Source of the DNA: an uncultured Clostridia bacterium | GTDB lineage: Bacteria > Bacillota > Clostridia > Oscillospirales > Acutalibacteraceae | Reading direction: 5' to 3' | NCBI GenBank assembly: GCA_927362715.1 | Contig: CAKMIX010000004.1 | Location: forward strand, 1 to 64,000 | DNA length: 64,000 nt | Shown here: piece by piece, positions 1-64,000 of the stretch | How positions within the stretch are numbered: the stretch's first letter is position 1 | Layout: every line of letters begins with the position of its first letter | Notes under the pieces: model-generated | The model's input: only the letters and a program-made list of their open reading frames with translations | Databases searched by the model: none | What the model was told of the DNA's origin: nothing | Made by a program: the position numbers and the translations under genes

Positions 1-771
1 GCGGCGATTGTCAATGACGCTTCCGATTTTGCCGGAACAAACGGCTGCTATCTCTATCAGGGGCGGGATGTGAAGGAGGACAAGGACAGGTGCCTAAAAG
101 ACCAGATACTTGTTATCGCTCCCCATGAAGCATTGATCCCCTCGGACACATGGCTGAAATGCCGGAAAAAGCTCATGGCAAATACCACCTTCCAGCAGGG
201 GCGGAAACCGAAAAACACCTGGCTGGCCGGAAAAATCAAATGCGGGCATTGTGGGTATGCGCTGAAAGCCACCCATGTACCAAACAGCACAGGCTATTTC
301 CGCTGCACCAAACGGACGGAAAACAAAGGTTGTCCGGGCTGCGGGAAAATCCGCAAAGAAGAATTTGAGCAATTTATTTTCTCGGCCATGCAAGAGAAGT
401 TCAAAGATTTTCAGATACTCCACGGCAAAGAGGAAAAGGTCAATCCGAAGCTGACAGCCTATCAAGTAGAGCTGGCACAGGTGGAGGCAGAAATTGAAAA
501 ACTGCTGGACACGCTGACCGGAGCCAATGCGACCTTGCTTGCTTACGCCAACAAGAAAATCGAAGAACTGGACACCCGCCGTCAGACCATTTCAAAAGCA
601 ATAGCCGATTTGAGCGTCGAAACCATATCGCCCCAGCAGATAAAGAAACTGTCCTATTATCTCGACAACTGGGAGAGCATAGATTTTGATGACAAAAGAA
701 AAGCCGCCGATGGCTTGATTTCTACAATCAAGGCCACCAGCGACCGTGTTCAGATAGAGTGGAAAATCTGA
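1..771 (+). CDS. Large serine recombinase, C-terminal part (cut by window edge)
   Basis: The frame is open from base 1, so the catalytic N-terminus lies outside the window. What remains is the recombinase zinc beta-ribbon region (CGHCG near codons 80-84, then a second Cys cluster CPGCG) followed by a long coiled coil, the usual tail of large serine site-specific recombinases of the TndX/Tn4451 type. Such enzymes excise and integrate transposons and conjugative elements. It ends about 910 bases before a tRNA-Trp attachment site, so it is probably the last gene of the integrated element. Serine recombinases rarely use tRNA genes, so a separate tyrosine integrase may own that site. Family assignment is confident; the specific element is unknown. 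Confidence 0.88.
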   Translation, partial: AAIVNDASDFAGTNGCYLYQGRDVKEDKDRCLKDQILVIAPHEALIPSDTWLKCRKKLMANTTFQQGRKPKNTWLAGKIKCGHCGYALKATHVPNSTGYFRCTKRTENKGCPGCGKIRKEEFEQFIFSAMQEKFKDFQILHGKEEKVNPKLTAYQVELAQVEAEIEKLLDTLTGANATLLAYANKKIEELDTRRQTISKAIADLSVETISPQQIKKLSYYLDNWESIDFDDKRKAADGLISTIKATSDRVQIEWKI

Positions 772-1199
772 CATTTCCGCTCTATCGCCCCTCATTTCTA
801 TTTTATCTCGTTTGTACCCCTTGTACACCGATGCTTTCTTCTTTCATTGACAAATTATGTAATAAAAAACGAACTGAATTTTATCACAATTATAAAGACG
901 ATGAAAAAGAAATCCGAAATTTCATTTCGCTATTTCAGTCGAAAATTGCAAATGCTAGAATTATTAGTTATTCTAAAATAGACTTTCATAAAATTGAATT
1001 TACAAGACATAATATACATAGAAAATTTGATTTTGAAATTGTATTCTAATTATATATAGCCCTGAAGCTGCGTGGCTTCAAGTCTTTTGCTTTATCATTT
1101 CAAGGACGGCACAGGGTATAAAGCTCCATATTTTGATGCTCAAATTAAGCGCCAATTTCGCATCCGTTGCCAACGATTTTCAATAATTCCGTCTGCTAC

Positions 1200-1231
1200 A
1201 TCATCAATAAATCATCAATAAATCATCAATC
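1200..1231 (+). repeat. Tandem 11-base repeats ATCATCAATAA
   Basis: Two exact copies of ATCATCAATAA (1200-1210, 1211-1221) are followed by a near copy (1222-1231), and related CATCAATAA/CATCAAAT words recur near 1582-1600. The array sits between the recombinase gene and the attachment site, so it could be an accessory binding site for a recombinase or excisionase. That role is inferred from position only. Confidence 0.6.
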
Positions 1232-1289
1232 AGCATCGTGTGTTTCTATCATATTTTCCCTTTTCTTTGTTTATAGCAGCGCGAATTTT

Positions 1290-1321
1290 GACCGCCAAGG
1301 CAAAAGCTTTGGCGGTCTTTT
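1290..1321 (+). terminator. Rho-independent terminator
   Basis: A nine base-pair stem (GACCGCCAA / TTGGCGGTC) with a 10-base loop is followed by TTTT. It may end transcripts coming from the recombinase side. Confidence 0.7.
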
Positions 1322-1486
1322 GGTATGGTTTTCAGTTACATCTCAAGTCCTTTGTCATTTCTCTAAGTCTTGATATTTCTTTTTGCTGCATAGCAGCGCA
1401 AGTGTGCATAATATATTAAATTTAAAATTATTATATTGACTGTTTTCATATAAATATTCAACAATAAGGTAATATATAGGTGTAAA

Positions 1487-1526
1487 AAGGCTGGTGCTCG
1501 GGGTATAGCATCAGCCTTTGAGATTT
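1487..1526 (+). terminator. Rho-independent terminator
   Basis: A twelve-base arm (AAGGCTGGTGCT) pairs with AGCATCAGCCTT through one G-U pair and is followed by TGAGATTTTT. No gene directly upstream explains it; it may insulate the element end. Confidence 0.6.
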
Positions 1527-1681
1527 TTATATCATCAAATTGTCAGCGGTTATTATATAGTAAGGGACAAAAATTCCATAGCATCAATAAAGCATCAAAT
1601 GGCACGCGGTCTTATGGAGAAATTGCAATAAAAGGCTCAACAGAGCCAATCATATCAAGGATTTTCCGCTTCCAACAGCCA

Positions 1682-1726
1682 CTCCAAAACCGCGTGCCGA
1701 GGGTTCAAGTCCTTCTGCCCCTGCCA
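1682..1726 (+). other. 3' half of tRNA-Trp(CCA): element attachment site (att)
   Basis: The segment begins exactly in the anticodon loop (CTCCAAA, anticodon CCA), then the 3' anticodon arm ACCGC, variable bases GTGCC, a five-pair T-stem around the loop TTCAAGT, the 3' acceptor strand TGCCCCT, discriminator G and CCA. The 5' half is absent: the sequence before 1682 cannot form the D-arm or acceptor. This is the classic footprint of an element that recombined at the anticodon loop of a tRNA gene and left the 3' half at its distal end. The intact tRNA-Trp should lie at the other end of the element, outside the window. Antisense reading frames across it are artefacts. Confidence 0.85.
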
Positions 1727-1735
1727 AAAACAAGA

Positions 1736-1762
1736 AGAGTCGCAGTTTGCGGCTCTTTTTGT
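1736..1762 (+). terminator. Terminator of the tRNA-Trp locus
   Basis: The stem AGAGTCGCA / TGCGGCTCT (one G-U pair) is followed by TTTTTG, immediately downstream of the tRNA-Trp 3' end. It was probably the native tRNA terminator before the element inserted. Confidence 0.8.
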
Positions 1763-1770
1763 TTTTGGTG

Positions 1771-1937
1771 TAGAAGAAAAGGACTTGAACCCGTGAGGGT
1801 TTTGGCGTAAAGAAAACAATTCGGTGAATTGTTTTCAGCCAAAAGCGCGAGGCGGGTACTGAAATTCGTGAGAATTTCGGTCGCCGAGCGAAAAGAAGGT
1901 GCGCAGCACCTTCGGTCAAGTCCTTCTGCCCCTGCCA
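1771..1937 (+). repeat. Structured repeat element at the tRNA-Trp 3' end
   Basis: The segment opens with a 14-base inverted copy (1779-1792) of the tRNA-Trp T-arm (1701-1714) and closes with a 22-base direct copy (1916-1937) of the tRNA 3' end (1705-1726). Between them are four hairpins: AACCC/GGGTT (1788-1801); an 11-bp stem with GGT loop (1812-1836) enclosed by TTGGC/GCCAA; GAAATTC/GAATTTC (1861-1878) enclosed by GGCG/CGCC; and GAAGGTGC/GCACCTTC (1895-1913). The inverted T-arm can pair with the second direct copy (AGGACTTGA/TCAAGTCCT), closing a multibranched structure of about 150 bases. A related element follows ssrA at 40417-40569. It has no coding capacity and its function is unknown. 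Confidence 0.8.
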
Positions 1938-1977
1938 AAGCAACGGACACCGCTTTTGCGGTGTCCGTTGCTTTTGT
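1938..1977 (+). terminator. Strong terminator after the tRNA-like repeat
   Basis: A perfect 16-bp stem (1938-1953 with 1958-1973, TTTT loop) is followed by TTTG. It directly abuts the second CCA end at 1937, mimicking a tRNA-terminator arrangement. Confidence 0.85.
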
Positions 1978-1994
1978 AAGTGACGAAACGCGTG

Positions 1995-2329
1995 CCGGCC
2001 GATGAGAATAAGCCCATAGGGATATGAGGGCAACGACACCGGCAATATATCCGTCAGCATAAACGGATATTCTACACGAATCTGCTGATAAGCGGAAAGT
2101 TGAACGGCTATCTTGCGGATATTGATAAACAGGCAGAGAAATGTTCTTTCGGCTGGTAAAGCAAATAGCGGAGCATGAGGGTATAACCGAAACACTTAAA
2201 GTCGAACATCCGATGGAGTGGGTTAGAATAATGAATGCGCTGCGTGAAGCGACTACGGGGATTGTGAATGCAAAAGTAATTTTCGTACAAACCGAATCTA
2301 ATATGAAAGCCATAAAAGCGCGCCTGTAA
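1995..2329 (+). pseudogene. Decayed TnpV (transposon-encoded protein)
   Basis: Translation gives the TnpV pattern KPIGI-(stop)-GQRHRQY ... ISGKLNGYLADIDKQAE ... LVKQIAEHEGITETLK, then HPMEWVRIMN. Two lesions are visible. A TGA at 2025-2027 replaces the Trp codon expected in IGIWGQRH. A one-base deletion in the A-run near 2136-2140 shifts the frame from the upper half to the lower half (2141-2329). The N-terminus is also missing. TnpV proteins are small passengers of clostridial mobile elements with no settled role. The remnant lies just outside the tRNA-Trp site and so is an older insertion than the element at 1-1681. Confidence 0.8.
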
Positions 2330-2355
2330 CGCTTTAAACGTAAAAGTAAAATCGA

Positions 2356-2390
2356 GGGGCAAGGTATAAACACCTTGCCCCTAAAAGTTT
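2356..2390 (+). terminator. Hairpin terminator
   Basis: A perfect 10-bp stem (GGGGCAAGGT / ACCTTGCCCC) with a six-base loop is followed by TAAAAGTTT, 26 bases after the TnpV remnant stop. Confidence 0.65.
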
Positions 2391-2545
2391 ATGCCTTAAA
2401 AATGGATTGAGATCGGGCTTTTTCAGACTCTAATTCTCCACTTTTGGAAATAGAAAATCAGTGAATTGCTAAATGAAAATGTATCGGAATAATACGCCTA
2501 AAACCACGCCATCTGCACGGCTGTTTTAATCAACATAAAATTCTT

Positions 2546-2938
2546 TCAAATCATCAAATCTCTCCGGTATCGGATGTAATTAAATATACCAAATAACCGG
2601 CGGGATATAAAACATCGTATCGCTTTAATAAATCTATTGTCATGGCCGTCACAAGCGGCTTTTACAAGAGCTCGGAATTTATCAGCACCTTTTTTCCTGA
2701 TAAACGCTTCAGGATCCATATTAGCGGGAAGCATTATTGTTTTAAAATCAAGATTTACATTTTCTAGTTTTTTAATAATCTTATTGACAGAAAATTGACC
2801 AACCGCATCTGAATCCATACAGATGATTACCTCTTTTGTGACTTGCGATAAAATATCTGCCTGTTCGTCAGTAAGATTCGCTCCAAAACATGCAACCGCA
2901 TTTTTGAAACCGAATTGATGCAAACAAATAACATCCAT
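2546..2938 (-). pseudogene. DnaG-type primase fragment (TOPRIM region)
   Basis: The fragment reads MDVICLHQFGFKNAVACFGA, then LTDEQADIL and VIICMDSDAVGQ, matching the central TOPRIM part of bacterial DNA primases (family pattern EGYMDVI...LT..Q...L and a D-x-D metal site). In primases MDVI is preceded by EGY in the middle of the protein. Here the codons before the Met are TAA AAT, so no upstream part can be translated. The C-terminal helicase-binding half is also missing. It is a relic, probably of a primase carried by a mobile element, and is unlikely to encode an active enzyme. Confidence 0.75.
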
Positions 2939-2969
2939 ATTTTAGCAAACCGGATGGGACAAAAATGGG

Positions 2970-3620
2970 CTATAGCTGGATTTCTTGCTGCAAAAAATCC
3001 TTATAACGCTCCGGACAAAATCCACATCTAGCCGAAGGATGTCTGAATCCATATACGGTTAACTTTTTATCCAACGCTATATCACCATTTGCTCGTGTAC
3101 CCGGTTTATAAATAAACATTTCTATCCAATCCCTTTTTCCCCCTGTCTTAGGAACTTCAAATGGAATCGATTTATCTTCAAAAGAAGCTCGGTCTGGAAG
3201 ATGATTATATACCAATCTGCTAAAGCAGCAAATTATATCAATTTTGTTTTCGTTTACAAATTGAATGAGTTCTTTATTATACCTTTTTCTATTTTCTTTG
3301 TCTTCGATTATTTTTTTAGCAGCACTGTCTTTCACCCCGCAAACCACATCAATATAATTTCCGAAATAGATTTTATCCCAAAACCTTTCCTTTTCCTCAG
3401 CTTTTGTTGTATCCATACCAAAGGATTGAGCAATCTTGTGAAAAAAACGATGATCTCTGCATGTGTTTTCTTCGGCTAAATATGTTTCTACAACCGAACT
3501 TGTTGTGTAAGAAGCTGGTTCTCCTTGTCCTTCGTTATTCTTATTATGATGTGATTCACCTAATATCAAGATTCTTGTTTCCTTTTCAGCTGCCTTACCT
3601 ATATATACTCCATAATGCAT
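2970..3620 (-). CDS. Unknown protein, about 216 aa, with ILGESHH motif
   Basis: This intact frame begins MHYGVYIGKAAEKETRILIL and continues GESHH. The ILGESHH turn, a following FFHKIA segment and conserved-looking FGNYIDVVCGV and CFSRLVYN stretches suggest a globular alpha/beta enzyme. The ILGESHH-like motif with a later Asn/Asp-rich strand recalls uracil-DNA-glycosylase-like folds, but I cannot confirm that. Its AT content is higher than its right-hand neighbours and it is bracketed by GGGACAAAAA motifs at about 2957 and 3870, so it is probably acquired cargo. No signal peptide or membrane segment is visible. Confidence 0.6.
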   Translation of the reverse strand: MHYGVYIGKAAEKETRILILGESHHNKNNEGQGEPASYTTSSVVETYLAEENTCRDHRFFHKIAQSFGMDTTKAEEKERFWDKIYFGNYIDVVCGVKDSAAKKIIEDKENRKRYNKELIQFVNENKIDIICCFSRLVYNHLPDRASFEDKSIPFEVPKTGGKRDWIEMFIYKPGTRANGDIALDKKLTVYGFRHPSARCGFCPERYKDFLQQEIQL

Positions 3621-3932
3621 TTTATTTCCCTCTTTCTGATTAAACTGTTAAAAACTTCTACTTCTATAACTGTTTCAAAATCACAAATCGGTCCCTGTAA
3701 AACTAAAATTCACAATTTATTCACATACCATCATTCTCCATAGCCTCCTTTTATCGCTTCTCACTTGTTTTGCCGGCGATTCCTGCAGCATCTTTTTCGG
3801 CTGTACCGCGACATTTCCTCTTCTTTATGCCATTTTACTCCCATTGCCCGTATTCTGCAAGACGCAATGGGACAAAAAAGGGACATTGGATGTGGTAACT
3901 TGTAAGCACAGCAAACAGAAAGGATGTTTTTC
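3621..3932. other. AT-rich intergenic region
   Basis: This gap lies between divergently transcribed genes. It contains GGGACAAAAAAGGGACA at 3869-3885, related to TGGGACAAAAATGGG at 2955-2969. A promoter for the plus-strand gene must lie here, but I see no hexamer pair good enough to call. Confidence 0.4.
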
Positions 3933-5252
3933 ATGAGCGCATTTGACAAGATCATTGGGTATGCTTCCGTAAAAAAAGAGCTGAAACAAATCAGCGACAC
4001 GCTGAAAAATCGGGAAGCCTACGACAAACTGGGCGTATCCGCGCCGAAGGGACTTCTGCTTTACGGCGAACCGGGCGTCGGAAAGTCTCTGATGGCGATC
4101 GCCGTCATTCAAGAAAGCGGACGCAAAGTGTTTTGCTGCCGCAAGGATTCACCAAACGGCGATTTTATCAAAAAAATCAAAGCGACCTTTGACGAAGCCA
4201 TGCAAAATGCGCCGTCAATCGTTTATTTGGACGATATGGACAAATTCGCCAACGGGGACGAGCGGCATCCGGACGCGGAAGAATACGTCACGGTGCAGTC
4301 ATGCATCGATGAAGCAAAGGATACCCAGGTGTTCGTTTTAGCGACCGTAAACAACATGCGTTGCCTGCCGGTCTCTCTTCGCCGCGCAGGACGGTTTGAC
4401 CGTACGATCCGGGTGGCCGCGCCCCACGGAGAAGACGCAGTAAAGATCATAGCCTATTACTTGAAATCCAAGCGCTTTGTGGACGGGGTCGATCCCGCCG
4501 TCATTGCGAAAATAATGGACGGGCGCTCCTGCGCCGAACTCGAAACCGTGATCAATGAAGCGGGTTTATATGCAGGGTACGAACGCGCTGAATCCATAAC
4601 GATGGACCACTTTTTGAAAGCCTGTCTGCGTACGGTGTTTCATATTGTGTACGATGACAGAAGTGATTTTGAGGATGAACCGGACGATTGTTCCCGCCGC
4701 CTTTCCGATCCGGACCATACTATTTCACAGGTCATATATCACGAAGCGGGACATGCCGTGGTATCGGAGGTGCTCTGCCCGGAAAGCGTAACGCTGGTTT
4801 CTGCGTGCTGCACAAGCGGAGATGTAGGGGGGTTCACAAGCTACTATAATGATAACAGCAAAACGTCGCTTTACTGGGAAAAAAGCCGCATTATCGGTTC
4901 GCTTGGAGGAATAGCGGCCATCGAGCAGAAATTCGGGATCTCCGACCTCGGCTGCGAACGCGATTTGGATCAAGCCTTTGATAGGGTAAGGGATTTGATC
5001 GTTCAAACATGTACCAGCGGCTTTCGCTTTCATAACAATAATTACAGCAACTCGGAACGCCTTATGTCGGAACAGGAACAGGCGGTTGCGGCGGAGGTTG
5101 AAAAATATTACCGCAAGGCAAAAGAAATTTTGTCAGCCAATTGGGAATTCTTCGAGAAGATCGCCGTAGCCCTTGCGCAAAAGAAACTGCTGTCCACTGT
5201 CGACATACAAAAAATTAAAAGTGAATGCAAAATTATTCCCGTTGCCGTATGA
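3933..5252 (+). CDS. Soluble FtsH-like AAA+ ATPase with M41-type zinc peptidase motif
   Basis: The start is ATG 3933, because the ribosome site (GAAAGG at 3918-3923) directly abuts the alternative ATG at 3924. The protein has about 439 aa. Walker A GEPGVGKS lies near residues 46-53, Walker B IVYLDDMDKF near 100, and sensor-2/arginine-finger features include RRAGRFDR, as in FtsH. A C-terminal peptidase region carries HEAGH (HExxH zinc motif) in the context of M41 peptidases. FtsH has two N-terminal membrane helices; none is seen here, so this is a cytosolic relative, presumably an ATP-driven protease. The spacing of ATPase to protease is shorter than in FtsH. It lies upstream of a nuclease and an unknown gene on the same strand. 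Substrate unknown. Confidence 0.8.
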   Translation: MSAFDKIIGYASVKKELKQISDTLKNREAYDKLGVSAPKGLLLYGEPGVGKSLMAIAVIQESGRKVFCCRKDSPNGDFIKKIKATFDEAMQNAPSIVYLDDMDKFANGDERHPDAEEYVTVQSCIDEAKDTQVFVLATVNNMRCLPVSLRRAGRFDRTIRVAAPHGEDAVKIIAYYLKSKRFVDGVDPAVIAKIMDGRSCAELETVINEAGLYAGYERAESITMDHFLKACLRTVFHIVYDDRSDFEDEPDDCSRRLSDPDHTISQVIYHEAGHAVVSEVLCPESVTLVSACCTSGDVGGFTSYYNDNSKTSLYWEKSRIIGSLGGIAAIEQKFGISDLGCERDLDQAFDRVRDLIVQTCTSGFRFHNNNYSNSERLMSEQEQAVAAEVEKYYRKAKEILSANWEFFEKIAVALAQKKLLSTVDIQKIKSECKIIPVAV

Positions 5253-5423
5253 TACATAGAAAGCGCGCGGCAGGACGGCGCATTGCCGGCGGAAGAGCTG
5301 ATAGCGTTCGGTGTGCCGAAGGAAGCCGCCGAAGTCCTGGAAAAGCAAAAACAAATGTCCCGCATATCCTGCCGAAGCGCCGTGCAAAAACAGGGCGTTT
5401 CGGCAGGGCGGCAGCAAATATAG
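5253..5423 (+). other. In-frame open extension after the TGA of the AAA+ protease
   Basis: Directly behind the TGA at 5250-5252 the same frame stays open for 56 codons to TAG 5421. It encodes YIESARQDGALPAEELIAFG and then VPKEAAEVLEKQKQ, which looks like genuine helical protein rather than random translation. It may be a former C-terminal domain cut off by a Trp-to-stop change, or an untranslated relic. No start codon with a ribosome site is present inside it. Confidence 0.4.
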
Positions 5424-5511
5424 TAAAAATATCTATTTTACCCGCAGGCTGTCGAACTTGAAAGAAACGGCAAACCATGCTAAACTGATGAAAAGGTGCA
5501 GGAGGGGAACG

Positions 5512-7032
5512 ATGCTGTATTTATCCAAAAGCAAATATTGCGCATTGTGGCAGTGCCCGAAGCTGGCTTGGCTGCAAAAATACAAACCGGAGGAAATGAC
5601 GGTCGACTCCGGCGCACTGTCCCGCATGGAAACCGGCAACGAGGTCGGCGACCTGGCCATGGGCTTGTTCGGCGATTATGTCGAGGTGACCGCCTATAAC
5701 GGGGATAAGCTGGATCTTACGAAGATGATCGAAAATACAAAGGCAGAAATGGCAAAAGGCACGCCCATCCTCTGCGAAGCGTCTTTCGACTATAACGGGC
5801 TTTACTGCGCCGTAGATATTTTGAAACAGGAAAACGGCGGCTGGGCTGTTTATGAGGTGAAAAGCTCCACGCACGAGGATAAGGCGGTGTATATCGCCGA
5901 CGTAGCGTATCAAAAGTATGTTCTGGAGCATTGCGGCGTATCGGTTACGGGAACGTATCTAGTCACCCTGAACGGCGATTATGTGTTTGACGGTACACCG
6001 GATATCCACCGGCTTTTCAAAATCACCGATGTGGCGCAGATGGTAAAAGCGGAAGAAAAGAATATCGAACCGAATTTGTCTGTCGCCGAACGTCTGCTTG
6101 CGTCCAAAGAAGAGCCGGACATCGATTTGTCCGACCGCTGCAATCAACCGTATCCCTGCGGTTTTTGGCAGTACTGTACGCGGCATCTTCCGAAGCCCTG
6201 CGTGTTCGATCTTTATCGGATGCCCTTCGCGAAAAAGCTGGAATTTTATAAAAAAGGGAAGATCACATTTCCGGATCTGCTGCACGATCCCGGGATCACC
6301 AACGAAACCCAGCTGCGGCAGATGCAATACGCCGTAACCGACTGCGGCACATATGTGGACAAAGAGAAAATCCGAAGTTTTCTTAAAACGCTGTCCTATC
6401 CGCTGTATTTTCTCGACTTTGAGACGATGCAGCCGGCGATCCCCCGATTTATCGGGACAACGCCGTACATGCAGATCCCGTTTCAGTATTCGCTGCACTA
6501 TATCGAGCGGGAGGGCGGCAAACTGAAGCACACGGAATTTCTCGCGGAATCCGGGACCGACCCGCGGCGTGAGCTTGCCGAGCGGCTTTGCGCGGATATC
6601 CCGGCGGATTCCTGCGTAACGGCTTATAATAAGAAATTTGAATGTGGGCGTCTCCGGGAGCTGGCAGCCGCCTTCCCGGATCTGGCGGAACATCTGCTTA
6701 GCATCGAAAGGAATATACGCGACCTGCTCGACCCGTTTCAGAAGGGGTACTATTACAACCGCGCTATGGGCGGTTCGTTCTCCATCAAAAGTGTGCTGCC
6801 CGCCATTTTCCCGGACGACCCGACGCTGGATTATCACAATTTGGAGGGCGTGCATCACGGCGGGGAGGCCATGGAGCTTTTCCCGAAGATCAAAGACCTG
6901 CCGCCGGAGGAGCAGAAAAAGGCACGGCATGACCTGCTGAAATATTGCGAACTGGATACGTTCGCCATGGTGAAGGTGTGGCAGGAGCTTGTGCGGGTGT
7001 CAAAAGAAAATGAGGAGGAAGAAAATGGATAA
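5512..7032 (+). CDS. Cas4-like nuclease fused to DUF2779 (RNase H-like) domain
   Basis: The start is ATG 5512 behind GGAGGGG; the product has 506 aa. The N-terminal part (about 1-230) looks like a Cas4/RecB-type PD-(D/E)XK nuclease: CALWQCPKLAWL near the N-terminus, EASFDY, then YEVKSST (the E-x-K catalytic pair), and a Cys cluster CNQPYPCGFWQYC that could hold an Fe-S cluster with the N-terminal Cys. The second half is the DUF2779 domain, with YFLDFETM (D-x-E of DEDD 3'-5' exonucleases), later conserved YNKKFE and a C-terminal HDLLKYCELDT. DUF2779 proteins have no assigned pathway; DNA or RNA processing is inferred. The next gene overlaps its end by 8 bases, so the two are co-translated. Confidence 0.85.
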   Translation: MLYLSKSKYCALWQCPKLAWLQKYKPEEMTVDSGALSRMETGNEVGDLAMGLFGDYVEVTAYNGDKLDLTKMIENTKAEMAKGTPILCEASFDYNGLYCAVDILKQENGGWAVYEVKSSTHEDKAVYIADVAYQKYVLEHCGVSVTGTYLVTLNGDYVFDGTPDIHRLFKITDVAQMVKAEEKNIEPNLSVAERLLASKEEPDIDLSDRCNQPYPCGFWQYCTRHLPKPCVFDLYRMPFAKKLEFYKKGKITFPDLLHDPGITNETQLRQMQYAVTDCGTYVDKEKIRSFLKTLSYPLYFLDFETMQPAIPRFIGTTPYMQIPFQYSLHYIEREGGKLKHTEFLAESGTDPRRELAERLCADIPADSCVTAYNKKFECGRLRELAAAFPDLAEHLLSIERNIRDLLDPFQKGYYYNRAMGGSFSIKSVLPAIFPDDPTLDYHNLEGVHHGGEAMELFPKIKDLPPEEQKKARHDLLKYCELDTFAMVKVWQELVRVSKENEEEENG

Positions 7033-7951
7033 TAACGCTCATGCCCCTGATTCCGTTCGCAATAATTTTTGGGACGGAAAGATCAAAGATGAACAGCATT
7101 CTTTCTTGGCTGAAGACGGAAAATTAAACGATAACGGCATAAAAGCAGCGGTCCAGCGTGCATTCGGTGATCTCTCCGTTCGCACCATGACACGAAAGGG
7201 GACCGGGAAAATTCCCTGCAAAGATTTTTATACGGAGGTCTGTGAAAAAGAGGAATACAAATTTTTGCATCATATAAAAATCTGGTTTGAAAGCGAAGAA
7301 AAAGTTACAGCAAAGGCATATGACAAATGGCATGAAGAAGCCTGTGATATCATATTGAATTTTTTAAGAACCCAATACGAAGATAGTTCCGTAACCTATG
7401 GCAAGGCACAGAAAGTCGTCAATATGACCATGAAGTATTTGTATTGCCTGAAAGGCGCCGAACAGGAACAATATAAAGAGAAATTCCAATACTGCCATAT
7501 GCCTCTCGATTCGTTCATGCTGGAATGGTTTTGGCGCGAGGTCGCCGTATGGTACAACCAACCGGAAGTAAGGGAAAGTAAAAAAATTTTTCGGGGAAAA
7601 ATCCCGACCTGGAGCACGATGCAGAAGGAAAAGGGTGATGATGATACGTTTGAAAAAAATGGAAAAAAGTACTATACATATTCTTTTTTTGTAAACAAGA
7701 TCCGTAAATTTTTCGAAGAAAATCCCGATAAGTATCCGGGCTTGACCCCGTTCCAAGCGGAATTCTATATTTGGCCGGAGATACAAATTTGCCTTTCCGC
7801 GGAAGAATTGCTTTCCCGGCTGAAAAGTGCCGAGAGAATAACGTCTGACGAAAGAAAAACACAGATAGGATGCACAATGAAAGAAAAGTTGGATGAAGTG
7901 AAAAAAGCCATGAAGAAATATGAAAGCCTATCCAACGATAAAAATCCATAA
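7025..7951 (+). CDS. Unknown protein, 308 aa, co-translated with the DUF2779 nuclease
   Basis: ATG 7025 lies inside the end of the nuclease gene, behind GAGGAGGAA. I do not recognise the family. The protein is hydrophilic, rich in aromatic and charged residues (for example YCHMPLDSFMLEWFWREVAVW), with no membrane segment and a basic helical C-terminus (MKEKLDEVKKAMKKYES). The central segment KAQKVVNMTMKYLYCL recalls a helical scaffold. The eight-base overlap with the nuclease gene argues for a functional partnership. It ends just before a very strong hairpin. Confidence 0.7.
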   Translation: MDNNAHAPDSVRNNFWDGKIKDEQHSFLAEDGKLNDNGIKAAVQRAFGDLSVRTMTRKGTGKIPCKDFYTEVCEKEEYKFLHHIKIWFESEEKVTAKAYDKWHEEACDIILNFLRTQYEDSSVTYGKAQKVVNMTMKYLYCLKGAEQEQYKEKFQYCHMPLDSFMLEWFWREVAVWYNQPEVRESKKIFRGKIPTWSTMQKEKGDDDTFEKNGKKYYTYSFFVNKIRKFFEENPDKYPGLTPFQAEFYIWPEIQICLSAEELLSRLKSAERITSDERKTQIGCTMKEKLDEVKKAMKKYESLSNDKNP

Positions 7952-7958
7952 AACCACA

Positions 7959-7999
7959 AGCACGAAGCCGACATCCCTTTGGGATGCCGGCTTCGTGCT
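7959..7999. terminator. Long hairpin ending the AAA/nuclease cluster
   Basis: A stem of about 19 bp with one mismatch (AGCACGAAGCCG.. / ..CGGCTTCGTGCT) and a three-base loop starts 7 bases after the stop. No T-run follows, so it may act as an mRNA 3' stabiliser or as a terminator working in both directions between convergent genes. Confidence 0.6.
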
Positions 8000-8124
8000 G
8001 CAAGGCGAGAATTTAACTTTTGTAAATGTAAGCGCGATGTCCCAACAGCTTCCTGTGCGGCGGGAAACCATTTTCCGCGTGCCGTGCTGTTTTTCAGCGC
8101 ATTATCGGTTTGCGGGGTCGCTTG

Positions 8125-9105
8125 CTATGTATATTTTTTCTGCGCTTTTTCTAAGTTTTCTTTGATCTTTTCCCGCAATTCTGTCGGTGCGGTGATCTCC
8201 ACATAGTTGATATACTGCATTGCCCAGTGTTCCATGGCCAGCATACTGGCCTTCAGGCTGACCTTGACCTTATCATCGTCCAGCGGCTGAAGGCGGATAT
8301 CCGTACCGAACCAGTCGATGACCTGGTCGATGATATGCCGTTCGGCAAGCATTTCCACAGTGCGCGGCTTGTCGTTAAACATATACGGCAGCGAAGCGGC
8401 GAGCTCCTTGTAATTTATGCCGTTTTCGTATCCTTTGACCGATCGCAGCGGCGTGAGCGGACGATCTGTCAGCTGCATGCCCGTAATGCGGTCCAGTCGA
8501 TAGAACACAACATCCTTCCAATACTCGTTTCGCGCCATTAAATAATAGCGCTGGTTATGCAGAAAAAGCTGGTACGGGGAGGCGAAATGCGACGCCGATT
8601 TGTGCAGCTTCTTATCCGTGCTGTAGCGATTGTAGTCAAACGCGATTTGTTTGCCCTGTTCGATCGCATCATCAATAATCTCTATGTTGTAAAACAGGGC
8701 CTGATTTTCCGTTTTGCACCACTCGTTGACCGTGTAAATGTTTTTGACATGTGCGCGGAAGTATTGATTGGAAAGCCCACACAGCCGTTCGATTAAATCC
8801 GCGGAATGCTTCGCCGTGATATATTTGCTGCAAAGCACGCCGTCAATAAGCATGTGCAGCTCCGAATCCTCAAACCGTCTGCCTTCGAGATAACTGCCGT
8901 TGCGCCGGGATTCAATATCTATGCCGGCTTCTCGCAAAAGGGAAATATTTCGGCTGATGGCTTTGCGCTCGATCACGATGCCGTAGTCGCGTTCCAGATG
9001 TTCGGCAATGTCCTCCTGCGTGAGGGGATGATCGCAGTCGCTGTGTTTTTCAAATATTTGCAAAATGCGCAGCAGGGCCAATTTTTTCGGTTCCAGATTG
9101 TCCAT
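8125..9105 (-). CDS. HTH/WYL-domain transcriptional regulator
   Basis: The start is taken as ATG 9105 (TAAGGGG eleven bases upstream); a GTG at 9117 overlaps that ribosome site. The N-terminal winged helix covers roughly residues 5-75 (LTQEDIAEHLERDYGIVIER, then KAISRNISLLREAGI). A WYL ligand-binding region follows (YQLFLHNQRYYLMARNE, FYRLDRITGMQL) and a C-terminal WCX-like part. WYL regulators sense nucleic acids or nucleotides and often control DNA repair or phage defence genes. It is convergent with the nuclease cluster and lies downstream of a glycosylase/deiminase pair on the same strand; its targets cannot be read from the sequence. Confidence 0.88.
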   Translation of the reverse strand: MDNLEPKKLALLRILQIFEKHSDCDHPLTQEDIAEHLERDYGIVIERKAISRNISLLREAGIDIESRRNGSYLEGRRFEDSELHMLIDGVLCSKYITAKHSADLIERLCGLSNQYFRAHVKNIYTVNEWCKTENQALFYNIEIIDDAIEQGKQIAFDYNRYSTDKKLHKSASHFASPYQLFLHNQRYYLMARNEYWKDVVFYRLDRITGMQLTDRPLTPLRSVKGYENGINYKELAASLPYMFNDKPRTVEMLAERHIIDQVIDWFGTDIRLQPLDDDKVKVSLKASMLAMEHWAMQYINYVEITAPTELREKIKENLEKAQKKYT

Positions 9106-9200
9106 TGCAGAAAACACCCCTTACAGTATATGGATTCTATTGTACCATAAACGGCGCGTTCCGACAATCCGACCGTGAAAAAATATAGATTTTTTACTTC

Positions 9201-10001
9201 TCAGGTTTCCCAGCTTATGCAATGCAGCCCGCCGCCGTCCTGCGCGATCTCGTGGATATCTATGGGGACGACGGCTTTTGTAAACAGCTGTTCCGCTGCA
9301 CGTATCGCTTCTCCGTCCATTCTGCCGCCGAACACAGGCAGAAAAATATGCGCATCGGTTTCCAAAAAGTTGAGATAGCACCCGGCGGCGCTGCCGTTCG
9401 GCGACGCATAATACGGAAAATCGATCACCTCTATGCCGTTGCGGCGTAAACCCGAGCGGATGCGCTGTTCCAAGCCGTTTTTGGCAGAGACGCGGTTGCC
9501 GAGCACCGTGCTTTCGTCCAAAAACCGCACCATGCCGTCGGCGTGACCGGTCATATCGCTTTTGAGCGAGGGGATTATGATGACCTGCGCTTCCAAAAGC
9601 TGTTCGAGCTTTCGAACCAGAGCGGCTTCAGTATAGGTCGGATTTTCCGAAAACACACGGTCGCTGAGGATCGCCCGGCTTTTGGAAGGGGAAAATACCA
9701 CGTTACCGCCATCTAAATTGATATCGGAGTATGTGATGGGACAATGGGGGATCTGCGGGGCGACCTCACGGCGAAAATCGGTGCGCAGCTGCAAATACGC
9801 CTGCAAATAAGACGGTTCGTAACGGAAAGAAACATAGACGCCGCCTTTGGTTTGGACCGGCATGAAGTCCCGCAGCCAAATGTCGCGGGTGTTTGAAAGC
9901 AGGGTGTGATTTACGCCGCAGGAAAGAAGCGCGGCGAACAATCTGTCCGCCGCGGGGTTGTGTTTTGGATTTTCGTATAGAAGGGGTGAGAAGTAAATCA
10001 T
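9201..10001 (-). CDS. Agmatine deiminase/peptidylarginine deiminase-family enzyme
   Basis: Family hallmarks are present in order: TRDIWLRDFMPV (substrate carboxylate/guanidino contacts), NLDGGNVVF, GHADGMVRF (His-Asp of the guanidine-modifying superfamily) and GGGLHCISWE with the catalytic Cys. The reaction in AguA is agmatine to N-carbamoylputrescine plus ammonia. At 266 aa it is about 100 residues shorter than AguA; the N-terminal cap seems reduced, so the substrate may differ. Its ATG overlaps the TGA of the upstream glycosylase (9998-10001), so the two are translationally coupled. No putrescine carbamoyltransferase or antiporter is nearby. Confidence 0.85.
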   Translation of the reverse strand: MIYFSPLLYENPKHNPAADRLFAALLSCGVNHTLLSNTRDIWLRDFMPVQTKGGVYVSFRYEPSYLQAYLQLRTDFRREVAPQIPHCPITYSDINLDGGNVVFSPSKSRAILSDRVFSENPTYTEAALVRKLEQLLEAQVIIIPSLKSDMTGHADGMVRFLDESTVLGNRVSAKNGLEQRIRSGLRRNGIEVIDFPYYASPNGSAAGCYLNFLETDAHIFLPVFGGRMDGEAIRAAEQLFTKAVVPIDIHEIAQDGGGLHCISWET

Positions 10002-10594
10002 TTTAGTTCGTCGATACCTAAAGTAAATCGTAACAAACGGTTTTTATCTTTATCGCAAATGTCTTTTGCATTGTCCAATCCGATGCGCTTTTGTGGCTTT
10101 GGTTCATTTCTTAATATGAACCCATCATCCGCTATCCAAATCTGTGTTTGTTTAGGATCAAGCAAATCTATTTGATTGAGGTCGCTGTAATTTATTTTTA
10201 GAGCTTCACCTAATTTCCTTGGTGCACTAACATACCATTCGCTTGGGTTGTCAATATTCACTCCTCCCCTAATTAAAACGCCTTCACCAACATTTTCTTT
10301 ATTAGAAACGATGTCAAAACTGCTTCCTGGATATGTCTTGTTTTTTGTGTTGTTATAATGGACATAAAGGATGCCACCAATCATGTTTTGCGTAATCACG
10401 GCATTGCCAGTTTTGTATTTGTTGGCATGACAAGCCGTATCATCATGTGGATATGCTTCGGTTTCTGTAATTCTAAATCTTAAAGTTTCCAATTCAGAAA
10501 TCTTGCGATAAATGATTTTTCCAAGTAACCAAGGCGCCAATTCTGTTGCAGACTTTGTAAAAAAATTGCGATCCGTTATTCTCTTTGCTTCCAT
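9998..10594 (-). CDS. DNA-3-methyladenine glycosylase (AAG/MPG family)
   Basis: The 198-aa protein has the AAG fold pattern: RNFFTKSATELAPWLLGKII, RITETEAYPHDDTACHA (the E of TETEAY is the catalytic general base), a GILYVHY strand and a C-terminal EPKPQKRIGLDNAKD segment. It removes alkylated purines from DNA in base excision repair. It is AT-richer than most neighbours, which hints at transfer. It is followed with a 4-base overlap by the deiminase-family gene. The ribosome site AAAGGAGAAAT sits upstream of ATG 10594. Confidence 0.87.
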   Translation of the reverse strand: MEAKRITDRNFFTKSATELAPWLLGKIIYRKISELETLRFRITETEAYPHDDTACHANKYKTGNAVITQNMIGGILYVHYNNTKNKTYPGSSFDIVSNKENVGEGVLIRGGVNIDNPSEWYVSAPRKLGEALKINYSDLNQIDLLDPKQTQIWIADDGFILRNEPKPQKRIGLDNAKDICDKDKNRLLRFTLGIDELK

Positions 10595-10692
10595 TACTTA
10601 TTTCTCCTTTCCACTGTATGTGTCATAAAACACCATATATACCATATCATTCCCACTTGCCAAAGTCAAGAAAACCAAGCCGCTTTGCGACT

Positions 10693-11124
10693 TTATGCTG
10701 TTTCGGCCGAACAAACGGCGCTTTCTGTACCCTCTATCTTTTGCAACACGTCTTGGGCGGCTTTTTTCAATTCCGTTAGACGGTCGGTATAAGAGGGGGC
10801 ATTGGCGATCGCTTTTTTTGCACCGAGAGCGCCGAGCGTAACGGCGGAGATCTCAGCGCCCAAGCAAGCGCTCTCTATCAAATTTTTTAAGGTGTATTCG
10901 GAATACACGGTGTGAAACAGCGGAAAAACATCCGCCCCGGCTTCCACCAGCATACGGAACTGTAAAAAGCAGGCCCCGTCCATATTTAGGCAGATGTGCC
11001 GCATACATTCTGTGAAAAAATATTCAATGACCGGTCTGCGGCACCATAGCTGATTGACGTCAGCACCCGCAGCAAGGGTGGCTTGAAAGCCTGTGATATC
11101 TCGAATTTCACCCAGATGTTTCAT
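10693..11124 (-). CDS. Ankyrin-like small protein, paralogue A
   Basis: 143 aa. Ankyrin-type turns appear twice (TLAAGADVNQLW; LVEAGADVFPLF) with helical segments between. It aligns along its length with the upstream gene (MKHLGEIRDITGFQATLAAG versus MKKLGGIEKIEDFILAIAGG), so the two are tandem duplicates. Its ATG overlaps the preceding stop (ATGA at 11121-11124). It is the last gene of the MoxR/vWA operon and is probably a protein-binding partner or regulator of that machine. Function not established. Confidence 0.7.
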   Translation of the reverse strand: MKHLGEIRDITGFQATLAAGADVNQLWCRRPVIEYFFTECMRHICLNMDGACFLQFRMLVEAGADVFPLFHTVYSEYTLKNLIESACLGAEISAVTLGALGAKKAIANAPSYTDRLTELKKAAQDVLQKIEGTESAVCSAETA

Positions 11125-11543
11125 AATGCATCCTCCGCCTGCTCGATTTGCGCCAACGTTTTGCGTAACGCATCTCGAAGTTCAAGGACCGCCGAATAGT
11201 AGTAGTTATTCTGCCAAAGCAGGTTTTGAGCCTGCGCGCTTTCTAAAAGGGCGCTGAGCAATTCCAGCCGCAGGGTCGTTCGCCGCATCAAATGAAAGGC
11301 GTTGTCATAACTTCCGGGATAGCCGCGAATGACGGACGAAACGTCTGCCCCGGCGGCCACAAGAATCTTGTATTTTTGAAGAAGCGTCCGATGCGTTTTG
11401 TTGCTGATCTCATAAATATGCATGAGCTGCTGAAAATAATAGTCCACCAGCGGTACGCCTTTCCAGGTGCCGTTGATATCCGCACCGCCGGCGATCGCCA
11501 GGATAAAATCCTCAATTTTTTCGATGCCTCCAAGTTTTTTCAT
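11121..11543 (-). CDS. Ankyrin-like small protein, paralogue B
   Basis: The start is ATG 11543, preceded by GGGAGGT and overlapping the TGA of the vWA gene. 140 aa with AIAGGADINGTW and LVAAGADVSSVI, two ankyrin-like turns, and a helical C-terminus (LELRDALRKTLAQIEQAEDA). It is a tandem paralogue of the following gene. The strict ATGA overlaps on both sides suggest fixed stoichiometry with the vWA-metallopeptidase protein and the MoxR ATPase. Confidence 0.7.
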   Translation of the reverse strand: MKKLGGIEKIEDFILAIAGGADINGTWKGVPLVDYYFQQLMHIYEISNKTHRTLLQKYKILVAAGADVSSVIRGYPGSYDNAFHLMRRTTLRLELLSALLESAQAQNLLWQNNYYYSAVLELRDALRKTLAQIEQAEDAL

Positions 11544-12634
11544 AGAATTACCTCCCGTTTTCGTAGATGGCTTTCGGGCATGACCCATATAGTGGGCTTC
11601 GGCTCCGTGATCGGAAACGTCAGGCACCCGTCGGTCAGAACAAGAATACAGTCAAATGTTTCTTTGCAGGCTTGCCTGTAGGCGGGCAGCACGTCCGTGC
11701 CGCCCGTCATCGTGCGGTGATATTTTTCGAGCGGCACGGCGTTCAGATCGGTACCGTCGGTAAAGCCTGAAACAAATACTTTTGCGAACCGTGCCATCTT
11801 GGCAAGCTCTCCTAAAAACTGTTCGTACAATTTGTCTTCAATGCTGCCGCTTTCGTCCACCAGGGCGCAGATCTTCGCGCGCGGCTTTTTTTCCAAAACA
11901 TCCTCGCATATGCCGAACTCGTCAAATTCGTAGGAAAGGTAATCGAGGTCATCTCCAAACGCGCTTTTTACATACTGCTGTAAAATGACTCGCCAATCCG
12001 CCTTGGCAGCGCGCGGCTGAAAACATTTGGCAAGCGGGCTGTTGCCAAGCCCGGCAAGCCGGCCGGCACTCTCAATGGCTTCCAGGGTATCTGCATCCGG
12101 AACAGCGCTCGATCCATCCGCGTTGCGCTCCAAAAGGTCGCCGTTGAGCAGGGGTTCGCCTGTCTTCTCCGGCTGCGGACAGCTTTTGCCGCCGCTCGTC
12201 CCGCCGAAACCGCTGTATATACTTTTCTTTGCGCCTTGCTGCCCCCTCGAAGATCTGCGGCTTTTCTGCAACAGTCGTTCGTAAATGTTTTCGGCTGTGT
12301 CATTCTCCCCGTCGATCGCACCCTTTGGCAGCGTGTATTTTGAATTCTGAATTTGAGAATTGATTGCCATATCGCAGGCGATATTCCAAAGCATATGCTG
12401 CCGGCTGCCTTTGCGGGCGGCGTGCAGATTGGCGATGTGCAGCATTTCGTGCAGCTGTACGCCAAGCCGTTCGTCCGGATTCAGGCTTTTCCAAAAGCTC
12501 GGGTTATAATAAAGCGTTTTCCCGTCCGGCGTTACACCTGCTGTTTCAACCTGCGTTGTCGCAATGACCTTGTGAAGATTCAGCACGATCGGCGCTAACC
12601 ACGGTTCTCTCCAAATCAACATGGAAAAATTCAT
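11540..12634 (-). CDS. Metallopeptidase-like/vWA protein (DUF2201 type)
   Basis: ATG 12634 overlaps the stop of the MoxR gene (AAATGA). 364 aa. The N-terminal putative metallopeptidase domain contains LHEMLHIANLH, an HExxH zinc motif with a third His. The central linker is Gly/Ser/Lys-rich. The C-terminal vWA-like domain has ALVDESGSI (a MIDAS-like D-x-S-G-S) and CILVLTDGCL. Such proteins occur next to MoxR-type AAA ATPases throughout Firmicutes and are thought to act as a chaperone pair for metal-cofactor or complex assembly, by analogy with MoxR/CoxD systems. Client unknown. Confidence 0.85.
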   Translation of the reverse strand: MNFSMLIWREPWLAPIVLNLHKVIATTQVETAGVTPDGKTLYYNPSFWKSLNPDERLGVQLHEMLHIANLHAARKGSRQHMLWNIACDMAINSQIQNSKYTLPKGAIDGENDTAENIYERLLQKSRRSSRGQQGAKKSIYSGFGGTSGGKSCPQPEKTGEPLLNGDLLERNADGSSAVPDADTLEAIESAGRLAGLGNSPLAKCFQPRAAKADWRVILQQYVKSAFGDDLDYLSYEFDEFGICEDVLEKKPRAKICALVDESGSIEDKLYEQFLGELAKMARFAKVFVSGFTDGTDLNAVPLEKYHRTMTGGTDVLPAYRQACKETFDCILVLTDGCLTFPITEPKPTIWVMPESHLRKREVIL

Positions 12635-13641
12635 TTGACATGCATCCCAATCTTGCTCGCAGCGGACTTTAATACAGCCATACATTCCGGACTTGCGATC
12701 AGCCTTGTATTCAAAAACTCGATGGCGTATTTTGCAAAAATGATTTCACATTCCGCGCTTTGTTCTGCGATCCAGCGGTATACAGGCGGAAAATGTTCGA
12801 TCGCCCGCTCGTCTTCTTTCAAAGCGGCGGCAAGGGTTGCCGTAAATGCGGACAAATGCACTTCCGATTGCGGCGTGGCTTGCCCGGTTACAATGTCTTC
12901 AATGGTGGGGCAAAGCGCGCTGTCTTTGAAAAATGCGCAGAATTTGGCTTCGTGCGCGCCGCGTATTGTTCCGTGCGCCGCGTCTGCATAAGGGATGCCC
13001 GCGTCTAACGCATAGGACAAATTGACCCATTCGCGCGGGCAGGCGGTTCCGGTTGACGGTTTTTCAAGCAACGCGTCGGGGTTTGCCAAAATGAAAGCCC
13101 GGATTTTCGGGTGGACATTATTTTCTTCCGCCCACAGGAGCCAATCTTTGGAAGATACCGGAAAGTCGACCGTAAAAACACGGGTCTTGGAGGCATATAC
13201 CATTTCCCGCGCGCCGGTCTCATCTTCCACACGGTTCCCTGCGCCGAATACATAAAGCCCGGGCTGACCGCTTTTTAACGTATAGTCAAAAGATACGCCG
13301 TGCAGCTTGCGCTCGTTAAAAGGCGCATACGCCAGCTGCTGCAGAGCGTCCGGCGCATTTGTGTATTCGTCGAAAAACAAAACCGTCGGCGTATCCTCTG
13401 CTCTGTTGCGGTCTATCCTTTGTAACCACCATGCTCGCGCTTTTTGCAGGTCGCCGGTTTGCGGGGAGATATAGTCTTTGCCCTCGAAACTGCTCGGCGT
13501 TTCAGCGGAAAGACGAATGTCCACGAGGTCTGCGCCGAATTCTTCGGCAAATTGCGTTACAACCGCAGATTTACCGATCCCCGGCGCTCCCAGCAGCATG
13601 ACCGGGATTTTAGCGGATAGCTTAAGAATGTTTTTGTCCAT
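12631..13641 (-). CDS. MoxR-type AAA+ ATPase
   Basis: The start is ATG 13641 with AAAGGAG nine bases upstream; longer frames lack a ribosome site. 336 aa. Walker A GAPGIGKS lies near residue 18, Walker B VLFFDEYTNA near 95, then sensor-like GAGNRVED. The N-terminus is very short, as in the dynein/MoxR-related subgroup. It heads a four-gene operon (ATPase, vWA-metallopeptidase, two ankyrin-like proteins) joined by three ATGA overlaps. MoxR ATPases remodel or load cofactors into protein complexes together with a vWA partner; the target here is not evident. Confidence 0.87.
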   Translation of the reverse strand: MDKNILKLSAKIPVMLLGAPGIGKSAVVTQFAEEFGADLVDIRLSAETPSSFEGKDYISPQTGDLQKARAWWLQRIDRNRAEDTPTVLFFDEYTNAPDALQQLAYAPFNERKLHGVSFDYTLKSGQPGLYVFGAGNRVEDETGAREMVYASKTRVFTVDFPVSSKDWLLWAEENNVHPKIRAFILANPDALLEKPSTGTACPREWVNLSYALDAGIPYADAAHGTIRGAHEAKFCAFFKDSALCPTIEDIVTGQATPQSEVHLSAFTATLAAALKEDERAIEHFPPVYRWIAEQSAECEIIFAKYAIEFLNTRLIASPECMAVLKSAASKIGMHVK

Positions 13642-13793
13642 GCTTTTGCACTCCTTTGTCTTTTTCGGGGATTGTACCACGGCATATAATAAAACCTTGA
13701 TATTATTGTATAAAATAATAAGAACCGACATCTTATGGTTTGTGCTGTCCTCAGGCATCGACTGCGGCCACGGTTTTCTGTATTTCCGGCGCT

Positions 13794-14891
13794 CTACTTT
13801 CGCTCGGGATCCGGTGGAAAGATACGGACGGGCGCGCCGGTGTACGGGGCTTTGTCCAATAGCGCACCATTCGCATATTGATAGAACCAGGCTTCACCGG
13901 TGCTTTCTTCGTCACGCACAATGGTTACGGTGTTCGTTTGGTGTGCATGCGCACGTAAAAAACGCGAAATCACGTCTGACCAATCAAAATCATCGGAGGA
14001 GATACGAAAATACATGTCGCGGCAGCCCTTGACCGTGTGATACAGACCGCCTAAACGGGCGCGAAGGAATTCGCTGTTGAGCTGCTCGATAACTTTTCGG
14101 TTCAGATGTTCTACGCTGTCCGGGTGGGTATAATACAGCTTTTCCATCACGTCCCAAATAAAAGAATAGGTTAAAAAAACATACGGCTTATTTTTGATCG
14201 CAAGCAGCAGATTCCGAACGGCGTTGCGGTGCGGGTTCAGCGACGCGCCGTAAGCGGCGATCAAATCCAGCACCAGTGCTTGCGTTTTTTGGCGTGCAGT
14301 GTGTTGGTACAGCCACTCGGCGGCGTAAAGGGTTTCTTCCACATTCTCTTCGTTGCCGTACAGATGCTGCAGACAGGGGATGGCTTTCCCGTCCCTGCGA
14401 ATCATCCAGGCCGTCGGCTCTGCATCGAATTTATCGTGTTTCCGCTCAGCCCTTTCGTTCAGTGCCTTTAAGGTCGTGCGAAAGACCATAATATTCGGGA
14501 AATAGCGCTCCTTTTCGTCAGCAAATATATCCATGCCGTTGTGCTCGAAGTGCTCTTGAATGGCCGCCGCCACAGCGGCGCTGCGGGACTGTCCGAATCG
14601 GCACTGGCAGAGAAAGGTCGTTGTATCCCGAAGGTGCTGATAGACGAAATCGGCAATCTGCTTGGCTTGCGTCTCGGAAAACAGGCGGAAAGCATATTTC
14701 CCGCAGTTTTCGTAATCGATGTCCGACAGCATAATATCGTCAAAATTAAGCCGCAGCATATGCGCCGGCTCATAGTCCAAAACCGGCGGCTCATCCCCAA
14801 AATCCCCGATGCTGATCAGAGCGGTGTTCGGTGCAAAAGGCTTATGCGCAAGCTGAATCAGGGCAGGCAGGCTGTATATTTGTACGTCCAT
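13794..14891 (-). CDS. Dual-specificity phosphatase-like protein with unknown C-terminal domain
   Basis: The start is ATG 14891 behind AAGGAGGTT. 365 aa. The first ~150 residues resemble a tyrosine/dual-specificity phosphatase: a strand-helix lead-in, then CQCRFGQSRSAAVAAAI, which contains the C-x5-R P-loop (CRFGQSR). An upstream acidic segment (FDDIMLSDIDYENCG) could supply the general acid. Residues ~160-365 match nothing I recognise; they are helical, then end with a WFYQYANGALLDKAPY beta segment. It lies upstream of, but separate from, the MoxR operon on the same strand. Phosphatase activity is inferred from the loop only. Confidence 0.65.
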   Translation of the reverse strand: MDVQIYSLPALIQLAHKPFAPNTALISIGDFGDEPPVLDYEPAHMLRLNFDDIMLSDIDYENCGKYAFRLFSETQAKQIADFVYQHLRDTTTFLCQCRFGQSRSAAVAAAIQEHFEHNGMDIFADEKERYFPNIMVFRTTLKALNERAERKHDKFDAEPTAWMIRRDGKAIPCLQHLYGNEENVEETLYAAEWLYQHTARQKTQALVLDLIAAYGASLNPHRNAVRNLLLAIKNKPYVFLTYSFIWDVMEKLYYTHPDSVEHLNRKVIEQLNSEFLRARLGGLYHTVKGCRDMYFRISSDDFDWSDVISRFLRAHAHQTNTVTIVRDEESTGEAWFYQYANGALLDKAPYTGAPVRIFPPDPERK

Positions 14892-15066
14892 GGCAAGAAC
14901 CTCCTTTTCGAATGGTATCAGAGTACCATAGCTGATGCCCTTAATTTGGGACATACGGGCGCCGTGTCGAAGTGAACAGGATCCTGCCGGGTTGCAATAT
15001 GCTGTTTTATTGCGTAGGTTCAAGTTCCTTCGTCCTGCTGTTCCCAATGACGTAGCTAAAGCGTAT

Positions 15067-15095
15067 TTGACTCTGCAGCTTTTTTTATTTATACT
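15067..15095 (+). promoter_or_regulatory. Promoter of the XRE-comF operon
   Basis: TTGACT (15067) and TATACT (15090) are separated by 17 bases, ending 27 bases before the XRE start codon. Confidence 0.75.
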
Positions 15096-15121
15096 ATAAA
15101 CAGAACCTTCGGAGGTGCGAT

Positions 15122-15364
15122 ATGGATACCGTTACTGCGATTCGCGACCGTATTTTGCAGCTTTGCGGCGAGCGCAACATTTCCGTAAACAAGATTGCAA
15201 ACCTTGCGGGCTTGCTGCCGTCGTCTGTGAAAAACATCCTGTACGGGAAAAGCCAAAACCCGAAAATCATTACGATAAAATCCCTCTGCGACGGCTTCGG
15301 CATCACGCTCGGGGAATTCTTTTCTACGCCGGAATTTGATGCGCTCGAGCAGGAGATCCAATGA
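15122..15364 (+). CDS. XRE-family HTH regulator
   Basis: An 80-aa protein that is essentially one helix-turn-helix domain: IRDRILQLCGERNISVNKIA, then NLAGLLPSSVKNIL and a C-terminal dimerisation helix. The ribosome site CGGAGGTG precedes ATG 15122. Its stop overlaps the ATG of comF (ATGA at 15361-15364). It is probably an autoregulator of this two-gene operon; small stand-alone XRE proteins of this type are common in Clostridia and have no fixed target. Confidence 0.85.
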   Translation: MDTVTAIRDRILQLCGERNISVNKIANLAGLLPSSVKNILYGKSQNPKIITIKSLCDGFGITLGEFFSTPEFDALEQEIQ

Positions 15365-16137
15365 AACCCGAGTCAAAAATTTCCGTGCTGTTCGACCGCC
15401 TCTTGTGTGCGTTCTTCCCGCGGCGCTGTGTGTATTGCGGCAGGCTGATCGTGCCCGAACGCACGGTCTGCGAGGACTGCGCGGCCAATCTGCCGCGTAT
15501 TACGGCGCCTGTCTGTTCCTTTTGCGGCTGCACAAAAGCGGACTGCACCTGCAAACAGAAAAAACTGAAATTTGACGCGGTCTGTGCGCCGTTTTATTAT
15601 GAAAAAGCGATCGAGCGCGCGGTGCACCGTTTCAAATTTGAAGACAAGGATTTTCTGGCCCGCCCGTTCGCGCAGGAGATCGCTTTGGCTATACACCGCG
15701 ATTTTGCACAGCAGCCGTTTGATGTTGTGACGTTTATCCCGTTTACCAAGCGGCAAGCACGCTCGCGCGCGTTCAATCCGAGCGAGCTTTTGGCGCGCGA
15801 GACGGCAAGGGCGCTCTCGCTTCCCTGCGTGCCGCTATTGGAAAAGCTGTTCGAGACTGAGACTCAGCACCACCTGTCGCAAACAGCGCGCACGGGCAAC
15901 GTGTTCGGCGTGTATGAAGTGAAAGACGCAGCCGCCGTGCAGGACAAGCGCGTTTTATTGATCGACGATATCAAAACCACAGGTGCGACGCTTTCAGAGT
16001 GTGCTAAGGTGCTTAAAATTGCGGGCGCTTCTTCCGTGCACGCCGCCGTGTTCGCTGTAGCGAAAAAGAAAAAAGGCAAAACGGCGCATGGAAGCAGCGG
16101 GAGCGGGGAGAATACGGGCAGTGGTAAAGGGCTTTGA
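15361..16137 (+). CDS. comF: ComF-family phosphoribosyltransferase-like protein
   Basis: 258 aa. The N-terminal zinc ribbon has Cys pairs CVYCG and CEDC, then CSFCG and CTC. The PRTase-like region contains VTFIPFTKRQARSRAFNPSE and the PRPP loop RVLLIDDIKTTGATL. ComF proteins are needed for natural transformation in several bacteria, helping ssDNA uptake or processing with ComFA/PriA; other late competence genes are not in the window. The C-terminus ends in a Lys/Gly/Ser-rich tail (KKKKGK... GSGENTGSGKGL) longer than usual, which may be a non-conserved extension. Confidence 0.9.
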   Translation: MKPESKISVLFDRLLCAFFPRRCVYCGRLIVPERTVCEDCAANLPRITAPVCSFCGCTKADCTCKQKKLKFDAVCAPFYYEKAIERAVHRFKFEDKDFLARPFAQEIALAIHRDFAQQPFDVVTFIPFTKRQARSRAFNPSELLARETARALSLPCVPLLEKLFETETQHHLSQTARTGNVFGVYEVKDAAAVQDKRVLLIDDIKTTGATLSECAKVLKIAGASSVHAAVFAVAKKKKGKTAHGSSGSGENTGSGKGL

Positions 16138-16185
16138 GGTTCGGCCGATTTTCGCCGAAAAAACGACTAAAAACACGCAATATGC

Positions 16186-16214
16186 TTGACAAACCGCACC
16201 TTTGCTGGTATCCT
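16186..16214 (+). promoter_or_regulatory. Promoter of the valS T-box transcript
   Basis: TTGACA (16186) and TATCCT (16209) have a 17-base spacer, placing the start near 16221 and the T-box leader directly downstream. Confidence 0.85.
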
Positions 16215-16220
16215 ATTTGC

Positions 16221-16467
16221 GATATGTAAAACGCTTTGACGAAGAATAAGACGGTGCACATCCGTACAGAGAACTGCCGGTCGGTGCAAGGCAGGGGGAG
16301 AGCCGTCTGCGTCGCTTCCGAGCGGTTTTGCCGAACGCGCGTTTGCGCTTTTAAGCAAAAACGGTTCCCGCCGTTATCGGGCTATGAGCGGCCGCCGAAA
16401 GCGGCAAGGTGAGTGGTACCGCGGATTTTTCGCCTCACACGGGTTCCTGCCCGCGTGGGGCGCTTTT
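16221..16467 (+). promoter_or_regulatory. T-box leader (valine) controlling valS
   Basis: Stem I is formed by AGACGG (about 16248) and CCGTCT (16303-16308). The 3' side of the internal loop just below carries GTC (16311-16313), a valine codon and the likely specifier. The AGAGAACTGCCGG...GGTGCAAGGCAG part forms the distal tRNA-elbow region. The T-box sequence AAGGTGAGTGGTACCGCGG lies at 16406-16424. A terminator hairpin follows (CGCCTCACACGGG 16431-16443 with CCCGCGTGGGGCG 16450-16462, then CTTTT). Uncharged tRNA-Val would bind GTC and the T-box bulge and favour antitermination. Confidence 0.92.
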
Positions 16468-16497
16468 GATTCATATTGTGATACGAAGGAGACACCA

Positions 16498-19134
16498 ATG
16501 CGCAAAGAACTGGAAAAACAGTACAATCCCAAAAATGTCGAGGATCGCACCTATCAGATGTGGCTCGACAAAAACTATTTCCATGCCAAGCGCGAGGCGG
16601 GCAAAAAGACCTATACCATCGTGATCCCGCCACCCAACATCACGGGTCAGCTGCACATGGGGCATGCGCTGGATAATACGTTGCAGGATATCCTGATCCG
16701 CTATCACCGCATGGCGGGGTACGATACGCTTTGGGTGCCCGGCACGGATCACGCCTCCATTGCGACGGAGGCGAAGATCGTCGAGGCGATGAAAAAAGAG
16801 GGGCTTACCAAAGAACAGATTGGGCGCGACAAGTTTTTGGAGCGCGCCTGGGCTTGGAAAAAACAGTACGGCGGACGCATCATCGAGCAGCTTAAGAAGC
16901 TCGGTTCTTCGTGCGACTGGGAACGCGAACGCTTCACCCTTGACGAGGGCTGCAGCAAGGCGGTCAATGAGGTGTTCTGCAACCTCTATGAAAAGGGGCT
17001 TATTTACCGCGGCGAGCGCATCATCAACTGGTGTCCGCACTGCTTAACGTCGATTTCCGACGCTGAGGTCGAGTATGAGGAGCAGGCAGGCCACTTCTGG
17101 CATCTGCGCTATCCCTTCAAAGACGGCAGCGGCTACTTGGAGCTTGCCACCACGCGCCCCGAAACGCTCTTGGGCGATACGGCGGTCGCCGTGAACCCGA
17201 AGGATGAGCGCTACCGCGACGCCGTCGGCAAAACGCTGATCTTGCCGCTGGTGCATCGTGAGATCCCCGTCGTCGCCGACGACTATGTGGAAATGGACTT
17301 CGGTACGGGCGTTGTGAAGATCACGCCTGCGCACGACCCGAACGACTTTGAGGTCGGGCTGCGCCATGATCTGCCCGTCATCAATGTATTGACGGATGAT
17401 GCGAAGATCACGGACGACTATCCCGCCTATGCCGGGATGGACCGTTACGAAGCACGCAAGGCGATCGTTCGTGACCTCGAAGCCGAAGGCGCGCTTGTGA
17501 AGATCGAGGATTACAGCCACAATGTCGGTACCTGCTATCGCTGCGGCACAACGGTCGAACCGCGCGTGTCCAAGCAGTGGTTTGTCAAAATGAAGCCCCT
17601 TGCAGGCCCCGCCATTGACGCGGTCAAAAACGGTGATACGAAATTCGTCCCGCAGCGGTTTGAAAAGGTCTATTTCCATTGGCTGGAAAATATCCGTGAC
17701 TGGTGCATTTCCCGTCAGCTCTGGTGGGGGCACCGCATCCCCGCATGGTACTGCGCCGACTGCGGCGAGATCACGGTCTCGCGTACCGCACCCGACGCTT
17801 GTGCGCACTGCGGCAGCACGCATCTGGAGCAGGACCCCGATACGCTGGATACCTGGTTCTCCTCCGCGCTGTGGCCGTTCTCTACGCTCGGCTGGCCTGA
17901 GGAGACCGAGGACTACAAGCATTATTATCCCACCAACACGCTCGTGACGGGCTATGATATCATCCCGTTCTGGGTCATGCGCATGATGTTCTCCGGGCTT
18001 GAGCAAACAGGGCGGGTGCCGTTTGATACCGTGCTCATCCACGGGCTTGTGCGGGACGCACAGGGCAGAAAAATGTCGAAGTCCTTGGGCAACGGCATCG
18101 ATCCGCTGGAGGTCATCGATCAATACGGCGCAGATGCGCTGCGCTTTACGCTTGCGACGGGCAACAGCCCCGGAAACGACATGCGTTTTTCGGATACGCG
18201 CGTGGAGGCGAGCCGTAACTTTGCAAACAAGATCTGGAACGCCGCGCGCTTCATCCTGATGAATTTGTCCGACGATGAGCCCGCGCCGCATATCCCGGAA
18301 AACCTCGCGCTGGAGGATAAGTGGATCTTAAGCCGTTTCAACGCGCTCGCTATGGGCGTGACGGACGCGCTCGAAAAGTATGAGCTGGGCATGGCGGTGC
18401 AGAAGCTTTACGATTTCATTTGGGATGTGTTCTGCGACTGGTATATCGAGATCGCCAAGATCCGCCTGAACGGTTCGGACGAAGCGGCAAAGCAGACCGT
18501 CAAGGCGGTGCTCGTATACGTGATGTCCAATACGCTCAAACTCCTGCACCCGTTTATGCCGTTTATCACCGAAGAGATCTGGCAGGCGCTGCCGCACACG
18601 GGTGAGAGCATTATGATCGCCGAATGGGTCAAGGCCGATGATGCATTGCGCTTTTCCGCGGAAGAGGAGGAGATGGAGCGCATCATGTCGGCAATCAAGG
18701 CCGTGCGCAACCGCCGTGCGGAAATGAACGTCGCACCTTCAAAGAAAGCGAAGATCTTTATCGAAACGGCATATGCCGATACGTTTGAGAAAGGCAAGGT
18801 GTTCTTTGAGCGTCTGGCATCTGCAAGCGAGGTTGAGGTCGGCGCGAAGTTTGACGATATGGACGATGCGGTTTCCATCATTACCGAAAGCGCCCGTATG
18901 TATATCCCGATGGCTGAGCTTGTGGATTTCCAAGCGGAGATCGCGCGGCTGCAAAAGGAAAAAGCCGGCGTAGAAAAGGAACTTGCCATGGTCAACGGCA
19001 AGCTTTCCAACGAAAACTTCGTTTCAAAAGCGCCCGCCGCCGTTGTTGAAGGGCAGCGGCAGTCGAAAGCAAGGCTTGAAGAAAAACTCGCCCTGTTAGA
19101 CGAGAGCTTGCAAAACCTCGAAAAACGCATGTGA
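16498..19134 (+). CDS. valS: Valyl-tRNA synthetase
   Basis: The start is ATG 16498 (AAGGAGACACCA upstream). 878 aa, the normal length. Class I signatures: HIGH-type HMGH at residues 53-56 and KMSKS at 525-529. The CP1 editing domain lies between about 190 and 340 ([17 protein letters not shown]), with zinc-binding Cys pairs CYRCG and CADCG...CAHCG. A C-terminal coiled-coil arm ([20 protein letters not shown]) is typical of ValRS. It ligates valine to tRNA-Val and edits threonine. It is controlled by the valine T-box just upstream. Confidence 0.98.
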
Positions 19135-19287
19135 CCGCCGCTGAGCAGCTACGGTGCTATGCATGTGCGCTTCTTGCAGAATTCTTAAGAAGTATCCCGC
19201 GAAATTTAACCGATTTTAAGCTTTTCGTTTACGGATTTGTAATCCTGGGGAGATACAATACAGGCGAATCAAATGAGGAGGCCGCCT

Positions 19288-20115
19288 ATGAATCTGCTGG
19301 TCACATTAGATTCCAATTATGTTTATCCGCTGTGCGTGATGCTGCGCTCGCTGGTGCGCACGCACCCGCGCGTTTCGTTTGACGTGTATGTGGCGTACGC
19401 GCATCTTACCGACAGTGATTTCAAGACCATCGGCGATGCGCTGGAAGGCAGCGGCAGCCGTGTGATGGGTATCCGCGTGCCGGACACGCTGTTTGACGGC
19501 GCGCCGCACTCCAAGCGGTTGACAAAGGCGGCGTATTACCGCCTGTTTGCCTCGGAATATCTGCCGAAAACGGTGGACCGGGTGCTTTATATTGACCCCG
19601 ATACGTATTTCCTTAAGGATATTTCCGACTTTTATAACATTGATTTCGGCGATGCATTTTACGCGGGATGTACGCACAACAACCTGTTTTATCATGTCCT
19701 GAATGTTTTGCGGCTGCATCTGCCGTCAAATTCCGTGTACTTAAACTCGGGCGTCCTGATGATCAATGTGCAGGCGCTGCGTTCGTTCTTTTCGCCGAAC
19801 GAAGTGTTCCGATATATTGAAAAGAAAGGCGCTTTTTTGTTCTTTGCCGATCAGGATGTGCTCAACGCCTTGTATTACGACCGCAGCCTTGCGCTAGATG
19901 CCGCATACTATAATCTGGACGAGCCGTGCTTTAAGCGTATGGTCAAACGTATGGGTGAAGCGGCTGCGCATGATTTTGTTCGGGCAAACACCTGTATTTT
20001 GCACTATGACGGGAAATATAAACCGTGGAAAGCGGATTACAAGGGGCGCCTAGGGGATTACTATCCCGACTGGGCGCGCAAAGGGGAAACGATTTGGGCG
20101 AAAGCGGGGCTGTAA
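19288..20115 (+). CDS. Glycosyltransferase family 8 protein
   Basis: ATG 19288 is preceded by GAGGAGG. 275 aa. GT8 pattern: NLLVTLDSNYVYPLCVMLRS at the N-terminus (nucleotide sugar binding), DRVLYIDPDTYFL with the D-x-D metal motif, YLNSGVLMIN, FADQDVLNAL and a C-terminal CILHYDGKYKPW. GT8 enzymes transfer glucose or galactose to lipopolysaccharide-like or cell-wall glycans in bacteria. It is followed within 5 bases by a membrane protein gene, so the two are probably an operon acting at the envelope. Donor and acceptor unknown. Confidence 0.9.
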   Translation: MNLLVTLDSNYVYPLCVMLRSLVRTHPRVSFDVYVAYAHLTDSDFKTIGDALEGSGSRVMGIRVPDTLFDGAPHSKRLTKAAYYRLFASEYLPKTVDRVLYIDPDTYFLKDISDFYNIDFGDAFYAGCTHNNLFYHVLNVLRLHLPSNSVYLNSGVLMINVQALRSFFSPNEVFRYIEKKGAFLFFADQDVLNALYYDRSLALDAAYYNLDEPCFKRMVKRMGEAAAHDFVRANTCILHYDGKYKPWKADYKGRLGDYYPDWARKGETIWAKAGL

Positions 20116-20119
20116 GCTC

Positions 20120-20848
20120 GTGAAAGAACGGGAAAGCACAACAAAAACACATTGGGTGCGTCTGCGCAAATTCCTGCCGATCGTGCTGCCGATTTTGATC
20201 TTGCTCGGGATTTCGGCGGCGCTGTACGCGACGTTCGGTCGTGAGCTGCTCACCATGGTCAAAGAGCCGCAGATCTTCAAAGCGTGGCTTGATAGCTTCG
20301 GCGCGTGGGGCGAGGTGATTTTTGTCTTCCTGCGCATCACGCAGGTCGCGTTCAAGTATCTGCCCTCCGAGCCGTTCGAGGTCGCTTCCGGCTATGCGTT
20401 CGGCGTTTGGGGCGGGCTTTTGTGGTGTACGGTCGGCACCCAGATCGGCAGCGTGATCATTTTGCTGTTGACCCGCAAATTCGGGATGCGCTTTGTGTCG
20501 TATTTCATTGATCCCGAGCGCCTTACGGGCTTTTCCTTTCTGAAACAGAAAACACGCCGCCGTACGCTCCTGTTCATCATTTATTTGATCCCCGGTGCGC
20601 CGAAAGACATTTTGACCTATTTTGTGGGCTTGACGGACATCCGTGTTTCGGAATATCTGCTCATCTCTACCGTAGCGCGTATTCCTTCCATTATCACGTC
20701 CACGATCTGCGGCGCATATTTTGGAGAAAAGAACTATCTTGCGGCGATTTTGGTTTACGGCGTAACGCTTTTGATGACCGCTGTGGGCGTGGTTTTGTAC
20801 CGTTACATTCAAAAAAAGCAGTCCGCCGCCGCGTCGAACACCGATTGA
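20120..20848 (+). CDS. TVP38/TMEM64 (VTT, DedA-like) membrane protein
   Basis: GTG start at 20120, four bases after the GT8 stop, with only a weak ribosome site, so translation is probably coupled. 242 aa. About five to six hydrophobic helices are visible, beginning FLPIVLPILILLGISAALY. The VTT core holds EPFEVASGYAFGVWGG (family F/E-x-x-x-G motif) and IYLIPGAPKDILTYFVGLT. VTT proteins are integral membrane proteins linked to lipid scrambling and membrane homeostasis. Its partner role with the GT8 enzyme is inferred from the operon. Confidence 0.88.
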   Translation: MKERESTTKTHWVRLRKFLPIVLPILILLGISAALYATFGRELLTMVKEPQIFKAWLDSFGAWGEVIFVFLRITQVAFKYLPSEPFEVASGYAFGVWGGLLWCTVGTQIGSVIILLLTRKFGMRFVSYFIDPERLTGFSFLKQKTRRRTLLFIIYLIPGAPKDILTYFVGLTDIRVSEYLLISTVARIPSIITSTICGAYFGEKNYLAAILVYGVTLLMTAVGVVLYRYIQKKQSAAASNTD

Positions 20849-20879
20849 CAACCGGCGGGAATTATACTAAAATACGTTT

Positions 20880-21209
20880 GTGAGTAGGCTGAGCAATTGC
20901 GCACGCGCAAGCGTGTGAGGAAAGTCCGAGCATCACACAGCAGGGTAACGGCTAACAGCCGCCGAGGGCGACCTTAGGGAAAGTGCATAGAGAGATACCG
21001 CCGCTTTTTGCGGTAAGGGTGGAAAGGCGAGGTAAGAGCTCACCGGCGTGCAGGTAACTGTACGGCCAAGTAAACCCTACCCGATGCAACATCGACCGAA
21101 GTTGTCAGCTGGGCAGATACTTCGACGGATGGCTTCAGCGTATCGGCAACGGTGCGCGCAGATAGATAATTGCTTTAAACGACAGAACTCGGCTTACAGG
21201 CCTACTCAC
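20880..21209 (+). ncRNA. rnpB: RNase P RNA
   Basis: Ends pair perfectly (GTGAGTAGGC 20880-20889 with GCCTACTCAC 21200-21209). The universal P4 strands are present: GAGGAAAGTCCGAGC near the 5' end and ACAGAACTCGGCTTACAGG near the 3' end, along with CCGAGGGCGACC and the AACATCGACCGAAG region. It is the catalytic RNA that removes tRNA 5' leaders. It lies between the VTT gene and a small membrane protein gene on the same strand. Confidence 0.97.
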
Positions 21210-21250
21210 ATTTTCTTTTGCGCCTCATACAATGCTATGGGGTGATTTTA

Positions 21251-21586
21251 ATGTTGGAGACCTTTTTCGGCGCGGTGTTCGTGGGGCTTGTGGTGTTTGG
21301 GCTGTTGGCGCTGTGCTACGCGATCATGCTCAAGGTGATGCTTCCGAAGCGCAAATACGGGTACTACATAGTGATTCCGGCGCGGCGGTGTGACAGCGAC
21401 GTGACCGCTGCGGCATATGCCGCGCGTATGAAAATGCATCTTATCGGCGACGAAGCCTACGGCAGCGTCGTGGTGCTCGACTGCGGCATGGAGGAAAAGC
21501 AGCGCCTGAACTGCCTGAACGTCTGCCGCGAGACGAACGGTATATACCTCTGCGATTTCGAGGAATTCGAGGAATTGGCAAAATGA
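21251..21586 (+). CDS. Small membrane-anchored protein of unknown function
   Basis: ATG 21251 has GGGGTG eight bases upstream. 111 aa. One N-terminal membrane helix (FFGAVFVGLVVFGLLALCYA) is followed by a short alpha/beta cytosolic part with two Cys (VVVLDCGMEEKQ, LNCLNVC). Its stop overlaps the ATG of recD2 (ATGA at 21583). Such small proteins are often found before recD2 in related genomes, as I recall, but no function is known to me. Confidence 0.75.
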   Translation: MLETFFGAVFVGLVVFGLLALCYAIMLKVMLPKRKYGYYIVIPARRCDSDVTAAAYAARMKMHLIGDEAYGSVVVLDCGMEEKQRLNCLNVCRETNGIYLCDFEEFEELAK

Positions 21587-23796
21587 GCGAGGAACAGAAT
21601 GCGGAGCGTCTGAACGGCACGGTGGAGGACATCCGCTTTCGCAACGAACAAAACGGATATACGGTGCTGGAGATCGGCTGTGACGACGAGCTCGTCACGG
21701 CCGTCGGCGTATTTTCCAATATCTCCGTCGGCGAAACGGTGCGCCTTTCCGGCGCATGGGTCTATCACCCAACCTTCGGTCGGCAGTTCAAGGTCGAAGC
21801 GTTCGAGCGCGAAATGCCTGCGACCGCCGAGCAGCTATACAATTATCTTGCCGCCGGTGCGGTCAAGGGGATCGGTCCCGCGACCGCGGAAAAGATCATC
21901 AAAAAATTCGGCGAGCAGACCTTTGATATTCTCGAAAACGAGCCGGAAAGGCTGGCGACGATTAAGGGTATATCCCTTGATAAAGCAAAAAAGATACAGG
22001 AGAATTTCAAAAAGCAATTTGCCGTGCGCAGCGTCATGCTCGCACTTGAGGGGTACGGCATGTCCCCGCGCGAATGCATCGCCGCCTATGATGCGTTCGG
22101 CTCAAACGCCGTGGCGCGCATTCTTGAAAACCCGTTTGCGCTTTGCAACGGGGAAACGGGCGTCGGCTTTGAGCGCGCCGAAACGATCGCCGCAGCGCTC
22201 CCAAACCCGCCTGCGTCACATTTGCGCGTGCAGGCGGGGATCGTACATATCGTCCGCCAAAATCTGTATTCCAACGGGCATACTTGTATCCCGCGCGAAA
22301 AGCTTTTGTCTATCGCCGCTGCGTATCTTGACACGAATGCGGATACCGTAGATATCCAGCTTGACGCGCTCATAGAAGCACACACCCTCGTGCAGCGCGA
22401 GCTCGGCGGACGGGAGTTTGTTTTTTTGACGAGCGCCTATAACGACGAAAAGACCATCGGCGACCGCATTAAAATTTTATTGCGCTTCCCGCCGCCGCAG
22501 TCCGAGACGCTCGAACAGGACATTGCCGACATTGAACACGAAAACGGCATCTCCTATGCCGAGACCCAGCGCGAAGCCATCCGCACGGCGGTCGAACGCG
22601 GGCTGCTGATCCTCACGGGCGGCCCCGGCACAGGCAAAACGACAGCGCTCAAAGGTATTTTACGGTTGTTCGAACGGCAGGGCCTGGACATCGCGCTCGC
22701 TGCGCCTACCGGCCGTGCCGCCAAGCGCATGACGGAGCTTACCGGGCGCGACGCGAAAACGATCCACCGCCTTTTGGAAGTCGAGTGGGACGAGCACGAC
22801 AACCCCGTATTCAAACGGGGCTTGCGCAATCCGCTCGAGTGCGAAGTCCTCATTCTCGACGAGCTTTCCATGGTGGATATCCACCTGTTTGCAAGCCTTT
22901 TGCAAGCCTTGCCGTTCGGCTGCCGTCTGATTATGGTCGGCGATGCCGATCAGCTCCCGCCCGTGGGCGCGGGGAATGTGCTCGCGGATCTGATCGGCAG
23001 CGGGCTTTTGCCTGTGGTCTGCCTGACCGAGGTGTTCCGTCAGGCGATGGACAGCCTCATCGTCACAAACGCCCACCGCATCGTCGGCGGCGAAATGCCT
23101 GTTTTAGACCGCAAGGACGGCGACTTTTTCCTATTAGAGCGAACGAATCCTTATACGGCGGCAAAGACGGTCTCCGAGCTTGTTTCCAAGCGCCTGCCGC
23201 AGGCATACGGGCTTTCTCCGACGGAGGATATTCAGGTGCTCTGCCCCTCCAAAAAAGGCGAGGTCGGTACGGTGCACCTCAATACGCTTTTGCAGAACAG
23301 CGTCAATCCGCCGGACGAGAAAAAAGCGGAGCTTACGGTCGGCTTCCGCACCTTCCGCATGGGCGATAAGGTTATGCAGACAAAAAATAACTACGACGTG
23401 ATTTGGGAAAAAGCGGACGGTGAAACGGGCGAGGGGATCTTCAACGGCGACATCGGCGTGATTGAGCAGATCGACCCGCGCGCCGAGACCGCACGCATCC
23501 GCTTTGACGACCGTACCGTGGTCGCCGCAAAGGAACAGCTTGTTGAAATGGAGCTTGCGTACGCTGTCACGGTGCACAAAAGCCAGGGCAGCGAATTTTC
23601 GGCGGTTATCATTCCCGTCGTTTCGGTGCTGCCGAATCTTTGCTATCGCAATTTGCTGTATACCGCCGTCACGCGCGCCAAAAAACTTCTGATTCTGGTC
23701 GGCACCGCCGAAGAGGTGGAAAAAATGGTGCGCAATGATAAAAAGACGCGGCGGTATTCTGCACTGCAATATTTCCTGCACGACGAAGTGCAGTAA
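21583..23796 (+). CDS. recD2: RecD2-type ATP-dependent DNA helicase
   Basis: 737 aa. Order of parts: N-terminal OB-like region (LNGTVEDIRFRNEQNGYTVL), helix-hairpin-helix repeats (AAGAVKGIGPATAEKIIKKF; LATIKGISLDKAKKI), Walker A GGPGTGKTT near residue 347, Walker B LILDELSMVD, motif III GDADQLPPVGAG, and C-terminal motif V/VI region AVTVHKSQGSEF with YTAVTRAKK. RecD2 is the SF1B 5'-3' helicase of bacteria lacking RecBC, acting in repair and replication-fork maintenance. It is translationally coupled to the small membrane protein upstream. No RecB/RecC partner is nearby, as expected. Confidence 0.96.
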   Translation: MSEEQNAERLNGTVEDIRFRNEQNGYTVLEIGCDDELVTAVGVFSNISVGETVRLSGAWVYHPTFGRQFKVEAFEREMPATAEQLYNYLAAGAVKGIGPATAEKIIKKFGEQTFDILENEPERLATIKGISLDKAKKIQENFKKQFAVRSVMLALEGYGMSPRECIAAYDAFGSNAVARILENPFALCNGETGVGFERAETIAAALPNPPASHLRVQAGIVHIVRQNLYSNGHTCIPREKLLSIAAAYLDTNADTVDIQLDALIEAHTLVQRELGGREFVFLTSAYNDEKTIGDRIKILLRFPPPQSETLEQDIADIEHENGISYAETQREAIRTAVERGLLILTGGPGTGKTTALKGILRLFERQGLDIALAAPTGRAAKRMTELTGRDAKTIHRLLEVEWDEHDNPVFKRGLRNPLECEVLILDELSMVDIHLFASLLQALPFGCRLIMVGDADQLPPVGAGNVLADLIGSGLLPVVCLTEVFRQAMDSLIVTNAHRIVGGEMPVLDRKDGDFFLLERTNPYTAAKTVSELVSKRLPQAYGLSPTEDIQVLCPSKKGEVGTVHLNTLLQNSVNPPDEKKAELTVGFRTFRMGDKVMQTKNNYDVIWEKADGETGEGIFNGDIGVIEQIDPRAETARIRFDDRTVVAAKEQLVEMELAYAVTVHKSQGSEFSAVIIPVVSVLPNLCYRNLLYTAVTRAKKLLILVGTAEEVEKMVRNDKKTRRYSALQYFLHDEVQ

Positions 23797-23808
23797 GGGG
23801 AGAAAGCT

Positions 23809-25869
23809 ATGCGTGAAGTGATACCGCTGATGCAAAATTGGAAATTTTGCTTCGGAGATCTGCCGCGCGAAACGGACACGGCGGCATGGGAACCCATATG
23901 CCTGCCGCATACGTGGAACAATTTAGACGGGCAGGACGGCGGCGGGGATTACCGCCGTGGCAAGGGCTTCTATCGCCGCGTGTTTTCCTTGGAAAAAGAC
24001 GAGCAAAAGCAATATTTCATCGAATTTTTGGGCGTTAATTCCGTTGCGGATGTGTATCTGAACGGCACGCACCTCGGGCAGCACCGCGGGGGCTACACCC
24101 GTTTTCGTTTTGAATTGACAGATTTTCTTCACACAGGCGAAAACACCCTGCTTGTGTGTGCGGACAATTCACCGTTTCCCGATGTGATCCCGCTTACGGC
24201 GGATTTCACCTTTTTCGGCGGCATCTACCGCGAGGTCAATTTGATCGTCACAGAGCGCACGCATTTTGAACTGCTGGACTTCGGCTCAGACGGCATTCGA
24301 CTTTCATACCCGAATACGCCGCAGGTGCGCGAATGCGCAGAGCTTTCCGTGGCTGCCAAGGTGTGTTCCGATACGCCTGAAGCCTGTACGGTGCGCGTGC
24401 AGGTGCTTTCTCCCGCACCGTTTATGCCATGCGCGGGGATAGGGCATCCCGATTTTACGCCGCCGAAGGCTGCGCCGCAAATCGTTGCCGAGGCGCGCTT
24501 CCCCGTACAAGGCGGCAAAGCCGAAGGGATGCTGTCGATTTCGTCGCCGCATTTATGGAACGGCAGGCGCGACCCGTATCTGTACCGCGTCGTCTGCACG
24601 CTGTATCACGGTGAGACCGCAGTAGACGAGGTGCAGAAGGATATAGGTTTCCGCTATATCCAAATCCACCCGCGCAAGGGCTTTTTCTTGAACGGTGCAT
24701 CCTATCCGCTGCGCGGTGTGAACCGCCATCAGGATCGTGAAAATATGGGCTGGGCGATCACGGAAAACGAGCACGACGAGGATTTTGCACTCCTCTATGA
24801 AATGGGCGCAAATGCTGTTCGGCTGGCGCATTACCCGCACCATCCGCATTTTTACGATCTTTGTGACCGTTATGGGCTGCCTGTTTGGGCGGAGATCCCC
24901 TTTGTCGACCATATCGGCGGCTGCGGCATCTCGCCGCTTGCAACGGACAAAACCGTTGACGCGGCTGTGACCGCTCGGCAGCTTGAAAACGCCAAGCAGC
25001 AGCTCACGGAGCTTATTTTGCAGCAGGGACACAGACCATCGATTTTTTGCTGGAGCATGGCGAACGAGGTCGTGCGTAAATATAAGGCCACGGCGGCAAA
25101 GATGCTTGAAAGCCTCAACGCACTCGCCAAAAGCCTTGACCCCACGCGCTATACGGCACTTGCCACGAATCACTATGCCGGTGACAAATGGGCGAGCGAT
25201 ATAAAGGGCTGCAATATTTACCCCGGCTGGTATTGGGGCAGTGCGCGGCAGTTCCCGGCGCAGGCGCTCGCGCATGTTCGGGCGAACCGTTTTCGCGGCG
25301 TCGCGGTGTCGGAATACGGTGCGGGCTCGAATGTCTCCCATCACACCGAAACGCCGCAGCAGCCGAAAAACACCGTGTGTGATTTCCATTCCGAGGAGTG
25401 GGCGAATATCGTCCATGAGCATGCGCTCCGGTACTTTATGTCCAAACGCGCCAAAAAGCTGTGGGGCACGTTCGTATGGAACATGTTCGACTTTGCCATT
25501 GACAGCCGCAATGAGGGCGGGATTCCGGGCAGGAACGATAAAGGCCTTGTGACCTATGACCGCCGCACCAAAAAAGACGCGTATTTCCTGTATCAGGCAT
25601 ATTGGCGGACACTTCCCGTAACATACATCACCTCGCGCCGCTTTACCGAACGCCGTCAGGAAACGATTTGTGTCAAGGTGTATTCCAACGCGAATGCGGT
25701 CACCCTTTTCTGCAACGGCGTGCAGATCGCCGAAAGAAAGGCGTCGCAATGCCGTCAGGCGCATGTGTTCCTGTTTCAAAATGTGCTGCTGCAAGCGGGC
25801 GAAAACACTGTGACCGCGCGCGGCGATAACGGCGCGGAGGATACCGTCGCCTGGCATTTGGAGAAGTAA
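23809..25869 (+). CDS. Glycoside hydrolase family 2 protein (beta-galactosidase/glucuronidase-like)
   Basis: ATG 23809 with GGGGAG upstream. 686 aa. GH2 layout: N-terminal jelly-roll sandwich (LPHTWNNLDGQDG, FLGVNSVADVYLNGTHLGQH), Ig-like middle domain, TIM barrel starting at LRGVNRHQD. The acid/base is Glu420 in WSMANEV and the nucleophile is Glu502 in VSEYGAG. A C-terminal Ig-like part follows. No signal peptide, so it is cytosolic and acts on imported oligosaccharides. Retaining beta-glycosidase activity is secure; galactose, glucuronate or mannose specificity cannot be told from this sequence. It lies 12 bases behind recD2. Confidence 0.93.
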   Translation: MREVIPLMQNWKFCFGDLPRETDTAAWEPICLPHTWNNLDGQDGGGDYRRGKGFYRRVFSLEKDEQKQYFIEFLGVNSVADVYLNGTHLGQHRGGYTRFRFELTDFLHTGENTLLVCADNSPFPDVIPLTADFTFFGGIYREVNLIVTERTHFELLDFGSDGIRLSYPNTPQVRECAELSVAAKVCSDTPEACTVRVQVLSPAPFMPCAGIGHPDFTPPKAAPQIVAEARFPVQGGKAEGMLSISSPHLWNGRRDPYLYRVVCTLYHGETAVDEVQKDIGFRYIQIHPRKGFFLNGASYPLRGVNRHQDRENMGWAITENEHDEDFALLYEMGANAVRLAHYPHHPHFYDLCDRYGLPVWAEIPFVDHIGGCGISPLATDKTVDAAVTARQLENAKQQLTELILQQGHRPSIFCWSMANEVVRKYKATAAKMLESLNALAKSLDPTRYTALATNHYAGDKWASDIKGCNIYPGWYWGSARQFPAQALAHVRANRFRGVAVSEYGAGSNVSHHTETPQQPKNTVCDFHSEEWANIVHEHALRYFMSKRAKKLWGTFVWNMFDFAIDSRNEGGIPGRNDKGLVTYDRRTKKDAYFLYQAYWRTLPVTYITSRRFTERRQETICVKVYSNANAVTLFCNGVQIAERKASQCRQAHVFLFQNVLLQAGENTVTARGDNGAEDTVAWHLEK

Positions 25870-25878
25870 GAAAAAGCC

Positions 25879-25907
25879 TTGACAACGTTTTTTCGTTCTG
25901 CTACAAT
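25879..25907 (+). promoter_or_regulatory. Promoter of the ABC-F leader
   Basis: TTGACA (25879) and TACAAT (25902) with a 17-base spacer. It drives the leader peptide and ABC-F gene separately from the GH2 gene. Confidence 0.88.
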
Positions 25908-25938
25908 ACCCACGAAGTAAAACAAGGGAGATGAAAGG

Positions 25939-25959
25939 ATGCGCAATTTTTCCTGCTGA
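25939..25959 (+). CDS. Leader peptide MRNFSC of the ABC-F attenuator
   Basis: A six-codon frame with its own ribosome site (GGGAG 25926-25930, eight bases before ATG 25939) ends at TGA 25957. It overlaps an 11-base sequence that pairs with a downstream antiterminator strand, so a ribosome stalled on it would change leader folding. Short leader ORFs of this kind control many antibiotic-resistance ABC-F genes. A longer frame from ATG 25931 lacks a spaced ribosome site. Confidence 0.7.
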   Translation: MRNFSC

Positions 25960-26107
25960 ATGTCCGGCACGCGACTTGCGGGCTTATGCCCGTGGTTCGG
26001 TGTGCTTTGTCGCAGGAAAAATGTCGTGTCCGCCCGTGTGAAAGCGGGAATTTGCCCCTTTGTGCGCAATTTCGGGCCGCAGACTTTTGCCTGCGGCCCG
26101 ATTTTTT
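25946..26107 (+). promoter_or_regulatory. Ribosome-mediated transcription attenuator for the ABC-F gene
   Basis: Strand 1, ATTTTTCCTGC (25946-25956, inside the leader ORF), pairs exactly with GCAGGAAAAAT (26012-26022). Strand 2, GCAGGAAAAATGTC (26012-26025), can instead pair with GACTTTTGCCTGC (26082-26094), which covers the loop and 3' arm of the terminator. The terminator is a perfect 10-bp stem CGGGCCGCAG (26073-26082) / CTGCGGCCCG (26091-26100) followed by ATTTTTT. Ribosome stalling on the leader would free strand 2 and disrupt the terminator; normal translation would let strands 1 and 2 pair and stop transcription. Confidence 0.8.
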
Positions 26108-26124
26108 CGCGAAAGGGGATCTTT

Positions 26125-27618
26125 ATGTCTCAAATCGATGTGCGCCATCTGACTTTTTCCTATGACGGTGCATTTACGCCTGTGTTCTCCGACGTTTCCT
26201 TTCGGCTGGATACCGATTGGCGTCTCGGCTTTGTCGGGCGCAACGGCCGCGGGAAAACCACCTTTTTAAAGCTGCTGACGGGTGAACTGCCTGCGGGAAA
26301 TGCGATCCAAAGCAGCGTACCGTTTGCGCGCTTCCCGATCGATGTGCCTGATTCGAGTTGTTCGGTCAGCGAATTATATACCCTTGTGCCCGGTGCGGAA
26401 TTGTGGGAACTCGAGCGTGAACTGCGGCTGCTCGGACTCACAGAGGATGCGCTCGAGCGTCCCTATGTCTCGCTTTCCGGCGGGGAGCGCACCAAGGTGC
26501 AGGTCGCGTTGCTGTTCCTGCACGAGGGCAGCTTTTGCCTGCTCGACGAGCCGACCAATCACTTAGACCGCGCCGCGCGGAAAAAGCTCGGCGCATATCT
26601 GCGCAGCAAAAAGGGTTTTATTCTGGTCTCGCATGACCGCACGCTGCTGGATCAATGCACCGATCACACGCTTGCGATCAATAAAACCGGTATCGAGGTG
26701 CAGAAGGGCAGCTTTTCGGTATGGTTTGCCCAAAAGGAACAGCGAGACCGCCGAGAAGCTGCGGAAAACGAAAAACTTACGCAAGAGATTGCGCGGCTTA
26801 ACGACGCCGCACGCCGCGCCGCAGGATGGTCGGCGCAGGTGGAAAAAAGCAAAAAGGGGACGCGCAATTCCGGCGTGCGCCCCGACCGCGGCTATATCGG
26901 GCATAAGTCCGCCAAAATGATGCAGCGTGCAAAGTCGATCGAAAGCCGAAAATCTGCGGCGGCGCAGGAAAAAGCCGCGCTGCTGCACGATGTGGAGACC
27001 GCAGAAGCACTGCGGCTGCACGTGCTGCCGTTCCCGAAAACGCGCTTGGCAGAATTCGACCGCGTTGCCGTGCAATTCGGCGAACGCCCCGTATGTGCGC
27101 CTGTACGCTTTTCGGTGATGCGCGGCGACAAGATCGCCTTGGAGGGCGGAAACGGCGCAGGAAAAAGCAGCCTTCTCAAACTCCTGCTTGGTGAAAATAT
27201 CCCGCACACGGGCAACGTTTTTGTTCCCGAGGGCTTGAAGATCGCCTATCTCCCGCAGGAAAGCGAGGGACTGTCGGGTACGCTGTCCGATTATATCGCT
27301 GGCATCGGCGCGGATGAAACGCTTTGCAAGACCATTTTGCGCAAACTTGATTTTTCGCGTGAGCAGTTTTCCGTCCGCCTTGAAAATGCCTCTGCGGGGC
27401 AGAAAAAGAAAGTACAGCTTGCCGCCTGCCTGTCGCTGCCGGCGCATTTGTTCATTTTGGACGAGCCGCTCAATTACATGGATATCTGGTCGCGCATGCA
27501 GCTTGAAACGCTGTTTCGGGAAAGCGAGGCGACCGTGCTGTTTGTCGAGCACGATGCGGCATTTTGTTCCGCAGTCGCCACCGAAACGATTCGCCTGACA
27601 CCGCCCGCAAAAACCTGA
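26125..27618 (+). CDS. ABC-F ribosome-protection protein, Lsa-like
   Basis: ATG 26125 follows AAAGGGG. 497 aa, two ABC domains without membrane segments. First: GRNGRGKTT Walker A, VSLSGGERTKVQVALL signature, LLDEPTNHLDR Walker B. Linker with basic and charged helices (RREAAENEKLTQEIARL... GYIGHKSAKMMQRAKS). Second: GGNGAGKSS and a degenerate ASAGQKKKVQLA signature, LDEPLNYMD. This layout matches the Lsa/Vga group that displaces lincosamides, pleuromutilins and streptogramin A from the ribosome. The attenuated leader with a drug-responsive look supports a resistance role over a housekeeping one. Specific drug spectrum unknown. Confidence 0.88.
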   Translation: MSQIDVRHLTFSYDGAFTPVFSDVSFRLDTDWRLGFVGRNGRGKTTFLKLLTGELPAGNAIQSSVPFARFPIDVPDSSCSVSELYTLVPGAELWELERELRLLGLTEDALERPYVSLSGGERTKVQVALLFLHEGSFCLLDEPTNHLDRAARKKLGAYLRSKKGFILVSHDRTLLDQCTDHTLAINKTGIEVQKGSFSVWFAQKEQRDRREAAENEKLTQEIARLNDAARRAAGWSAQVEKSKKGTRNSGVRPDRGYIGHKSAKMMQRAKSIESRKSAAAQEKAALLHDVETAEALRLHVLPFPKTRLAEFDRVAVQFGERPVCAPVRFSVMRGDKIALEGGNGAGKSSLLKLLLGENIPHTGNVFVPEGLKIAYLPQESEGLSGTLSDYIAGIGADETLCKTILRKLDFSREQFSVRLENASAGQKKKVQLAACLSLPAHLFILDEPLNYMDIWSRMQLETLFRESEATVLFVEHDAAFCSAVATETIRLTPPAKT

Positions 27619-27637
27619 AAAACCTGTGCGAAAACGG

Positions 27638-27666
27638 TTGCCCGAATGTAAGAAATATGATACAAT
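27638..27666 (+). promoter_or_regulatory. Promoter of the coiled-coil gene
   Basis: TTGCCC (27638) and TACAAT (27661) with a 17-base spacer, 45 bases before the coding start. Confidence 0.75.
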
Positions 27667-27711
27667 ATCTTGAAAAATAATGGCATGAAATACATATAAG
27701 GGGATAGGCAT

Positions 27712-28452
27712 ATGGACTCCGAAAGAATTTTCAAAACCTGCATTTTCGGCGGATTTAAACGTGAGGATGTTTTACAATACGTCGGGGAGCTGCAGGCGGA
27801 GATCGCCTCGCTTTCCGAGGAACTGCAAAAAAAATCCGACGAGCTTTCGGCGCTTTCTGCGAAAGTGAACGAGCTCGAAGCTTTGTGCGAAGCGGGCGAG
27901 CAGGCCAAGCAGCAGCTTGCCGTGACAACGGGTGCGCTGGAAACGGCGCAGCAGCAAAACACAGCGCTGCAAGCGGAAAACGAAGACTTGCGCACGCAGC
28001 TTTCGGGGCTGGATGACGAAAAGCGGAAGATGGAGGAAAAGGCACAGGAGCTTCGTGCAACACAGGCGCAGCTCGGCGCAGCGTTTTTGGATGCGCGCAA
28101 ATATTCCGATGAGATCGTAAACGCTGCGAACCAAAGGGCGAATGAGACGCAGGCGGACGCCGCGCAAAGCATTCGCGAGCAGGCGAGCGAGATCGCGCGC
28201 CTTTCGGCGGATGTGGATTCCATTTCCGCCACGCTTTCCAAATCGGTCGAGGATCTGCATGCGCAGATCTCCGCGCTGTCTGCGAAGCTTTCCAAGGCGG
28301 CGCAGGCGCTTTCTGTCCGCCGCGATGCGGAAAAATTCCTGCCCGACGTGTCCATGCACATTTCCCCGGAGATCAGTGAAGCGTTTTCCGAAACAGAACA
28401 AGGAAAAAGCGAACAGAATATCTATCGCTTCGGTGCTTCGAAAGAGGGGTAA
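27712..28452 (+). CDS. DivIVA-like coiled-coil protein
   Basis: ATG 27712 with AAGGGGATAGG upstream. 246 aa. The N-terminus RIFKTCIFGGFKREDVLQYV resembles the membrane-binding turn of DivIVA/GpsB-type proteins. It is followed by an almost unbroken coiled coil from residue ~25 to ~215 (ELQAEIASLSEELQKKSDEL and similar heptads). The C-terminus is short and charged. Likely a scaffold at the membrane or division site; this is inference from architecture. It is followed within 3 bases by the hydro-lyase gene, although a functional link is not obvious. Confidence 0.7.
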   Translation: MDSERIFKTCIFGGFKREDVLQYVGELQAEIASLSEELQKKSDELSALSAKVNELEALCEAGEQAKQQLAVTTGALETAQQQNTALQAENEDLRTQLSGLDDEKRKMEEKAQELRATQAQLGAAFLDARKYSDEIVNAANQRANETQADAAQSIREQASEIARLSADVDSISATLSKSVEDLHAQISALSAKLSKAAQALSVRRDAEKFLPDVSMHISPEISEAFSETEQGKSEQNIYRFGASKEG

Positions 28453-28455
28453 ACG

Positions 28456-28983
28456 TTGCGCGAATATCATATCACCACCGACGAGATCAAAGCATACGCG
28501 CCGCAGCTTGCCGCCGGCGATACCGTGTATTTAAGCGGCACGGTCTATACCTCGCGCGACGCGGCGCATAAGCGTATTGCGGCGCTGCTTGAAAAAGGTG
28601 AGCCGACGCCGTACCCAATCGCGGGCTCGGTCATTTACTATGCGGGTCCTACGCCCACGCCGCCGGGTCTTGCCATCGGCTCGTGCGGGCCGACGACCTC
28701 CGGCAGAATGGACGTCTACACCCCTGCGCTTTTGGATCTCGGGCTTGCCGCGATGGTCGGCAAAGGACCGAGAAGTAAGGCAGTTTGCGATGCGATCGTG
28801 CGCAACGGCGCGGTGTATTTCTGCGCCGTAGGGGGCGCGGGGGCGCTCGCGAGCAAATGCATCACAAGCTGTGAGGTCATCGCATTTGAAGACCTGGGCT
28901 GCGAGTCCGTCAAAAAACTGACCTTTTCCGACTTTCCGCTGACCGTGGCGATCGACGCGAACGGCGGCAACCTGTTTATCTAA
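28456..28983 (+). CDS. Fe-S fumarate/tartrate hydro-lyase, beta subunit (orphan)
   Basis: TTG start at 28456 behind GAGGGG. 175 aa. Family motifs: GDTVYLSGTVYTSRDAAHKR, then YYAGPTPTPP, GSCGPTTSGRMD and GKGPRSKAVCDAI. In class I fumarases and L-tartrate dehydratase this beta (C-terminal) part works with an alpha subunit that holds the 4Fe-4S cluster. The alpha gene is normally adjacent but is not in this window. Substrate (fumarate or tartrate) is undecided; with malic enzyme and lactate dehydrogenase in the same region, a role in C4-acid metabolism is plausible. Confidence 0.88.
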   Translation: MREYHITTDEIKAYAPQLAAGDTVYLSGTVYTSRDAAHKRIAALLEKGEPTPYPIAGSVIYYAGPTPTPPGLAIGSCGPTTSGRMDVYTPALLDLGLAAMVGKGPRSKAVCDAIVRNGAVYFCAVGGAGALASKCITSCEVIAFEDLGCESVKKLTFSDFPLTVAIDANGGNLFI

Positions 28984-29001
28984 ACGCCTTTGGAGATTTT
29001 T

Positions 29002-31392
29002 ATGGATTACAACGCATTTTTACAGCTGCGCCGCGAGATCATCGAAAACGAATTCCGGCGCATGAACGATATGCAGAAAAAAGCGGTCTTTCAGGTGAAT
29101 GGGCCGCTTTTAATTCTGGCAGGCGCGGGCAGCGGCAAAACGACGGTGCTCGTCAACCGCATCGCAAACCTGATCCGGTTCGGCGATGCTTACAATTCCG
29201 ATTTTGCACAGCGCACCCCTGACGAGCACGATATGGAGCTGATGCGCCGTTATCTGGACGGCGACCACACGGTGTACCCGCAAATCGCGGACGTCCTTTC
29301 CGTGGATGCGCCGAAGCCGTGGCAGATTTTGGCGATCACCTTTACCAACAAGGCAGCAAACGAGCTGAAAGAGCGCTTGGCAGTGATGCTCGGCGAGGAT
29401 TCCGTGGACCTTTGGGCGAGCACATTCCATTCTGCCTGTGTGCGCATTTTGCGCCGCAATGCGGACAAGCTCGGCTTTACCAACCGCTTCACGATCTACG
29501 ATACCGATGACAGCCGCCGCGTGATGAAGGAATGTCAGCGGTTATTGGATATTGAAGACCGGTTCCTGCCGCACAAAATGATCCTTTCCGAAATCAGCCG
29601 TGCGAAAGATGCGCTCGTCACGCCCGAGGAATTTCTGAAATCGGCGGGGGAGGATGTCAGGCTTCGCAAGATCGGCGAATGCTACGCAAAATACCAGCAG
29701 CTTCTTAAAAACGCCGACGCGATGGATTTTGACGATCTGATCTTCCACACCGTCCGCCTTTTGGAGGAAAACGAGGATGTTGCCGAGCACTACAGAAGGC
29801 AGTTCCGCTATGTGATGGTGGATGAGTATCAGGATACCAACCATGCACAGTACCGCCTGACGGGGCTTCTGGCGGACGGCTACCGCAACATCTGCGTGGT
29901 CGGCGACGATGACCAGAGCATTTACCGCTTCCGCGGCGCGACGATCGAGAATATCTTGAGCTTTGAAACACGTTACCCGGACGCGGCTGTCATCCGTTTG
30001 GAACAGAATTACCGTTCTACGCAGAATATTCTGGACGCCGCCAACGCCGTGATCGCAAACAACAGCCAGCGCAAGGGCAAGAACCTCTGGACGGCGAACG
30101 GCGCGGGCGAAAAGATCACGCTCGAAACGACGGAGGACGAAACGGCAGAAGCGGCGTTTATCGCTGAAAAGATCACGGATTCCGTCGCGAGCGGGCGGCG
30201 TTTCGCCGACCACGCGGTGCTTTATCGCATGAATGCGATGTCGGGTCCCATCGAGCGTGCGCTCGTCAAAAACGCCATTCCCTACCGCATCATCGGCGGG
30301 CATAAATTCTATGACCGCATGGAGATCCGTGATGCGCTGGCATACCTGTCCGTTGTCAACAATCCGTCGGACCGCGTGCGTTTGCAGCGCATCATCAATG
30401 TCCCAAAGCGCGGCATCGGCGACACCACCGTGCAGCGCGCTAACGAGATCGCCGACCTGCTTGGCGTGCCGCTGTTCGAGGTCTTTAAGACTGCCGATGA
30501 ATACGACGTCCTGAAGCGCGCGGCGGGCAAGCTCAAGGATTTTGCCGCAATGATGGAGCGCCTGTCTGCGCTTGCACAGGAAGCACAGCCTGCGGAGGTC
30601 TTGAGCCGCGTGCTGGAGGAGACAGCATATGTCGAAAGTTTGCGCACAGAGCCCGAAAAATTCGATGACCGCGTGCAGAACTTAAACGAGCTTTCCGCAA
30701 CGCTTGTGCGCTTTACCGAGGAAAACCCCGAGGGCACGCTGGGCGACTACCTCGAAGAAGTTGCACTTCTTACGGATATCGACAACTACAATGCGGATTC
30801 CGACACGGTTGTTCTGATGACCCTGCACGCCGCGAAGGGCTTGGAATTCCCCGTTGTGTTTATCCCGGGACTTGAAGAGGGTGTGTTCCCCGGGCAGCAG
30901 AGCATGTATGTGGATTCCGAGGTCGAGGAGGAACGCCGTCTTGCCTACGTCGGCATTACGCGCGCGAAAGAGCGGCTCTATTTGACCCATGCGAAATCCC
31001 GTATGATCTATGGTTCCACAAACTACTACCGTCCGTCGCGCTTCGTGGCCGAGATCCCCGAAAAGCTGTTGGAGATCCACCGCCAGACCGGCTTCCGCGA
31101 ACGCGCGGGGCTCACGGGAGGCAGCAGCTTTTCGTTCGGGAAAGCGTCTTTGCCGCATACGCAAAACACGGTGTCGGTCAACCGCGGCTTTTCAAAGCCT
31201 GCTGCGACCGCCGGCAATCGTGCACCGCTGCCGGAGCTCAAACCCGGCGACACGGTGGAGCATAAGGCGTTCGGCACCGGCGTGGTCGCAAGCTGTCGCC
31301 CCATGGGCAACGACGTGCTTTTGGAGATCGCGTTCCAAAAGGTCGGCACGAAAAAGCTCATGGCGCGCATGGCGAATTTGAAAAAGGTTTGA
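29002..31392 (+). CDS. pcrA: ATP-dependent DNA helicase PcrA/UvrD
   Basis: The start is ATG 29002 (TTGGAGATTTTT upstream; the TTG is part of the ribosome site). 796 aa. SF1A motifs in order: Q motif NDMQKKAVFQ, Walker A AGAGSGKTT near 40, motif Ia AITFTNKAANEL, motif II VMVDEYQDTN, motif III GDDDQSIYRFRGA, motif IV EQNYRST, motif V LHAAKGLEFPVV, motif VI YVGITRAKERLY. The C-terminal tail ends in a Tudor-like region (GDTVEHKAFGTGVV) that binds RNA polymerase in PcrA. An essential 3'-5' helicase in Firmicutes for repair and conflict resolution. Confidence 0.97.
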   Translation: MDYNAFLQLRREIIENEFRRMNDMQKKAVFQVNGPLLILAGAGSGKTTVLVNRIANLIRFGDAYNSDFAQRTPDEHDMELMRRYLDGDHTVYPQIADVLSVDAPKPWQILAITFTNKAANELKERLAVMLGEDSVDLWASTFHSACVRILRRNADKLGFTNRFTIYDTDDSRRVMKECQRLLDIEDRFLPHKMILSEISRAKDALVTPEEFLKSAGEDVRLRKIGECYAKYQQLLKNADAMDFDDLIFHTVRLLEENEDVAEHYRRQFRYVMVDEYQDTNHAQYRLTGLLADGYRNICVVGDDDQSIYRFRGATIENILSFETRYPDAAVIRLEQNYRSTQNILDAANAVIANNSQRKGKNLWTANGAGEKITLETTEDETAEAAFIAEKITDSVASGRRFADHAVLYRMNAMSGPIERALVKNAIPYRIIGGHKFYDRMEIRDALAYLSVVNNPSDRVRLQRIINVPKRGIGDTTVQRANEIADLLGVPLFEVFKTADEYDVLKRAAGKLKDFAAMMERLSALAQEAQPAEVLSRVLEETAYVESLRTEPEKFDDRVQNLNELSATLVRFTEENPEGTLGDYLEEVALLTDIDNYNADSDTVVLMTLHAAKGLEFPVVFIPGLEEGVFPGQQSMYVDSEVEEERRLAYVGITRAKERLYLTHAKSRMIYGSTNYYRPSRFVAEIPEKLLEIHRQTGFRERAGLTGGSSFSFGKASLPHTQNTVSVNRGFSKPAATAGNRAPLPELKPGDTVEHKAFGTGVVASCRPMGNDVLLEIAFQKVGTKKLMARMANLKKV

Positions 31393-31397
31393 TCGAA

Positions 31398-31437
31398 AAA
31401 GGACTCCGTTCGCATTGCAAACGGAGTCCTTTTTATA
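31398..31437. terminator. Bidirectional terminator between pcrA and malic enzyme
   Basis: A 13-bp stem (AAAGGACTCCGTT / AACGGAGTCCTTT) has A-runs on one side and T-runs on the other, placed between convergent genes. Confidence 0.9.
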
Positions 31438-31452
31438 TCCATTTTTATGCGC

Positions 31453-32625
31453 TCAGATTCTCGCCGCACCGCTTTCGCGCGCCGCTTTTGCCACGGCTTC
31501 GGCGACGGTTTTCCCGACGCGCTCGTCAAACGCCTTCGGCAAAATATAATCGGCGCTCAGCTCCTCGTCGGAAACGAGCGATGCGATCGCCTGCGCAGCG
31601 GCGACCTTCATCTCCTCGTTGATGTCCCGTGCGCGGCAGTCGAGTGTCCCGCGGAAAATGCCGGGGAACGCCAGCACGTTGTTGATCTGGTTCGGGAAGT
31701 CGCTTCTGCCCGTGCCGACCACCGCCGCGCCGGCCGCTTTCGCGAGGTCGGGCATGATCTCGGGCACGGGGTTCGCCATCGGCAGTACCACAGCGCCCGC
31801 GTTCATCGAGCGTACCATGTCTTCTGTCACAATGCCCGGTGCGGAAACGCCGATGAAAATGTCCGCGCCGACCATCGCGTCTCGGAGCGTTCCGGTTTTC
31901 TTTTGGCGGTTCGTTATGCGCGCCATTTCTGCCTGCGCGGGATTCAGACGTTCGTCGCCCTCGCAGACGATGCCTTTGGAATTGCAAAGCAGGACTTCGC
32001 CGACACCCTGCTTCATCAAAAGCTTCGCAATGGCGATGCCCGCAGCCCCTGCGCCGCTGAACACGGCGGTGCAGTCTGAAAGCCTCTTGCCGACCACGCG
32101 CAGCGCGTTGAGCACCGCCGCGAGCACGACCACCGCCGTACCGTGCTGATCGTCGTGGAAGATCGGAATGTCGGTCTTTTCCTTGAGCTTTCGTTCGATC
32201 TCAAAGCAGCGCGGCGCGGCGATGTCCTCCAAATTCACCCCGCCGAACGAACCCGCAAGCAGGGCGATGCAGTTGACGATCTCGTCCACATCCTTCGAGC
32301 GCACGCAAAGCGGGATCGCGTCCACCCCGCCGAATTCCTTGAAGAGTACGCATTTGCCCTCCATCACAGGCATGCCTGCTTCGGGACCGATGTCCCCGAG
32401 CCCCAAAACGGCGGTGCCGTCCGTCACGACCGCTACCGTGTTCCAGCGGCGCGTCAGCTCGTAGGATTTGGAAACGTCCTTTTGAATTTCCAAACACGGC
32501 TGCGCAACACCCGGCGTGTAGGCGAGCGAAAGCGCATCTTTATTATCCACCTTGGCGCGGGCGGTCACTTCGATCTTACCCTTCCATTGGTAGTGCAGCT
32601 TTAACGATTCGGTTTTGTAGTCCAT
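31453..32625 (-). CDS. NAD(P)-dependent malic enzyme
   Basis: ATG 32625 with AAAGGAAAG upstream. 390 aa, the short bacterial form. SLAYTPGVAQPC (catalytic Tyr), VTDGTAVLGLGDIGPEAGMP (V-x-D-G-x-x-x-L-G-x-G-D), the catalytic Lys in GGVDAIPLCV context, FHDDQHGTAVV (metal-binding D-D) and the NAD-binding loop FSGAGAAGIAIA. It converts malate to pyruvate and CO2. It is the last gene of a GH20-glpK-malic enzyme run (24-base gap to glpK). Cofactor preference is not certain. Confidence 0.96.
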   Translation of the reverse strand: MDYKTESLKLHYQWKGKIEVTARAKVDNKDALSLAYTPGVAQPCLEIQKDVSKSYELTRRWNTVAVVTDGTAVLGLGDIGPEAGMPVMEGKCVLFKEFGGVDAIPLCVRSKDVDEIVNCIALLAGSFGGVNLEDIAAPRCFEIERKLKEKTDIPIFHDDQHGTAVVVLAAVLNALRVVGKRLSDCTAVFSGAGAAGIAIAKLLMKQGVGEVLLCNSKGIVCEGDERLNPAQAEMARITNRQKKTGTLRDAMVGADIFIGVSAPGIVTEDMVRSMNAGAVVLPMANPVPEIMPDLAKAAGAAVVGTGRSDFPNQINNVLAFPGIFRGTLDCRARDINEEMKVAAAQAIASLVSDEELSADYILPKAFDERVGKTVAEAVAKAARESGAARI

Positions 32626-32649
32626 GCTGTTTCTTTCCTTTGCTTGAAT

Positions 32650-34164
32650 TTAGTGCTCGATCCAGTCGCGCGAGCGTTCCACCGCACGCAGCCAGCCTTT
32701 ATACAGGCGGTTGCGCTCCTCCAAGATCATCTTCGGCTCAAATATGCGGTCGACCTTGCGGATCTTCTCGATCTCCGCCTTGCTTTCCCAAAAGCCGACT
32801 GCAAGCCCCGCCAAGTATGCAGCGCCAAGCGCCGTCGTCTCGACCACGACAGGGCGGTTGACCTTGGTGCGGATGAGGTTTGCTTGGATCTGCATCATGA
32901 TGTTGCTGACGGAAGCGCCGCCGTCTACACGAAGCTCCGAAAGCGCAATGCCCGAATCCGCTTTCATCGCTTCCAGCAGATCCGTCATCTGGTAGGCGAT
33001 CGCCTCGAGCACCGCGCGCGCGATATGCTCGCATTTGACGCCGCGCGTGAGCCCCACGATCGTCCCGCGCGCATACATATCCCAGTACGGTGCGCCTAGC
33101 CCCGTAAAGGCGGGGACGAAGTAGATGCCGTTGGCGTCCTCCACGCTTTCGGCAAGCTCGTCGCAGCGGTGCGCCGTGTCAATGAGCCGCAGATCGTCGC
33201 GCAGCCACTTGATGACCGAACCCGCGTTGAACGCCGAACCCTCGATCGCGTATTCTACCGCATCGCCGATGCCCCATGCCACGCCTGTAACCAGGTTGTT
33301 TTTGGAGTCGACGCGCTCTTTCCCTGTGTTCATCAGTAAGAAGCAGCCCGTGCCGTACGTGTTCTTCGCCTGGCCCGCTTCAAAGCAGCCCTGCCCGAAC
33401 AGCGCGGCGGGCTGGTCGCCGATCGCCCCGGCAATGGGTACGCCGACAATGTCCTCAAAGCCTAAAAGCCCGGGCGCGACCTCGCCGTAAACGGCGCTGG
33501 AGGGGACGGGGGTGGGCAGGATGCTCATCGGGATGTCCAGCGCTTCACACAGGTGTTCGTCCCAGCAAAGCTTATCCACGTCGAACAGCATCGTGCGCGA
33601 GGCGTTGGAATAGTCCGTGATATGTACCTTGCCGCCCGTCAGGTTCCAAATGAGCCACGTTTCCACCGTACCGAACAAAAGCTGCCCCGCATCGGCAAGG
33701 ATGCGCGCGCCGGGCACATTGTCGAGAATCCATTTGATCTTGGTCGCGGAAAAGTAGGCGTCCACCACAAGCCCCGTGTGTGCCTTGATGTAAGCGGTCA
33801 GTTCCTTATCCTTTTTGATCTCCTCGCACATGTCGGCAGTACGGCGGCACTGCCAGACGATGGCATTGTAAACAGGCTTGCCCGTGCCTTTGTCCCACAA
33901 AATCGTGGTTTCCCGCTGGTTGGTGATGCCGATGGAGGCAATATCCGAGGTGAAGATGCGGTTTGCGGTGATGACCTCGGTGACTGCCTGAAACTGCGAA
34001 TAAAGGATCTCCATCGCGTTGTGTTCCACCCAGCCGGGCTGCGGATAGATCTGGTTGAACTCGTGCTGCGCTTTTGCCACGATGTTGCCGCGATGATCGA
34101 AAAGGATCGCGCGGGAACTGGTCGTACCCTGATCAAGCGCGAGCACATATTTTGCCTTGGACAA
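32650..34164 (-). CDS. glpK: Glycerol kinase
   Basis: The start is taken as TTG 34164 ([20 protein letters not shown]), because the ribosome site ACGAGGTG fits it best. 504 aa. FGGY kinase hallmarks: [13 protein letters not shown] phosphate loop, [28 protein letters not shown] and a C-terminal [13 protein letters not shown] segment. It phosphorylates glycerol to glycerol-3-phosphate. No glpF or glpD/glpO is adjacent; instead it sits between an N-acetylhexosaminidase and malic enzyme. An operon link is inferred from short gaps (37 and 24 bases). Confidence 0.96.
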
Positions 34165-34201
34165 AACAAACACCTCGTTTTCCCGTTGAAAATGCAGTAG
34201 C

Positions 34202-35767
34202 TTATTTGCCGTCGTTTTTGTGCGCGCGTTCCACACGCGCGTCATCTATGAGGTTGTGCAGACCCTGCCAGTGCAGCACACGGCGATTGAACCACAGAGA
34301 CTGCGCCGCACCGCGCAGCTTGCCCGGCAGCGCTTGCTTAAGCGTTGCGTAATGCACATGGTAGACATTGAGCAAATCAAAGTATTCCGGCAGCCCCGCT
34401 TCAAACCGTTCGTAGCTTCGATCCTCCGGCGCGGACCAGGCGGCTTCCGCGATCGCGCCGAGCCGCGGGAAGGTGCGGTGATCCGCTGTTTTTTGATCGG
34501 GGACATACTCTGTCCAAAGCGGCGCTTCTACCCCAAGAATGTTTTCCGAAATGCCCGGTTCATATTCGTATGCACGCTTTAAATCGACCCAACCATAGGG
34601 AAAATCCAAATAATAGGGGAAGGCGGAGGAATTGATCATCTTCCGCCCGGCTTCGAGCTCGCGGCGAACGATCCCGTTTTCCTCATTTGCGCCGCACATC
34701 TGCCAAATGATGTCGCGATCCAGGCGCTCGGTGCTTTCCACACCGTCATAATTCCACATGATCGGCGTAAATCCGTGCTCCTTCACATAGCGCGCTACGC
34801 GGCTCATGAAATACTGCTGCAACTGTTCTTCGTTTTGAAGCCCCTTTGTGCGGATCACGTCTTGGCAATGCGGACAACGCTTCCAGCGCATCTTGACCGC
34901 CTCGTCACCGCCGAGGTGGATGTATTTGTCGGGGAACAGCTCAAAAAGCTCATTTAGCACATCAAATACAAAGCGGTACGTAGACTCTTTTCCTGCACAA
35001 AGGATATCGTGTTTTACGCCCCAATGCGTGGCGACCTTGAGCTTGCGCGAAAAGCACGAAAGCTCGGGGTAGCAGGCAATGGCGGCGACGCAGTGCCCGG
35101 GGATGTCGAATTCGGGGATGACCTTTATAAAACGGCGGTGGCAGTAGTCCACGATCTCGCGCACGTCCTCTTTCGTGTAAAAGCCGCTTTCAGGCTTTAG
35201 ACCGAAATTCGTATGACTGCGGCGCGAGCCGATCTCCGTAAGCAACGGATATTTGTCGATCTGCACACGCCAGCCCTGATCCTCCGTCAAATGCCAGTGG
35301 AAGCGGTTGAGCTTGTGCAGCGCCATCAGATCGATGATGCGCTTGATCTCTTTGACGCTCTGGAAATATCTACCGGAATCGAGCATGAACCCGCGATATG
35401 AAAAGCGGGGTTTATCGTCGATATAGAGGTCGGGTACGACGCCGTTTCCCTGCAATAGCAGCTGCTTTAAGGTCTGAAGCCCGTAAAACAACCCGTTTTC
35501 GGCACGCGCGTAAATATAAATGCACCCGTCGCGCGAGACGAGCCGATACCCCTCATCGCAATCCGGCTCGTCTGTCAGCTCCAAACGGATGGTGTTTTCG
35601 GTGGCTTCGGGATCGCGGTGGATGCGGATATCGAATTGCTTTTTTACGAAATTGCGAAATTCATCGATAAACGCCGCTTTGGTAATGGTGGTGTCCTCAT
35701 CCAGCGTAAAGCGCGTCTTGCCGCCGGTGATGATCATCTCGTTCGGCTGCGGAACAATATTGAACAT
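34202..35767 (-). CDS. Beta-N-acetylhexosaminidase (GH20)
   Basis: 521 aa. N-terminal GH20b-type domain ([14 protein letters not shown]... [11 protein letters not shown]), then the catalytic barrel starting [26 protein letters not shown], and the Asp-Glu pair in [12 protein letters not shown], where Glu is the acid and Asp polarises the substrate acetamido group. No signal peptide, so it is intracellular, probably releasing GlcNAc/GalNAc from imported mucin- or host-glycan fragments. It has its own strong promoter and probably leads the downstream glpK and malic enzyme genes. Confidence 0.95.
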
Positions 35768-35817
35768 AACATCCCCCCAAAAGCGGAAATTTTCAACAGT
35801 CTATAAGAATTTCTTTT

Positions 35818-35846
35818 ATTATAGCAAACCCTGCATAAAATAACAA
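35818..35846 (-). promoter_or_regulatory. Promoter of the GH20-glpK-malic enzyme operon
   Basis: On the minus strand TTGTTA (35846-35841) and TATAAT (35823-35818) are 17 bases apart, about 50 bases before the GH20 start. Confidence 0.82.
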
Positions 35847-35902
35847 CAGAAAAAACACAAACCCTGTATAAATCCACAAAGGAAAAACCTTTGCAATACC
35901 TC

Positions 35903-35931
35903 TTGCTTTTCGAGGGGTTTCATAGTATAAT
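35903..35931 (+). promoter_or_regulatory. Promoter of the SRP RNA
   Basis: TTGCTT (35903) and a consensus TATAAT (35926) with a 17-base spacer, starting transcription at about 35939. Confidence 0.85.
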
Positions 35932-35938
35932 AAGTCTA

Positions 35939-36073
35939 CCTTAATTGGGTCGTGTGCCGTGTGGGTCCTGTGCGACAGCGCTCCGTGAACCATGTCAGGC
36001 GGGGAACCGAGCAGCATTAAGCGGTCAGCCTGTGCGCCGCAGATCGCCTGCACGGTGCATGACCGAGTTAAGG
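35939..36073 (+). ncRNA. ffs: Signal recognition particle RNA (scRNA, small type)
   Basis: The conserved domain IV apex GTGAACCATGTCAGG...GGGGAACCGAGCAGCATTAAGC (36, 987-ish core at about 35986-36022) matches bacterial SRP RNA. The terminal strands CCTTAATTGGGTCGTG and CATGACCGAGTTAAGG pair with few wobbles and bound the molecule. It is followed by a T-rich stretch. Its place directly before dnaX is the standard Firmicutes order. The RNA binds Ffh to target membrane proteins. Confidence 0.93.
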
Positions 36074-36108
36074 TATTTTTATGTTTTTCTTTTTTTAGGA
36101 GGTACGCT

Positions 36109-37803
36109 GTGTATCAGGTGCTTTACCGCAAGTGGCGGCCGAAAACCTTTGCCGACGTGGTCGGACAGCCGGCTGTTACCGCGTCGCTTATGGGCGCGGT
36201 CAAAAGCGGCAGGCTGTCGCACGCCTATTTGTTCACAGGCTCTCGCGGAACGGGCAAGACCTCCTGTGCGAAGATCCTCGCCAAAGCGGTCAACTGCGAG
36301 CACCCTGTGGACGGCAACCCCTGCAACGAATGTGCGACCTGCCGCGGTATCGACGCGGGCACGATTTTGGATGTCATTGAGATCGACGCCGCCTCCAACA
36401 ACGGCGTGGACAATATCCGCGACCTGCGCGAAGAGGCGAATTATACGCCCGCCAACGCGAAATACCGCGTGTATATCATCGACGAAGTGCACATGCTCTC
36501 CGTCGGCGCGTTCAATGCGCTTTTGAAAACGCTTGAAGAGCCGCCCGAGCACGTTAAATTCATTTTGGCGACGACCGAGGTCCATAAGCTGCCTGCAACC
36601 ATTCTATCGCGCTGCCAGCGGTTCGATTTCAAACGCATTGAGCCGCACGACATAGCAAGCAGGCTTCTGTATGTCGCAGGGCAGGAGAATATCCCGCTTA
36701 CAGAAGAGGGCGCCATGCTCATCGCCCGTGTGGCGGACGGCGCCATGCGTGACGCGCTTTCGCTTTTAGACCGCTGCGCTGCGTATGAGGGCGAGATCAC
36801 CGAAGCCGTTGTCAGCGACGCAGCAGGGCTTGCCGGGCGCGAACACCTGTTCCGTTTGACCGAGGCTGTTGCAGATCGCGACGGCGCGCGGGTGATCGAG
36901 CTTTTGGATGAACTGTACAACAATGCATGCAGCATGGATCGTCTGCTTTTGGATCTGCTTGCGCATTTCCGCAATCTCATGCTTGCGCGCAGCGTCCCGA
37001 ACTACGGCGATCTGATCGTCTGTCAGAAAAGTGAGCTTGCGGCCATCCACGCACAGGCGGAACGTTTTACGCTCGCGCGTATTTTGAACGCCATGGACAT
37101 TTTGCAGGAGGCGGCGGGCAGGCTCAAAGGCGGCGCGAATGCCCGTACAGCGGCGGAAATGACCCTGCTGCGCCTTGCAGACCCGAGCTTGGATACCGAC
37201 ATTCACGCCCTTACCGCCCGCATCGCGGAGCTCGAACGTCGGTTGGATACGGGTGCGTTCAAAAGTCCGGCAAAAGCTGCGGCTGAAACCTCCTCTGCTC
37301 CGCAGCCGGCAGAGCCCGAACCGCCGCGCGCGCAAAACTCTGCTCCCGAAAAGGCGGAAGCCCCCGCCGTACAGGAACCAAAAGCGCAACAAACAAATCA
37401 TACGGAAACGCAAGCGGTACCGCCCGCGTCTTTCCCGGAAAGCGCGTCCGCAAAGGCGTCTGCAACGGCGGATATGCCATTCCAAAAGTGGAGCGAGGCG
37501 CTCGAACGCCTTGCCGCCATTGACCGTCCGCTCGTACCGCATATGCGCGGTTCGTCGGCAGTTGAGCGTGGCGATCTGCTGCTCATCCAAAGCGACAACC
37601 CGCTGCTCGAGCAGTTTTTACAGACCGGCTCGCACGCGAACTGCATTATGCGCGCCGTATATGATGTGACGGGGAAAAAATATCGGATCGGCATTTTCCA
37701 TGCGCCGCGCGCTGCCGCAGCGCCCACCGTACCGAAAAAAGACCCGCTTGAAAACCTCTTAAGCCGTGCGCAGACGCTCGGTGTGGAGGTCGTCGACCAA
37801 TAA
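36109..37803 (+). CDS. dnaX: DNA polymerase III subunit gamma/tau
   Basis: GTG start at 36109 behind AGGAGG; starts further upstream would overlap the SRP RNA. 564 aa. N-terminal YQVLYRKWRPKTFADVVGQ, Walker A GSRGTGKTS near 44-52, the zinc module CEHPVDGNPCNECATC, Walker B IIDEVHMLS and SRC-type sensor ILSRCQRFDFKR. The region after ~365 is Ala/Pro/Glu-rich, followed by a C-terminal domain (FQKWSEALERLAAIDRPLVP). It is the clamp-loader ATPase. No obvious slippery frameshift site was seen. Confidence 0.97.
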   Translation: MYQVLYRKWRPKTFADVVGQPAVTASLMGAVKSGRLSHAYLFTGSRGTGKTSCAKILAKAVNCEHPVDGNPCNECATCRGIDAGTILDVIEIDAASNNGVDNIRDLREEANYTPANAKYRVYIIDEVHMLSVGAFNALLKTLEEPPEHVKFILATTEVHKLPATILSRCQRFDFKRIEPHDIASRLLYVAGQENIPLTEEGAMLIARVADGAMRDALSLLDRCAAYEGEITEAVVSDAAGLAGREHLFRLTEAVADRDGARVIELLDELYNNACSMDRLLLDLLAHFRNLMLARSVPNYGDLIVCQKSELAAIHAQAERFTLARILNAMDILQEAAGRLKGGANARTAAEMTLLRLADPSLDTDIHALTARIAELERRLDTGAFKSPAKAAAETSSAPQPAEPEPPRAQNSAPEKAEAPAVQEPKAQQTNHTETQAVPPASFPESASAKASATADMPFQKWSEALERLAAIDRPLVPHMRGSSAVERGDLLLIQSDNPLLEQFLQTGSHANCIMRAVYDVTGKKYRIGIFHAPRAAAAPTVPKKDPLENLLSRAQTLGVEVVDQ

Positions 37804-37829
37804 ACAAATCCTAAAAAGGAGAAACATAA

Positions 37830-38177
37830 ATGAAAGCAAGAATTCCGAACCAGGGCCCGACGGGCGGCAACATGATGAAAAAATTGCAGGAAATGCAGGC
37901 GAATATGGAAGCGCTGCAGGGTGAGCTTGCCGTAGCGGAGTATTCCGCAAGTGCGGGCGGCGGCGCGGTGGATGTGACCGTCAACGGCTCGCACGAGGTC
38001 AAGGCTATCCGCATCAAGCCTGAGGTCATGGATCCGGAAGAGCCGGATATGCTTGAAGATCTGCTGCTTGCGGCGATCAATGAAGCCATGCGCAAGGCGG
38101 ATGAGACCGCCGAACGCGAGATGGGCAAGATCACGGGCGGACTTTCCGGTATGCCGGGTATGGGCGGGCTGCTTTGA
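37830..38177 (+). CDS. YbaB/EbfC-family nucleoid-associated protein
   Basis: 115 aa, AAAAAGGAG upstream. The characteristic MMKKLQEMQANMEALQGEL coiled coil and the VTVNGSHEVKAIRIKPEVMD strand region match the family. It binds DNA as a dimer. Its TGA overlaps the recR ATG (TGATG), the conserved dnaX-ybaB-recR linkage. Confidence 0.95.
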   Translation: MKARIPNQGPTGGNMMKKLQEMQANMEALQGELAVAEYSASAGGGAVDVTVNGSHEVKAIRIKPEVMDPEEPDMLEDLLLAAINEAMRKADETAEREMGKITGGLSGMPGMGGLL

Positions 38178-38776
38178 TGTCGTATTCCATTCCCGCCTTA
38201 GATGAACTGATCGACGAATTCCGCAAAATGCCCTCCGTTGGGCAGAAATCGGCGGAGCGCATGGCGTTTTATGTGCTGGGGCTGACGGATGACGAGGCAA
38301 AGCGGCTGCAAAACGCGATCGGCAATGCACACGAAAAGATCCATCGCTGTAAGGTCTGCTGCAACCTGACCGAAACCGAGGTCTGCTCGATCTGCCAAAG
38401 CGCAGAGCGCGACCGCACGACCGTCTGCGTGGTCGAAAGTCCGCGCGACGTGCTCGCGTTCGAGCGCACGCATGAGTACCATGGGCTTTACCATGTGCTG
38501 CACGGGGCGATCTCGCCGATGAATTCGGTGGGCCCCGATGACCTGACCGTCAAAGAGCTGCTTGCCCGCTTGCAGGACGACGCCGTGGAAGAGGTCATCA
38601 TGGCGACCAACCCCACCGTCGAGGGCGAGGCGACCGCCATGTACATAAGCAGGCTCTTAAAGCCGCTGGGCGTGAAAGTGACGCGCCTTGCCTACGGCAT
38701 CCCCGTCGGCGCGGATCTTGAATACGCCGATGAGGTCACCCTCACCCGCGCGCTTGCGGGCAGAAGCCTGCTGTAA
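38177..38776 (+). CDS. recR: Recombination mediator RecR
   Basis: ATG 38177 overlaps the ybaB stop; the TTG at 38174 is an unlikely alternative. 199 aa, the usual length. Helix-hairpin-helix (FRKMPSVGQKSAERMAFYVL), C4 zinc finger CKVCCNLTETEVCSIC, Toprim domain with VVESPRDVLAFERTHEYHGL and a C-terminal Walker-B-like part. With RecF/RecO it loads RecA at gaps. Confidence 0.97.
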   Translation: MSYSIPALDELIDEFRKMPSVGQKSAERMAFYVLGLTDDEAKRLQNAIGNAHEKIHRCKVCCNLTETEVCSICQSAERDRTTVCVVESPRDVLAFERTHEYHGLYHVLHGAISPMNSVGPDDLTVKELLARLQDDAVEEVIMATNPTVEGEATAMYISRLLKPLGVKVTRLAYGIPVGADLEYADEVTLTRALAGRSLL

Positions 38777-38790
38777 AAAGGAGCATATAT

Positions 38791-39387
38791 ATGCATACTT
38801 CTAAACTCTCGCGTGACGAGGCGTTCGCGCTGCTTTTACAATACAACAAAGCGCCTTTCCATATCCGCCATGCCCTCACGGTAGAAGCTGTGATGACATG
38901 GTTTGCAAATACGCTTGGGTTTTCCGACGAGGCGGAGTATTGGGGCATCGTCGGGCTTCTGCACGATATTGATTTTGAGCAGTATCCCGACGAACACTGC
39001 CAAAAAGCACCCGAATTATTGCGTGCCGGCGGCGCAGGGGAGGATATGATCTATTCCGTTTGTTCGCACGGCTACGGCATATGTTCGGACTGCGAGCCGA
39101 AAGACGAAATGGAAAAAGTCCTGTTCGCTGCGGACGAATTGACCGGGCTCATCTGGTCGGCGGCGCTTATGCGTCCGTCCAAAAGCGTGCAGGATATGGA
39201 GCTGAAAAGCTTAAAAAAGAAATACAAGGATAAAAAATTCGCCGCAGGCTGCTCGCGTGAGATCATTGCAACGGGCGCAGACCGGCTCGGCTGGACGCTC
39301 GACGAGCTTTTGGAAAAAACGCTCGAGACCATGCGCGCGAGTGAAGTGCAGATCGAAGAACGCTTTGCCGCATACGAGAAGGCGTAA
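38791..39387 (+). CDS. HD-domain protein (putative phosphohydrolase)
   Basis: 198 aa, AAAAGGAG upstream. The HD core is readable: HIRHALTVEAVM, then GLLHDIDFEQYP (the His-Asp pair) and a later SHGYG. This corresponds to the HDIG-type fold that hydrolyses nucleotides or other phosphomonoesters; the substrate is unknown. It is intercalated between recR and smpB on the same strand and may be part of one transcript. Confidence 0.87.
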   Translation: MHTSKLSRDEAFALLLQYNKAPFHIRHALTVEAVMTWFANTLGFSDEAEYWGIVGLLHDIDFEQYPDEHCQKAPELLRAGGAGEDMIYSVCSHGYGICSDCEPKDEMEKVLFAADELTGLIWSAALMRPSKSVQDMELKSLKKKYKDKKFAAGCSREIIATGADRLGWTLDELLEKTLETMRASEVQIEERFAAYEKA

Positions 39388-39429
39388 CGCGAAAGGACAA
39401 AATACAACGCGGGGCAGGTGACCGAACGA

Positions 39430-39903
39430 ATGGCAAATGCACAAAACAACGCGCCCAAAACCGTGGCGCAGAATAAAAAAGCCCTGCACGACTATTTTGT
39501 GCTGGAGTCGTACGAAGCGGGGATCGAGCTCTGCGGCACGGAGGTTAAAAGCGTGCGTGCGGGGCGCATCAACCTGAAGGATGCGTGGTGCAGCATCGTC
39601 GAGGGCGAGATGTTCGTCAACGGCATGCACATCAGCCCCTACGACCACGGAAACATTTTTAACCGCGACCCGCTGCGCGTGCGAAAGCTCCTCATGCACA
39701 AGCGCGAGATCATGCGCCTTTACGGCACGACCAAGCAGCAGGGACTGACGCTCATCCCGCTGTCTGTGTATTTTAAGAAGGGGCGCGCCAAGGTGCAGGT
39801 CGGGCTTTGTAAGGGCAAAAAGCTCTATGACAAGCGCGACGTTGCCGCAAAAAAGGAAGCCGACCGCCGCATCGAGCGCGAAATGAAGGAACGCTCGCGG
39901 TAA
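39430..39903 (+). CDS. smpB: SsrA-binding protein SmpB
   Basis: ATG 39430. 157 aa. [24 protein letters not shown] is the family signature (written here with a break), followed by [29 protein letters not shown] and a basic C-terminal tail ([20 protein letters not shown]). It forms the trans-translation complex with tmRNA, whose gene follows about 160 bases downstream. The genes lie in the common smpB-ssrA order. Confidence 0.97.
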
Positions 39904-39926
39904 AATACCGGATTGGAGCAAACCCT

Positions 39927-39983
39927 ATGACAGGGCAGAATATTTTAGACCGCCTGCATACGCTTGGGCTTCCCTCCAATTGA
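39927..39983 (+). CDS. Possible 18-codon ORF or N-terminal gene remnant
   Basis: MTGQNILDRLHTLGLPSN has a ribosome-like TTGGAG upstream and reads like the N-terminus of a larger protein cut short by TGA. It lies between smpB and the tmRNA promoter. It may be a truncated gene left by recombination at ssrA; there is no family evidence. Confidence 0.3.
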   Translation: MTGQNILDRLHTLGLPSN

Positions 39984-40023
39984 AGTTACGGAAAAAACTG
40001 TCTTTTTTCGCGCCTTTTCCCGC

Positions 40024-40051
40024 TTGCAAAACGTAAGGTTTGTGGTACAAT
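40024..40051 (+). promoter_or_regulatory. Promoter of ssrA
   Basis: TTGCAA (40024) and TACAAT (40046) with a 16-base spacer, 12 bases before the tmRNA 5' end. Confidence 0.8.
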
Positions 40052-40062
40052 AGTATTCCCAC

Positions 40063-40416
40063 GGGGATGAAAGGATTTCGACGGGGATGCTGCACCGTGG
40101 TAAGCGAGCAGCGGTGGGGTACCGCTTAAAACAGCCTCAGTTTATGAAAATAAACGACAAAGATCAAAAAGTACTTCTTGCTGCTTAATTAGCGGCAAGC
40201 GTTCCTCCCGGAGCACCGCGGCCGGGGCAGGGGCGTCATCAGCGGTAAATGTGCACGGGCAAGCGCCTCGTAACCCGTCACACACAACGAGGCTACCGAA
40301 GCAAGTTGCCCGCCGTACGGTGACTTTCTAAGGGAATCTTTAACGCACGGCTACGCTCGTAGAAAGCTGCGGGAACGCGTTTTCGGACGCGGGTTCGACT
40401 CCCGCCATCTCCACCA
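40063..40416 (+). ncRNA. ssrA: Transfer-messenger RNA
   Basis: The 5' GGGGATG pairs with the 3' CATCTCC, followed by discriminator A and CCA. The tRNA-like 5' side (GGATTTCGACGGGG) and 3' T-arm (GGGTTCGACTCCC) are typical. The tag frame ends ...AAC GAC AAA GAT CAA AAA GTA CTT CTT GCT GCT TAA (40053 is upstream; the frame runs to 40188), giving a tag ending NDKDQKVLLAA; the resume codon is not certain. It rescues stalled ribosomes with SmpB, encoded just upstream. Confidence 0.97.
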
Positions 40417-40569
40417 AGCGACCCCGCTTCGCCGTCTCCCGGCGGGGCGGGGTCGGTTTGTGTCCTGAGGGCGCGGAGTCGAACAGGACGGCGCGCCACA
40501 GCGCGCGACCAACAGTCCGGTGGACTGTTGGTCAGTCCGCGGGCAGACTCCCGCCATCTCCACCAAGCG
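40417..40569 (+). repeat. Structured repeat element at the tmRNA 3' end
   Basis: A 24-base direct copy of the ssrA 3' end (40397-40420) recurs at 40546-40569. Between the copies are a terminator-like hairpin (CGACCCCGC / GCGGGGTCG), a 10-base inverted copy of the tmRNA T-arm (GGAGTCGAAC 40475-40484 versus 40393-40402) flanked by GTCCTG/CAGGAC, a GGCGCGC/GCGCGC hairpin, and a perfect 12-bp hairpin with GGT loop (40507-40533). The layout and the hairpin core AACANNNCGGTGNNNTGTT match the element at the tRNA-Trp 3' end (1771-1937). It is non-coding. Confidence 0.8.
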
Positions 40570-40582
40570 GCAAGCTGCCGCT
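40566..40582 (+). terminator. Small hairpin abutting the second tmRNA 3' copy
   Basis: AGCGGCA / TGCCGCT with a three-base loop; no T-run follows, so it may act with the next hairpin. Confidence 0.5.
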
Positions 40583-40586
40583 CCCA

Positions 40587-40622
40587 AGATGCGCACTTCA
40601 AAAGCGGGGTGCGCGTCTTTTA
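40587..40622 (+). terminator. Rho-independent terminator
   Basis: AGATGCGCAC pairs with GTGCGCGTCT and is followed by TTTAT, ending transcription of the ssrA region. Confidence 0.75.
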
Positions 40623-40735
40623 TGCCCGCGAATACATGTGTAGAAATATAAAAAAACTTCTCCGCTCCGTTGTCTCCCAACGGGGCAGAGGTAGAGTATT
40701 TCCCTACATTTACTGTGCCTCCTTTAAGTCAGCCC

Positions 40736-40764
40736 TTGCCCGCACGCGCAATTTGTGGTATGAT
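40736..40764 (+). promoter_or_regulatory. Promoter of the CatA-like gene
   Basis: TTGCCC (40736) and TATGAT (40759) with a 17-base spacer, 54 bases before the start codon. Confidence 0.72.
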
Positions 40765-40818
40765 CATTTTCTCTTTTTTTTATATTCGAACAAATATTTC
40801 TATCGCAGGAGGAACACC

Positions 40819-41442
40819 ATGCGCGAGGTAGACCCGAAACAAACCAAACGGGCGGCGGCATTCGAACTTTGGATGTCGGCGCCCATGCCGATGGTCACAT
40901 TGATCAAAACGATAGACGTTTCGCATCTGCTTTCATACAGCCGCAAGCACGGCTATAAATTCAACATGCTGTTGTGCTGGTGCATCGGCAAGGCGGCACA
41001 GGGTATGGAAGAATTTTATCTTTTGCCGGTCGGCGAAAAGCTCATGCAATACGATACCCTTGCGGTCAGCACCGTCGTCGCACTCGGAGGCGATGCGATC
41101 CAAACCTGCGATATCCCGTTTTCTGAGGATTTGCAGCGCTTCAATTCCGATTATGTAACGCGCACAAAGCAGGTGCGCGAAACAGGTGAAGCACAGGATC
41201 TAAGCGGCGACTGCATGGTGATCGGCACATCCGCGCTTGCACAATACGATATCGACGGCGCGGTAAACCTATATGCCGGCGTTTACAACAATCCTTTCCT
41301 GATTTGGGGGAAATACAAAAGGAATTGGCGGAAAACGACGCTCACCGTTTCCTTTCAATTTCATCATACGCAAATGGATGGCATACACGCCGCGCGGTTT
41401 TTGGAAGCATTACAGCAGATTATTAAAGGCTTAAAGGGGTAA
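40819..41442 (+). CDS. CatA-like (chloramphenicol acetyltransferase-fold) protein
   Basis: ATG 40819 behind AGGAGG. 207 aa, close to CAT length. The catalytic motif HHTQMDG (His in H-H-x-x-x-D-G) lies near the C-terminus, and FELWMSAPMPMVTLIKTIDV plus FNMLLCWCIGKAA follow the CAT fold. The usual F-N-Y-F-x-x-P-F substrate region is altered, so activity on chloramphenicol is doubtful; chromosomal CatA relatives of this kind often act on other acceptors. Acetyl-CoA-dependent acylation is a family-based inference. Confidence 0.8.
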   Translation: MREVDPKQTKRAAAFELWMSAPMPMVTLIKTIDVSHLLSYSRKHGYKFNMLLCWCIGKAAQGMEEFYLLPVGEKLMQYDTLAVSTVVALGGDAIQTCDIPFSEDLQRFNSDYVTRTKQVRETGEAQDLSGDCMVIGTSALAQYDIDGAVNLYAGVYNNPFLIWGKYKRNWRKTTLTVSFQFHHTQMDGIHAARFLEALQQIIKGLKG

Positions 41443-41777
41443 CGGCGTTACGGAAATTATTAGAACGTCACAAAAGAGATCCCCGCTGTAACACACGAAG
41501 GATCAGGGGCACTCCGAAACGCAAACGGATTACGCGTATTGCAGCATTTGCGGGCAGCGCAGATAAAAACGGGTAAAGCGCGCAGCATAGAAAGAGGACG
41601 ATTCTATTGCAGAACCGTCCTCTTTTAATTTTTTATGGGCTTTTCATCCGCTCATTTCTCAGTTGCCCAGTTGCCTACCGCCTTTAGAAACAGTCTTTTC
41701 TCGGGTCTGCCGTTCATCCAAAGCGGCAAAGCAGGCGGTTTGCTTTTATGTTTACAGGGATACAGTTTCGGATTAGC
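41443..41777. other. Intergenic region with a convergent terminator
   Basis: It holds a terminator (next entry) and no supported gene. A plus-strand frame at 41635-41847 lacks a ribosome site and overlaps the LMW phosphatase gene. Confidence 0.5.
41591..41637. terminator. Terminator between the CatA-like gene and the LMW phosphatase
   Basis: A 10-bp stem AAAGAGGACG / CGTCCTCTTT (41591-41600 with 41616-41625) is followed by TAATTTTTT; A/T flanks on both sides suggest use in both directions. Confidence 0.85.
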
Positions 41778-42269
41778 TTATTGTATGTTCTCACGTACCG
41801 TTCCCTCCCGCAAAAGCCTTTGCAAAAGGTCCGCGCAGCCGTCGTAAATATCGCGGTATGCCGTTTCAAAGTCGCCCGAATACCACGGGTCGGCTATGTC
41901 CCCGCCGTGATCGGTAAAATCCATGAGCTTTCGGATCTTATTCTGCGGGTCGCCGCCGAACAAGCGCATCATATTGCGGATATTTGCGCGATCCATGCCG
42001 ATGAAAAGATCGTATTTTTCATAATCGTCCGCGCGGAGCTGTACGGCGCGTTTTCCCTCGCACGAAAGCCCATGCCTTTGCAGTTCGCGCTTTGCGGGCG
42101 GATAGACGGGATTGCCCACGCCGTTCCAAATTTCCTCTGCGCTTGTGGCAGCGGACGCGATCTCAAACTCGTCCGCAAGGCCTTTTTGCCGCACCATATC
42201 CTTCAAAATAAACTCTGCCATCGGCGAGCGGCAGATGTTGCCATGGCAGACAAATAGAATTCGATTCAC
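41778..42269 (-). CDS. Low-molecular-weight protein-tyrosine phosphatase
   Basis: GTG start 42269 (VNRILFVCHGNICRSPMAEF). 163 aa. The N-terminal P-loop CHGNICRS is the C-x5-R active site; the C-terminal DPWYSGDFE carries the general acid Asp. It dephosphorylates protein tyrosine or arginine and often controls capsule synthesis or stress regulators; no kinase partner is nearby. The ribosome site is weak (GGTTGGG). Confidence 0.93.
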   Translation of the reverse strand: MNRILFVCHGNICRSPMAEFILKDMVRQKGLADEFEIASAATSAEEIWNGVGNPVYPPAKRELQRHGLSCEGKRAVQLRADDYEKYDLFIGMDRANIRNMMRLFGGDPQNKIRKLMDFTDHGGDIADPWYSGDFETAYRDIYDGCADLLQRLLREGTVRENIQ

Positions 42270-42353
42270 GTCAACCCAACCTATCCGTTCTATGTCATTA
42301 CCATTATAGAATACAATCACGGAAAAAACAAGCTGTGGCATCCTGCCTTCGCT

Positions 42354-43712
42354 TCAAGCGGGCAAATCTCCGTGCGCGCCGGAAAGGCGTTTTTTCCGTC
42401 CGGCGAAATAGTATCCTACGCCCAGCGCATCTGCCAAAAACCACCCGATGGGTACCGACCACCAAATGCCGACCACGCCCAACGTGGGAATTGCAGAAAG
42501 CGCATACGCAAGCCCCACGCGCGTGCCGAGGGAAACGACGGTGAGTACGACGGACATGCCGGGTTTCCCAAGCCCACGGTACAGCCCATAAAGCAGGAAC
42601 AACCCGCCGATCAAGCAATAAAATACACCCTCAATGCGCAGGTAGCGCACCCCCTCGGCGATCACGGCAGTTTCTTCTGCGTCGATGAACAGCGCCATCA
42701 GCGGCGCGGCAAACACGCAGACAAACAATGAGAGCACAAGACTGAATCCGAGGGAGGTGAGCGTTGCCGTGCGGATCCCTTTTCGGATGCGTTCGGGCTT
42801 TTGCGCGCCGAAATTTTGCGCGATAAAAATGGAAAAGGCGTTCCCGAAATCCTGCACAGGCAGATAGGCAAACGCGTCGATCTTCACGGCGGCGGCAAAC
42901 GAAGCCATTACGGTCGTGCCAAAGCTGTTGACCAAGCCCTGTACGGTCAGGATCCCGAAATTCATGATCGATTGTTGTAAGCACGTCAGTGCCGAAAACC
43001 CCGTAATCTCGCGCACGCGCGAACTCCGAAGCCGTATACCGGCTTCACGCCGCAAAAGATCCGGGAATTTTATGCGCGTATAAACAGCAATGCCTATGCC
43101 GGAAACATACTGCGAAATGACTGTGGCCTCTGCCGCACCCGATACGCCGCGCCCAAGCCCTGCCACGAACCAGAGATCAAGCGCAATATTCAAGAACGCC
43201 GAAACGGCGAGAAACACAAGCGGCACTACGGAGTTGCCCAGCGCCCGCAGAACCGAAGCAAAGAAATTGTAAAGGAAGATCCCCAAAAGCCCTGCGAAAA
43301 TCACCAGCAGGTATTCCCGCATCATGCCGACAAGCTCTTGTGGGGTGCGCAGAAAGCGGAGAATTAAATCTGTCCCTGCAAACACCGCTATATTGAGTAC
43401 CACCGTGACCGCGCCCAGCAGTGCAAAGGATGCAAGGATATTTTCTTTCAGACCCACACGGTCTTTTTGCCCGAAGCGTATGGAAAACACCGTGCCGCTG
43501 CCCATGGCAAGTCCCAAAATGATCGAGGTCAAAAAGGTCATCAGTGAAAAGGCAGAACCCACGGCGGCAAGTGCATTTGTACCGAGGAATCTGCCCACAA
43601 TGAGTGTGTCGGCAATGTTGTAGCACTGCTGCAGCAGATCGCCCAAAATCATTGGGATCGCAAAGCGCAGCATGGTTTTCATCACGGGGCCGCGTGTTAA
43701 ATCCCTGTTCAT
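42354..43712 (-). CDS. MATE-family efflux transporter
   Basis: The start is taken as ATG 43712 (MNRDLTRGPVMKTML); two further starts lie 6-9 bases upstream. About 452 aa with 12 hydrophobic helices in two MatE repeats: FAIPMILGDLLQQCYNIADT, then VGRFLGTNALAAVGSAFSL, and the second half from FSALTCLQQSIMNFGIL. It couples Na+ or H+ influx to drug or metabolite export. It is transcribed divergently from an Lrp-type regulator with back-to-back consensus promoters, so that regulator is a likely controller. Confidence 0.94.
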   Translation of the reverse strand: MNRDLTRGPVMKTMLRFAIPMILGDLLQQCYNIADTLIVGRFLGTNALAAVGSAFSLMTFLTSIILGLAMGSGTVFSIRFGQKDRVGLKENILASFALLGAVTVVLNIAVFAGTDLILRFLRTPQELVGMMREYLLVIFAGLLGIFLYNFFASVLRALGNSVVPLVFLAVSAFLNIALDLWFVAGLGRGVSGAAEATVISQYVSGIGIAVYTRIKFPDLLRREAGIRLRSSRVREITGFSALTCLQQSIMNFGILTVQGLVNSFGTTVMASFAAAVKIDAFAYLPVQDFGNAFSIFIAQNFGAQKPERIRKGIRTATLTSLGFSLVLSLFVCVFAAPLMALFIDAEETAVIAEGVRYLRIEGVFYCLIGGLFLLYGLYRGLGKPGMSVVLTVVSLGTRVGLAYALSAIPTLGVVGIWWSVPIGWFLADALGVGYYFAGRKKRLSGAHGDLPA

Positions 43713-43758
43713 CTGCATCACTTTCTTATCGTAATTTTTTAATTAACAAATGTAATAA

Positions 43759-43787
43759 ATTATAAAAAATCAAAGATATAATGTCAA
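43759..43787 (-). promoter_or_regulatory. Promoter of the MATE gene
   Basis: On the minus strand TTGACA (43787-43782) and TATAAT (43764-43759), 17 bases apart. Confidence 0.88.
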
Positions 43788-43806
43788 GATATAAATTCCG
43801 ATTCGC

Positions 43807-43835
43807 TTGACTTTTTGGCGCAGGCAGTTTATAAT
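43807..43835 (+). promoter_or_regulatory. Promoter of the Lrp-family gene
   Basis: TTGACT (43807) and TATAAT (43830) with a 17-base spacer; its -35 lies 20 bases from the -35 of the divergent MATE promoter. Confidence 0.88.
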
Positions 43836-43866
43836 GCCGACAGAATAGGGCGAAAGGGGAACGTGT

Positions 43867-44325
43867 ATGTTTTTAGATGGGCTTGATGAGCTGGACCGCA
43901 AGATCGTCCGCCTGCTGATTGCGAATGCGCGGATGCCGTATTCCGAGATCGGGCAGCAGACGGGCATCTCCCGCGTTGCCGTCAAAGCGCGCGTACAGTC
44001 GCTGGAGCGCCGGGGCGTTATCGAAGAATATACGACGGTGATCGATCCGCAGAAGATCAGCGGCGCAGTATCCTGCTATTTCGAGATCGAGACACGCCCG
44101 GACACGCTTTCGCAGGTCATCGATATCCTTATGCGCAATGAAACGGTCACCCAAATCTACCGCGTGACAGGCAAAAGCCGTTTGCATGTGCACGCCGTCG
44201 CCGCCTCGAACGAGGAAATGGAGGCGCTGCTCACGGGAACGATCGATCGTCTGCCGGGCGTTTTGGAATGTACGACCAATTTGATCCTGTCGCGTCTCAA
44301 GGACATCAAAGGCTTGCGTCTGTAG
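43867..44325 (+). CDS. Lrp/AsnC-family transcriptional regulator
   Basis: 152 aa, AAAGGGG upstream of ATG 43867. The N-terminal HTH (LDELDRKIVRLLIANARMPY, then SEIGQQTGISRVAVKARV) and the C-terminal RAM ligand domain (AVSCYFEIETRPDTL, VTQIYRVTGKSRLHVHAVA) are complete. It binds small amino-acid-like ligands as an octamer/dimer. The divergent MATE exporter is its most likely target, along with its own promoter. Confidence 0.93.
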   Translation: MFLDGLDELDRKIVRLLIANARMPYSEIGQQTGISRVAVKARVQSLERRGVIEEYTTVIDPQKISGAVSCYFEIETRPDTLSQVIDILMRNETVTQIYRVTGKSRLHVHAVAASNEEMEALLTGTIDRLPGVLECTTNLILSRLKDIKGLRL

Positions 44326-44381
44326 CCTGTGTGCGCGGGAGGCTGCACGCATACAGATTCTAAGCTCTCAGATGAAAATTA

Positions 44382-44416
44382 CGCCGCCGCAGCCGGTATG
44401 ACTGCGGCGGCGTTTG
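44382..44416 (+). terminator. Terminator of the Lrp gene
   Basis: A perfect 11-bp GC-rich stem CGCCGCCGCAG / CTGCGGCGGCG is followed by TTTGT. Confidence 0.75.
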
Positions 44417-44510
44417 TCTGTAAAAAAGGAAATAACCGCAGAAAGCGGGTTCGCCAAAAGCCGTTTCTTTGCGGGGGAAAGGCGTTCCGAAACAAATCCG
44501 GCTTTAGGGG

Positions 44511-44539
44511 TTGACGTTTAAATCTTAAAGGCATATAAT
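44511..44539 (+). promoter_or_regulatory. Promoter of the ROK-permease-alpha-galactosidase operon
   Basis: TTGACG (44511) and TATAAT (44534) with a 17-base spacer; the operator palindrome begins inside the -10 box. Confidence 0.88.
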
Positions 44540-44568
44540 TACTTTTGATACCCGGTGTCAAAAGTAAT
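44538..44568. promoter_or_regulatory. Operator palindrome overlapping the transcription start
   Basis: A perfect 11-base inverted repeat, ATTACTTTTGA (44538-44548) and TCAAAAGTAAT (44558-44568), with a 9-base centre. It starts in the -10 box and covers the expected +1, the ideal place for a repressor. The ROK-type regulator encoded next is the obvious candidate. Confidence 0.85.
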
Positions 44569-44692
44569 GCTTGACTTGTTTTGGCCGCCTGAAAGCGATC
44601 TTTATTTTGTGGATGGCGGCAGGTATACAGCGTTCGCCCGTCTGTTTTTACGACGTGCGGCATCGTGTGAGACCGTCGTAGGGGGGATCGGC

Positions 44693-45673
44693 TTGCTTCA
44701 TCCGCCGGAGCTTTTTGAAATCAGGAACCGGAATCTTGCGGAAGTGCTTGCGGCGCTTCGCCGAAGCGCACCGTGCAGCCTTGCACAGCTCGTCGAGGAA
44801 ACGGAGATCGGGCTGACAACGGTCAAAAAGTGCATCGAGCAGTGCGTTGCGTCCGGCATGGTGCTGCATGGGGAGATCGCCGCTTCCACCGGCGGGAGAA
44901 AAGCGCAGCAATATCTTCTGAACCCGAAATATCAGTATTATTTGATGCTTTTGACCGACAACAATACTTTTGTCTGCCGGCTTTACGATTTCAACTGCTG
45001 TTGTGTCGCGCAGACGAGACGCTCGTTTTCCATGGAGCACTTTTTTGAGCAGCTCTGCGGGGCGATCCGATTTTATTTGTCGGAATATGAGGTTGGAACG
45101 TTATGTCTGTCCCTGCCCTGCGTGGTGAAGGATGGCAAAATCGTGGATTGGTATTATAATCCCGCGTTGCAGGGCTTTCCCATGCAAGAAGAATTGGAGC
45201 GGTGTTTCGGTGTCCATGTCCTCGTACAAAATGATATGAAGCTGACAGTGCTCGGCGCTGCGTCAAATATGCGGGAAACGGCAAAGCTGAATCTTGTCAC
45301 CGCGCAGTTCGGGCACAACGGCATCGGCGTCGGCGAGATGGTGAACGGACAGGTGCTGGAGGGCTTCTCCGGCTTTGCGGGTGAGGTCGGATATACGCAC
45401 GGTGTCCGCAAGGACATTATGGGAACGGCATACCTTGCCAGGATCGTGCGCAGCGTCATCATCTGCATCAACCCGCAAAAGATTATTTTTTACCGCTCCG
45501 ATCGGCAAAACCGCTTTGATAAGATCTTCGAGGAGGCAGTGCGGGGACTACCGGCTTACGCCGTCCCGGAATATGCCGTTTCGGAAGCATACTTTCAGGA
45601 TATGACAGACGGTTTTTTCCGCCTGATCGATAGAAAAGGATATTACAAAAAAGGAAGCGATCCCAATGCATAA
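44693..45673 (+). CDS. ROK-family (NagC/XylR-type) transcriptional regulator
   Basis: The start is uncertain. TTG 44693 has a good ribosome site (AGGGGGG) and gives LLHPPELFEIRNRNLAEVLA, a normal ROK beginning (326 aa). The GTG at 44555 and ATG at 44567 lie within or at the edge of the operator and lack ribosome sites. An HTH is followed by a ROK sugar-kinase fold (FAGEVGYTHG near the C-terminal half, typically the zinc/sugar site). The CxCGxxGC zinc motif of many ROK proteins is not seen. The overlap with the permease gene (45666) indicates an operon. Presumed to be a galactoside-responsive repressor. Confidence 0.82.
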   Translation: MLHPPELFEIRNRNLAEVLAALRRSAPCSLAQLVEETEIGLTTVKKCIEQCVASGMVLHGEIAASTGGRKAQQYLLNPKYQYYLMLLTDNNTFVCRLYDFNCCCVAQTRRSFSMEHFFEQLCGAIRFYLSEYEVGTLCLSLPCVVKDGKIVDWYYNPALQGFPMQEELERCFGVHVLVQNDMKLTVLGAASNMRETAKLNLVTAQFGHNGIGVGEMVNGQVLEGFSGFAGEVGYTHGVRKDIMGTAYLARIVRSVIICINPQKIIFYRSDRQNRFDKIFEEAVRGLPAYAVPEYAVSEAYFQDMTDGFFRLIDRKGYYKKGSDPNA

Positions 45674-47246
45674 AATCAGCATCAATAAAACGACGCGCGA
45701 GATCATGGCGTATTCTCTGCTGCCGTTCGGGATGAGTACGATTTACGGGATCGTCGGCACGGCGCTGAATATGTATTTTACAGACGTGCTGGGGCTTTCC
45801 CTGACGATGACGAGCATCCTGGTCTCCGTGACCAAGATCTGGGACGCCGTCAACGATCCGCTGATGGGCATGATCATTGACAAGACCAATACGCGCTTCG
45901 GGAAATGCCGGCCGTATATTCTGTGGATGTCCTTCCCGATGATCCTGGCAACGGCGCTGCTGTTCGCCCCGGTGGATTTCGGGCAGAACGGGAATTTTGC
46001 TTACGCGATCTTTGCCTATCTGCTGTATTACTCCGTCTATACGGCGCTGGACATCCCCAACAAGGGCCTCGCGCCGCTGGTGTTCCCCGAGGACAAAACG
46101 CGTGTCAAGGCGCTGTCCTGGAGCAATATCCTCGGTTCGCTCGGCTCCGTGCTGCCCTCTGTTTTGTTCTTTACGGTTGCGGGCATGTGGGGGCGTTCCG
46201 ATCAGAAAACCGGTTACTTTTTGTCGGCACTGCTGTTTGCAACGCTCGGCGCGGTGCCCATGTTCTTTTCCGCTTTCGGTTTTAAAGAAAAGATCACCAT
46301 CCCGCCCCGCAAGGAAAAGTACAGCGAAGGGCTGAAGATCGTTTTCCGCGATAAAAAGTTCATTATCCTGACGATTGCCATGTTCTTTTCCTCCATCGTC
46401 AATATCGGTTCGATGTTCCTGCCGTATTTTGCCAAGTGGAACTGTATCGGCGTGCTGCCGATCGACGATTTGTGCAACTGGATATACAACACCTTCGGTA
46501 TATCGATCCAGCTTACCAGCGAGGGCCTGCTCACGCCCTTGCTGCAAATCGGCAGCGGGGCGTCTTATATGCTTTCCATGGCGCTTATTCCGGTGTTCTT
46601 AAAGCGGATGGATAAAAAAACGCTCTGGATCGGAACATCCATTATCGGTATCGTGGCGGATATCATCTGCTTTGTGGTAGGGATTTGGATCGTGCCGTAT
46701 AACACCCTTGCCGGCGCTGTCACCTATATGCTGCTGCGCTTTTTCACCAATTTCCCGGTCGGGATCATGACCGTTCTGACGGTTGCCATGTTCTCCGACG
46801 TTGTGGAAGATATTGAAATGCGCACGGGCAAACGGCTCGAGGGCACCGTGTTCTCGTTCCAGAGCCTGGTCAGCCAGATTTCTGTTGCGATTTTCAACGC
46901 CGTTATGCTCCAGATCGTCAACGCGTTCGGCTACAACGTGGACGAGATGACCGCCCTTACAAACAACCTGACGCAGCCGCTGATTCAAAGCACCACGCAG
47001 TCGGTGATCTATAACGGCGTCGATTACACGCTGCTGCTCAACGTGATCTTCTTCCTGCTGACGGCGTTCGGTGCGATCGGGTTGTTGCTGCAGTCTATCC
47101 CGATGTTCTTCTATAAATTTGACGAGAAAGCGCAGGCGGGCAAGCTCAAAGCGTTCCGCGAGGAGAAGGCACGCCGCGAATCTGAGGAGCTGCAGCGTCT
47201 GTATGACGAAGCGCAGGCAAAAGCGGCCGCCGGGGAGAAGCCATAA
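45666..47246 (+). CDS. GPH-family sugar:cation symporter (MelB/XylP-like)
   Basis: 526 aa, 12 predicted membrane helices. MAYSLLPFGMSTIYGIVGTA and the cation-site motif KIWDAVNDPLMGMIIDKTNT with FGKCRPYILW are hallmarks of glycoside-pentoside-hexuronide symporters. The long charged C-terminal tail (KAFREEKARRESEELQRLY) is cytosolic. It starts 8 bases inside the ROK gene end and is followed by a GH36 enzyme, so it most likely imports alpha-galactosides such as melibiose or raffinose. Confidence 0.92.
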   Translation: MHKISINKTTREIMAYSLLPFGMSTIYGIVGTALNMYFTDVLGLSLTMTSILVSVTKIWDAVNDPLMGMIIDKTNTRFGKCRPYILWMSFPMILATALLFAPVDFGQNGNFAYAIFAYLLYYSVYTALDIPNKGLAPLVFPEDKTRVKALSWSNILGSLGSVLPSVLFFTVAGMWGRSDQKTGYFLSALLFATLGAVPMFFSAFGFKEKITIPPRKEKYSEGLKIVFRDKKFIILTIAMFFSSIVNIGSMFLPYFAKWNCIGVLPIDDLCNWIYNTFGISIQLTSEGLLTPLLQIGSGASYMLSMALIPVFLKRMDKKTLWIGTSIIGIVADIICFVVGIWIVPYNTLAGAVTYMLLRFFTNFPVGIMTVLTVAMFSDVVEDIEMRTGKRLEGTVFSFQSLVSQISVAIFNAVMLQIVNAFGYNVDEMTALTNNLTQPLIQSTTQSVIYNGVDYTLLLNVIFFLLTAFGAIGLLLQSIPMFFYKFDEKAQAGKLKAFREEKARRESEELQRLYDEAQAKAAAGEKP

Positions 47247-47323
47247 AAGTCGAAAGCCTTGGGTATAGCCGCCGCATCGGCTTTTGCACTGAAAAATATG
47301 CTTGAAATCAGGGGGAAGCGGTT

Positions 47324-48994
47324 ATGCTGTGTACCGAACGATTTACATGGACGCTCAAATATGAAACACAAGGGCATAGCTTTACTGCGGCGGGCGCTGA
47401 TACCCCGCATTTTTCTCTGGATATACGGCGGGATGCGCAAACCGTTTCCGTCTCGATCCGGCCGAAGGTGCCGCTGACCATTCAAAGCTTCCGTCTTACG
47501 GCGCCGTATACCTATACAAAAGACGATCGGATCTTTGTCAACGGCTATCAAAGCTGGACGGATAGTCTGGAATATCGCCCCGACGGGCAGATGCAGGAGC
47601 TGTCTGCGCTTACGGAGTTTTTGGTGGATAAATCCCCGTTTCGGCGTATGGGCATGAACAAGTCAGGCGATCTGCGCTTCCACTCGTATCCGCGCAGAGC
47701 CGGTGTCTTTTACGGCTGGTCATACGGCTATGTCCGCCGCGGCGGGCAGATAGTGCTTTTCGGCTCTTTGAGCGAACGTTCCGGCTATACCACCGTCACG
47801 TTTGATACAAACGCCGGAACGGTGGAGATCGGCAAGGATCTTGAAGGCGTCGTCTTTTCCCGGGAAACAACGCTTTTGGAGCTTGCCTGTATTTCCGATT
47901 CATATGACGCGGCGTTTGACCGGTACTTTGAACGCATGGGCGTGGCCTGTACGCAGCAGCGCCGGCGCACGGGGTATAGGACCTGGTACAATTATTACGG
48001 CAACGTGCGCGAAGAAGACGTTCTGCGGGATCTGCAGAGTATGCGTGTCGTTCGGGATCGGGTGCAGGTGGACTGCTTCCAGATCGACGACGGCTACCAG
48101 ACCGCGATCGGCGACTGGCTCTCGGTGGATGAAAAGAAATTTCCTTCGGGCATGCAGAAGATCGCGGATTCGATCCATGATGCAGGGATGCTCGCGGGGC
48201 TGTGGCTCGCGCCTTTTGCGGGCGTCAAAAGCTCAGCGCTGTACCGCACGCACCCCGACTGGCTCATCCGCGGCGCCGACGGCAAGCCGTATAAGACCGG
48301 GCACAACTGGGGCGGCTTTTATTCTTTGGATATTTATAACCCCGGCGTGCGCAGCTATTTGCAGCATGTCTTTGACGTGGTACTCAACGAGTGGGGCTTT
48401 GATCTGGTGAAGCTCGACTTTTTATACGGCGCATGTGTGCTGCCGCTGCACGGGAAGTCCCGCGGGGAAGTCATGTGCGACGCTATGGATCTGCTCCGCA
48501 AATGGTGCGGCGACAAGCTCATCCTCGGCTGCGGCGTGCCGCTGATGCCCGCATTCGGCAAGGTGGATTATTGCCGTATCGGCTCGGATATCTCCATGCG
48601 CTGGAAAAGGCAAAAGCATGCGATCCGTGAAGAGGTCTCCACGCCGCATGCCGTTTGTAATACCATATTCCGCCGCCACCTCAACGGGCGCGCGTGGATG
48701 AATGACCCGGATGTTTTTCTGCTGCGCGACGGCAACAATAAGCTCAGCATGGAGCAGAGCGCGCTTTTGGCTCAGATCAATTCCGTGTTCGGCAGCCTGC
48801 TGTTTGTTTCCGACGATGTCCGTACATACACGCCCGAACAGATGCGGGTATTCGAATCTGCCTTCGCGCCCAAGCAGGTCAAGATCCTGCGCGCCGAATT
48901 TACGAGCAGGGACGAAATATTCGCAGAGTATATCGTGAACGGCGAGTACAAAACACTTCGCTTCAACGTGTGGACGGGTGAGCGTCTCGGATAA
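47324..48994 (+). CDS. Alpha-galactosidase (GH36)
   Basis: 556 aa. No signal peptide. GH36/27-type barrel: FVNGYQSWTDS early, VDCFQIDDGYQTAIGDW, DLVKLDFLYGA containing the nucleophile Asp, and CRIGSDISMRW with the acid/base Asp. Shorter than classical MelA/AgaR (about 700 aa), so it belongs to a compact subgroup. It hydrolyses alpha-1,6-galactosides from the neighbouring permease. It is the third gene of the operon, 77 bases after the permease. Confidence 0.92.
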   Translation: MLCTERFTWTLKYETQGHSFTAAGADTPHFSLDIRRDAQTVSVSIRPKVPLTIQSFRLTAPYTYTKDDRIFVNGYQSWTDSLEYRPDGQMQELSALTEFLVDKSPFRRMGMNKSGDLRFHSYPRRAGVFYGWSYGYVRRGGQIVLFGSLSERSGYTTVTFDTNAGTVEIGKDLEGVVFSRETTLLELACISDSYDAAFDRYFERMGVACTQQRRRTGYRTWYNYYGNVREEDVLRDLQSMRVVRDRVQVDCFQIDDGYQTAIGDWLSVDEKKFPSGMQKIADSIHDAGMLAGLWLAPFAGVKSSALYRTHPDWLIRGADGKPYKTGHNWGGFYSLDIYNPGVRSYLQHVFDVVLNEWGFDLVKLDFLYGACVLPLHGKSRGEVMCDAMDLLRKWCGDKLILGCGVPLMPAFGKVDYCRIGSDISMRWKRQKHAIREEVSTPHAVCNTIFRRHLNGRAWMNDPDVFLLRDGNNKLSMEQSALLAQINSVFGSLLFVSDDVRTYTPEQMRVFESAFAPKQVKILRAEFTSRDEIFAEYIVNGEYKTLRFNVWTGERLG

Positions 48995-49034
48995 GGCGGA
49001 CAAGCCTGCATGTTGTATGCGTGAATGAAACAGA

Positions 49035-49070
49035 AAGCGGAGGCTTCCTTTCGGAAAGCCTCCGCTTATT
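49035..49070. terminator. Terminator between GH36 and LysR genes
   Basis: A 12-bp stem AAGCGGAGGCTT / AAGCCTCCGCTT (49035-49046 with 49056-49067) is followed by ATTG; it separates convergent genes. Confidence 0.82.
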
Positions 49071-49079
49071 GTGTGCCGC

Positions 49080-49970
49080 TTATTCGGTCGGCAGCGTCTC
49101 CCGCAGGGTTTGCATGAATCGTTCCGCCGCCTTGGAGAACACGCTGTATTTTTTCCACGCAAGGCATGCCGTTGCCTCCAGACGCGGCTGCAACGGGCGG
49201 AAGCAAAGGCTGCAATCCTTCGTGTTGACAAGTTTGTCAAAGCAGATCGCATACCCTAAGCCTTCGTCTACCAACAGGGAAGCGTTGTAAACCAGATTAT
49301 AAGTCGCCGCAACATTGAGCTTTTGGACGTCGCGCCGCAGCCAGCGCAAAACGCCCGCGCGGTTGTTGCGCTGCTCGGAAAGGATCAGCGGTTTGTCCCA
49401 AAGATCCTCGGGCGTGATCGCCGCTTTTTCGGCAAGCTCGGAATCCCGCCGCATCAAAACGCCCCAAACGTCGCGCATGGGCAGCGTCACGGAGTTGTAT
49501 TTTGCGGGATCCACCGCAGTATACAAAAGCCCGAAATCGATCAGCCCCTTGTCCAACTGTTCCATGACGAAATCGGCGTTGCCGCTCGCAATGTGAAAAT
49601 GTATATCCGGGTATTGCGTGCGCATCGCCTTTGCCGCACGCGCGATCCAGCGCACGATCTCCGTCTCACCGAGACCGATATACACATCCCCCGCAACGGC
49701 GTCGTCCGAAAGGGCGATCTCCGTTTCTGCCTTGTGCACAAGGTCCAAAATCTCCTCCGCGCGCTTGCGTAAGACCATGCCCTCGCTTGTCAGCGTGACC
49801 TTGCGCGAACCCTTGCTGCCGCGCACGAACAGCTGTTTCCCGAGTTCTTCCTCCAGGGCTTTGAGCTGTGTGGAAAGCGTGGGCTGAGAAAGGTGCAGCG
49901 ACTGCGCCGCGCCCGAAAAGCTCTGTTCGCGCGCCACCGCCAAAAAGTATTGTAATACTCGTAGTTCCAT
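49080..49970 (-). CDS. LysR-family transcriptional regulator
   Basis: 296 aa. N-terminal winged helix MELRVLQYFLAVAREQSFSG ... LHLSQPTLSTQLKALEEELG and LysR substrate-binding domain (VYIGLGETEIVRWIARAAKA, then LIDFGLLYT). It is divergent from a four-gene cluster (77-aa protein, DUF3737, cyclophilin-like lipoprotein, MATE), its likely target. The ribosome site is AAAAGGAGG before ATG 49970. Confidence 0.94.
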   Translation of the reverse strand: MELRVLQYFLAVAREQSFSGAAQSLHLSQPTLSTQLKALEEELGKQLFVRGSKGSRKVTLTSEGMVLRKRAEEILDLVHKAETEIALSDDAVAGDVYIGLGETEIVRWIARAAKAMRTQYPDIHFHIASGNADFVMEQLDKGLIDFGLLYTAVDPAKYNSVTLPMRDVWGVLMRRDSELAEKAAITPEDLWDKPLILSEQRNNRAGVLRWLRRDVQKLNVAATYNLVYNASLLVDEGLGYAICFDKLVNTKDCSLCFRPLQPRLEATACLAWKKYSVFSKAAERFMQTLRETLPTE

Positions 49971-50298
49971 AAGGTCGCCTCCTTTTCGTATATATAATAT
50001 ACCATAAGATACTATTGTTTGTCACTATAAGTATTAACTATTATAGATTTTCTCTATGGAATCTCCGCGCAGTAAAACGTATGCGGCGTTTGCACAAAAC
50101 GGGTGCATATGCATAAAATGAAACGGCAGGATATTCGGATCATTCAGGGATTCTACAGAAAATAAGTATATCAAAAAGCTATGCAAAAGCATAAAATATA
50201 GGTATTTGATATTTGCTATAAGCCGCGCTATAATAGGTGCGCAAGTTGGGGAAAACGATAAAACATCTGCTTGCTGCTGCGAAAAGAGGCGTCAAGAT
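49971..50298. promoter_or_regulatory. Divergent regulatory region of the LysR/DUF3737 cluster
   Basis: A 328-base AT-rich gap. A plus-strand promoter TTGATA (50206-50211) / TATAAT (50229-50234) with 17-base spacing serves the cluster. ATAG-N14-CTAT around 50199-50220 and CTATAAG-type words near 50025 are possible LysR sites. No gene seen. Confidence 0.6.
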
Positions 50299-50532
50299 AT
50301 GGTTTATGACAACGCGGAAGCCGTCCTGCAAAATCTGCGCGACGCGGGCTGTGATGCGCGCACTATCGAAAGATTCATGGAGCTTTTACAGGCGGGTAAG
50401 ATCACGGAAGAACTCGGGCTGCTTGACGCGCATCGCAGCGCACTGCTTCGGCGTGTACATGCCGACGAAAAGCGGATTGATTGTCTGGACTACCTCATTT
50501 ATCAAATCGAGCAGAATAAAATCACTTTATAA
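50299..50532 (+). CDS. Small helical protein (77 aa) of the DUF3737 cluster
   Basis: ATG 50299 with GAGGCG upstream. MVYDNAEAVLQNLRDAGCDA ... LLDAHRSALLRRVHADEKRI then DCLDYLIYQ. The last part resembles the C-terminal helix of MerR-type regulators (LLxxHRxxLLxxxHxxxKxIDCLDYL) but no DNA-binding domain is present. A stand-alone helical protein, perhaps dimerising; first gene of the cluster driven by the promoter at 50206. Confidence 0.7.
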   Translation: MVYDNAEAVLQNLRDAGCDARTIERFMELLQAGKITEELGLLDAHRSALLRRVHADEKRIDCLDYLIYQIEQNKITL

Positions 50533-50589
50533 AACAGGTCTTGTGCGGCTTGCCGTTTGTGCAGGCTGATGGAATAAGAGGTGTAACAT

Positions 50590-51468
50590 ATGAAGATCAT
50601 TGAAAACAAAAGCTTTGATGCGGAACGTGCGCTGTACGGCAGTCACGGCGTTTTGCTGCGCAATGCGGCGTTTGACGGCCCTGCCGACGGGGAAAGCGCA
50701 TTGAAAGAAAGCAGCGATATTGAACTGCAAAATGTGTTCTGCAATCTGCGTTATCCGTTTTGGCATGATCATAACCTTACGATCCGCGACTGCGAAATGA
50801 CCGAGCTTTGCCGCGCGGCGCTTTGGTATTCCGACCACATCACGATCACGGGCACCAAGCTCCATGGCATCAAGGCGCTGCGCGAATGCGCCGATGTGCA
50901 AATGGAGGACTGCGACATCCTCTCACCCGAATTCGGCTGGTCGGTCCGGAACATCACCATGCGCAACTGCACAGCCGAGAGCGAGTACTTTATGCTGCGC
51001 GCCGAGCATCTGCGCTTTTCGGATGTGCGCTTTAAAGGAAAATACTCTTTTCAATATATTTCGGACGCAGTCTTTGAGAACTGCACGCTGGACACGAAAG
51101 ATGCGTTCTGGCACGCGAAAAATGTCACGGTCAAGAACAGCGTAGTCAAAGGGGAGTACCTCGCATGGTATTCCGATGGCTTGACGCTCATCAACTGCAA
51201 GATCATCGGCACGCAGCCGTTTTGCTACTGCAAAAACCTGAAGCTTGTGGACTGCGAAATGATCGACACGGATCTCTGTTTTGAGCGTTCCGAGGTCGAA
51301 GCAACGCTCACGACGCCCGTTTTAAGCATTAAAAACCCCTATGCAGGGCGTATCTGCGTGCCGTCGGTCGGTGAGATCATCCGCGATGATGCGAACGCCA
51401 AGGGCGAGATCGTCGAAGGTGCGCAGACACATACGGCACACAAACACGGTGTGTGCGCCTGCGCGTAG
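50590..51468 (+). CDS. DUF3737 right-handed beta-helix protein
   Basis: 292 aa, RBS AAGAGGTG. Repeating short turns such as ITITGTKLHGIKALRECADV, NITMRNCTAES, VTVKNSVVKGEYLAWYSDGL form a parallel beta-helix. Pentapeptide-like rungs and many Cys/His are present; no signal peptide, so it is cytosolic. DUF3737 proteins have no assigned function; they often cluster with LysR regulators and redox or cyclophilin-like genes in gut bacteria, from memory. Confidence 0.88.
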   Translation: MKIIENKSFDAERALYGSHGVLLRNAAFDGPADGESALKESSDIELQNVFCNLRYPFWHDHNLTIRDCEMTELCRAALWYSDHITITGTKLHGIKALRECADVQMEDCDILSPEFGWSVRNITMRNCTAESEYFMLRAEHLRFSDVRFKGKYSFQYISDAVFENCTLDTKDAFWHAKNVTVKNSVVKGEYLAWYSDGLTLINCKIIGTQPFCYCKNLKLVDCEMIDTDLCFERSEVEATLTTPVLSIKNPYAGRICVPSVGEIIRDDANAKGEIVEGAQTHTAHKHGVCACA

Positions 51469-51483
51469 TGAGGAAGCCGCAGT

Positions 51484-51996
51484 ATGCGAAAACGGATTTT
51501 AGCTATGGCGGCGGCTGCTCTGTTTTGGCTGTCCGTCGCCGGGTGTACCGAAACAAGCCTTTCAGACGCCGAGTCACCCGCCATAGAAACGGCAGCAGCG
51601 GCGCAGCCGACCGAAGAAGAAACGACGCATGCCGAGAAAACGGAAATGGAAAATTTGCAGATCACCGTGAACGGCTCGTCCTTTGCCGTCACGCTGTATG
51701 ATACCGAGGCGGCAAGGGCGCTGCTTGACAAGCTGCCCATGACCGTTACGATGCACGAACTCAACGGCAATGAGAAATACTGTTACATGAACGAAAGCCT
51801 GCCCGCGTCATCCCGGCGCGTCGGGCAGATCCGGACGGGGGATTTGATGCTCTACGGTTCGGACTGTTTGGTGCTGTTTTATGAGAGCTTTCAAACCTCG
51901 TACAGTTACACGACGCTCGGACGTGTGGAAAACGCCGAGGGCCTTGCTGCGGCGCTCGGCACAGGCGACGTGGAAGTTACCTTTGCGGCACAGTAA
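51484..51996 (+). CDS. Lipoprotein with cyclophilin-like fold
   Basis: 170 aa. Signal peptide MRKRILAMAAAALFWLSVAG ending in the lipobox LSVAGC, then an acidic Ala/Thr/Glu linker to about 55. The folded part (ITVNGSSFAVTLYDTEAARA ... VGQIRTGDLMLYGSDCLVLF ... TTLGRVENAEGLA) matches cyclophilin-like proteins found with flavodoxins. No catalytic prolyl-isomerase residues are evident. It is anchored on the outer face of the membrane. Starts 15 bases after the DUF3737 stop. Confidence 0.87.
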   Translation: MRKRILAMAAAALFWLSVAGCTETSLSDAESPAIETAAAAQPTEEETTHAEKTEMENLQITVNGSSFAVTLYDTEAARALLDKLPMTVTMHELNGNEKYCYMNESLPASSRRVGQIRTGDLMLYGSDCLVLFYESFQTSYSYTTLGRVENAEGLAAALGTGDVEVTFAAQ

Positions 51997-52077
51997 TTTT
52001 GAAAATACTGCGGCACATCGCCCAAGAAAACGATTTTGCGGGCGGCGTGTCGTGTGTATTTGGAGATCGAACAGGAT

Positions 52078-53439
52078 ATGACCGAAACACTGCAAACCCC
52101 ATCGATCACGTCTCAAAACAAACGGCAGCTTCTGCGGACGCTGCTGTTTTTGTCGTTGCCCACCGTTGCCGAAGAGATCCTCGCCACGCTCTTGCAATAT
52201 GTAGATACCGCCATGGTCGGGCAGCTCGGGGAACAGGCGACGGCGGCAGTCAGCATCACGACGAACGTGACGTGGCTTGTCAACAGTGTCCCCGGTGCGA
52301 TCGGCACTGCCGTTTTGGTGCTCATCTCCAAGGCGGCGGGTGCAGGGGATAAAGCGCAGGTGCAAAAGCTTTCACAGCAGGCACTCCTGCTGTCCGTTGT
52401 GTCGGGTGCGCTGCTGGGTGCAGTATCTATCCTGTTAAGCCCGTTCATCCCGGTTTGGATGGGCGCCGAGGCGGCGATCTGTGAACAGGCATCGCGTTAT
52501 TTCTTCATCATCAGCGTGCCGATGGTGTTCCGTTCCGTAAGCTCGGTGCTGGGCGACGCGCTGCGTGCCGTGCAGAACACTAAAACGCCCATGCTCATCA
52601 GCCTTGCGGCGAACGGGCTGAATATCGTGCTCAACTATTTCTTGATCTACACGTTCGCGCTCGGTGTAGACGGCGCTGCGATCGCTTCGGCGATCTCTTA
52701 CACGCTGTCCGGCGTTTTGATGTTCGTGTGCTGCCGCCGAAATGCAGATCTGCGCTGGCACTGGCGGACATTTTCTCCCGATAAGCGGCTTTTGCGTGCC
52801 TGCGTTTCGGTCGGTACGCCCGTGCTCGGCAGCAGCATGGTCGCATGCCTTGGGTATGTTGTGTTCGCAAGCCTCGTTTCCGGCATGGGCACGACGGTGT
52901 TTGCCGCGCACTCCATCGCCGTCACGGCGGAGACCGTGTTTTATGTGCCCGGCTATGGGCTGCGCACGGCGGCTTCCACCCTGATCGGCAATGCCCGCGG
53001 CGAGGGGAATGCAACAAAGCTGAAAACGGTCGCGAAGCTGAGCGTCGGGCTGACGGTAGCCATGATGTTCGTCAGCGGTTTGGTTCTGTTTTTCGGCGCT
53101 GAACCGCTGATGCGGCTGTTCACACCCGTGGATGCCGTAGCGGTCCTTGGCGCGCAGATGCTGCGCTTAGTCGCGCTTTCCGAGCCGTTCTACGGGCTGA
53201 TGATCGTGCTCGAGGGCGTATTTTATGGCCTCGGGCGCACACGCTATGCTTTCTTTGTGGAAACGGCGGGTATGTGGGGCGTTCGCATTTTATTTACCTT
53301 CCTGTGTGTAAATATTTGGGGGCTCTCGCTTTACGCCGTGTGGTACTGTATGATCGCGGATAACGTCTGCAAAGCGATTTTGTTTGCCATTCCGTTCCTG
53401 CGGAAGAAAACGCTCCGCACCCTGTTGCAAGCGAGATAA
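52078..53439 (+). CDS. MATE-family efflux transporter (second copy)
   Basis: ATG 52078 with GGAG upstream. 453 aa, 12 helices, two MatE halves: LFLSLPTVAEEILATLLQYV, then DTAMVGQLG ... and SVGTPVLGSSMVACLGYVVF. Sequence differs clearly from the MATE at 42354, so it is not a recent duplicate. Last gene of the LysR-controlled cluster and probably its export component. Confidence 0.93.
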   Translation: MTETLQTPSITSQNKRQLLRTLLFLSLPTVAEEILATLLQYVDTAMVGQLGEQATAAVSITTNVTWLVNSVPGAIGTAVLVLISKAAGAGDKAQVQKLSQQALLLSVVSGALLGAVSILLSPFIPVWMGAEAAICEQASRYFFIISVPMVFRSVSSVLGDALRAVQNTKTPMLISLAANGLNIVLNYFLIYTFALGVDGAAIASAISYTLSGVLMFVCCRRNADLRWHWRTFSPDKRLLRACVSVGTPVLGSSMVACLGYVVFASLVSGMGTTVFAAHSIAVTAETVFYVPGYGLRTAASTLIGNARGEGNATKLKTVAKLSVGLTVAMMFVSGLVLFFGAEPLMRLFTPVDAVAVLGAQMLRLVALSEPFYGLMIVLEGVFYGLGRTRYAFFVETAGMWGVRILFTFLCVNIWGLSLYAVWYCMIADNVCKAILFAIPFLRKKTLRTLLQAR

Positions 53440-53455
53440 AACAAAATAAACAGCA

Positions 53456-53490
53456 AGCACCGCCCGCAAATGCGGGCGGTGCTCTTTCAT
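53456..53490. terminator. Terminator between MATE and anti-sigma kinase genes
   Basis: A perfect 13-bp stem AGCACCGCCCGCA / TGCGGGCGGTGCT followed by CTTTC, lying between convergent genes. Confidence 0.85.
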
Positions 53491-53499
53491 TTTTAGCAA

Positions 53500-53910
53500 T
53501 TATGCCATACTCTTTTTGACACGCAAAATGTTCTGCCCGTTTTCGCGGGTGTAGGTGATCTCGTCCATGCTGTGCTTGACGATGTATAAGCCGAGCCCGC
53601 CGGGTTCACGCGCTTGGGCGTCGCTTGTGATGTCCGGCGTTTCCGCTTGCAGCGGGTCGAAGGGCACGCCGTGATCGATAAAGGTCAAAATCACCGAAAG
53701 CGGTTCTTTTTCGACCTCCACACGTACGGTCACAGGCCCTGTGTCCGGGCGGTATGCATAGCGCGCAATGTTGCTGAACAGTTCATCAATGGCGATGTCG
53801 ATCTGCCGCAGCGCCTTTTGCGGACAGTTGAGCGCTTCCAGCTGAGTATTCACGAATTCGGTCACCGCTTCAATATTTTCGATCGTTGCATCCAGTGTTC
53901 GTTCCTGCAT
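53500..53910 (-). CDS. RsbW-like anti-sigma factor / serine kinase (GHKL ATPase)
   Basis: 136 aa, RBS GGAGG. GHKL (HATPase_c) features: N-box IDELFSN with Glu43 and Asn47, G1 box DHGVPFD (Asp79, Gly81), G2 GGLGLYIVKH (104-113). Such proteins bind a sigma factor or phosphorylate a STAS antagonist. It overlaps the end of the phosphatase gene by 41 bases, so it is part of the STAS-transporter-phosphatase operon. No sigma factor gene is in the window. Confidence 0.92.
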   Translation of the reverse strand: MQERTLDATIENIEAVTEFVNTQLEALNCPQKALRQIDIAIDELFSNIARYAYRPDTGPVTVRVEVEKEPLSVILTFIDHGVPFDPLQAETPDITSDAQAREPGGLGLYIVKHSMDEITYTRENGQNILRVKKSMA

Positions 53911-56338
53911 GACCGTCCTCCTTTCGCTTCAAAAAACGCAGATAAAGCGTTGTGATATCGTCGAACTGCGGTGCACCGCCGGCGAAGGCGTCCACATCCG
54001 CACGTACCTTTTCACAAAGAACTCGTGCCAAGTCATCCGAATTTGCCTGCAGCAGCGCTTTCAGCCGCTCGCTGCCGTATAAATGCTCCGCCTTGTCCTC
54101 GGCTTCGGTCACACCGTCCGTATACAAAAAGATCCCGTCGCCCGGTTGTAAATCCAGCGTATTTTTTTTGTACTGCGTGTTTTCAAGGCCCGCCAGCACA
54201 AAGCCGCCTTTGCCTTTCAAAAAATCAAATCGACCGTTTCTGCGCACAAGCGGCGGGTTGTGTCCCGCGTTGGCGTATTCCAAAGCGCCTGTTTTCAGGT
54301 TCAAAATCCCGAGCCACGCGGTCACAAACATGCCCGCATCGTTGTTTTTATATAGCTCGGCGTTTGCAAGCGTCAGGATCTCATCCGGCGTGTGCCCGGC
54401 TTCCGCCAGCCCCTTGATGAGCGTTTTCGAGGTCATCATGAACATCGCGGCCGGAATGCCTTTCCCCGAAACGTCCGCGATCAGGAACGCAAGCCTGTCC
54501 TCACCGAGCAGGAAGAAGTCATAGAAATCCCCGCCGACCTCTTTGGCGGCGTCCATACTCGCGTAAATATCCAGTTCCGTCCTGTCGGGATACGGTGGGA
54601 ACACCTGCGGCAGTGCGGCGTATTGAATGACCTTGGCGTATTCAAGCTCCCGGTCGATCCTCGCGGACGCTTCGGCGATATACCGCTTGAGCGTTGTGAC
54701 CGTGGAGTTGATGTCATCCGAAAGCGAAGCAAATTCCGCGTTGCTGCGTACGTCTACGACCTCGTTCAGATTGCCGCCCGTGATCTTCGCAAGTGAGCGG
54801 TTGATCTTGCGGATGTTGTCTACGATCAGGCGTTTGATGAGCACATAGATCAGCAAAAACAGCGCGGCAAAGATCAAAACCTCCATGAACACAAGGATGT
54901 ATACGGACATATCCCTTGTGAACACGGCTTCGCTTTGCGGCAGCACGGCGATGATGCGGTAGCCCTCGCCGGTCACATACATACAGTAGGAGGGCGTGCC
55001 GTGCACCTCCGCGGAAAAGCGCACGCCCTCGGGAACCGACATGGCGTCCGCCTGTAAGCCGATCTCCGAAAGGGAAAGGCCCTCTCCGCCGCCGCGGTCG
55101 CTGACGATGATCTGATCTTCGTTGCAGATGATCAGCGAACCGCTCTCGCCGACATGGCGGTTGCGCGTTGCGCCAACGACCTGCCGGTCGATGTCCTCCT
55201 GAAAATGTGCCGCGTCATAGCCGACCTGCACAAAGCCACCGCCCGAAAGAGCTACGCCCGCATATTTGCGCCAAACGGAAGCATCAGAGGAGGTCGGCTG
55301 ATAGCTTTGTACATATTCCCGTGCGCCGTCCAGAAGCGTCAAAAATTCCCTTGACTGCTCGCCGGAGGCCATATCGTAATTCCAAAAGCTCGGGTTTGTT
55401 CCTTTTACGATCACGCCGTTTTCGTCGATCACATTGATCTCTGCAACGTCCATGTCTTCCGCGATCTCGGCAAGACGCGCGTTGTCTGCGTTCGGCTCGC
55501 GCTCCAAAAGCGCTGCGACCTCTCGCGTGATGGAAAGCAGATTTTCGTCTGAAGCATCCGAAATATCCTGCCGCACATCCTCAAGGTTGAGCGAAAGCAG
55601 GCTGTCCGTTTCGCTTTCGGAAACCTTGGTCTGCATAGCATAGGTGAAGATTCCCGTGGCGCAGAAGGCGACCAGAATACAGGCGAGCAGCCACCGCTGA
55701 AAGGTCTGGGAGATGTTGCGCTTTTCGCGGGGCTTTTGATGCTTTTCCTTGCCTAAGGCGGAAACGATCAGCAGTGCGCACATCACGGAAAGGCTGTTGC
55801 TCACAAGCATCGGGACGGTGCACGTCTGCACATAGCCGAAAGCGGTGCGCACGTCGCTGACGTTTGTAAAAAAGATCATCAGCATATGCAGCGTTTCCAT
55901 GATCAGACCTACGGCAAGCCCGTAGTACCATGTCGGCTTTTTGTTTTCAAAGACAAATTTCCGCAGTATCGACCCGAAAAGACCCGCTAAAACCGTTGCG
56001 ATCGAACAGGCAAGCTGGGTATACGCGCCTGCGCCCCAAAATACGGCAAAATACCGTTCCACACCGCCGATAAAACCTGCCAAGATCCCTGCGGGCGCAC
56101 CAAACAGCAGCCCCGCGCACAGCGGCGCCGCATCGCGAACATTTACAACAGCTCCGTCAATGGGTACGCCGAACTCGGTGTTGCATACGGCGACTAACCC
56201 GAACACAAGTCCGTACAAGGCCTGTTTCACACCGTAAGGCAGCCTGCCGAACGCTGTCTTGCGTTCCGCTTGGTAAAAACAGGCGGAGCATAAAACCGGC
56301 AGCAGGGCGAGAACGGTTAGTTGCAGATAGACTCGCAT
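53870..56338 (-). CDS. LytS-like 5TM / sensor / SpoIIE-type PP2C phosphatase
   Basis: The start is ATG 56338 (GGTGA upstream; GTG 56350 is an alternative). 822 aa. N-terminal hydrophobic part (about 1-215) resembles the 5TM-5TMR-LYT receptor (FGVPIDGAVVNVRDAAPLCA, GAPAGILAGFIGG). Then an extracellular sensor between two helices, a HAMP-like KINRSLAKITGGNLNEVVDV, a helical linker, and a C-terminal PP2C/SpoIIE domain (GGDFYDFFLLGEDRLAFLIA, DVSGKGIPAAMFM, DGIFLYTDGVTEA, FDDITTLYL). Likely dephosphorylates the phospho-STAS protein of the same operon in response to an outside signal. Confidence 0.92.
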   Translation of the reverse strand: MRVYLQLTVLALLPVLCSACFYQAERKTAFGRLPYGVKQALYGLVFGLVAVCNTEFGVPIDGAVVNVRDAAPLCAGLLFGAPAGILAGFIGGVERYFAVFWGAGAYTQLACSIATVLAGLFGSILRKFVFENKKPTWYYGLAVGLIMETLHMLMIFFTNVSDVRTAFGYVQTCTVPMLVSNSLSVMCALLIVSALGKEKHQKPREKRNISQTFQRWLLACILVAFCATGIFTYAMQTKVSESETDSLLSLNLEDVRQDISDASDENLLSITREVAALLEREPNADNARLAEIAEDMDVAEINVIDENGVIVKGTNPSFWNYDMASGEQSREFLTLLDGAREYVQSYQPTSSDASVWRKYAGVALSGGGFVQVGYDAAHFQEDIDRQVVGATRNRHVGESGSLIICNEDQIIVSDRGGGEGLSLSEIGLQADAMSVPEGVRFSAEVHGTPSYCMYVTGEGYRIIAVLPQSEAVFTRDMSVYILVFMEVLIFAALFLLIYVLIKRLIVDNIRKINRSLAKITGGNLNEVVDVRSNAEFASLSDDINSTVTTLKRYIAEASARIDRELEYAKVIQYAALPQVFPPYPDRTELDIYASMDAAKEVGGDFYDFFLLGEDRLAFLIADVSGKGIPAAMFMMTSKTLIKGLAEAGHTPDEILTLANAELYKNNDAGMFVTAWLGILNLKTGALEYANAGHNPPLVRRNGRFDFLKGKGGFVLAGLENTQYKKNTLDLQPGDGIFLYTDGVTEAEDKAEHLYGSERLKALLQANSDDLARVLCEKVRADVDAFAGGAPQFDDITTLYLRFLKRKEDGHAGTNTGCNDRKY

Positions 56339-56342
56339 CGCT

Positions 56343-57950
56343 TCACCCACGCTTTCTCAATACTTTATCATTTAAAAGCTGCATCTTGTTCGCCTGCAGC
56401 AGCATTTCACATTGCAGGAAGGTGATGTTGAAGCCGGTCGCAAGGAAATCGAACAGGATGTCCAAAACAAGTATGATCTCCAACGCCTCGGCGGGGATGC
56501 CGAGCTGGGAAAATATGATGGTATAGCACGTCAGCGCCCCGCCGGGAACGGGGGGAGAGGCAACGGTCAGGATCGTCACGATGAGCACCGCCATGATGAT
56601 CCACGCGACCGATATTTCGACCTGATAGCCTTCCGCCATATACAGCGCGCATACCATAAAATTGATGGCTGTGGCGGGGGCATACAGCACGATCCCCAGC
56701 GGGATGCCGAAGTTCGTCAATCGGTTACTGATGCCGAGCTCTTTTTCACAGCAACTGATGTTCGTACCGAACGCCGCAGAGGAGGAAGCGGTCGTCAAGG
56801 CGATCAAAAAGGAGGGGAAGCACTTTCGTATGAACAGCGTGGGCTTTACGCGCTTTTTCAAGCAGATATAACCGATGATCACGGCAAGGATCAGTACCGT
56901 CGCGATCGCAAAGAAAACAAGCGGTTTCCACGCCGTTGTTACGACCCCGAGGGAATCTGACCAAATGAGCTGCAAGAGGACGATGAAAATGAAGCAGGGT
57001 ACAAGGCTGCCGACAAGCTCCATCAAAAATTGGATGATGTAATTGATCTGCTCGATAAGTTCTGCCACGACCTTCGTCTGGTTCCCTAAAATGAGCATGA
57101 CGCTTCCGACAACGGCTGCGATCAAAATGATCTGCATCATGTTCCCGTCCGTGAAGGGGCTGAAAATATTTTCGGGGAAAATATCCAGGATCATGTTGAA
57201 CACGCCCGAAAGCTGCGAGCTGTCTGTGCTGCCCGTCGAAAAGTGCAGATCAAAGCAGGGCAGCAGCAGCGCGGCGGAAACTGCGGAAATGAGCAGCGTG
57301 AGCCCCAAAAAGCGCAGGATCATCTTTTTGCCGATGCGTCCGAGCGTCGTCGCATCCCCGATGCCGTAAATGCCCCATGCAACGGAGAGAAAGATCATCG
57401 GACCCGCAATGGTGGAGAGGATCCCTAAAAAAGTGTCATAAAGCGGCGTTAAAACGCTTTCGGTTGCGGCAATGCGCATCGTATCCGGCAAAAGAAAGCC
57501 GCCAAAGCCGAAGACCAGCGCGGCAACCACCGCAGCGCAAAGGCTTATAAGCGGATTGATCTTGCGCTTTTTCAGCTTAAAAAGCACTTGGTTTTTGCCG
57601 TTGTGATAGCTGTACGCAGGGGAAAGCCCCAGATTCGCAAGCAGGCGCGCGCCGAATTCGCCGAAATCCTCCTCTTGTGTCTTGTCGCTGCTTTCCAAAG
57701 GATTGCAAGCGTCCCCCGTCGTTTCCAGCAGGATGTACGGCCGCCCGAAGCGGCTGCCGGTCCGCATGGTAAACATGCCGTCGGAACTGAAAAAATCCTG
57801 CCACTTTAAAAGCAGCGTCTCCACGGAGAGCCGCAAGCGCAGGATGCTTTTCTTGTCTGTTGCGGTTTTTTCCAAAAATTGCTGTGTTTTTTCCGATGCC
57901 GCGTCTACGGAAGCCGCAGAAAAGGGATAGACCGTTTTTTCCGCTTTCAT
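56343..57950 (-). CDS. Dicarboxylate/amino acid:cation symporter with degenerate GHKL-like N-terminus
   Basis: The start is ATG 57950, 2 bases beyond the STAS stop. 535 aa. Residues ~131-535 form a DAACS symporter (SLCAAVVAALVFGFGGFLLP, LTTASSSAAFGTNIS serine-rich motif, APATAINFM, PPVPGGALTCYTI hairpin). Residues ~15-130 align by eye with the RsbW-like protein of this operon: LRLSVETLLLKW with IDIAIDELFSN; YILLETTGDACNPLE with VILTFIDHGVPFDP; GEFGARLLANLG with GGLGLYIVKHS; YSYHNGKNQVLFKLKKR with YTRENGQNILRVKK. N-box Asn and G-box residues are lost, so it is a pseudo-kinase-like domain. It may couple transport to partner switching. Confidence 0.88.
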   Translation of the reverse strand: MKAEKTVYPFSAASVDAASEKTQQFLEKTATDKKSILRLRLSVETLLLKWQDFFSSDGMFTMRTGSRFGRPYILLETTGDACNPLESSDKTQEEDFGEFGARLLANLGLSPAYSYHNGKNQVLFKLKKRKINPLISLCAAVVAALVFGFGGFLLPDTMRIAATESVLTPLYDTFLGILSTIAGPMIFLSVAWGIYGIGDATTLGRIGKKMILRFLGLTLLISAVSAALLLPCFDLHFSTGSTDSSQLSGVFNMILDIFPENIFSPFTDGNMMQIILIAAVVGSVMLILGNQTKVVAELIEQINYIIQFLMELVGSLVPCFIFIVLLQLIWSDSLGVVTTAWKPLVFFAIATVLILAVIIGYICLKKRVKPTLFIRKCFPSFLIALTTASSSAAFGTNISCCEKELGISNRLTNFGIPLGIVLYAPATAINFMVCALYMAEGYQVEISVAWIIMAVLIVTILTVASPPVPGGALTCYTIIFSQLGIPAEALEIILVLDILFDFLATGFNITFLQCEMLLQANKMQLLNDKVLRKRG

Positions 57951-57954
57951 GCGT

Positions 57955-58263
57955 TTACCCGGCTTTCCGTTCAATGGTCAGGATGTCGGCAAACCCCGTC
58001 ATTTCGAATACTTCCATGACCGTCTCGTTCGGATCGAGGATCGTAACGCCGCCGGTTTGCGCAAAACGCTTTTGCGCGGCAAGCAGAACACGCAGCCCTG
58101 CGGAAGATATGTATTCCAGATCCCGAAAATCCAGGACCAATTCCGTAATATTCTCGGCATTGTCAAAGATCTCCGCCTCCAGCTGCGGGGCGGTCACAGT
58201 GTCAAGCCTGCCCGTTAAAGTAAGCGTGCGGCGGGCGTTTTCCTCTTGCTTTCGGATCGTCAT
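57955..58263 (-). CDS. STAS-domain anti-sigma factor antagonist
   Basis: 102 aa. RTLTLTGRLDTVTAPQLEAE, LVLDFRDLEYISSAGLRVLL with the phosphorylatable Ser53/Ser54 in I-S-S-A-G. It is the switch protein: when dephosphorylated it binds the RsbW-like kinase (53500). First gene of the four-gene partner-switching operon; promoter TTGACA/TATAAT at 58362-58334. Confidence 0.93.
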   Translation of the reverse strand: MTIRKQEENARRTLTLTGRLDTVTAPQLEAEIFDNAENITELVLDFRDLEYISSAGLRVLLAAQKRFAQTGGVTILDPNETVMEVFEMTGFADILTIERKAG

Positions 58264-58333
58264 ATTATAGCCTCCGATCGGGGATGAAAATAGGTGCGGC
58301 AGCCGCCGCCGAACCCCGATTTTTCATGTATCT

Positions 58334-58362
58334 ATTATATTTCAACCCGGGAAATTTGTCAA
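58334..58362 (-). promoter_or_regulatory. Promoter of the partner-switching operon
   Basis: On the minus strand consensus TTGACA (58362-58357) and TATAAT (58339-58334), 17 bases apart, 70 bases before the STAS start. The truncated beta-helix gene begins immediately behind it on the other strand. Confidence 0.9.
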
Positions 58363-58381
58363 TGCAGCAACGAGTTTCTGT

Positions 58382-59154
58382 GCAGCCCTTATCACCTTTA
58401 CCGGCACGCGCGCAAGCGCGATCCGGGGAACGGGCAGCGACATCACGATCCAAAACTGCACCGTCAAAAATGTCGGGGAAAATGCCATAGAGCTGACGGG
58501 CGAGCGTATCCTCGTCGAAAACAATACGATCACGGCCACCGGCAAGGCGGGCGTGATCCTCACGGGCGGCGACCGCGAGACGCTCACATCAAGTGAAAAT
58601 GTCGTGACCAACAATCTGATCTATGACTGGTCGCAGGTTTACAGGACTTACCAGGCGGCGGTGAGCCTGAACGGTGTGGGCGCAGTGTGCAGCCATAACG
58701 AGATCTACAATTCCCCGCATGAGGCGATCACGTACTCCGGCAACAACCACGTCATCGAATATAACGTGATCCATGATGTCGTGCTGGAATCCTCGGATGT
58801 AGGCGCGATCTACGCGGGGCGCAGTTGGAGCTATTACGGGAATGTTATCCGGTACAACTGCATTTACAACATCGGCTCCGAAGATTTTACGCCGAGCGGC
58901 ATTTATTTTGACGATGCGCTTTCCGGACAGGAAGCCTACGGGAATCTGCTTATCAACATTCCGGGCTGTGCCTTCCTGTTAGGCGGCGGCCGTGATCTGA
59001 AAATCGAAAACAACCAGATCATAAATGCGGCCACGCCGATTTACTATGATGACCGCGCAATGCCTGTGCCAAGAAGAAGCCCGAAGCGCCGTCCTCCGGC
59101 AGGCAGGAATACCTGCAGGCGGTCGTCAATTCCGCGCTGTTCGGGGAAGGGTAA
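58382..59154 (+). pseudogene. Truncated and frameshifted parallel beta-helix protein (glycan-active type)
   Basis: Translation (ITFTGTRASAIRGTGSDITI ... NCTVKNVGENAIELTGERIL ... HNEIYNSPHEAITYSGNNHV ... YDDRA) is a right-handed beta-helix as in polysaccharide lyases and GH-like beta-helix enzymes. There is no start codon or N-terminus: the frame runs back without a ribosome site into the STAS promoter. Near 59055-59062 the frame must shift to continue ACAKKKPEAPSSGRQEYLQA and end VVNSALFGEG at TAA 59154. It is therefore a relic, cut at the promoter of the neighbouring operon. Confidence 0.8.
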
Positions 59155-59158
59155 AACG

Positions 59159-60684
59159 ATGCGGTATGTGATTGGTATCGATCTGGGAACATCGGCGACC
59201 AAAACCGTTTTGTTTGATATAACGGGCAAAAAAATTGCATCCGCCGCAAAGGAATATCCCCTTTTACAGCCGCAAAACGGCTGGGCCGAGCAGGACCCGG
59301 CGGATTGGTATGCAGCAGCGATAGAAACTCTGCGCGCCGTTGTGGAAAAAAGCGGCGTTTCGGCTGCGGATATTGTATCGCTCGGCATTTCCGGGCAGAT
59401 GCACGGTCTTGTGATGCTTGACGAAGCGGGCGAGGTGCTGCGTCCGGCGATTCTGTGGTGCGACCAGCGCACGGAAAAGGAATGTGCGGAAATCACGGAA
59501 CGTGTTGGCTTTGACAGGCTGATTGCAATCACCGCAAATCCCGCGCTGACCGGCTTCACGGCATCCAAAATTCTGTGGGTCAAAAAGCACGAGCCGGCGC
59601 TTTATCAAAAATGCCGCCATATTTTACTGCCGAAAGATTATCTTCGCTACAAGCTGACAGGTGTTTTTGCCACGGAAATGTCGGAGCATCCGGTATGCAG
59701 CTTTTGGATGTGCCGCACCGCTGCTGGTCAAAAGAGGTGTTGGCCGCGCTCGACATCGATCCCGCCTTGCTCGGCAGGCTGTATGAGTCCCCCGAGGTGA
59801 CGGGTACGATCGGTAAAGAAGCCGCAGGCCTGACCGGGCTTGCGGTCGGCACGCCCGTGGTTGGCGGGGCAGGGGATAACGCGGCTGCCGCTGTGGGTAC
59901 GGGCGTTGTCCGCGACGGCAGGGCGTTTACTACCATCGGGACTTCCGGCGTCGTGTACGCGCATACCGACAAGCCGATCATCGATCCAAAAGGGCGCGTG
60001 CATACCTTCTGCTGTGCCGTGCCGGGCGCGTGGCATGTCATGGGCGTGACACAGGCGGCTGGGCTTTCTTTACAGTGGTTCAAAAACAATTTCTGTATGC
60101 CTGAAATCGAACGTGCAAAGCAGACGGGGAAAGATGTTTACCAAATCACAGACGAGGAAGCATCGAAGATCCCGATCGGCGCAGACAGGCTTTTGTATCT
60201 GCCGTATTTGATGGGTGAGCGCACCCCGCATCTCAACGCAAACTGCCGCGGCGTTTTCTTCGGCCTTTCCGCCATGCACACGCGCGCACACCTCGTGCGC
60301 GCCGTGATGGAGGGCGTCGGCTATTCGCTTTTGGACTGCATGCAGGTGTTAAAAGAAATGAATATAGCGCCTGCGGAAATGCTGGTTACGGGCGGCGGGG
60401 GAAAGAGCATCCTTTGGCGGCAGATGATTTGCGATATGTTTGAAATACCGGTCTGCACGACCGCCTCGTCCGAAGGCCCGGCATTGGGTGTCGCGATCCT
60501 GGCGGCTGTCGGTGCAGGGATCTACAAAAGCGTGGAGGCGGCGTGCGACGTCATGGTGCAAAAGAATGATGATGCGCTGCTGCCCGTCCGGGAAAACACG
60601 GCGATCTACCGCCAATACCACGCCTTGTATGAAAACCTGTATGCGTCTTTAAAAGACGACTTCCAAGCGCTCGCCGGCCTGTAA
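59159..60684 (+). pseudogene. xylB: Xylulokinase with one-base frameshift
   Basis: ATG 59159, RBS GGGGAAGGG. MRYVIGIDLGTSATKTVLFD begins an FGGY kinase; PQNGWAEQDPADWY and GISGQMHGLVMLD are xylulokinase motifs. After TGVFATEMS (59681) the frame breaks: one base is missing near 59685 (expected GA[C/T] GCA TCC for D-A-S), and ASGMQLLDVPHRCWSKEVLA, GAGDNAAAAVGTGVV, TIGTSGVVYAH, GERTPHLN and GGGGKSILWRQM continue in the second frame to 60684. One lesion only; a recent mutation or a sequencing error. Isomerase and transporter partners are absent. Confidence 0.92.
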
Positions 60685-60861
60685 ACGCAGCCGAAAAATT
60701 TGCACCTGATCTGTTCCTGCCGATAAATAAATGCGGCAGTGCGAATCGCACCGCCGAAAGGCGCGGCAAACGCAGGCGCCTGTGCCACCCCTTACAGGAC
60801 TGCTAAAAATCGGAACATGGACTGCCGTTTTTCGGATTTTTAAGTTTTTTGAAAATAAGCC

Positions 60862-60890
60862 TTGATTTTGCGCGCGAAATATATTATAAT
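60862..60890 (+). promoter_or_regulatory. Promoter of tRNA-Pro
   Basis: TTGATT (60862) and TATAAT (60885) with a 17-base spacer, 26 bases before the tRNA. Confidence 0.85.
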
Positions 60891-60915
60891 ACCAAAGCAC
60901 TCGAAAGAGCGCCAT

Positions 60916-60992
60916 CGGGGTGTGGCGAAGTTTGGTATCGCGCTTGGTTCGGGACCAAGAGGCCATGGGTTCAAGTCCCGTCACTCCGACCA
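60916..60992 (+). tRNA. tRNA-Pro (anticodon CGG)
   Basis: The acceptor CGGGGTG pairs with CACTCCG, discriminator A, encoded CCA. The anticodon arm CTTGG-TTCGGGA-CCAAG places CGG at the anticodon position; the T-arm TGGGTTCAAGTCCCG is canonical. A clean terminator follows and no repeat element of the kind seen after tRNA-Trp and ssrA is present. Confidence 0.96.
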
Positions 60993-60994
60993 TC

Positions 60995-61026
60995 AAAAAG
61001 CCTTGTCGCAAGACAGGGCTTTTTGC
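60995..61026 (+). terminator. Terminator of tRNA-Pro
   Basis: AAAAAGCC-TTGTC / GACAGGGCTTTTT with a GCAA loop, directly behind the tRNA. Confidence 0.88.
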
Positions 61027-61060
61027 AATTAAACGGCTTTTATATGTTCAGAGGTGTACG

Positions 61061-61747
61061 ATGAACTATCTCCAAGTACAAAACATCGCAAAAACCACGA
61101 TGGCATACGCACGCCAAAGCATAAAGCCCGGCATGCGCCTTACAGAGGTTCGCCGCCTGTGCGAAACGAAAATGCGCGCTTTGGGCGCGGATTCCTTTTG
61201 GTATTGGAACATCGGCGCGCTGGTGTTCTCGGGGGATGAGACTGCGCAATCGGTGTCCGGCAGGAAATATAAAACGAGCGACCGCATCATCGAACCGAAT
61301 GACATCATCACCATTGATCTAAGCCCGCAGGTCGGGAATATCTGGGGCGATTATGCGCGCACGGTCATCCTCCAAGACGGCGAGGTCGTAAAAACGGAAA
61401 ATGTCAAAAATTCCGAATGGAAGCAGGGTTTGCAAACAGAGGATTTTCTGCACAAAGCGCTTTGTGCATTTGCAACGCCGCAGACGACGTTCGAAGAGGT
61501 CTATTTCCATATGAATTGCCTAATCGAAGAAAAAGGTTTTGTCAACCTTGATTTTAAAGGAAATTTGGGACATTCCATCGCGCGGCGCAAACGGGATAGG
61601 ATTTATATCGAAAAAGGCAATGCCTCCCGCTTGGGCGATGCGGCGTATTTCACCTTTGAACCGCATATCAGCGTAAAAGGTTCCCCATACGGCTATAAAA
61701 AGGAAAACATATATTATTTTGATAACGGAAAAATTACGGAATTGTGA
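61061..61747 (+). CDS. M24-family metallopeptidase-fold protein
   Basis: ATG 61061 with GAGGTG upstream. 228 aa, the size of a bare pita-bread domain. IKPGMRLTEVRRLCETKMRA, DIITIDLSPQVGNIWGDYAR (first metal Asp and the G-D-Y-A-R second Asp), NLGHSIARR (metal His) and FTFEPHISVKG (metal Glu) keep the aminopeptidase P/methionine aminopeptidase metal set. No N-terminal creatinase domain, so it may be a dipeptidase-like or non-peptidase member. Substrate unknown. Confidence 0.88.
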   Translation: MNYLQVQNIAKTTMAYARQSIKPGMRLTEVRRLCETKMRALGADSFWYWNIGALVFSGDETAQSVSGRKYKTSDRIIEPNDIITIDLSPQVGNIWGDYARTVILQDGEVVKTENVKNSEWKQGLQTEDFLHKALCAFATPQTTFEEVYFHMNCLIEEKGFVNLDFKGNLGHSIARRKRDRIYIEKGNASRLGDAAYFTFEPHISVKGSPYGYKKENIYYFDNGKITEL

Positions 61748-61755
61748 TAAAACCG

Positions 61756-61800
61756 ACACAGGGCGGATGTGTAAGCACATCCGCCCTGTGTTTGCATAAA
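61756..61800. terminator. Terminator between M24 and deoxyribosyltransferase-like genes
   Basis: A perfect 16-bp stem (61756-61771 with 61776-61791), TAAG loop, followed by TTGCAT. Confidence 0.85.
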
Positions 61801-61810
61801 AGCCTTAAAT

Positions 61811-62107
61811 TTATTGTGCACACAAATAAAGAATTTCTTTGCCCAGAGCTTTTGCAAAGGCGATTTCGCTTTTAGTCTGTTCGCCTATGTACCCTTCCAC
61901 ATTTACAATGTACACCGCATCAGACAGCTTGATCCTTTCCTTGTGCATCGCACCAAGCATTTCTTTTTCCGCCTGTGTATAGATTTTTTGCGGAGAAGCG
62001 GGATATACAACACTCAGCACACAGTTCCCCTGTAGGGAAAGCGTTTCCGCTGCCCGCATCATTTCCTGCTGAAACTTTAAGCTCCCGCACACGGTTATGA
62101 TTTTCAT
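61811..62107 (-). CDS. Nucleoside 2-deoxyribosyltransferase-like protein
   Basis: The start is ATG 62107 (GAGGTG upstream). 98 aa. MKIITVCGSLKFQQEMMRAA ... SLQGNCVLSV ... IKLSDAVYIVNVEGYIGEQT then KSEIAFAKALGK. The GS(L/R)KF start and G-Y-I-G-E-Q-T-x-x-E-I motif match the NDT-like Rossmann family (Glu as the likely nucleophile). It is shorter than classical NDTs (about 150 aa) and resembles the small DUF4406-like branch. Confidence 0.85.
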   Translation of the reverse strand: MKIITVCGSLKFQQEMMRAAETLSLQGNCVLSVVYPASPQKIYTQAEKEMLGAMHKERIKLSDAVYIVNVEGYIGEQTKSEIAFAKALGKEILYLCAQ

Positions 62108-62238
62108 TGCTGTCGCACCTCGCTTTGCGTTTCGGCTTAAGTGTATCATATGTCCGTATTGCGTGCAACCTTGTTCCGTCAAAAAGGGCGGCGCCGATCA
62201 TAAGTACGGCGCCGCCCGCAATTTCATTCACTTTTTGC

Positions 62239-63201
62239 TCACTTCTCCGCAAACGAATCCTTCCAAATACTGTCGAGCAAATCGCACGACGCTTGGAATT
62301 TTGCGAGTTCTTCTTTCTCCAACTCCAGCGTGAGCACCTCACGCACACCCTCGCGCCCGAGGATGCACGGCACGCCCGCGAACACATCGTGCACGCCGTA
62401 TTCCCCGTCGAGCCGCACCGAAACAGTCAAAATGCTGTTTTCCCCGCCGAAGATCGCCTTGACGATGCGCACGAGCGCAAGCCCGATGCCGTAATACGTC
62501 GCGCTTTTCGCCTGAATGATCTTATAGGCGGCTTTGGTGACGTTTTCGGCGATCTCGTCGAGCGCGGCGGCGGTGTATTTTTCGGGCTGCCCTGCGAGGA
62601 TCTCCCGAATCGGCTTGGTGCCGACGAGCGCCTGCGACCACGGTGTCATTTCGCTGTCGCCGTGTTCCCCGATGACATAGGCGTGCACGTTCTTCGGGTC
62701 GACCGTGAAGTATTCGCCCAAAAGGTAACGAAGCCGCGCGGTGTCGAGCGTCGTACCCGAACCGATGACCTTTCGGCTCGGGAACCCCGAAAGACGGTGT
62801 ACCACGCGCGTCATGATGTCCACGGGGTTTGTCGCCACAAGGAAGATCCCGTCAAAGCCTGATTCGAGCACCGGCGCGACGATGCTTTCAAATACCGCAC
62901 GGTTGCGCTGCAAAAGCGAGATGCGGTCTTCGCCCGGCTTTTGCGAAACGCCTGCGCAGATCACCACGATGTCCGCGTCGGCGCAGTCGCCGTAGTCTCC
63001 GGCGGTGATCTTCATGTTTGTCTTGGCAAAGGCAAGCCCGTGGTTTAAGTCCATGGCTTCCCCCAAAGCCTTTTCGCGGTTGATGTCAATGAGCACCATC
63101 TCGTCGCACGCCCCGTCGCACAAAAGCGCATACGCAAAGCTCATGCCGACAAAGCCTGTGCCCACAATGGCGATTTTTTTCGTAAATCCGTTATCTTTCA
63201 T
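62239..63201 (-). CDS. ldh: L-lactate dehydrogenase
   Basis: The start is ATG 63201 behind GGAGG. 320 aa. NAD site GTGFVGMSFAYALL, Asp at the end of the second strand (LIDINREKALGEAMDL), catalytic loop QKPGEDRISLLQRN (Arg), ATNPVDIMT, and the proton-relay His in IGEHGDSEMTPWSQA. It reduces pyruvate to L-lactate, the last step of a fermentative pathway. It is 57 bases behind asnB on the same strand, possibly co-transcribed. Confidence 0.97.
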   Translation of the reverse strand: MKDNGFTKKIAIVGTGFVGMSFAYALLCDGACDEMVLIDINREKALGEAMDLNHGLAFAKTNMKITAGDYGDCADADIVVICAGVSQKPGEDRISLLQRNRAVFESIVAPVLESGFDGIFLVATNPVDIMTRVVHRLSGFPSRKVIGSGTTLDTARLRYLLGEYFTVDPKNVHAYVIGEHGDSEMTPWSQALVGTKPIREILAGQPEKYTAAALDEIAENVTKAAYKIIQAKSATYYGIGLALVRIVKAIFGGENSILTVSVRLDGEYGVHDVFAGVPCILGREGVREVLTLELEKEELAKFQASCDLLDSIWKDSFAEK

Positions 63202-63258
63202 ATTTTCCTCCGGCAAAACAAAAACTTTTATACACTTAGTCTTGCCGAAAAGAAACGA

Positions 63259-64000
63259 TTAAATCCAGATCTCGGGCCGGTATTTTTCCAGCCAATAGTT
63301 GACCTGCACAAAATAAGCAATGGTCTGCGGCGTGGTCATCAGCTGCCCGTACCACGGCTGCTGCACATCCTGCGTCATCAGATCTTGAAGCGCCGATTTC
63401 TTGACGATTTGGAACAACGGCGCCCGGGTATTGTCAAGCACCTTTTGCAGCTCCCGCCGCACCGCCGCGAGGTAGGCGGGATTGTGCGTTTTCGGATACG
63501 GGCTTTTCTTGCGCCACAAGATTTCTTCAGGCAAAAGACCTTTGACCGCTTCGCGCAAAAGCCCTTTTTCATAGTGCTTGTAGTCCTTGAATTCCCACGG
63601 GACGGTATACAGGTATTCCGCAATGCGGTAGTCGCAGAACGGTACGCGCACCTCCAGCGCATTATACATGCTCATGCGGTCTTTGCGGTCAAGCAGCGTC
63701 TGCATGAACCAATCGAGGTTGAGCTTCATCATTTCTTTCATGCGCGCCTCGGTGTCGGAAAGCCCCGCACATTTGTCGGCGGCGGCGACCGTGTCGGCAT
63801 ATTTTTGATAGACGAATTCCTCTGCGTGCAGCTTGCGTGCCAAATCATCCTGCAAAAAGCTCTTGCGGTAGGAGGTGGACTGTGCCCACGGGAAGCCCTC
63901 GCGCAGACGGATGGTCTCGTCGCGGTACCATGGGTACCCGCCGAAGATCTCGTCCGCACATTCGCCCGAAAGCGCCACCGTGCCGTATTTTTTGATCTCC
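63259..64000 (-). CDS. asnB: Asparagine synthase (glutamine-hydrolysing), C-terminal part (cut by window edge)
   Basis: The frame stays open to base 64000, so the N-terminal glutaminase domain is outside. Visible is the synthetase domain with LSGECADEIFGGYPWYRDET (the S-G-E-C-x-D-E-I-F-G-G-Y loop), DRKDRMSMYNALEVRVPFCD and LLREAVKGLLPEEILWRKKS, then PYPKTHNPAY. It adenylates aspartate and transfers ammonia to give asparagine. ldh lies immediately downstream. Confidence 0.95.
   Translation of the reverse strand, partial: EIKKYGTVALSGECADEIFGGYPWYRDETIRLREGFPWAQSTSYRKSFLQDDLARKLHAEEFVYQKYADTVAAADKCAGLSDTEARMKEMMKLNLDWFMQTLLDRKDRMSMYNALEVRVPFCDYRIAEYLYTVPWEFKDYKHYEKGLLREAVKGLLPEEILWRKKSPYPKTHNPAYLAAVRRELQKVLDNTRAPLFQIVKKSALQDLMTQDVQQPWYGQLMTTPQTIAYFVQVNYWLEKYRPEIWI

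Follow-up and report, generated by a model that had tools for sequence, protein, structure and literature searches.

A 149-bp insert behind the tmRNA gene of a Clostridia bacterium belongs to a set of units that copy parts of the RNA genes they follow

The tmRNA Gene and Its Downstream Unit

The window, that is, the whole 64-kb stretch of DNA analyzed here, carries a tmRNA gene (ssrA, tag DKDQKVLLAA) at 40063–40416 on the plus strand, as located with ARAGORN and Rfam. The gene is followed by a 149-bp insert (the ssrA unit), which is gene-less and has no room for a recombinase gene; all of the features below lie on the plus strand. The tmRNA T-arm, a stem-loop-stem (X) that the unit mirrors in part, is at 40389–40405, a position counted by hand on the sequence. 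A repeat search showed that GACTCCCGCCATCTCCACCAAGCG, the last 20 bases of the tmRNA plus AGCG (24 nt), running from the T-loop to the CCA end and beyond, is present exactly at 40397–40420 (copy 1) and 40546–40569 (copy 2), and at no third place in the 64 kb with up to 3 mismatches (chance mean 0.00). A first terminator-like hairpin (40419–40455) lies inside the insert and is absent at the empty site of a related genome, G024, described below. Copy 2 is followed by a native terminator region (40567–40622), which resembles the one found directly after ssrA in G024. The two terminator-like sites found at the ssrA unit compare with 1.5 in shuffled sequences.

Between the two direct copies, the repeat search found an inverted copy of the tmRNA T-arm (GGAGTCGAAC) at 40475–40484; its sole other place in the window is the T-arm itself, on the opposite strand, and a 10-nt inverted match of this kind has a chance mean of 0.04 per window. 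It is followed by a core that we call type 3 (40486–40538), a GGAC...GTCC stem around two hairpins, recognized by folding and by its likeness to units elsewhere. This core includes a perfect 12-bp palindrome (40507–40533) that is unique in the window even when up to 3 mismatches are allowed. When 40388–40570 was folded as DNA (z = −9.25), the tmRNA T-arm paired with its inverted copy, enclosing the terminator, and the GGAC/GTCC stem closed the two hairpins. The RNA fold of the unit gave a z of −9.79. The 24-base direct copy, the 10-base inverted copy and the hairpins between the direct copies, all of which had been noted in a preliminary description of this DNA, are present and beyond chance.

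The same architecture was found by sequence comparison at 1699–1937 on the plus strand: a tRNA-Trp T-arm (1699–1715), a CCA end at 1726, a terminator-like hairpin, an inverted T-arm at about 1780–1792, a core of another type (type 2) and a second copy ending at 1937. The likeness between the two sites, already pointed out in the preliminary description, is real, but the host there is only a fragment: ARAGORN detected no tRNA-Trp in the window, which has just the 3′ part of the gene, ending at 1726. The intact tRNA-Trp is on contig C10. Near the fragment, 70–771 encodes the C-terminal piece of a large serine recombinase (zinc-ribbon). We infer that the fragment site is the far end of an island, the other end of which is perhaps on C10.

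Units behind Other RNA Genes

In the genome from which the window comes, 33 tRNAs passed the search and, together with ssrA, made up a set of 34 genes. Four of them, ssrA, Val(cac), Gly(ccc) and Arg(tct), have a copy of their last 20 nt (19–20 of 20 matching) 109–176 nt downstream. The remaining genes scored 14 or less, and Thr(ggt) has no downstream sequence. The genome has one unit each behind ssrA, Gly and Arg and two in tandem behind Val, plus the one at the Trp fragment. The two tRNA-Gln genes, ttg and ctg (L050, L064), are followed by a terminator and then an inverted host T-arm, and neither locus has a second 3′ end or a recognized core.

Across the genus, units of three core types were found to follow ssrA and tRNA genes for 14 amino acids, often in tandem, with four units at one locus (L122). 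The type-1 core gave 70 matches in 19 of 59 genomes, all within the genus, and these include 49 distinct host-core pairs in which the core follows an intact RNA gene of the same strand; the hosts are tmRNA, Ala, Val, Gly, Ser, Glu, Lys, Leu, Gln, Tyr and Thr. The first type-1 units start 40–64 nt past the RNA end, apart from one at 132 nt in a gapped array and one at 229 nt behind a tRNA-Tyr. A further 19 type-1 units are without an intact RNA upstream: 12 are dispersed, 2 are at masked or island-split ssrA loci, and for 5 no intact RNA gene was found. Most of the dispersed copies have TTTATTTTACCATAA-like arms on their flanks, the arm taking the part of X in the succession X, inverted X, core, X, which is that of the other units. 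Clean empty sites for one dispersed copy are present in G018, G032 and G005. Some dispersed copies (L095, L096, L129–L131, L187–L216) abut, as judged by eye, an apparent sigma-A promoter on the other strand, the −10 box of which is the repeated arm (TTGAAA-17-TAAAAT in L197, TTGAAT-17-TAAAAT in L190); the dispersed copy between ispF and its neighbor does not belong to this group.

The type-2 core, that of the tRNA-Trp site of the window, gave 70 matches in 26 of 36 genus genomes. Among the matches examined, which were those in 30 loci and 20 fetched stretches, an intact RNA precedes the core in 38 of 57 rows (Trp, Lys, Ser, Pro, Leu, Arg, Gln, Glu, Met and Val). Type 3 was found behind ssrA (in the window, G003, G012 and G019), the tRNA-Gly(ccc) of the same genome as the window, a tRNA-Tyr end (G012) and a tRNA-Gly end (G025).

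The exact type-1 pattern was present in 21 stretches of a GTDB contig set, all titled uncultured Bacillota of the Clostridia type, and had no match in viral contigs. At the 53 usable RNA genes of a genome of the same order and another family (G043), there is no inverted T-arm and a single direct 3′-end copy, which is probably the neighboring tRNA-Ser. A Rfam search of nine loci at E values up to 1 left the units unmatched and reported only tRNAs, tmRNA and sub-threshold chance matches.

Match between Units and Host RNAs

The preliminary description had proposed that each element copies the RNA next to which it sits, and most units bear this out. The inverted copy was fitted strictly best by the host T-arm, out of 23 T-arms, in 33 of 49 units and tied in 6, with some host ends lacking CCA counted as misses; the mean longest inverted match was 11.7 for the host and 6.2 for other T-arms. 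For type 2 the match is weaker, the host T-arm being strictly best in 13 of 38 units and tied in 14 of 38. The inverted copy at ssrA varies with the host: GGTAATCGAA and GGTACTCGAA stand opposite TTCGATTACC and TTCGAGTACC, and GGTAGTCGAA and GGAGTCGAA opposite TTCGACTACC and TTCGACTCCC. The second direct copy was detected (at most 3 mismatches over 14 nt) in 39 of 49 type-1 units and is missing in 10 of 49. In 22 of the 39 its start lies in the T-loop, 21–25 nt ahead of the CCA end, and in 17 it is shorter; in 24 of the 39 the identity stops no more than 10 nt past CCA.

The match is not uniform. The inverted match of the tmRNA unit of the window (10 nt) is no longer than that of the best other T-arm, and the tRNA-Gly(ccc) unit of the same genome lacks an inverted T-arm match (5 nt). 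Mismatches to the host are retained in L035 and in tRNA-Ala units with GGGAGCGAACC. The tmRNA T-arm of G001 does not agree with the inverted copies, and all three units carry the sequence of a sister species. The preliminary description had left open whether the host 3′ end was captured on insertion or matched by rearrangement; since the G001 inverted copies keep the sister's sequence and not that of their own T-arm, capture is favored and continuous rearrangement less so.

The inverted copy spans the T-arm stem-loop and not the acceptor, for which the match was 5.74 with the own host and 6.06 with other hosts (53 of 62 units). An origin of the inverted copy by snap-back was considered and is unsupported for the acceptor part.

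The Type-1 Core Hairpin

Among 52 distinct type-1 cores, 89% of alignment cells pair (94 cells are unpaired), 11 of 18 pairs are changed on both sides, and 59 double changes were counted against 14 single ones. In this count, the alignment was forced to the length of a smaller alignment of 32 chosen cores, and two further cores could not be trimmed. The 32 cores are a part of the 52 trimmed ones, and the 20 dropped include poorly paired ones; in this smaller set, 91.6% of cells are paired in one hairpin, with 48 double and 3 single changes. On four of five measures, the observed value was not reached by any of 500 shuffles of the 32 cores; on the fifth, the number of pair types, 190 of the 500 reached it. 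For comparison, the predicted structure of the genus tmRNA gave 195 double and 129 single changes. As judged from these alignments, the type-1 core is a hairpin whose pairing is maintained by compensating changes. The pattern hints at a DNA-level constraint on the core or at its templated repair, the cells not being independent of one another, and selection on RNA could produce the same compensating changes. The DNA-level argument is weakened because the full core set gives 59:14 and not 48:3.

GCGNAGC forms a very stable DNA mini-hairpin. It is present in 43 of 50 type-1 right halves (shuffle maximum 12), which is a hint only, because the right halves are related.

Filled and Empty ssrA Sites among Relatives

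The 560-bp ssrA stretch was searched in 59 genomes, including the one under study, and matches were found in 50. In G024 the CCA of the tmRNA runs straight into the GCGGCAAGCTGCCGC terminator that is found after copy 2 in the window, so that this empty site has a single 3′ end, as the preliminary description had predicted. The site is filled with the same type-3 element in G003, G012 and G019. In these three genomes the DNA beyond copy 2 differs and looks foreign, and none is found between the two copies; the arrangement named in the preliminary description as contrary to its reading, an island between the two 3′ ends, was thus not seen there. Since G024 is empty and G003, G012 and G019 are filled, the ssrA element is an insert. 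G025 has no unit behind ssrA and no second 3′-end copy within 8.4 kb; the DNA after its ssrA begins with an apparent mobile-gene end, and a more distant unit may still exist.

In a tree of 29 ssrA loci, 13 have a unit (8 of type 1, 1 of type 2 and 4 of type 3), 15 have none within the fetched 1.5 kb, and 1 is masked. The tree, which was built without L045 (masked) and without G005, G009, G018 and G026 (ssrA not fetched as a locus), requires 7 state changes, the masked locus being counted as a state, and places G025 beside G003, inside the type-3 group. Units at ssrA thus come and go among sister genomes.

At ssrA of G009, a stretch of about 15 kb that includes a serine recombinase lies between the tmRNA body and a unit, but the unit itself is present; 310 bases behind the T-arm are masked. 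Two side observations were made at these loci. A stretch beginning with ATTGGACGAACACC is common to L021, L022 and L060, where it follows the ssrA unit of G003, the ssrA of G025 and the second Val copy of the genome under study; it is possibly the end of a lost mobile gene. The G003 assembly has two tmRNA matches (contigs C22 and C20), 94% and 88% like that of the window, which could be due to contamination.

Recombinases near the Units

Serine-recombinase islands occupy the same RNA 3′ ends as the units, and the units are without such genes. L173 has Resolvase, Recombinase and zinc-ribbon domains at 14497–16047, and a zinc-ribbon recombinase piece is also present in L175. Among the nearest downstream ORFs of type-1 loci (20 of 32 scanned), no recombinase family was found and 6 of 20 had no Pfam family; the scanned neighbors are ordinary or unnamed genes. 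The suggestion in the preliminary description that the element itself is part of island traffic finds no backing in these 20 of 32 ORFs. The Y1 transposase (PF01797, E 0.001) had no match in the genome under study or in G001, G012, G022, G025, G026 and G032, all of which carry units and are incomplete assemblies. It was rejected as a moving agent, as its presence does not track that of the units.

Comparison with E. coli TLRs

The tRNA-linked repeats (TLRs) of E. coli were first described in 1978. In its available text, PMC8144298 (2021) opens with no known function for them and then gives evidence for three; it counts 22 TLRs at ten loci, in each of which 18–19 bp repeat exactly the 3′ end of the tRNA or rRNA gene that precedes it. 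They include the tyrT/tyrV repeats (rttR/tpr, Rfam RtT RF00391) and RrA/RrB/RrF. The E. coli TLRs and most of the genus units alike lie directly behind an RNA gene and have a copy of its 3′ end at the end of the unit. There are one to five TLRs per locus in E. coli, and one to several units per locus, at several loci per genome, in the genus. The rrnB TLR lies with terminators T1 and T2 at a spacing of 150 bp, and the K-12 tyrV copies are at +159, +337 and +515 (178 bp spacing).

The loci behind K-12 lysQ and lysV (L346, L347) have a terminator-like hairpin, an exact 13-nt inverted T-arm, a core and a copy from T-loop to CCA, and the other K-12 units examined have inverted T-arm matches of 5–10 nt only. 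The K-12 loci were chosen as likely TLR loci, so that the 11 of 48 found there is not a rate. The inverted T-arm of the lysQ and lysV TLRs goes unmentioned in the available part of PMC8144298. The RtT model (RF00391) found the E. coli repeats and had no match in the genome under study, and similarity to the genus right halves was above that of every one of 60 shuffles in the case of lysW, but not for tyrV, lysQ or argV. In the genus, unlike in E. coli, tmRNA, which has a tRNA-like 3′ end, is also a host, and one core type is also found away from RNA genes. In the sequences compared, the anatomy is common to the genus units and some E. coli TLRs and, because the copy of the neighbor's 3′ end is the TLR hallmark, the genus unit would belong with this known, unexplained kind.

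Discussion

The units match their hosts over many RNAs, have boundaries at the T-loop and the CCA end, and occur in tandem. We consider the chances about even that the ssrA unit is a TLR-like, non-autonomous hairpin DNA that a trans-acting enzyme inserted at the T-loop. The insert would enter the ssrA T-loop and bring with it a terminator-like hairpin, an inverted host T-arm and a hairpin core, and the host segment from T-loop to CCA would end up on both flanks. With boundaries at the T-loop and CCA, the host RNA would be whole after insertion. The unit may move as folded DNA, single-stranded or cruciform, and the enzyme might join it at the T-arm, TTCRA being present in the T-loop of all 34 RNA genes of the genome. 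The inverted T-arm could let the folded element rebuild a double-stranded T-arm site; integron attC sites rebuild their double-stranded site on folding. Recombination between direct copies would then let tandem arrays grow and units be lost. No enzyme for the movement was found in the search for the Y1 transposase or in the scanned neighboring ORFs. It also counts against this reading that a plain att-type insertion leaves one core matching so many RNAs unexplained.

Other known systems are alike in part. Integrative elements that attach at tRNA T-loops have an identity block from the T-loop to the 3′ end and keep the RNA gene whole. The genus units likewise have a T-loop-to-CCA identity block, but they are about 150–200 bp, have no integrase and use one core type for many RNAs. 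Integron attC cassettes are tandem units with a palindromic site around variable hairpins, and the resemblance is in shape only. REP/RAYT and IS200/IS605-type elements have small compensated hairpins and dispersed copies, whereas the genus units sit behind RNA genes and several of their carriers have no Y1 transposase match.

A possible but doubtful alternative is that the unit is a kept regulatory RNA, read through from the host gene, in which the 3′-end copy guides RNase processing and the product is an sRNA or modulates the host RNA, a role that has been put forward for E. coli RrA/RrB/RrF. The strong RNA fold, the compensating changes in the core and the two terminators around the unit, as in rrnB, would agree with such a role, as would the reported transcription of the rrn TLRs in E. 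coli and their binding to Hfq and CsrA, at least in the portion of PMC8144298 available. However, CsrA binding is predicted in the same portion for RrA/B/F and not for 19 other TLRs. Absence of a unit within 1.5 kb at 15 of 29 ssrA loci, with sisters that differ, and the 12 dispersed type-1 cores with no RNA host also argue against it.

It is quite unlikely that the units arose by local template switching, in which replication through the hairpins of RNA 3′ ends makes inverted and direct copies with no mobile element. Template switching makes reverse-complement copies and mends stems (PMC8794818, available text), double changes outnumber single ones in the core, and the T-arm pairs with its own inverted copy around a terminator. 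Nevertheless, the same cores lie behind different RNAs, type 1 is also at non-RNA sites, one of which has clean empty sites, and mismatches to the host are retained. If the inverted copy had arisen by snap-back, an inverted acceptor would be expected, and no trace of one was found in the acceptor matches given above. Template switching is thus disfavored for the core and possible for the copying of the inverted T-arm. Finally, despite the serine-recombinase islands at the same sites (L173, L175 and 70–771 of the window), it is very unlikely that the unit was left by an integrative island at ssrA, either as an excision scar or as a shrunken remnant, since units recur in tandem, their cores are common to many RNAs, and in G003, G012 and G019 the other DNA is outside the unit.

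In a wider form of the mobile hairpin reading, which we regard as rather unlikely, TLRs from E. coli to Clostridia would be one class of selfish hairpin DNA whose folded site recombines at the T-arm common to tRNAs and tmRNA and takes on the T-arm and 3′ end of the gene entered, while copies with AT-rich arms would use a second kind of site outside RNA genes.

That a unit copies the 3′ end of its neighbor is known already as the hallmark of E. coli TLRs, in the available account (PMC8144298). What the present analysis adds is a lineage of the Clostridia type, tmRNA as a host, the inverted T-arm as a common part, the occurrence of related cores at places without an RNA gene, and units that come and go at a single site. 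With numerous units in a second, distant lineage, one site found empty and sister genomes that differ, the origin of TLRs becomes testable, and the units of the genus let a kept RNA be told from selfish DNA. The common parts now named (the T-loop-to-CCA copy, the inverted T-arm and the hairpin core) provide a search template. They also call for caution, in that repeats behind tRNA and tmRNA genes are not necessarily island scars.
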